A stretch of DNA of 20,361 nucleotides from Haemophilus paraphrohaemolyticus (lineage in GTDB: Bacteria > Pseudomonadota > Gammaproteobacteria > Enterobacterales > Pasteurellaceae), in the NCBI RefSeq assembly GCF_002015045.1, contig NZ_MUXX01000001.1, positions 54,328 to 74,688 of the forward strand. The letters run 5' to 3'. The notes below the pieces were generated by a model, which was not told the origin of the DNA, made no database searches, and was given only the letters and a program-made list of their open reading frames with translations. Below are positions 1-20,361 of this stretch, one piece after another (position 1 is the stretch's first letter; each line of letters opens with the position of its first letter). Made by a program: the position numbers and the translations under genes.

Positions 1-24
1 TCTTTAGCAAAGAGGGGGAGGGGC
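1..24. repeat. Edge of a palindromic, G-rich intergenic repeat (partial)
   Basis: The first 13 bases form a small palindrome (TCTTT-AGC-AAAGA), followed by a purine-rich run of G and A. This resembles one arm of a REP-like intergenic palindrome cut by the window edge, comparable in composition to the CCCTC/GAGGG palindromes at 7570-7592 and 7698-7720. No upstream gene can be assigned. The sprT frame is open back to base 3 without an earlier ATG. The call rests on composition and partial symmetry only. Confidence 0.25.
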
Positions 25-62
25 GATTTGGCAGAATAAAATCCAACCAGATAAATAATTTT

Positions 63-560
63 ATGCCAGACCTAAGAATCCTCAAACTCCAAGCCCTGCG
101 CCAACTAAAACAAAGCCTAGAAAAGGCAAACAAATTCTTTAACAAAGAATTTACAATGCCCGTGATGAATTTTGAACTCCGCGGGCAAAAAGCGGGCGTG
201 GCATATTTACAGCAAAATGAAATTCGCCTAAATCCTGTTTTACTTGTAGAAAACGGCACAGCATTTATCCAACAAGTTGTGCCGCATGAACTTGCTCATT
301 TACTCGTTTATCAACAATTTGGGCATGTGCAACCGCACGGCAAAGAGTGGAAAATGATGATGGAACAAGTGCTTGGCGTGCCTGCAGAAATCTACCATCA
401 ATTCAGCACCGCAAGCGTGGCAAAACAGTTCCCGTATGAATGTGGCTGCCAAACGCATCTACTTTCTGTTCGTCGCCACAATACGATTCAACGTAATCAA
501 CGTAGCTACATCTGCCGCAAATGTAAGCAATCTTTACGCCTGAAAAATCACACAGAATAG
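63..560 (+). CDS. sprT: SprT family zinc metalloprotease-like protein
   Basis: The 165-residue product has the SprT domain layout: an N-terminal helical part, the zinc-binding HELAH motif at residues 75-79 (a canonical HExxH), and a C-terminal zinc ribbon with Cys-x-Cys-x2-His and Cys-x2-Cys groups near residues 127-155. The length matches bacterial SprT. It is probably cytoplasmic. The family is related to eukaryotic Spartan proteases, but the bacterial role is poorly defined. The ATG at 63 is the first in an otherwise open frame and has no good Shine-Dalgarno sequence, so the exact start is slightly uncertain. An Apl-type uptake sequence follows the stop codon. ndh follows 116 bases later on the same strand. 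Confidence 0.9.
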
Positions 561-562
561 CT

Positions 563-573
563 ACAAGCGGTCG
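563..573 (+). other. DNA uptake signal sequence, Apl type
   Basis: The sequence ACAAGCGGTCG begins three bases after the sprT stop. ACAAGCGGT is the core of the uptake signal of the Actinobacillus pleuropneumoniae/Mannheimia clade, as opposed to AAGTGCGGT in Haemophilus influenzae. Other perfect 9-base copies on the + strand start at 5062, 8225, 10421, 11346 and 16285. Most of those lie within coding sequences. Confidence 0.8.
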
Positions 574-676
574 TTTTTCGTTAAAAAAACGTTAAAATGG
601 CTAGACATTCCGTTCAAAGTCCTTACAATTCACGCCAGTTTATTTTTTTAATTTCTAAAATATTTCGGAGTATAAA

Positions 677-1957
677 ATGGAAAAAATCATGATTGTCGGC
701 GGTGGTGCCGGAGGTTTAGAACTGGCAACCTATTTAGGTAATAAATTAGGCAAAAAAAAGAAAGCAGAGGTGCTTTTGATCGACCGCAACGCAACCCACC
801 TTTGGAAACCGTTATTACACGAAGTTGCAACAGGTTCTTTAGATGATGGTACAGACGCAGTGAGCTACCGTGCTCATGCGACTAACCACCATTTCCACTT
901 CCAACAAGGCACGCTTACAGGTGTAAATCGTGAGCAAAAAGAGATCCTGCTTGAGCCGTTACTCGATGAAAATGGCGAAGTATTAGTAAAAGAACGCCAT
1001 ATTGCTTACGATAAACTTATCCTTGCAATTGGTAGTAAATCAAACGATTTCGGCACTAAAGGGGTAGCAGAACACTGTATTTTCTTAGACAGCTCTGAGC
1101 AAGCAAAGCACTTCCAAAAACGTATGCTTGAGCTATTCTTACGCTTTTCACATAGCGAAGATAAAGACGTAAAAATTGCTATCGTGGGGGGCGGTGCAAC
1201 AGGTATCGAACTTTCAGCTGAACTTTACAATGCTGTTTCACACTTAAATGAATACGGCTTCGGTAAATTAAACCGCGCAAGCTTAAAAGTAGCACTTGTA
1301 GAAGCAGGTCCTCGCTTAATTCCTGCATTAACTGAAAAAGTGTCTAGTTCAGCCCTTTCAGAGTTACGCAAAGCAGGCGTAGATGTGCATTTGAACACAA
1401 TGATCACAGAGGCAGTAGAAGATGGTTTAATTACTAAAGATGGTGAAAAAATTGAAGCCGATTTAATGGTATGGGCAGCAGGCGTGAAAGCACCAGATTT
1501 CATCAAAGAGTTTGATTTTGAAACTAACCGCTTAAACCAAATCGAAATCACTGATTTAATGCAAACCACGGTAGATAAAGATGTGTTCGTAATTGGCGAC
1601 TGTGCTGCATTGATTCAAAACGGTAAACCAATTCCGCCACGTGCACAAGCTGCACACCAAATGGCAACTCAATGTGGTAAAAACATCGTAGCATTGTTAG
1701 ATGGCAAAGAGATGAAACCGTTTAAATTCAATGACAAAGGCTCATTGCTTTCATTCTCACATTTCGGCACGGTGGGTAACTTGATGGGTAACTTAATGAA
1801 AGGCGATATGTTTATTGAAGGTAAAATTGCACGACTTGCATACCTTTCACTTTACCGTATGCACCAAGTTGCATTACACGGCTGGTTTAAAACAGGCTTG
1901 ATTTTATTAGTAGGACAAATCAACCGCTTCTTGCGCCCTTCAATGAAATTACACTAA
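677..1957 (+). CDS. ndh: Type II NADH dehydrogenase (NDH-2)
   Basis: This is a non-proton-pumping NADH:quinone oxidoreductase of the aerobic respiratory chain, bound to the inner face of the cytoplasmic membrane. The 426-residue protein has two Rossmann dinucleotide sites: the FAD site GGGAGG at residues 8-13, and the NADH site around residues 168-180 ([11 protein letters not shown]). A second FAD contact, [10 protein letters not shown], lies near residue 305. The C-terminus is rich in hydrophobic and basic residues ([19 protein letters not shown]), as expected for the amphipathic membrane anchor of NDH-2. Length and motifs fit bacterial Ndh throughout. The ATG is preceded by CGGAG at good spacing. 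The gene ends 24 bases before a hairpin terminator shared with tyrS. Confidence 0.96.
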
Positions 1958-1981
1958 TGTCATAATAAATTATATAAAATA

Positions 1982-2006
1982 GGCGAGATTAACTCTCGCC
2001 TTTTTT
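1982..2006. terminator. Terminator between convergent ndh and tyrS
   Basis: The arms GGCGAGA (1982-1988) and TCTCGCC (1994-2000) pair around a 5-base loop. Six T residues follow on the + strand (2001-2006), the classic rho-independent form for ndh. On the - strand the hairpin is followed by TATTTTATATAA, so it may also end tyrS transcripts. Confidence 0.85.
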
Positions 2007-2011
2007 CTTTC

Positions 2012-3202
2012 TTATTTCACCGTCACACGGGCAAATTTACGTTTACCCACCTGGTAAACAAAAGTGCCTTTTTGTGCGTTTTGGCGAACATCATCCACTT
2101 TCTCGCCATCAATTTTTACGCCACCTTGTTGAGCAGAGCGGATGGCTTCAGAGGTTGATGGTACTAAGCCCGCTTCTTTTAATAAGGTTGCTAAACCAAT
2201 TTCGCCTTCAAAGGTAAATTCAGGCATTTCATCTGGCATCGCTCCTTTTTGGAAGCGGTTAATAAATTCCTGTTCTGCAGCGTTTGCCGCATCTTCGTTG
2301 TGGAAACGTGCAATGATTTCTTTCGCAAGTAAAATCTTCACATCACGCGGGTTTTTGCCTGCTTCGACTTCGGCTTTTAACTGCGCAATTTCTGTAAGCG
2401 GTCGGAAAGAGAGTAAATTATACCAATCCCACATTAATTCGTCAGAAATTGACATGATTTTGCCAAACATCTCGCTTGGAGCTTCGGTTACGCCGATATA
2501 GTTGCCAAGTGATTTCGACATTTTTTTCTCGCCGTCTAAACCCACTAAAAGCGGTAAAGTCATTGCCACCTGTGGTTTTTGCCCTGCAGATTTCTGTAAT
2601 TCACGACCGATCAACAAGTTGAAAGTTTGGTCTGTACCGCCGAGTTCCACATCGGCTTCTAATGCTACCGAGTCGTGACCTTGCAATAATGGGTAAATGA
2701 ACTCGTGGATCGCGATAGATTGTTGGTTTGCAAAGCGTTTTTTGAAGTCATCACGCTCAAGCATACGAGCCACTGTGTAGTTTGACGCTAAACGAATCAT
2801 ACCCACCGTTCCGAGTTCACCCAACCATTCTGAGTTAAATACGATACGCGTTTTTTGCGGATCTAAAATTTTGAAAATCTGCTCTTTATAGGTTTCTGCG
2901 TTGCGTAATACATCTTCACGAGAAAGTGGTGGACGAGTGGCATTTTTGCCTGATGGATCGCCCACCGTTGCGGTAAAGTCACCAATTAAGAAAATCACTT
3001 CGTGTCCAAAATTTTGGAATTGACGTAGTTTATTTAACACCACCGTGTGACCTAAATGAATATCGGGTGCTGTTGGGTCTGCACCTAGTTTTACACGTAA
3101 TGGACGGTTTTCTTTAAGTTTTTCGATTAAATCGGCTTCGGAGTAAATATCTTCTACACCACGCTTAAGCTCGGCAAGAATCGTTTCGATTGATTGGCTC
3201 AT
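2012..3202 (-). CDS. tyrS: Tyrosyl-tRNA synthetase
   Basis: This cytoplasmic enzyme charges tRNA-Tyr with tyrosine. The 396-residue product has the class I signatures HLGH at residues 49-52 and KMSKS at 227-231, separated by the Rossmann catalytic fold. A C-terminal S4-like RNA-binding domain covers roughly residues 330-396 ([20 protein letters not shown]). The short insertion pattern and length resemble the TyrZ-like bacterial subtype more than E. coli TyrS. The ATG is preceded by AAGGAA at good spacing and by a TATAAT -10 element at 3236-3241. A separate transcription unit ending at 3262 lies immediately upstream on the same strand. Confidence 0.97.
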
Positions 3203-3235
3203 AATGTTCCTTAAAATAGGCTGAAAAATGGTTCT

Positions 3236-3241
3236 ATTATA
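3236..3241 (-). promoter_or_regulatory. tyrS -10 promoter element
   Basis: Reading the - strand, a perfect TATAAT lies 34 bases upstream of the tyrS ATG. No convincing -35 hexamer sits at 16-18 bases, because that position is occupied by the T-rich tail of the preceding terminator. This supports a tyrS start independent of the upstream small transcript. Confidence 0.5.
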
Positions 3242-3261
3242 ACGGCTTTGAAAAAAAAATG

Positions 3262-3296
3262 AAAAAAAACGCCGTATTTTGTGGGGGAATACGGCG
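3262..3296 (-). terminator. Rho-independent terminator of the candidate sRNA
   Basis: A 9-bp perfect stem (arms 3270-3278 and 3288-3296, CGCCGTATT/AATACGGCG) with a 9-base loop is followed on the - strand by eight T residues (3262-3269). It lies upstream of tyrS and points toward it, so it must end an upstream transcript rather than tyrS itself. Confidence 0.85.
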
Positions 3297-3335
3297 CAAA
3301 GAGTTGGAGTGATTACCTATTATTATTTAGAATTT
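3262..3335 (-). ncRNA. Candidate Fur-controlled small RNA
   Basis: On the - strand, a near-consensus promoter (3342-3370) is followed by about 74 bases ending in a strong rho-independent terminator. The predicted start is an A near 3335. The transcript would have an AU-rich 5' part, a single-stranded pyrimidine-rich stretch (AATCACTCCAACTC, about 3304-3317), and a terminator hairpin with a C-rich loop (CCCCCAC). No start codon with a usable reading frame is present. A Fur-box-like sequence overlaps the promoter, so the RNA should be made under iron limitation. That is the behaviour of RyhB in enterobacteria and HrrF in Haemophilus. I cannot show homology to either from memory. Promoter, operator and terminator are seen directly; the sRNA role is inference. 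Confidence 0.65.
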
Positions 3336-3341
3336 TTATAA

Positions 3342-3370
3342 ATAATAATGATTATCACCAAAGAGGTCAA
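3342..3370 (-). promoter_or_regulatory. Sigma-70 promoter of the candidate sRNA
   Basis: On the - strand, TTGACC (3365-3370) and TATTAT (3342-3347) are separated by exactly 17 bases, close to the ideal sigma-70 layout. The Fur-like operator at 3343-3357 covers the -10 and the downstream half of the spacer, a position suited to repression. Confidence 0.7.
3343..3357 (-). promoter_or_regulatory. Fur-box-like operator
   Basis: On the - strand, TGATAATCATTATTA matches the 7-1-7 Fur consensus TGATAATnATTATCA at 13 of 14 defined positions. It overlaps the -10 region of the small-RNA promoter, so Fe-Fur binding would block RNA polymerase. Confidence 0.7.
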
Positions 3371-3382
3371 GTGATTTCTAAA

Positions 3383-3397
3383 TAAAAATAATTCTCA
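3383..3397 (-). promoter_or_regulatory. Second Fur-box-like site
   Basis: On the - strand, TGAGAATTATTTTTA matches 11 of 14 defined positions of the Fur 7-1-7 consensus. It lies 25 bases upstream of the first box, just above the -35 element. Paired Fur sites are common at iron-regulated promoters. Alone this site would be weak evidence because the region is AT-rich. Confidence 0.45.
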
Positions 3398-3560
3398 ATT
3401 GATTGATAGGGTAAAAAACGAACAAACTTTTACTTTCGAAGGCAGTTCACATTGCAAAATGAAAAAAAAAATCCAACATACTTCTCATTTTTGAAAATTG
3501 GTTGCTGATCTTCGTTGCATAAATCAGTAAAGTATCGCCATCAATTTAGGGAATTATAAA

Positions 3561-4400
3561 ATGAATACTTTTTATCCACTTGAGCCAAAGACATCGGTTA
3601 TAAAATTACTCCAAATAACCGACCCACATCTTTTCTCAGATACGACAAAAGATCTACTCGGCGTGAATACTTACGCAAGTTTTCAAGCTGTATTAGATGA
3701 AATCCAAGCGGAAATGCAAACACAATCGGGTAATTTTGATGCAATTTTAGCAACGGGCGATTTAATCCAAGATCATGAATTTGAAGGCTATTTGCATTTT
3801 GCCGAGATGATTCAACCGCTTGCAAAGCCCCTATTTTGGTTGGAAGGCAATCACGACCAACAACCACAAATGAGCTTGCAGTTGGGCAAATTCGATTATA
3901 TTCGCCCTGAAAAACAGATTTTTGCGGGCGAGCATTGGCAGATTTTGATGCTCAATAGTCAAGTGACTTCTGCTCCAAATGGTTTTTTATCTAAAGGGCA
4001 ATTGGCGTGGCTTAATCAAAAGTTGAGCGAAAATCCTGAACGCTTTACGCTGGTGGTTTTACATCACAATATTTTATTTACCAATTCAGCGTGGCTGGAT
4101 CAACACAGTCTTAAAAATCGCGATGCATTGGCAGAAATTTTGGCACTTTACCCAAACGTAAAAGCGATTTTACACGGGCATATTCATCAAGAAGTAGATG
4201 CAATTTGGAACGGTATCCGCATTCTTTCCACGCCTTCCACTTGTATTCAATTTAAGCCAAATTGCGATGATTTTACCCTAGATAACCTTCCACAAGGCTG
4301 GCGAGAGCTTTCCTTGTTTGAGGATGGACGCATTGAAACGGAAGTCAAGCGGTTAAAAACGCAAGCATTTTTGCCAAATTTTGATTCGCAAGGTTATTAA
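3561..4400 (+). CDS. cpdA: 3',5'-cyclic AMP phosphodiesterase CpdA
   Basis: This is a class III cAMP phosphodiesterase that hydrolyses cAMP to AMP in the cytoplasm, lowering CRP activity. In Pasteurellaceae, CRP also controls competence and sugar use. The 279-residue product shows the calcineurin-type metallophosphoesterase motifs in order: D-x-H at 21-23 (TDPHLF), GDLIQDH at 66-72, GNHD at 96-99, then VVLHHN and HGHIH further on. Length matches the family. AGGGAA precedes the ATG. The last codons and the TAA stop lie in the arms of an inverted repeat (4347-4406). The gene converges on nudF with only 14 bases between the stop codons. Confidence 0.93.
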   Translation: MNTFYPLEPKTSVIKLLQITDPHLFSDTTKDLLGVNTYASFQAVLDEIQAEMQTQSGNFDAILATGDLIQDHEFEGYLHFAEMIQPLAKPLFWLEGNHDQQPQMSLQLGKFDYIRPEKQIFAGEHWQILMLNSQVTSAPNGFLSKGQLAWLNQKLSENPERFTLVVLHHNILFTNSAWLDQHSLKNRDALAEILALYPNVKAILHGHIHQEVDAIWNGIRILSTPSTCIQFKPNCDDFTLDNLPQGWRELSLFEDGRIETEVKRLKTQAFLPNFDSQGY

Positions 4401-4406
4401 CCGCTT
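4347..4406. terminator. Long-loop inverted repeat of uptake-sequence cores at the cpdA end
   Basis: AAGCGGTTAA at 4347-4356 and its exact reverse complement at 4397-4406 are separated by 40 bases. The second arm contains the cpdA stop codon and is followed by TAGGATTTTTATT. Inverted uptake-sequence pairs commonly serve as terminators in this family. Here the left arm is inside the coding region and the loop is long, so efficiency is uncertain. Confidence 0.45.
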
Positions 4407-4414
4407 TAGGATTT

Positions 4415-5035
4415 TTATTGATATCTCTTATAATTCAGTTCTAACCACTGCAAGCCAATAACTGCAATCACGTTATCGATTTTTCCCTCAACAATCCATT
4501 GGTAGGCTTGGGTTCTAGGAACTACGTGTACTAAAATATCTTCGTTTTCTTCTTCCAAACCGTGGATTGAACCGTTGCCGACTTGGGTACTGTCGATTAA
4601 ACCAAGGAAAAGATGCAAACGTTCGAATTGTCCACCTGGGCTGTCCCAAACGCTTAAGGCGTGTTCGACCTCTTTGACTTCAATCCCCGCTTCTTCAAAG
4701 GCTTCTCGTTTGGCAACTTCGGCTGGATTCTCTTCGCCTTTATCCACCATTCCTGCCACTAATTCAAGCAACCACGGGGTTTGGTCTAAATGTTTTTGAT
4801 ATGCACCAATGCGAACTTGCTCAACCAACACCACATTATCCAATTTTGGATCGTAAGCAATCAGTGCTGCGGCTTCGCCTTTAACAAGTAATTCACGTAC
4901 CACTTCGCCGCTGAATTTGCCTGAAAAAAGTTTATGGCGGAAATGGATTCTCTTCAACTCAAAATGTCCTTTATAGACAGTCTCTTCCTTAATAATTTCG
5001 AGGTCTTTTTGACCAAATTGTAAGATATTACTCAT
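4415..5035 (-). CDS. nudF: ADP-ribose pyrophosphatase (Nudix hydrolase NudF)
   Basis: NudF cleaves ADP-ribose to AMP and ribose 5-phosphate in the cytoplasm. The Nudix box is clear: G-x5-E, then RE-x2-EE-x-G in the segment GMVDKGEENPAEVAKREAFE. Compared with the usual 23-residue box there is one extra residue between the first Glu and the RE pair. Downstream residues (SPGGQFERLHLFLG) match the ADP-ribose-specific subfamily. I chose the ATG at 5035 (206 residues, MSNILQFGQ) over the longer frame to 5101, because AAGGAA lies just upstream and it overlaps the preceding gene by only 8 bases. It is the last gene of the EamA-PPTase-nudF operon. Confidence 0.9.
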   Translation of the reverse strand: MSNILQFGQKDLEIIKEETVYKGHFELKRIHFRHKLFSGKFSGEVVRELLVKGEAAALIAYDPKLDNVVLVEQVRIGAYQKHLDQTPWLLELVAGMVDKGEENPAEVAKREAFEEAGIEVKEVEHALSVWDSPGGQFERLHLFLGLIDSTQVGNGSIHGLEEENEDILVHVVPRTQAYQWIVEGKIDNVIAVIGLQWLELNYKRYQ

Positions 5036-5759
5036 ACGATATTCCTTCATTGACTGAATAAACAAGCGGTTGAAATGTGCAGTTTTTTTGTAAACCGCCA
5101 TTTTTCCATTCCCATAAATCTAGCTGGTATTTGTTGCAAAATCCAAAGAAATAGGCAAGAAAAAACGGGAATTGATGATAAAAATGCAAAACACCTTGCG
5201 GGCAATGCTGGCTTTTAATCGTTTTCTCATTAGGGCGGTGGATCACTTCCGATAGCTTAATAATCCCCACGCCTTGCGATTTTAGTACTGCTTCTCGCAA
5301 ACACCAGCTTAAATAAAAGCGTTCGGCTAAATTCGTCAAAATCTGCGGTTTTTCAAGCAACTGTTCTGCTTCAACAGCATCGGCATAGTGGCGGATAAGC
5401 GGTTCAAAACGGCGAGTTTTTTGCGGATGTTCTAAATCAATACCAACTACTGGGCTTCGCTCTCCATTTGTCGCTTTCGCAAAAATAATGGCGACATAAT
5501 CGCCCGAATGTGTGATGTTAAAATCAATTTCTTGCTGTGCGAAATAAGGGCGACCATTTTTTGCTCTCTGAATTTGCTCGGCTAAATTCGGATTAAAACC
5601 GTGCTTTTTGAGCAATGTTTTCAGCAGGAATTTTGCCATTCGTCGGCTTTTCCAACGCTTTAGCTGGCGTTCGGTTAAATGTTCAGGTGGTGAAAATGGC
5701 TCGGTAATAGATTCATCATTGTGAGCGAATACTACATCAATATTGCAAATCTTGCCCAT
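5028..5759 (-). CDS. 4'-phosphopantetheinyl transferase (Sfp/AcpT type)
   Basis: This family transfers the phosphopantetheine arm of CoA to a serine of an acyl or peptidyl carrier protein. The 243-residue product has the two Sfp-type signatures: the Mg-binding VGIDLE segment in the middle, and FYLSWCLREAVLKSQG further on, where the usual KEA is REA. The ITHSGDYVAI motif lies in between. Length fits a two-lobed Sfp-type enzyme rather than the short trimeric AcpS. The ATG at 5759 (MGKICNID) avoids the overlap with the upstream gene that an upstream start at 5780 would require; neither has a strong ribosome-binding site. No polyketide or peptide synthase is nearby, so fatty-acid ACP is the likely substrate (inference). 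Confidence 0.85.
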   Translation of the reverse strand: MGKICNIDVVFAHNDESITEPFSPPEHLTERQLKRWKSRRMAKFLLKTLLKKHGFNPNLAEQIQRAKNGRPYFAQQEIDFNITHSGDYVAIIFAKATNGERSPVVGIDLEHPQKTRRFEPLIRHYADAVEAEQLLEKPQILTNLAERFYLSWCLREAVLKSQGVGIIKLSEVIHRPNEKTIKSQHCPQGVLHFYHQFPFFLAYFFGFCNKYQLDLWEWKNGGLQKNCTFQPLVYSVNEGISYE

Positions 5760-5763
5760 AATT

Positions 5764-6192
5764 CTACCGCTTGAAAGCAAGTGTTAAAACGCCTGCAACT
5801 ACTAAGCCGATGCCTAGCCACTCTTGTTGGCTTGGGCGTTCGCCTAAAAACAGAAAAGCAAAAACAGCAACCAGTGCAAGGCTCAATTTATCGATCGGGG
5901 CAACTTGTGAGGCGTTGCCCATTTGCAAGGCTTTAAAATAAGCCAACCACGATGCTCCCGTTGCTAAGCCTGAGAGGATTAAAAATAGCCAGTTTTTACC
6001 GTTGAGCGAGCTAAGTGGCTGCCATTTGTTGGTGTAGGTTAAAAAAAGAATAAGAGCAAGAATGATAACGATGGTGCGAATAAAAGTTGCAAAATCGGAA
6101 TTGATGCCTTGCAAACCTATTTTGGCAAAAATTGCGGTGAGTGAGGCAAAAACTGCCGAGGCGAGTGCCCAATAAAGCCAGTGATTTGACAT
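5764..6192 (-). CDS. EamA-family half-size membrane transporter
   Basis: The 142-residue hydrophobic protein has about five membrane segments (around residues 8-26, 36-54, 68-86, 98-116 and 122-140). It shows a single EamA/DMT repeat, including the typical APIDKLSLALVAVFAFLFLGE segment. Full-length EamA transporters carry two such repeats, so this one would work as a dimer, like small multidrug-resistance-type proteins. The substrate is unknown. The stop codon TAG lies within an AAGCGGTAG uptake-core fragment, four bases before the start of the phosphopantetheinyl transferase gene, which implies co-transcription and probably translational coupling. Upstream Shine-Dalgarno is poor. Confidence 0.8.
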   Translation of the reverse strand: MSNHWLYWALASAVFASLTAIFAKIGLQGINSDFATFIRTIVIILALILFLTYTNKWQPLSSLNGKNWLFLILSGLATGASWLAYFKALQMGNASQVAPIDKLSLALVAVFAFLFLGERPSQQEWLGIGLVVAGVLTLAFKR

Positions 6193-6231
6193 AAATAAAT
6201 TTCTTTTAATTTAATATTTTCGATAGACGAT

Positions 6232-6256
6232 ATTTTATCAAAATTATGGATAAAAT
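6232..6256. promoter_or_regulatory. Palindrome in the divergent EamA/nhaA promoter region
   Basis: An 8-base inverted repeat, ATTTTATC (6232-6239) and GATAAAAT (6249-6256), has a 9-base spacer. It lies in the AT-rich 186-base gap between the divergent transporter genes. A third GATAAAA occurs about 20 bases on. It could be a regulator site, but AT-rich DNA gives such palindromes often. Confidence 0.25.
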
Positions 6257-6378
6257 AACTTTTCTTTTATGATAAAAAAATGTTATAAGATAATGAAATA
6301 AGCGTGCAAGCGGTCAATTTTACCGTTTGTGTTGCAGTTTTGTTTTCCGATGTTTTTTGCCAATATAAGGAGTGAATG

Positions 6379-7563
6379 ATGATTAGGCAAATTAAGAATT
6401 TCCTTAAACTTGAATCTTCAGGCGGTATTCTGCTTTTTACTGCGGCTATTTTAGCGATTATTTGTGCCAACACGAGCGTACAATCTGTCTATTTTGATTT
6501 TTTGCAAACCCAAGTGGTGTTGAAGGTTGGGGCTTTTGCGATTGATAAACCACTTTTAATGTGGATTAATGATGGCTTTATGGCGGTCTTTTTTGTACTT
6601 GTAGGGCTTGAAGTCAAACGAGAAATGTTTGAAGGCTCGCTTTCAAGCGTGCGTAAAGCTTCTCTTCCTGCTTTTGCTGCATTTGGTGGAATGATTGTGC
6701 CTGCGTTGATTTACTATTTTATCAATCATCATGATCCTGAACTTATTCGTGGTTGGGCTATCCCAATGGCGACGGATATTGCTTTTGCATTAGGTATTGT
6801 CGCATTACTCAGTAAACAAGTACCATTACCACTAAAAATGTTCTTGCTTGCGTTAGCCATTATTGATGATATTGGTGCTATTGTGGTAATTGCTATTTTC
6901 TTCTCACACGAAATGAGTATGCCTGCGTTAATTGTGGCGAGTCTTGCGATTATTACGTTATTCACGATGAACCGGTATAAAGTAGTGAGTATGATTCACT
7001 ACTTAATCGTCGGCTCAATTTTATGGGCATCTGTGCTGAAATCAGGCGTACATGCGACATTAGCTGGTGTGATCATTGGTTTTGCAATCCCTCTACGAGG
7101 TAAAAATGGTGAAACACCTCTTTACCACTTAGAACATATTTTAGCCCCTTGGTGTTCATTTGTGATTCTACCGCTCTTCGCATTTGCCAATGCAGGCGTT
7201 TCATTTGATGGTATGAGCTTAGAAAAATTGACTTCGCCTGTGCCATTAGGTATCGCATTTGGTTTGTTCATTGGTAAACCAGTTGGTGTATTCTTATTCA
7301 GCTATGTTGCAGTGTTGCTTCGCCTTGCAGGTTTACCACAAGGGGTCAATTTCAAACAGATTTTTGCGATTGCGGTGCTTTGCGGTATTGGCTTCACGAT
7401 GTCTGTTTTTATCGCAGGTTTAGCTTTCGGTGCGAATAATAATGATGGCAGCAATATGCTCCCATTAGCTCAATTAGGTATCTTAATTGGAACGAATTTA
7501 TCAGCAGTTGTGGGCTATATTCTATTGAAAGCTACTACAAATAAGAATAAAGTAACGGCTTAA
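6379..7563 (+). CDS. nhaA: Na+/H+ antiporter NhaA
   Basis: NhaA exports Na+ (or Li+) in exchange for about two H+ across the inner membrane, giving salt and alkaline-pH tolerance. The protein (394 residues from this start) has about 12 membrane segments and the diagnostic residues: the [12 protein letters not shown] stretch with the ion-binding Asp pair at about residues 163-164, and the preceding [10 protein letters not shown] with another essential Asp. Length is close to E. coli NhaA (388). Two ATGs are in tandem (6376, 6379). AAGGAG at 6367-6372 is only 3 bases from the first but 6 from the second, so I prefer the second. A strong uptake-sequence terminator follows. Confidence 0.95.
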
Positions 7564-7632
7564 TGATTGCCCTCGCTCCTTGTGGGAGAGGGATAATTTC
7601 GATGTGTTCAGCATTGAAATTTGGGAGAGCGT

Positions 7633-7658
7633 AAGCGGTCATTTTTGACCGCTTTTTT
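7633..7658 (+). terminator. nhaA terminator made from an inverted uptake-sequence pair
   Basis: AAGCGGTCA (7633-7641) and TGACCGCTT (7646-7654) form a perfect 9-bp stem with a TTTT loop and a T-run through 7658. Inverted uptake-sequence cores doubling as rho-independent terminators are well known in Pasteurellaceae. Confidence 0.9.
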
Positions 7659-7697
7659 GCTCCTCTTTGACAAAATTGCTCAATGCAATTTTCCCTG

Positions 7698-7720
7698 TCT
7701 CTCTCCCAAGAGGAGAGAGA
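7698..7720 (+). promoter_or_regulatory. Hairpin that contains the ribosome-binding site of the pEtN transferase
   Basis: The 9-bp stem and 5-base loop at the end of the repeat element place the AGGAG Shine-Dalgarno (7711-7715) in the right arm, five bases before the start codon. If it folds in the mRNA, it would hide the ribosome-binding site. The geometry is visible; the regulatory effect is inference. Confidence 0.4.
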
Positions 7721-7724
7721 GTAA

Positions 7725-9299
7725 ATGTTTTTCTTATCTATTCGTATTATGAAACTCGCTAATCTTTCTAAACCTACAGCACTGATATTAATTCTTGCAA
7801 TTACCCTACTCGGCAGCTATTTCCTACTCATCGGCTCAGGAATGTTCCCCGAACCTGATTTCGGGCAAATTCTGCTGACCAGCGTACTGATTATTTTTCT
7901 CAGCTCTAGCAAAAAAGCCTTCTATTTTCTACTGCTTCCGTTGGTAATCATTCACGCAATTTATACGCCAACAGGCTTAAATTTTGGGGCACCAAGTTAC
8001 CAATATATCGCCTCAATTTTTGCGACCGATTTGCTTGAAACCAAAGAGTTCTTACAGCAAATGCCCATCAGTAGCTATCTCATCGCACTTGCGATTCCGC
8101 TGCTTATATGGTTGCAATACAAAATCCGTGTGAATGCAGGCATTCAATTTCAACGTAACCGTACCCTTGTGGCACTTTCTAGCTTGCTCTTTGCCTATTA
8201 TTCACCTATTGCAGATCCACTTAAACAAGCGGTTGATTCTGCGGTGAAAATTACCAAAGAGATGTATACGCTTAAAGAGATGGCGAAAGCGAACAATTGG
8301 GGCAGCTCAACGCTTGAAAATTCGAAATATGATGATTACGTGATTGTGCTGGGCGAAAGTGCACGCAAAGATTACCATCACGCCTATGGCTACCCTGTGG
8401 AAAACACCCCTTTTATGTCGAGCACGAACGGTACGTTGATTGACGGGATGACCTCCGCGGGTACAAACACCATCGCTTCATTGCGTTTAATGCTTACGTT
8501 GCCAAACAAAGAAAGTTGGGAGCCACACTATGATTTGAGCTTGCTTGACCTCGTAAAATCCGCAGGCGTGAAAACCTATTGGATTTCCAATCAAGGCTTT
8601 TTAGGCGAATATGATACGCCAATTTCCTCGCTTGCCTCCAAAGCGGATGAAACCATTTTCCTCAAAAATGGCGGTAGCTTTAACTCTACCAATTACAGCG
8701 ACTTTGACCTCTTGCCGAAATTCGCTCAAGTGTTAGAAGCCCCTGTACAAGGCAAACGCTTTATTGTGTTGCATCTTTACGGCTCACACCCATTAGCTTG
8801 CGACCGTGTGGAAGATTACCCGAAAATCTTTAAAGAAGGCGAAATCAAATCACAGTATGACTATTTGAATTGCTACATTTCATCCATCAAGAAAACCGAT
8901 GATTTCTTAAAACGTACCTATGAAGAATTGAAGGCAAATGAACAAAAAACGCAGCGTTCATTCTCAATGATTTATTTTTCCGACCACGGTTTATGTCACC
9001 AAACTAACGAAAAAGATGGAGCAATTTTGTTCAACCAAAACTGCCACAGCCAGTTACACCATAATATTCCGCTATTTAAAATTTCGTCCGACGATACTGA
9101 ACGCCACGAATATAAGGTGTTCAAATCAGGCTTAAACTTTTTAGAAGGCATCGCTCACTGGGTGGGGATTCAAAATCCAAAACTTGGCAAGGAAGATCTG
9201 TTTTCAAACCAAGCAGATAAAGACGACTATGGTTTGCAAAAACAGATTAAAGAGAAATATCGTAAAGATGCAGATCCTGCACTGGATGTGAGAAAATAA
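7725..9299 (+). CDS. Phosphoethanolamine transferase, EptA/CptA-like inner-membrane sulfatase-fold enzyme
   Basis: This family moves phosphoethanolamine from phosphatidylethanolamine to lipid A or LPS core sugars on the periplasmic face, lowering surface charge. The 524-residue product has an N-terminal membrane domain of about five helices (residues 15-165), then a periplasmic alkaline-phosphatase-fold domain. In that domain I see the metal-site segment VLGESARKD (Glu near 211), the probable nucleophile Thr247 in [27 protein letters not shown] and the metal ligands in FSDHGLCHQ. CptA and EptA share these motifs, so the acceptor (lipid A or core heptose/KDO) cannot be assigned. AGGAG at 7711-7715 supports the ATG at 7725. 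That Shine-Dalgarno is inside the right arm of the repeat palindrome. A strong terminator follows. Confidence 0.88.
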
Positions 9300-9309
9300 T
9301 TTATATAAG

Positions 9310-9350
9310 ATTACCCTCTAAAGCAAAATCTTTAGAGGGTAATTTATTTC
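9310..9350. terminator. Bidirectional terminator after the pEtN transferase
   Basis: ATTACCCTCTAAAG (9310-9323) pairs with its exact complement at 9330-9343 over a 6-base loop, giving a 14-bp stem. T-rich sequence follows on the + strand, and TCTTATATAA follows on the - strand. It probably ends both the + gene and the - mltF operon. Confidence 0.88.
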
Positions 9351-9359
9351 AAAATCTTA

Positions 9360-9497
9360 TCATCCTTCAGCCATCAACGTAAACGCGATTTCTCGGCGTT
9401 CTTTAATTAGGCGTTTACGTTTCCAAATATGCATAATTCGACGATTCTTATTCGTTGTTAATGTTCGCTTCTGCTTCAATCTTCCTTTACGTTTCAT
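9360..9497 (-). CDS. Small very basic protein of unknown function (45 aa)
   Basis: This short gene reads [20 protein letters not shown] then [25 protein letters not shown]. It has 8 Lys and 9 Arg against 3 Glu, a net charge of about +14, with no membrane segment or signal peptide. It starts inside the last codons of mltF (11-base overlap). AGGAG lies 7 bases before the ATG, a strong and well-spaced ribosome-binding site inside the mltF reading frame. It ends 10 bases before the terminator at 9310-9350. Position, overlap, ribosome site and terminator all argue for a real gene translated with mltF. I do not recognise the family. The composition suggests nucleic-acid or ribosome binding (inference). 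An 11-base inverted repeat lies in its coding sequence. Confidence 0.62.
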
Positions 9498-10938
9498 TTT
9501 GTTTCTCCTGATTTAAATTTTCTTCAGTTTGTTTATCTAATTCTTTTTGTTCTTGTTGAAGTTTTTGCTCTTCAATACGTAAATGATTTACGAGACTACT
9601 GTGATATTTACGGATATTTTCAACATAACTAAATGCCTCGAAGCCTCGTGCATAACCATATTTTAAATTGGCGTAATGACGTTTTTCAGCAAGAAGCGGT
9701 AGATTTTTCTTTACGTCTAACCAATTATCAGGGTCACCACCAAGCTGTTTAGTTAAACGACGCACATCCAATAAATGCCCCAATCCCATATTATAAGCCG
9801 CTAAGCCATACCAAATACGATCTTCTGCGGGCACGGTTTCGGGAATTTGGCGAATGAGCATATTCAGATATTCTGCCCCTCCGCGAATACTCTGCTCTGC
9901 ATTAGTACGATCGATAACTCGCATTCGATCTGCAGTATCGCGAGTGAGCATCATCATCCCACGTACTCCTGTTGAAGAGGTTGCATTCGGATCCCATCGA
10001 GATTCTTGGTAAGCAATGGCTGCCAACATCGACCACTCTAGCTCGCCTTTGTGCTTCTCAAATAAAGCACGATATTTTGGCAACACATTTTTGACCGCAT
10101 TAAGGTAAATGGCGGCATCAGAATAATCAAAGCGATTCAAATGGTTAAAATATTTTTCTTCAATCCGTGCAATCAGGCCCGTTTCGTTGGCGTTATCCAT
10201 AAAATCCAGCACAGACGCCTGCAATTCGCTAAATGAGCTCTTGCCAAAATACCATACCACTGGCATTTCATCGGTTAAATCAAAACCAACCGCAAGATTA
10301 GGGTTAATATATTGTGCGGAAGAAATATCCACCGATGGTGCGATGGTGTAAGGAATTTTTCCCTCAGCTACTTGTAAAAGAAGCTCTTCTTGAGTGAATT
10401 TATCCGTCGTTTGCCATTTTACAAGCGGTTGATTTTCTTTTAATTGTGTCAAAATAGGGAGCACTGGTGAACCAACAGGTACAAGGATTTCCGCTTGTAA
10501 CTCATTTAATTTATACGGGCGCTGCGTACCTTTTTTATACGCGACTTGCCAAGAAGCAGAGTAATAGCTTGTGCCAATTTGAAACTGTTCGCCACGTTCA
10601 GGCTGATAAAGCAAGCCCGCTGCCGCCATATCAATACTGTTCTCTTTTAAGGCTTGGAAAAGCTGTTCACTGTTATCAAATAGCGTAATATTCAACTCCA
10701 CCGCTAAATAATCAGCAAAAGCCTTGCTGAGCTCATACTCAATCCCAGCTTTTCCTTCTGCATTGACAAAATAAGAGAGCGGATGATTTATCATCCCTAC
10801 TCTCAATTTTTTCGTATGCTGAATTTGCGTATAGCGGTTTTCTTCGGCCTGCATCAATTTTTGCCACGGGTAAACCATATCCCACGACCATAAAAAGAGA
10901 GCAATAGCTGCCGTTAAGAGAAGAAATAGACCTTTCAA
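9487..10938 (-). CDS. mltF: Membrane-bound lytic murein transglycosylase F
   Basis: MltF cleaves the glycan strands of peptidoglycan with formation of 1,6-anhydromuramic acid, and acts at the outer membrane or in the periplasm. The 483-residue product has an N-terminal hydrophobic segment (residues 3-19) without a lipobox. A periplasmic-binding-protein-like domain follows (about 43-265; [14 protein letters not shown], then the ERGEQFQIG segment), then the SLT catalytic domain (about 287-450). The catalytic Glu is residue 312 in [20 protein letters not shown], with GMMMLT and the [11 protein letters not shown] motif downstream. The C-terminus is a charged Glu/Gln/Lys-rich tail. It lies 12 bases downstream of the oxidase gene and overlaps the following small gene. 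GAGG precedes the ATG. Confidence 0.94.
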
Positions 10939-10950
10939 AAATACCTCTTA

Positions 10951-12249
10951 TCAACGATATTTATCTAAAAAACGGTAGCAAGGAATACCCACCTTCAATG
11001 CCATTTTCTTAATCCATTTTCCGCCATAAAAATGCGGTACTTTTAATCCCTCAAAAATTGCAAGGCGTTCATCATTACCACAAATCGCTTCGCTAATAAT
11101 TCGTCCTGCTAAACCTGTTAATGCAACTCCATGCCCTGAGAAACCTTGTGCAAAATAAACATTCGGTTTTGCTCGCCCGAAATGGGGGGAGGAATTCATC
11201 GTCATATCAATCGGGCCTGCCCAGCCGTAATCAATTTTAGCATCTTCTAACTGAGGAAACACAGCCAACATTTCTGAACGCATTTTAGCGATCATATCAA
11301 CATTAGTGCTAGAATCTGAGCCGAAAAGCAGGCGATTATCTGCCGACAAGCGGTAATAATCGAGCAGTAAATTGTTATCGCACACCGACATTCCATTGTT
11401 AATCAGGCTATCCGCCATCGTTTGAGAAAGCGGTTCAGTCGCGATAATAAAACTTTCCACAGGCAAAATGGTATTTTCAATGCCAAAAGTGATTTTTTTA
11501 GAAAGCGCATCAATGTAAGCATTCACTGCCAACACCACATTTTCACAGCTCACGGTAAAGTTTTCGGCAAAAACGAGCGCTTGTGTATCACTTTTTACTT
11601 GAATTTCAGTGGCAGGCGAATGCTCATAAATTTCAATACCCGCTTCAACACAAGCTTTTGCCAAGCCTAAGCAATAATTAAGCGGGTGTAAATGCCCAGA
11701 ATTGCTATCATATAAACCGCCCACGTAAATATCGCTACCCAAATGCTGCTTAAGTTGTGCTTTATCCCAAAGTTGCATATTGGTATAGCCACATTGCTCC
11801 TCGCTCGCTTTTTGCATTGCGATTAGGTCATCCATTCGACGATTATTGAGGGCTAATGTTGCGTAGCCTTTCTTCCAATCGCATTGAATGCCATACTTTT
11901 GCACTCGTTCGTCAATAATATCGATCGCTTCAAGAGACATATCCCATAATTTCCGTGCTTTCTCAAAGCCGATATGATCGATATATTCATCAATACCTTC
12001 TTCAAAGCCGTTAATTGCTTGCCCCCCCGAACGCCCAGATGCACCAAATCCCACACGAGCACCTTCTAAAACAATGACTTTTTTGCCCTTTTCAGCCAGT
12101 TCTAAAGCAGCAGAAAGCCCTAAAAAGCCTGCGCCAATCACGCAAACATCAGCAGATTGATTCGCAGAAATTTTCGAGAATTGAAGATCGAGATTACGGG
12201 AATCGTAATAATAAGAAGAACGATGTTCTTGATAAGCAAAATTTAGCAT
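10951..12249 (-). CDS. FAD-dependent oxidoreductase, gamma-glutamylputrescine oxidase (PuuB)-like
   Basis: The 432-residue product is a DAO-family flavoenzyme. The Rossmann FAD site CVIGAGFLGLSAALELAEKG is near residues 36-55, followed by a conserved GFGASGRSGGQ. Toward the C-terminus come LLLDYYRLSADNRLLFG, a Trp-Ala-Gly-Pro segment, and FAQGFSGHGVALTGLAGRII, the second FAD region. These stretches closely resemble E. coli PuuB, which oxidises gamma-glutamylputrescine with release of H2O2. No puuA, puuC, puuD or permease is near, so the real substrate may be a different amine or amino acid. The ATG lacks an obvious Shine-Dalgarno but no other good start exists. It leads an operon with mltF. 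Confidence 0.82.
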   Translation of the reverse strand: MLNFAYQEHRSSYYYDSRNLDLQFSKISANQSADVCVIGAGFLGLSAALELAEKGKKVIVLEGARVGFGASGRSGGQAINGFEEGIDEYIDHIGFEKARKLWDMSLEAIDIIDERVQKYGIQCDWKKGYATLALNNRRMDDLIAMQKASEEQCGYTNMQLWDKAQLKQHLGSDIYVGGLYDSNSGHLHPLNYCLGLAKACVEAGIEIYEHSPATEIQVKSDTQALVFAENFTVSCENVVLAVNAYIDALSKKITFGIENTILPVESFIIATEPLSQTMADSLINNGMSVCDNNLLLDYYRLSADNRLLFGSDSSTNVDMIAKMRSEMLAVFPQLEDAKIDYGWAGPIDMTMNSSPHFGRAKPNVYFAQGFSGHGVALTGLAGRIISEAICGNDERLAIFEGLKVPHFYGGKWIKKMALKVGIPCYRFLDKYR

Positions 12250-12363
12250 AAAAAAATAAGATTGATTAAATAAAAATAGGTGCGATCGTAATCACAAAAG
12301 CGATTGAAATCAACGAATATTTTATTTAAGAAATTTGAAGAAAAAAGAGATATAAATGAAAAA

Positions 12364-12440
12364 TGGCGCACCCGAGAGGATTCGAACCTCTGACCGCTCG
12401 GTTCGTAGCCGAGTACTCTATCCAGCTGAGCTACGGGTGC
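12364..12440 (-). tRNA. tRNA-Arg (ACG), second copy
   Basis: The - strand gives a 77-base cloverleaf including an encoded CCA. The 7-bp acceptor stem is GCACCCG/CGGGTGC, the anticodon stem is CTCGG/CCGAG with loop CTACGAA (anticodon ACG, normally read as ICG), and the T loop is TTCGAAT. The sequence is identical to the copy at 12509-12585. It is the last tRNA of the operon. I see no clear terminator in the 114 bases before the oxidase gene. Confidence 0.98.
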
Positions 12441-12508
12441 GTATTGAATTGTTGTGAGAATTTATTTTATCAGCGACCATTTCAAACTGAATAGAGTAAA
12501 GTTTAAAA

Positions 12509-12585
12509 TGGCGCACCCGAGAGGATTCGAACCTCTGACCGCTCGGTTCGTAGCCGAGTACTCTATCCAGCTGAGCTACGGGTGC
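12509..12585 (-). tRNA. tRNA-Arg (ACG), first copy
   Basis: This is a 77-base cloverleaf with encoded CCA and anticodon ACG, identical to the copy 68 bases downstream at 12364-12440. It lies 13 bases downstream of tRNA-Ser in the same operon. Confidence 0.98.
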
Positions 12586-12598
12586 GTGATAAAGTAAA

Positions 12599-12693
12599 TG
12601 GCGGTGAGAGAGGGATTCGAACCCTCGATAGAGCTTTTGAACCCTATACTCCCTTAGCAGGGGAGCGCCTTCAGCCTGCTCGGCCATCTCACC
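12599..12693 (-). tRNA. tRNA-Ser (GCT)
   Basis: The 95-base - strand cloverleaf has encoded CCA, acceptor stem GGTGAGA/TCTCACC, anticodon stem CTCCC/GGGAG with loop CTGCTAA (anticodon GCT, reading AGC/AGU serine codons), and the long variable arm of a class II tRNA. It is the promoter-proximal tRNA of the operon. Confidence 0.98.
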
Positions 12694-12717
12694 ACTCACT
12701 GTGTCTTTGTGCGGTGC

Positions 12718-12745
12718 ATATTACTAGATTTAAAAAATATGTCAA
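12718..12745 (-). promoter_or_regulatory. Promoter of the Ser-Arg-Arg tRNA operon
   Basis: On the - strand, TTGACA (12740-12745) and TAATAT (12718-12723) have a 16-base spacer. They are followed by the GC-rich discriminator GCACCGCAC. Perfect or near-perfect hexamers with a GC-rich discriminator are typical of stable-RNA promoters under stringent control. The predicted start is near 12711, about 18 bases before tRNA-Ser. Confidence 0.8.
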
Positions 12746-12830
12746 ACGCTTTTCTGAAAAAAATCTTGAATTTGTTTACACTTGCCTACTGATTAGGCGA
12801 AATGTTTATTTTTTGTAAAAATTAAAACAA

Positions 12831-12884
12831 AAGCGGTGAAATTCTGAGAAAGATTTGCAAATCTCTCTCAAAACTTTACCGCTT
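12831..12884 (-). terminator. 54-base palindrome with uptake-sequence ends, terminator of yidB
   Basis: Two 27-base arms (12831-12857, 12858-12884) are complementary at 23 of 27 positions. They begin and end with AAGCGGT/ACCGCTT and meet at TTTGCAAA. In the - strand transcript three of the four differences become G-U pairs, and the hairpin is followed by TTTGTTTT, as expected for the terminator of the yidB-family gene 15 bases upstream. A second palindrome of identical size and design lies at 14309-14362. Confidence 0.75.
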
Positions 12885-12899
12885 GCTTAAATTAAGTGA

Positions 12900-13325
12900 T
12901 TAGCTAAATAATTTACCTAAAATCCCTTTTGCCGCTTGTGCCATCAAATCATTCACGTTTAGATTATTTAAATCAGGCAATTGACCGTTTGGCGTGAGCA
13001 TATCCACCATTTTCGGTAAATATTCCGCAAGTAAATTGCTCGCATCGAGTTCAGATACCCCCACTTTCTCCGCTGCTTGGCTCATATTTTCCTGCCCTAC
13101 AACCTCAACGACTTGATTAGCAGAAATTGGCTGATTTTCCTCATCAGTGCTAATCCACGATTTCAAAATACCTTCCAAACCGCTTTCTTGAAAACGCTTA
13201 ATAATGCCTTCAATTCCACCTTGAGATTGTAACAACGCTTGAATTAACTGCATTGCAGTAGATTGACTATTCCCACTATTATTCAAAATAGATGACGCGA
13301 CCGAGCCTAAAATATTACCTAACAT
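12900..13325 (-). CDS. YidB family (DUF937) protein
   Basis: The 141-residue acidic, Gln- and Asn-rich protein has the DUF937 pattern. Its N-terminus is helical (MLGNILGSVASSIL), followed by a Gly-rich GGIEGIIKRFQESGLEGILKSWIS segment, then a helix-turn-helix-like part (GVSELDASNLLAEYLPKMVDMLTPNGQLP) and an amphipathic C-terminus ending in GILGKLF. E. coli YidB is the best-known member and its function is not established. It has no signal peptide. TAGGAG precedes the ATG at good spacing, and the long palindrome at 12831-12884 ends the unit. It may be cytoplasmic (inference). Confidence 0.82.
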   Translation of the reverse strand: MLGNILGSVASSILNNSGNSQSTAMQLIQALLQSQGGIEGIIKRFQESGLEGILKSWISTDEENQPISANQVVEVVGQENMSQAAEKVGVSELDASNLLAEYLPKMVDMLTPNGQLPDLNNLNVNDLMAQAAKGILGKLFS

Positions 13326-13392
13326 AAAAATACTCCTAAAAGAAATGTCCTTTAAAACGAGGGCATTCTAACTGATTTCTTAGTATAAAACT

Positions 13393-13423
13393 GTCAATTT
13401 ACAAAAAGTTGTGTAAATTTGAC
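13393..13423 (-). terminator. Degenerate uptake-type palindrome downstream of the XRE gene
   Basis: GTCAATTTACA (13393-13403) and TGTAAATTTGAC (13412-13423) are inverted repeats with one unpaired base. On the - strand the outer edge reads ACAAGTGGTCAAATTT, a one-base variant of the extended Apl uptake sequence. AGTTTTATAC follows the hairpin. It begins 12 bases after the XRE gene stop, so it may end that transcript, but the T-run is poor. It also lies in the promoter region of the yidB-family gene. Confidence 0.4.
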
Positions 13424-13434
13424 CACTTGTTGAA

Positions 13435-13674
13435 CTACTTATTTTCTCCTCGATTTATCTCTTCCGTTTGCTGAATAAGTTCACTAGCTGAACATTGTAA
13501 CCCATTTGCGAGTTTAAAGATTGTCGTTAAAGAAGGTTGTTGTTGCCCTAATTCTAATTTACTCACATAAATTCGCTGAAGATCAGCCTCAAATCCTAAT
13601 TGTTCTTGCGAAAGTTTTCTTTCTTTTCTCAATTGGCGTATTACTTTACCAAAAGCAATCACGATATTTTCCAA
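13435..13674 (-). CDS. XRE-family helix-turn-helix transcriptional regulator
   Basis: The 79-residue protein is almost entirely a Cro/C1-type HTH: FGKVIRQLRKERKLSQEQLG, then the recognition-helix region DLQRIYVSKLELGQQQPS, then LTTIFKLANGLQCSASEL. It has no effector or dimerisation domain beyond a short charged tail. Small XRE proteins of this type often act as controller proteins or local repressors. The start is ambiguous: TTG at 13674 with AGG 7 bases upstream, or GTG at 13662 (four residues shorter) with TGGA upstream. No ATG is available. It is divergent from the lipoprotein gene at 13791, and repeated half-sites in the gap could be its operator. Confidence 0.85.
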   Translation of the reverse strand: MENIVIAFGKVIRQLRKERKLSQEQLGFEADLQRIYVSKLELGQQQPSLTTIFKLANGLQCSASELIQQTEEINRGENK

Positions 13675-13686
13675 AATAAACCTACA

Positions 13687-13765
13687 TTGATAAAATTCCT
13701 ATAATTGTATGAATTTCATCAATATGTTATATTTTAGTCTTCATATAGTAATATGAATTTATCAA
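13687..13765. promoter_or_regulatory. Putative operator with three related half-sites
   Basis: TTGATAAAATTC (13687-13698) is repeated inverted as GAATTTCATCAA (13711-13722, one mismatch), and again as GAATTTATCAA (13755-13765). These lie in the 116-base divergent gap between the XRE gene and the lipoprotein gene, around likely promoter positions. The pattern suits binding of a dimeric HTH protein. No binding evidence exists, and the region is AT-rich. Confidence 0.4.
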
Positions 13766-13790
13766 ACTTTAGGAAATTAAGGAGCATAAA

Positions 13791-14306
13791 ATGAAGCAGC
13801 TTTCTTGTGCACTATTACTTTGTTTAGGATTAACAGGTTGCCAAGCGGTAACCGACACGCTATCTACGGTAAATAGCGCCCTTGGTTCTGTTAATTCTGA
13901 ATTATCTGGGACAATGATTAGTGCTAATGCTCAAAACTCTGCCGATAACTCAGTGCAAAATGCAAAACCCAATAGCGGAGCGAAAGCATTGTATAACGAA
14001 GCAAAACCAGCTATTTCCAAATATGTAGCTGCCGTTGCCTGTAACAACGAAAACCTGCTTAAAATTTATGCAGATCCAGACAGTACCGCTCCAAGTGAAA
14101 CCATTCTTCCTCAAATACATATGCGTCATCATAAATCAGGTTGCTTAAATGTATCGCGTATAGAAAAAATTGAAAAAAAAGCAGCTAATGCAATCCTATT
14201 CCAAGTTGTCTATGTCTCTCCTCAAAGTGAAGAAGTTGATAGAGTCAGACACTCAGCTATCAAACAACCAAATGGCGAATGGCTTTTCAATTACTTCGGC
14301 TATTAA
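13791..14306 (+). CDS. Putative lipoprotein of unknown function
   Basis: The 171-residue product begins with a lipoprotein signal peptide (MKQLSCALLLCLGLTGCQAV; lipobox LTGC, lipidated Cys17). A Ser/Asn/Ala-rich linker of about 45 residues follows, and then a C-terminal domain with two cysteines (VAACNNENLL and KSGCLNVSRI) that could form a disulfide in the periplasm. The residue after the lipid Cys is Gln, not Asp, so outer-membrane sorting is expected. The end of the protein (SAIKQPNGEWLFNYFGY) resembles small periplasmic domains of the NTF2/DUF4878 kind, but I cannot assign a family. AAGGAG lies just upstream of the ATG. The gene stops three bases before the palindrome at 14309. Confidence 0.8.
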   Translation: MKQLSCALLLCLGLTGCQAVTDTLSTVNSALGSVNSELSGTMISANAQNSADNSVQNAKPNSGAKALYNEAKPAISKYVAAVACNNENLLKIYADPDSTAPSETILPQIHMRHHKSGCLNVSRIEKIEKKAANAILFQVVYVSPQSEEVDRVRHSAIKQPNGEWLFNYFGY

Positions 14307-14308
14307 AT

Positions 14309-14362
14309 AAGCGGTGAAATTCCTCAGAAAATTTGCAAATCTTCCTAAAAATTTCACCGCTT
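14309..14362. terminator. Second 54-base palindrome with uptake-sequence ends
   Basis: Two 27-base arms (14309-14335, 14336-14362) are complementary at 22 of 27 positions, with AAGCGGTGAAATT ends and a TTTGCAAA centre. It has the same size and design as 12831-12884. It lies between the converging lipoprotein gene and ccmF operon, so it may terminate both. Confidence 0.65.
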
Positions 14363-14365
14363 GAG

Positions 14366-14385
14366 CCTATGGCTGACGCCATAGG
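14366..14385. terminator. Small GC-rich hairpin
   Basis: CCTATGGC (14366-14373) and GCCATAGG (14378-14385) form a perfect 8-bp stem with a TGAC loop. There is no T-run on either side, so termination on its own is doubtful. It may belong to the adjoining repeat cluster. Confidence 0.4.
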
Positions 14386-14397
14386 TTACGTATAAAT

Positions 14398-14424
14398 CAG
14401 CCCCTCTGGGGCTGTTTAATTTAT
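14398..14424. terminator. Terminator near the ccmF end
   Basis: CAGCCCC (14398-14404) and GGGGCTG (14408-14414) form a 7-bp GC-rich stem with a 3-base loop. On the + strand TTTAATTTATT follows, giving a terminator for + transcripts. On the - strand it lies 6 bases after the ccmF stop and is followed by ATTTATAC. Confidence 0.6.
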
Positions 14425-16361
14425 TCCCTCACCCGAATTCGATAACGTTTATCGAGCATACAGAGCAAGCCGCCTAATGCCATAAATAAGCCACCAAGCC
14501 AGATCCAGCGGATAAACGGTTTATAGTAAAGGCGTAACCCCCACGAGCCGTCATCTAACTGCTCACCAAGTGCGGCATATAAATCACGGGTGAAGCCCCA
14601 ATCAATAGCCGCTTCGGTCATCCCCATTTTACTGACGTTGTAAAACCGTTTTTCTGCGTGAAGCGTAGCTTCTAGTTTGCCGTTGCGGGTGATTTCAATA
14701 TCTGCCGTACCGCCTTGGTAGTTCGCACCATCGGTAATTTTCAAACCTTTAAAGGTGAAGTTGTAATCCAAAATCTGCACGCTGTCGCCTTCACGCATTC
14801 GCACATCTTTTTCAATGCTGAAATTATGGCTCATCGCAATGCCAAATACAGTCATTGCCACACCTAAGTGGGCTAATACCATTCCCCAGTGAGAACGAGA
14901 AAGTTTGAATATGCCCGTCAAAAATGAATGACGATGTGTGGCACGGGTGTGCATTTCATACAGGCTAAGAATGACGATAATCGCCGACATCATCACGCCC
15001 ATTACCGATGTAGCAGTAATGCGGTTGCCCACCAAATAAGGCAAGCCGAAGCCGAGTGCAATCATCATCACCAGCAAAATCATCACAGGCGTGCGGATTG
15101 CCGAGATTTGATCACGTCGCCATTTTACCAACGGCCCAATGCCTAAAATAAAGGCGAAAGGCACCATTAAAATCAGGAACATCTGGTTAAAAAACGGTGC
15201 ACCGATAGAGACAGAGCCCAAGCCGATTTGCTTGTGAATGAGCGGTAAAATCGTGCCTAAAAAGACCACCGATAAAAACGCCATCAACATCACGTTGTTC
15301 AATAACAACAAGGTTTCACGTGAATAGCGTTGGTAGTTGTCCAAACTTTTGATTTTTGCCCCTTGGAACGCATAAAGCAGTAGCGAGCCGCCAATCACAA
15401 ACACCAAATATGCCAAAATGTACAAGCCACGAGTTGGATCAGAAGCGAAGGCGTGAACCGATACCAGAATGCCCGAACGCACCAAGAATGTGCCAAGTAA
15501 ACAGAGCGAGAAAGCCAGAATAGCAAGCAATACCGTCCACGCTTTGAAGGTACTGCGTTTTTCAGTTACCGCTAACGAATGAATCAGTGCCGTTCCCGCT
15601 AACCAAGGCATTAAAGAAGCGTTTTCCACAGGATCCCAGAACCACCAGCCGCCCCAGCCGAGTTCGTAATATGCCCACCAAGAGCCGAGCACAATACCGA
15701 GTGTCAGGAAAACCCACGCTGCCATTGTCCATGGTCGAGACCATCTTGCCCACGCGGTGTCGAGTTTGCCCGTCATCAATGAGGCTATCGCAAAGGCGAA
15801 AGCGACCGAAAATCCTACATATCCCATATAAAGCAGCGGTGGGTGGAAAATCAAGCCAACATCTTGCAACATCGGGTTAAGTTCACGACCATCGGCAGGG
15901 AAATCAGGGAAGGTACGGTTAAATGGGTTCGAGCTGAAAATAATGAACACCATAAAGCCAATGCTGATTAAGCCCATTACGCTCAACACGCGCGCCACGG
16001 CTTCCTCTGGCATTTTACGGGTAAAGGTCGCTACGCCTACCGCCCAGAGTGACAGTAACCAAATCCACAATAACAATGAGCCTTCGTGCGAACCCCATAC
16101 TGCCGATAAACGATATTGCAGTGGCAAAGTGGAATTGGAGTTATTCACGACATATTGCACGCTAAAATCATTCACGGCGAATAAGTAGAATAACGAACCA
16201 AACGAAAGCGACAACGCCAAAAACATCGCCCAAGTGAGCGGACGACCCAACACCATTAGCTTCGCATTGCCTTTTTCAGCTCCAACAAGCGGTAGAATTG
16301 CCAAGAAAATTGACAACGCGAGTGCCAAGGCTAAGCCATAATTGCCGAGTTCCGCAATCAT
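14421..16361 (-). CDS. ccmF: Cytochrome c haem lyase subunit CcmF
   Basis: CcmF takes haem from holo-CcmE and helps attach it to the CxxCH cysteines of apocytochrome c on the periplasmic side. The 646-residue protein has about 14-15 membrane segments. The tryptophan-rich WWD domain lies at residues 233-254 ([20 protein letters not shown]), with conserved His residues in [11 protein letters not shown] (near 92) and [11 protein letters not shown] (near 173). Later conserved parts include [24 protein letters not shown] and the C-terminal periplasmic domain (about 500-620). Length equals E. coli CcmF. Its ATG overlaps the ccmE stop by 4 bases, implying translational coupling. It is the last gene of this operon in the window. 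No ccmG or ccmH follows. Confidence 0.97.
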
Positions 16362-16903
16362 TTGCTTTCTCCTTGCAAGGTTTTCAGCGTGCGTTCAATT
16401 TCGGCTTTATCGTGTTCTGATTCACCTTTTAAATCCGCTTCTGAAATTCCCATCGCACCATGTTGTTGCTTCATTTTATCACCCAACTCAGGTGGCATAT
16501 AGTTTTCATCGTGTTTCGCCAACACCTCTGTCGCACGCAAACGAGTTGGCTCAACCAATACACCTTGTGCCACAATGCCTTGCCCTTCACGGAACAAATC
16601 AGGCAAAATGCCTTCATATTCAATCGTAACTGCAGGACCGATGTCGTTCACATCAAATTCGACTTTAAGCGTTTTCGGATCGCGTTTTACCGTGCCTTCC
16701 ATCACCATTCCGCCTACGCGGATACGTTGTCCTACTTCAGGTTTTTGGTTTGAATCATCATTTTTGCCTTGTACAATTTCAGAAGGCGTATAGAACAGGT
16801 CGATATTTTGGCTCAGTGCATACAGCGTTAAGCCAATCGCCACACCTATGCCCGCGAGCACCGATAACACAACTTTTAATCGAGATTTACGTCTTGGATT
16901 CAT
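16358..16903 (-). CDS. ccmE: Cytochrome c maturation haem chaperone CcmE
   Basis: CcmE is a periplasmic, membrane-anchored chaperone that binds haem covalently and carries it from CcmC to CcmF. The 181-residue protein has a short basic N-terminus, one membrane anchor (residues 9-30) and a beta-barrel OB-fold domain. The haem-binding histidine is His131 in [12 protein letters not shown], with Tyr135 as the likely axial ligand. The C-terminal 40 residues are a charged, His- and Glu-containing flexible tail. It is 61 bases downstream of ccmD and overlaps ccmF by 4 bases. Confidence 0.97.
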
Positions 16904-16964
16904 TTTTTACCCACACAAAAATTAAAATATGCAAAAAGAAACTATAAATTGACAGCTTGAAAGG

Positions 16965-17162
16965 CTATTTATTCGCTTGAGCCTCACGAGCTAACTCTTT
17001 CTTCACTTGATCCACAATCTGCTTTTGCTCACGCTTTGATTGCCAAATCAGCCAGCCCATTGTCACAAACGATATACCGTAAGAAAGCCACACATAGAAA
17101 CCGTAGTTTCCCATTGCGAAGAAATCCGCAAGAGAGTCAAATTGAAATTGAAGTTGCATCAT
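16965..17162 (-). CDS. ccmD: Haem exporter protein CcmD
   Basis: This is a small single-pass inner-membrane protein needed to release holo-CcmE from the CcmABC complex. The 65-residue product has one hydrophobic helix (about 21-42, YGFYVWLSYGISFVTMGWLI) followed by a charged Lys/Gln-rich cytoplasmic tail, as in other CcmD proteins. Sequence conservation in this family is low, so the assignment rests strongly on its place between ccmC (8 bases upstream) and ccmE. Confidence 0.93.
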   Translation of the reverse strand: MMQLQFQFDSLADFFAMGNYGFYVWLSYGISFVTMGWLIWQSKREQKQIVDQVKKELAREAQANK

Positions 17163-17170
17163 ATTCTCCG

Positions 17171-17911
17171 TTACTTAAAGTTGCTTACTAAGGCTTTTAC
17201 CCAAGGGCGTTTGCGTTCATCTTGTAATAATGCGATGCGATAACGCCAGATGCTGAACCAAGCGGTAAACAAAAGGCTACCGAAAATTGCCAGCAATAGC
17301 GGAATCAACATTTCGATTGCCATTGAAGGTTTATCTAATTTCGTAATCGTCGCTCCTTGGTGCAAGGTGTTCCACCACTCTACTGAGAAGTGAATGATGG
17401 GTAAGTTAATTACCCCCACCACAGCGAGCACACCCGCCGCTTTCGCACCTGTTTGTTTATCTTGGAAAGCCGAGTAGAGTGCCATTACACCGATATAGAG
17501 AAAGAAAAGCACAAGTGCGGAGGTTAAGCGAGCATCCCACACCCACCAAGTGCCCCACATTGGTTTCCCCCAGATTGCTCCTGTTACAAGCGAAATAAAG
17601 GCAAACACTAAGCCGATTGGTGCCATTGAAATCATTGCAAGGTTTGCTTGACGAATTTGCCACACTAATGCAATTAAGCCAGCCAATGCCATTGAACCAT
17701 ACACGCCCATCGACCAAATTGCAGCGGGCACGTGAATAAAGATGATACGATAGCTATCGCCCTGCTGGTAATCTTTTGGGGCGAAAGCTAAGCCTAAAAC
17801 GAAGGCGATTGCCAGCAAGATCAGGCTTAAATAGCCAATCGCAGGCTGAATTTTCCCTAGCAAGCGATATTGCGTTTCAGGCTTAGCGTAGGGATGCAGA
17901 AATTTCCACAT
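17171..17911 (-). CDS. ccmC: Haem transporter/ligation protein CcmC
   Basis: CcmC presents haem to CcmE at the periplasmic face of the inner membrane. From this start the protein has 246 residues and six membrane segments. The WWD domain (GKPMWGTWWVWDARLTSALV) is in the centre, with conserved histidines in IFIHVPAAIWSMG before it and IIHFSVEWWNTLHQG after it. I prefer the ATG at 17911 (MWKFLHPYAK) to the longer frame from 17941, because E. coli CcmC begins MWKTLHQ and GGAG lies 8 bases upstream. The gene starts 47 bases after ccmB. Confidence 0.97.
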   Translation of the reverse strand: MWKFLHPYAKPETQYRLLGKIQPAIGYLSLILLAIAFVLGLAFAPKDYQQGDSYRIIFIHVPAAIWSMGVYGSMALAGLIALVWQIRQANLAMISMAPIGLVFAFISLVTGAIWGKPMWGTWWVWDARLTSALVLFFLYIGVMALYSAFQDKQTGAKAAGVLAVVGVINLPIIHFSVEWWNTLHQGATITKLDKPSMAIEMLIPLLLAIFGSLLFTAWFSIWRYRIALLQDERKRPWVKALVSNFK

Positions 17912-17958
17912 AGAAAAAGCTCCAAATTGGTAAAATGTCAATTAAATCATACCGCTTG

Positions 17959-18621
17959 CTATTGCAGACTGATGCGTAATGCCCCTGCAATCGCAAAAGG
18001 CGAAAAAGTTAAAGTAATGGCTAAAATCGCACCGATAATCGCAAGCTGACCGCTGTAGTTCATATTGATAGTTGCCGCTTCAAGCACTGCTGCTGCAAAA
18101 ATCAACACAGGCAAAAAGAGCGGTAAAATCAGCAAGCTCAATAACGTACCGCCTTTTCGTAAACCAACGGTTAAAGCTACACCAATTGCCCCTAAACAGC
18201 TCAGGATTGGCGTGCCTAATAACAGAGTGAGCACCAACGCCCACCACACATGAGTTTCAAGCGAGAGCAAAATTGCCGCAATGGGTGAAAGCAAAATCAG
18301 TGGTAATCCTGTCAGCAGCCAATGTGCTATGACTTTGGCAAGTGCCACTTGCGGTAAGCCAACTGGCAACAACATCAATTGCTCTAATGAGCCATCTAAA
18401 TAATCATCACGGAAAAGGCGTTCAAACGAAAGCAATGCCGATAATAATGCGGCAACCCACGCAATACCTGAGGCAATTTTTCCCAGAAGTTCAGGATTCG
18501 GCCCCATCAACAATGGGAAAAGCGTAATCACGATCAGAAAAAACCAGAGCGGATTCAGAATTTCAGCAGGCCGACGAAATGCGATAGTTAATTCTCGTTG
18601 AATAATGTTCAATAAAATCAT
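17959..18621 (-). CDS. ccmB: Haem exporter membrane subunit CcmB
   Basis: CcmB is the permease partner of the ATPase CcmA; the complex uses ATP to free haem-loaded CcmE. The 220-residue protein has six membrane segments and the family's conserved cytoplasmic motif FERLFRDDYLDGSLEQLMLLP (about residues 66-86). Length is the family norm. It overlaps ccmA by 4 bases, which supports coupled translation. Confidence 0.96.
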   Translation of the reverse strand: MILLNIIQRELTIAFRRPAEILNPLWFFLIVITLFPLLMGPNPELLGKIASGIAWVAALLSALLSFERLFRDDYLDGSLEQLMLLPVGLPQVALAKVIAHWLLTGLPLILLSPIAAILLSLETHVWWALVLTLLLGTPILSCLGAIGVALTVGLRKGGTLLSLLILPLFLPVLIFAAAVLEAATINMNYSGQLAIIGAILAITLTFSPFAIAGALRISLQ

Positions 18622-19250
18622 AGTTTAAATTGATCCAAAGAAATCGCTTTTAAATGAGGATTTTCGACCGCTTGATGGCTAGTGAAAATCACCATTCCCC
18701 CATTTTGGCAATGTTGTTCAATATGAGAGATTAAATCGGCTACACCTTTTTTATCAATTGCCGTGAAAGGCTCATCTAAAATCCAAAGTTGCTGTTTGGT
18801 TAGCCATAATTTTGCCAATGCAACACGGCGTTGCTGCCCTGCAGAAAGATGCGAGCAAGGTAAATCTTCACGCCCAACTAGTGCAACTTTTTCAAGTGCA
18901 TGCCAAAGTGCTTCATCACTTAATGCTAAACCCTGCACTTTTTGATAAAAACGCAAATTTTCCCACGGTGTCAATTCGGGTTTAATCCCTGCGTGATGCC
19001 CAAGGTAAAACAGCTCACTATAATATTCTTCACGGCATTTTTGGATTTTTTGACCATTCCAAAGCACTTCGCCTTCAGCAGGTAAAGCAAGCCCCGCTAA
19101 AATGCGGAGTAAACTCGTTTTACCGATACCATTATGCCCTTCAATCTGCACCCAATCGCCTTGATTGAGCGTAAAAGAACAACCTTCAAACAGACGATTT
19201 TCGCCACGTTCACAGGCAATATCATTAAGAGTTAGTACATTCGATTGCAT
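18618..19250 (-). CDS. ccmA: Cytochrome c biogenesis ATP-binding export protein CcmA
   Basis: CcmA is the cytoplasmic ABC ATPase of the CcmABCD complex. The 210-residue protein has the standard motifs in order: Walker A EGHNGIGKTSL (about residues 37-47), the signature LSAGQQRRVALAKLW (about 137-151), Walker B LWILDEPF (about 155-162) and the switch histidine in VIFTSHQ. Length is typical. It is the first gene of the operon. The 115-base gap before it includes a perfect 7-1-7 palindrome that could be an operator. Confidence 0.97.
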   Translation of the reverse strand: MQSNVLTLNDIACERGENRLFEGCSFTLNQGDWVQIEGHNGIGKTSLLRILAGLALPAEGEVLWNGQKIQKCREEYYSELFYLGHHAGIKPELTPWENLRFYQKVQGLALSDEALWHALEKVALVGREDLPCSHLSAGQQRRVALAKLWLTKQQLWILDEPFTAIDKKGVADLISHIEQHCQNGGMVIFTSHQAVENPHLKAISLDQFKL

Positions 19251-19288
19251 AACACGGATAGGGTATTAAAAGATAGGCAAGTTTACCA

Positions 19289-19303
19289 TAATCAGTCTGA
19301 TTA
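19289..19303. promoter_or_regulatory. Perfect 15-base palindrome upstream of ccmA
   Basis: TAATCAG-T-CTGATTA is a perfect 7-1-7 inverted repeat 38 bases upstream of the ccmA start. It does not match FNR (TTGAT-N4-ATCAA), although FNR and NarP are the usual ccm regulators. A TACCCAT heptamer like those bound by NarP lies nearby, around 19319-19325, but without a partner at 7-2-7 spacing. Confidence 0.4.
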
Positions 19304-19365
19304 ACGCAAAAAACAACATACCCATTTAGAGTTATCTGTTTGTTTTAAAACAAATTTTTGTAAAT

Positions 19366-20163
19366 TTATAAGTGCAGCACTTCTTTAACGAAAGGCATAG
19401 TGAGTTTTCGTTGTGCTTGTAGCGAGGCTCGGTCAAGCAGATCCAACTCTTTAAGCAAGACTGAAAGATCATTACCAAGCCGTTTTAAAAGGAAATTTGC
19501 CACTTCATCCGAAAGCTCCATACCTTTTTGATAAGCATTATTTTGCAGAACAACGCGTTTTTGCTCGTCACTCAAATCAGCAAGCTGATAAACCTCCCCC
19601 CAAATCAGACGGGAATGTAAATCAGGTAAGCTAATTTTCAATTCGTGAGGCGGGCAGTTCGCACTAATCAACAACAAGGTTTTGTGTTCGCTACCAAATA
19701 AGCCTTGTTGCTCACGGATTTGATTGAAAAGATCGAAAATGGCGAGTTCCCACTCTTCATTGCCTGTGATTATTTGGAAATCATCTAAACATACTACATC
19801 CATTTGAGAGGCATTTTCCAGTACTTGCGGTGAAAAGTAGCGAGATTTATCCAGCGGAATATAACTTGCCGATTGTTGATTAAAGAGATATTGATTGGTA
19901 ACAGCTTTTAAGAGATGACTTTTCCCACAGCCCTGATTCCCCCAGATGTAGAAAAACGGTTGTTGGACATCAACAAAATTTTGGCGTAGGGAATCCAACA
20001 ACACAGGGTTGTTTTCTGAATAGAAATTTTCAAATGTTTCATCATCATTTTGATGAATAGGGAGTGATAGTTGTTGGTTAATGGTCTGATTGCCTTTTTG
20101 CTGGGATATTGTGCTAAGGATAGCGGAAAAGGGAGGATTTGGGAAGAGAAAGAAACCTTTCAT
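19366..20163 (-). CDS. hda: DnaA regulatory inactivator Hda
   Basis: Hda binds the DNA-loaded sliding clamp and stimulates ATP hydrolysis by DnaA, preventing re-initiation of replication. The clamp-binding motif QLSLP lies before the AAA+ domain. Walker A is WGNQGCGKSHLL, Walker B is VVCLDDFQ, and the conserved tail LDRASLQAQRKLTMPFVKEV closely matches E. coli Hda. The start is uncertain. The ATG at 20163 gives 265 residues and puts the clamp motif near residue 31, whereas it is normally at the extreme N-terminus (proteins of 230-250 residues). No internal ATG, GTG or TTG is close before it; an ATT at 20082 with AAGG 10 bases upstream is one candidate. A TTG at 20184 would make it longer still. 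Confidence 0.92.
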   Translation of the reverse strand: MKGFFLFPNPPFSAILSTISQQKGNQTINQQLSLPIHQNDDETFENFYSENNPVLLDSLRQNFVDVQQPFFYIWGNQGCGKSHLLKAVTNQYLFNQQSASYIPLDKSRYFSPQVLENASQMDVVCLDDFQIITGNEEWELAIFDLFNQIREQQGLFGSEHKTLLLISANCPPHELKISLPDLHSRLIWGEVYQLADLSDEQKRVVLQNNAYQKGMELSDEVANFLLKRLGNDLSVLLKELDLLDRASLQAQRKLTMPFVKEVLHL

Positions 20164-20286
20164 TATATTGATATTCGAGGTCAAGATATTACTTTTTGGT
20201 GCCCTTCATGGAATATATAGATAAAAAAGCGATAATATTTTAAGGATTTTTTTATAATGTGTAGTGAGTTTCAATAATAAAGCAAA

Positions 20287-20312
20287 AACCCCGTACCTTA
20301 CGATACGGGGTT
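20287..20312 (-). terminator. rRNA operon terminator
   Basis: AACCCCGTA (20287-20295) and TACGGGGTT (20304-20312) form a 9-bp GC-rich stem with an 8-base loop. On the - strand a T-run follows (GGGGTTTTTGC). It lies about 25 bases downstream of the 5S rRNA end, the expected place for the rrn terminator. It insulates hda from rrn transcription. Confidence 0.9.
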
Positions 20313-20336
20313 ATTTTGCTTTCGCTTTAAATTCAA

Positions 20337-20361
20337 TCTGGCAATGCCCTACTCTCACATG
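20337..20361 (-). rRNA. rrf: 5S rRNA, 3' end (partial)
   Basis: The last bases, read on the - strand, give CATGTGAGAGTAGGGCATTG then CCAG. This matches the conserved 3' end of gammaproteobacterial 5S rRNA (E. coli: GCGAGAGTAGGGAACTGCCAGG). The rest of the gene and the rrn operon lie beyond the window. The exact mature end is uncertain by a few bases. Confidence 0.88.

Follow-up and report, generated by a model that had tools for sequence, protein, structure and literature searches.

RyhB of E. coli is a short Fur-repressed RNA that spares iron. It has been reported to repress nrfA (PMC4666370). HrrF of Haemophilus influenzae is a Pasteurellaceae RNA for which six targets were reported, namely modABC, asnA, asnC and nrdB, and nrfA is not among them (PMC4144887). 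In Staphylococcus aureus, the Fur-regulated RNA IsrR is described as pairing through single-stranded C-rich regions over the Shine-Dalgarno and start of mRNAs for nitrate-related iron enzymes (PMC9410917). A 2010 study of A. pleuropneumoniae left open a role for RyhB or another sRNA in the iron response of Pasteurellaceae (PMC3091793). In A. actinomycetemcomitans, the only non-coding genes reported to change under iron restriction are two sRNAs, both of which rise and both of which are bound by Fur in ChIP-seq; one is the HrrF homologue, and the second, unnamed, was predicted to target nitrite reductase (PMC5156373; 2016).

In the window (the whole stretch of 20,361 nucleotides that was analysed), a predicted small RNA of about 74 nt is encoded on the minus strand at 3262..3335, between tyrS (2012..3202, minus strand) and cpdA. 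A preliminary description of this DNA had seen here the layout of an iron-sparing RNA, and the present analysis points the same way: the parts of the layout are conserved, the unit can be found apart from tyrS, and the Rfam models match the RNA to neither RyhB nor HrrF. Indeed, the minus strand carries, in this order, a Fur-like box TGAGAATTATTTTTA with 11/14 matches (3383..3397), the -35 hexamer TTGACC (3365..3370), a Fur-like 7-1-7 box TGATAATCATTATTA with 13/14 matches (3343..3357) lying over the -10 hexamer TATTAT (3342..3347), the RNA start, an open stretch and a terminator. The promoter (TTGACC-17-TATTAT, 3370-3342), the two boxes and the terminator, all listed in the preliminary description, were found again by scan, scoring and folding. 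We consider it probable that the segment 3335-3262 is a Pasteurellaceae-wide sRNA, predicted to be Fur-repressed and iron-sparing, that pairs with the mRNAs of iron-rich anaerobic enzymes at their ribosome-binding sites, above all with that of nrfA.

The 5' end of the RNA (near 3335) was placed from the -10 hexamer and the 3' end at the U-run (3262..3269, eight T). The 74-nt RNA folds with a minimum free energy of -14.2 kcal/mol (z -4.0; 0/200 shuffles equal), in agreement with the strong terminator with eight T that had been placed about 74 bases downstream of the start. The terminator stem-loop (3269..3297) consists of a 10-bp stem closed by the loop CCCCCACAA (3279..3287), a second region with pairing potential, and is followed by the U-run. 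A terminator scan of the window called no terminator at the 3' end of the RNA, because the loop of 9 exceeds the range of 3-8 allowed by the scan. Between the RNA start and the terminator hairpin, the stretch AAUCACUCCAAC is mostly open; it holds the predicted seed AATCACTCCAAC (3303..3314), which is complementary to nrfA and hcp starts, and in the minimum free energy fold the stretch CACUCCAACUC is unpaired except for its CC, whose two bases pair weakly with a GG further upstream. As had been claimed, the RNA has no open reading frame in the window, where it contains neither ATG nor GTG; frames of at least 8 codons beginning with ATG or GTG occur in 14 of 137 RNAs (window included).

A 189-base stretch was compared by blastn with 140 genomes of Pasteurellaceae, the family of Actinobacillus vicugnae, and the best match or the region upstream of tyrS was examined for every genome. 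The RNA was found by script in 136 of the 140 genomes; two more copies, which failed the script pattern, are visible by eye (G053 and G056; L119 and L138), and no RNA was found upstream of tyrS in G119 and G129 (L146 and L148). The copies of G016 and G098 are divergent. The 12-mer AATCACTCCAAC is exact in 126/136 relatives, CCCAC is present in the terminator part of 135/136, and AATCACTCCA is invariant in an alignment of 66 sequences. The terminator stem varies while its CCCCACA loop stays constant: 57 distinct stems occur among 84 distinct segments, and several stem positions show GC, CG, AT and TA pairs, a count that rests on each sequence's own fold and so shows that pairing is kept rather than testing covariation independently. 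No consensus structure was obtained from the plain alignment. Target pairing combined with termination would be expected to leave such a pattern, in which the stem changes while the loop and one single-stranded stretch stay fixed.

The promoter is kept as well. Indeed, the first three bases of the -35 hexamer are TTG in 127/137 copies, the -10 hexamer is TATCAT in 126/137 and the spacer is 17 in 120/137. Fur-like boxes were scored against a 7-1-7 Fur consensus in 135 promoters (window included; L127 and L144 left out). The best score was 13-15 of 15 (N counted) in 135/135 promoters versus 20/2700 mononucleotide shuffles, a box of at least 12/14 is present at all 135, the best box overlaps the -10 hexamer in 119/135, and a second box of at least 11/14 is found in 103/135. 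A Fur box over a sigma-70 promoter, the mark of a Fur-repressed sRNA, is thus present in the sequence. The RNA is real and family-wide, and it has no Rfam family.

Because nitrite reductase had been predicted as a target of the Aggregatibacter sRNA (PMC5156373), the starts of nrfA were examined. This gene is present in 129/140 genomes; 59 start regions were read and 56 scored, as G034, G048 and G116 gave no start by the rule used. In 26 of the 59 genomes, the RNA and the nrfA start share perfect complementary runs of 11-15 nt, lengths that no more than 2 of 100 shuffled RNAs attain in any of these genomes; in the other 33 the perfect runs are only 6-9 nt. Among the 56 called starts, 15 carry the exact 13-mer TGGAGTGATTATC, 15 carry it with up to two mismatches, 11 carry TGTGGGG, 13 show a weaker G-rich form that is not always at the Shine-Dalgarno, and two, with miscalled starts, show none (G045 and G089). 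Two modes of pairing can be distinguished. In one set of genomes, which includes G017 and the best HrrF scorers and probably represents Aggregatibacter and Haemophilus, nrfA starts with GTG and is preceded by TGGAGTGATTATC, the exact complement of GATAATCACTCCA; in G017, which a JA03 match of 302 bits marks as probably A. actinomycetemcomitans, the RNA matches nrfA over 14 nt. In another set (G001, G002 and similar genomes), the stretch at the nrfA start is TTTTGTGGGGGA, or near it, which complements the terminator loop together with the adjoining bases. G070 and G071, the genomes most closely related to the window, have nrfA starts with CCTTGTGGGGGGAC, a 9-nt match to the loop. G001 is A. vicugnae, G002 is H. 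ducreyi and G003 is B. trehalosi; the remaining genus labels are our judgement, made on how the genomes score with HrrF and JA03 and on the order of the handles.

These matches were compared with 280 background starts. The background was drawn from naive open frames at 136 loci, which come from 65 genomes, and two of its three highest scorers are frames beginning inside the RNA gene itself (L038 and L039). The 99th percentile of this background is exceeded by 41/56 nrfA starts and 0/92 tyrS starts. The duplex energy over the whole nrfA stretch is weak, with 19/59 genomes at or below 5 of 100 shuffles, and the genomes are related, so that the nrfA counts are not independent. The nrfA evidence draws its weight from the occurrence of two different modes of pairing and from the prediction made by others.

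The gene hcp (hybrid cluster protein, PF03063), present in 40/140 genomes, is a second candidate. The motif GGAGTGATT occurs in 14/31 hcp starts versus 0/280 background starts; of the 30 starts scored (that of G053, a genome with no scripted RNA, being left unscored), 13 exceed the 95th percentile of the background and 8 the 99th. Pairing is absent at about half of the hcp starts, including those of G060, G061, G068 and G069. The hcp starts of G070 and G071 carry TTTTGGAGTGATTTCTATG, and the window's own genome is predicted to have hcp starts of the TTTTGGAGTGATTTCTATG type and nrfA starts of the CCTTGTGGGGGGAC type, as in these two. Predicted pairing over the starts of iron enzymes is therefore found for nrfA and in part for hcp. 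The preliminary description had guessed that CACUCCAAC and the C-rich terminator loop could pair with ribosome-binding sites, and had proposed target prediction against iron-using enzymes. For nrfA the guess is borne out by conserved complementarity; for hcp this is so in part of the family.

Twelve genomes were then scanned for further starts. The seed complement TGGAGTGAT followed by a start codon occurs 64 times versus 13 for its own reversed form, and a Shine-Dalgarno control, TGGAGTAGT, occurs 20 times versus 63 for the reversed form of the control. Apart from G033:C40:117646 and G123:C13:64461, the latter being the complement of the RNA gene itself, all of the 64 seed places were read. 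Among these 62 places are 26 open frames of 80 aa or more, and iron proteins are encoded by 9 of the frames: five are nrfA, and the others are hcp, a NiFe hydrogenase small subunit, a molybdopterin-Fe4S4 protein and an LldE-like CCG protein, the last three with a 9-base seed complement at their starts. The control pattern gave 4 frames of at least 80 aa in 20 places, one of them LldE-like, and the iron-protein share of 9/26 versus 1/4 in the control alone proves nothing. The loop pattern occurs at 195 places versus 75 for its reversed form; the 30 places read include 13 long frames, 7 of which were carried through Pfam and 3 of which encode iron proteins (AcnB, a HemN-type protein and a GlpC-type Fe-S protein), and at least one place, L317, falls on the complementary strand of the RNA gene. 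Where a gene name goes further than the Pfam domain, it is our own reading. In the window, the only start of note is that of ccmE (16903, minus strand), where TTTTGTGTGGG is a one-mismatch complement of the terminator loop and scores 21 (background 95th percentile 19, 99th 23); cytochrome c maturation serves NrfA. An FAD gene in the window scores 26, but the match is AT-rich and lies 32 bases upstream, beyond the region on which the background was scored.

The non-iron frames among the seed places (SirB, 3; DUF5374, 3; porin, 2; singles) bear on the alternative that survives best, namely that the RNA is a Fur-controlled sRNA whose main targets are something other than iron enzymes, such as porins, SirB-type or pilin-like proteins, with nrfA secondary. 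SirB-family starts match in 4 of the 12 scanned genomes, through the seed in three and the loop in a fourth (L215, L232, L261 and L320), DUF5374 starts match in three and porin starts in two. These matches are, however, seen in few genomes, whereas nrfA is matched family-wide and by two different parts of the RNA, and we regard this alternative as improbable. The RNA is very likely a Fur-controlled iron-sparing sRNA, for which nrfA is the best-supported target on the present evidence from complementarity and conservation.

As an iron-sparing sRNA, it would work as follows. In the presence of iron, the position of the boxes suggests that Fur on the -10 hexamer would block RNA polymerase and keep the RNA off; when iron is lost, Fur would be released and the RNA made. 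The complementarity suggests that the seed or the loop would then cover the stretch from the Shine-Dalgarno to the start of nrfA, of hcp in part of the family, and likewise of some further iron enzymes. Translation of the targets would fall and iron would be spared.

The place of the RNA next to tyrS raises a different explanation, according to which the promoter and hairpin form a leader and attenuator controlling the tyrosyl-tRNA synthetase. Across 137 copies (window included), tyrS lies co-directionally downstream within 600 bases in 103 (gap 59-456, median 84 nt), and sfsA (identified by PF03749) lies upstream in 84; both neighbours are present in 56 copies, tyrS only in 47, sfsA only in 28 and neither in 6, so that 131/137 copies lie beside tyrS and/or sfsA. 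The tyrS-cpdA gap given in the preliminary description therefore holds for the window, and does not hold as a rule: cpdA was seen as a neighbour only in the window, L012 and L013. Of the 34 copies without tyrS within 600 bases, two have it at roughly 640-690 and 32 have no tyrS in the examined flank (about 580 bases or more). Several copies without an adjacent tyrS do have it a few kb downstream on the same strand with other genes between, which could be taken, together with the 103 co-directional copies, in favour of a leader. Nevertheless, constant linkage to tyrS is not found: 28 of the 34 unlinked copies keep sfsA only and 6 neither neighbour, and a leader leaves the Fur boxes and the nrfA match unexplained. 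A tyrS leader is thus rejected as very unlikely, in line with the original view that the terminator closes a separate unit. The copies keep the RNA when tyrS or sfsA is gone, which indicates that the RNA is its own gene, with tyrS as a downstream neighbour outside the unit.

The covariance-model search against RyhB and HrrF that had been suggested was carried out with Rfam 15: over the window and 40 relative loci, no sRNA family reaches its cut-off and only tRNAs reach theirs, RyhB and HrrF (RF02728) included among those that do not. RyhB is absent even among the nine matches down to E 10 in window 3150-3500. The HrrF model matches 97/140 genomes at E 0.001, 62 of them over the cut-off, and all of the listed places lie away from the locus of this RNA; no HrrF match is found in G070 and G071, whose tyrS is nearest to that of the window. 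The models of JA03 and JA04 (RF02731 and RF02732) have no match at the locus and are located elsewhere in the ten genomes tested, and those of JA01 and JA02 (RF02729 and RF02730) reach the gathering score neither in the window nor at any of the 40 loci, that of G017 (L063) included. That the RNA is HrrF, a known JA RNA or a RyhB-type RNA in another place, for which the common layout (Fur box, short RNA, terminator) and the 7-mer CTCCAAC in common with HrrF might speak, is scarcely credible, as orthology is refuted by the different loci of HrrF in 97 genomes and of JA03 and JA04 in ten, and by the lack of any Rfam match over cut-off. No Rfam 15 family reaches its cut-off, and Rfam-based annotation would consequently miss this RNA. 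The HrrF copies at L162-L173 carry TTGCTCCAACAGG, in which CTCCAAC is common with the RNA, possibly by chance.

Compared with the described systems, the RNA resembles HrrF in its occurrence in Pasteurellaceae, its Fur box, its small size and CTCCAAC, but HrrF lies between pmbA and hpt, where this RNA does not, and belongs to a separate Rfam family found elsewhere in genomes that also have the RNA. With RyhB it would share the Fur-repressed, iron-sparing kind and nrfA as a target; it differs in its seed and in the terminator loop as a second pairing site. PrrF of Pseudomonas (RF00444) shows a weak model resemblance in the window (20.2 bits, E 0.32), yet far below its cut-off of 90 bits. IsrR, compared by its description, is alike in its Fur control, which is predicted for the RNA here, and in C-rich single strands over the Shine-Dalgarno and start, but comes from another phylum and has three C-rich regions versus one seed and one loop here. 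There is also a likeness by description to the unnamed sRNA of A. actinomycetemcomitans, which is Fur-bound, iron-responsive and predicted to target nitrite reductase, and which is perhaps this RNA. We place the RNA as a new family within a kind already known, that of the Fur-repressed iron-sparing sRNAs; one species may have given an earlier, nameless glimpse of it. A bolder proposal, which we put forward tentatively and which is somewhat more apt to fail than to hold, is that it is the long-missing RyhB counterpart of all Pasteurellaceae, a two-headed RNA (seed and loop) in which the hold on nrfA passed from one head to the other across lineages while the regulation was kept.

Published data on the iron response are compatible with a role of this kind. 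In A. pleuropneumoniae, nrfA is reported to fall under iron restriction (PMC3091793), and the nrf, lld and fdo operons to fall under iron starvation, in a study that also mentions eight iron-responsive sRNAs (PMC12507848); the fall of these operons could be transcriptional instead. Iron-rich respiratory enzymes that fall are not among the reported HrrF targets (PMC4144887), a gap that the RNA would fill. If the proposal is true, the RNA would connect Fur with nrf, hcp and related operons, a connection so far missing in this family, whose members live as commensals or pathogens in humans and animals. A target gripped by different pairing heads in different lineages would offer a clear natural example of rewiring between an sRNA and its target, and the predicted pairing names the individual base pairs that can be tested. 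Against the proposal, the study of H. influenzae 86-028NP (NTHi) reports no Fur-dependent sRNA besides HrrF (PMC4144887). RNAs this short may be lost from standard mRNA libraries, and a kit that loses such sizes, or an RNA that is off there, may account for the silence of that study. Also against it, the table of Hfq-bound RNAs of A. pleuropneumoniae lists 14 RNAs, none with tyrS or sfsA named as a neighbour, although four are given by locus tag only (PMC9577009). Judged by title or opening of the abstract, none of the papers listed in literature searches treats this RNA; an earlier unnoticed listing is possible in published sRNA tables, such as that of 51 A. pleuropneumoniae sRNAs, given by locus tag (PMC4809551), and that of H. 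somni (PMC3262788).

Outside Pasteurellaceae, a search of 394 genomes of the order with the model R1 gave nothing convincing; R1 is a sequence-only model, as the alignment gave no consensus pair, and with the strict filters used distant relatives could be missed. All 34 matches at E 4.2e-8 or better are in genomes of the family set, and the next best, in G182 (3.2e-4), lacks the seed and was taken as chance.

Finally, some copies depart from the usual arrangement. Tandem pairs of the RNA are present in G105 (L015) and G033 (L122), and partial repeats of the seed-terminator unit lie downstream of the copy in G039 (L143). In nine loci (L118, L123, L124, L126, L128, L130, L134, L136 and L137), the distance from the -10 hexamer to the seed is 59-66 bases versus the usual 34-37 or so, and the longer stretch in this group looks like a small extra hairpin.
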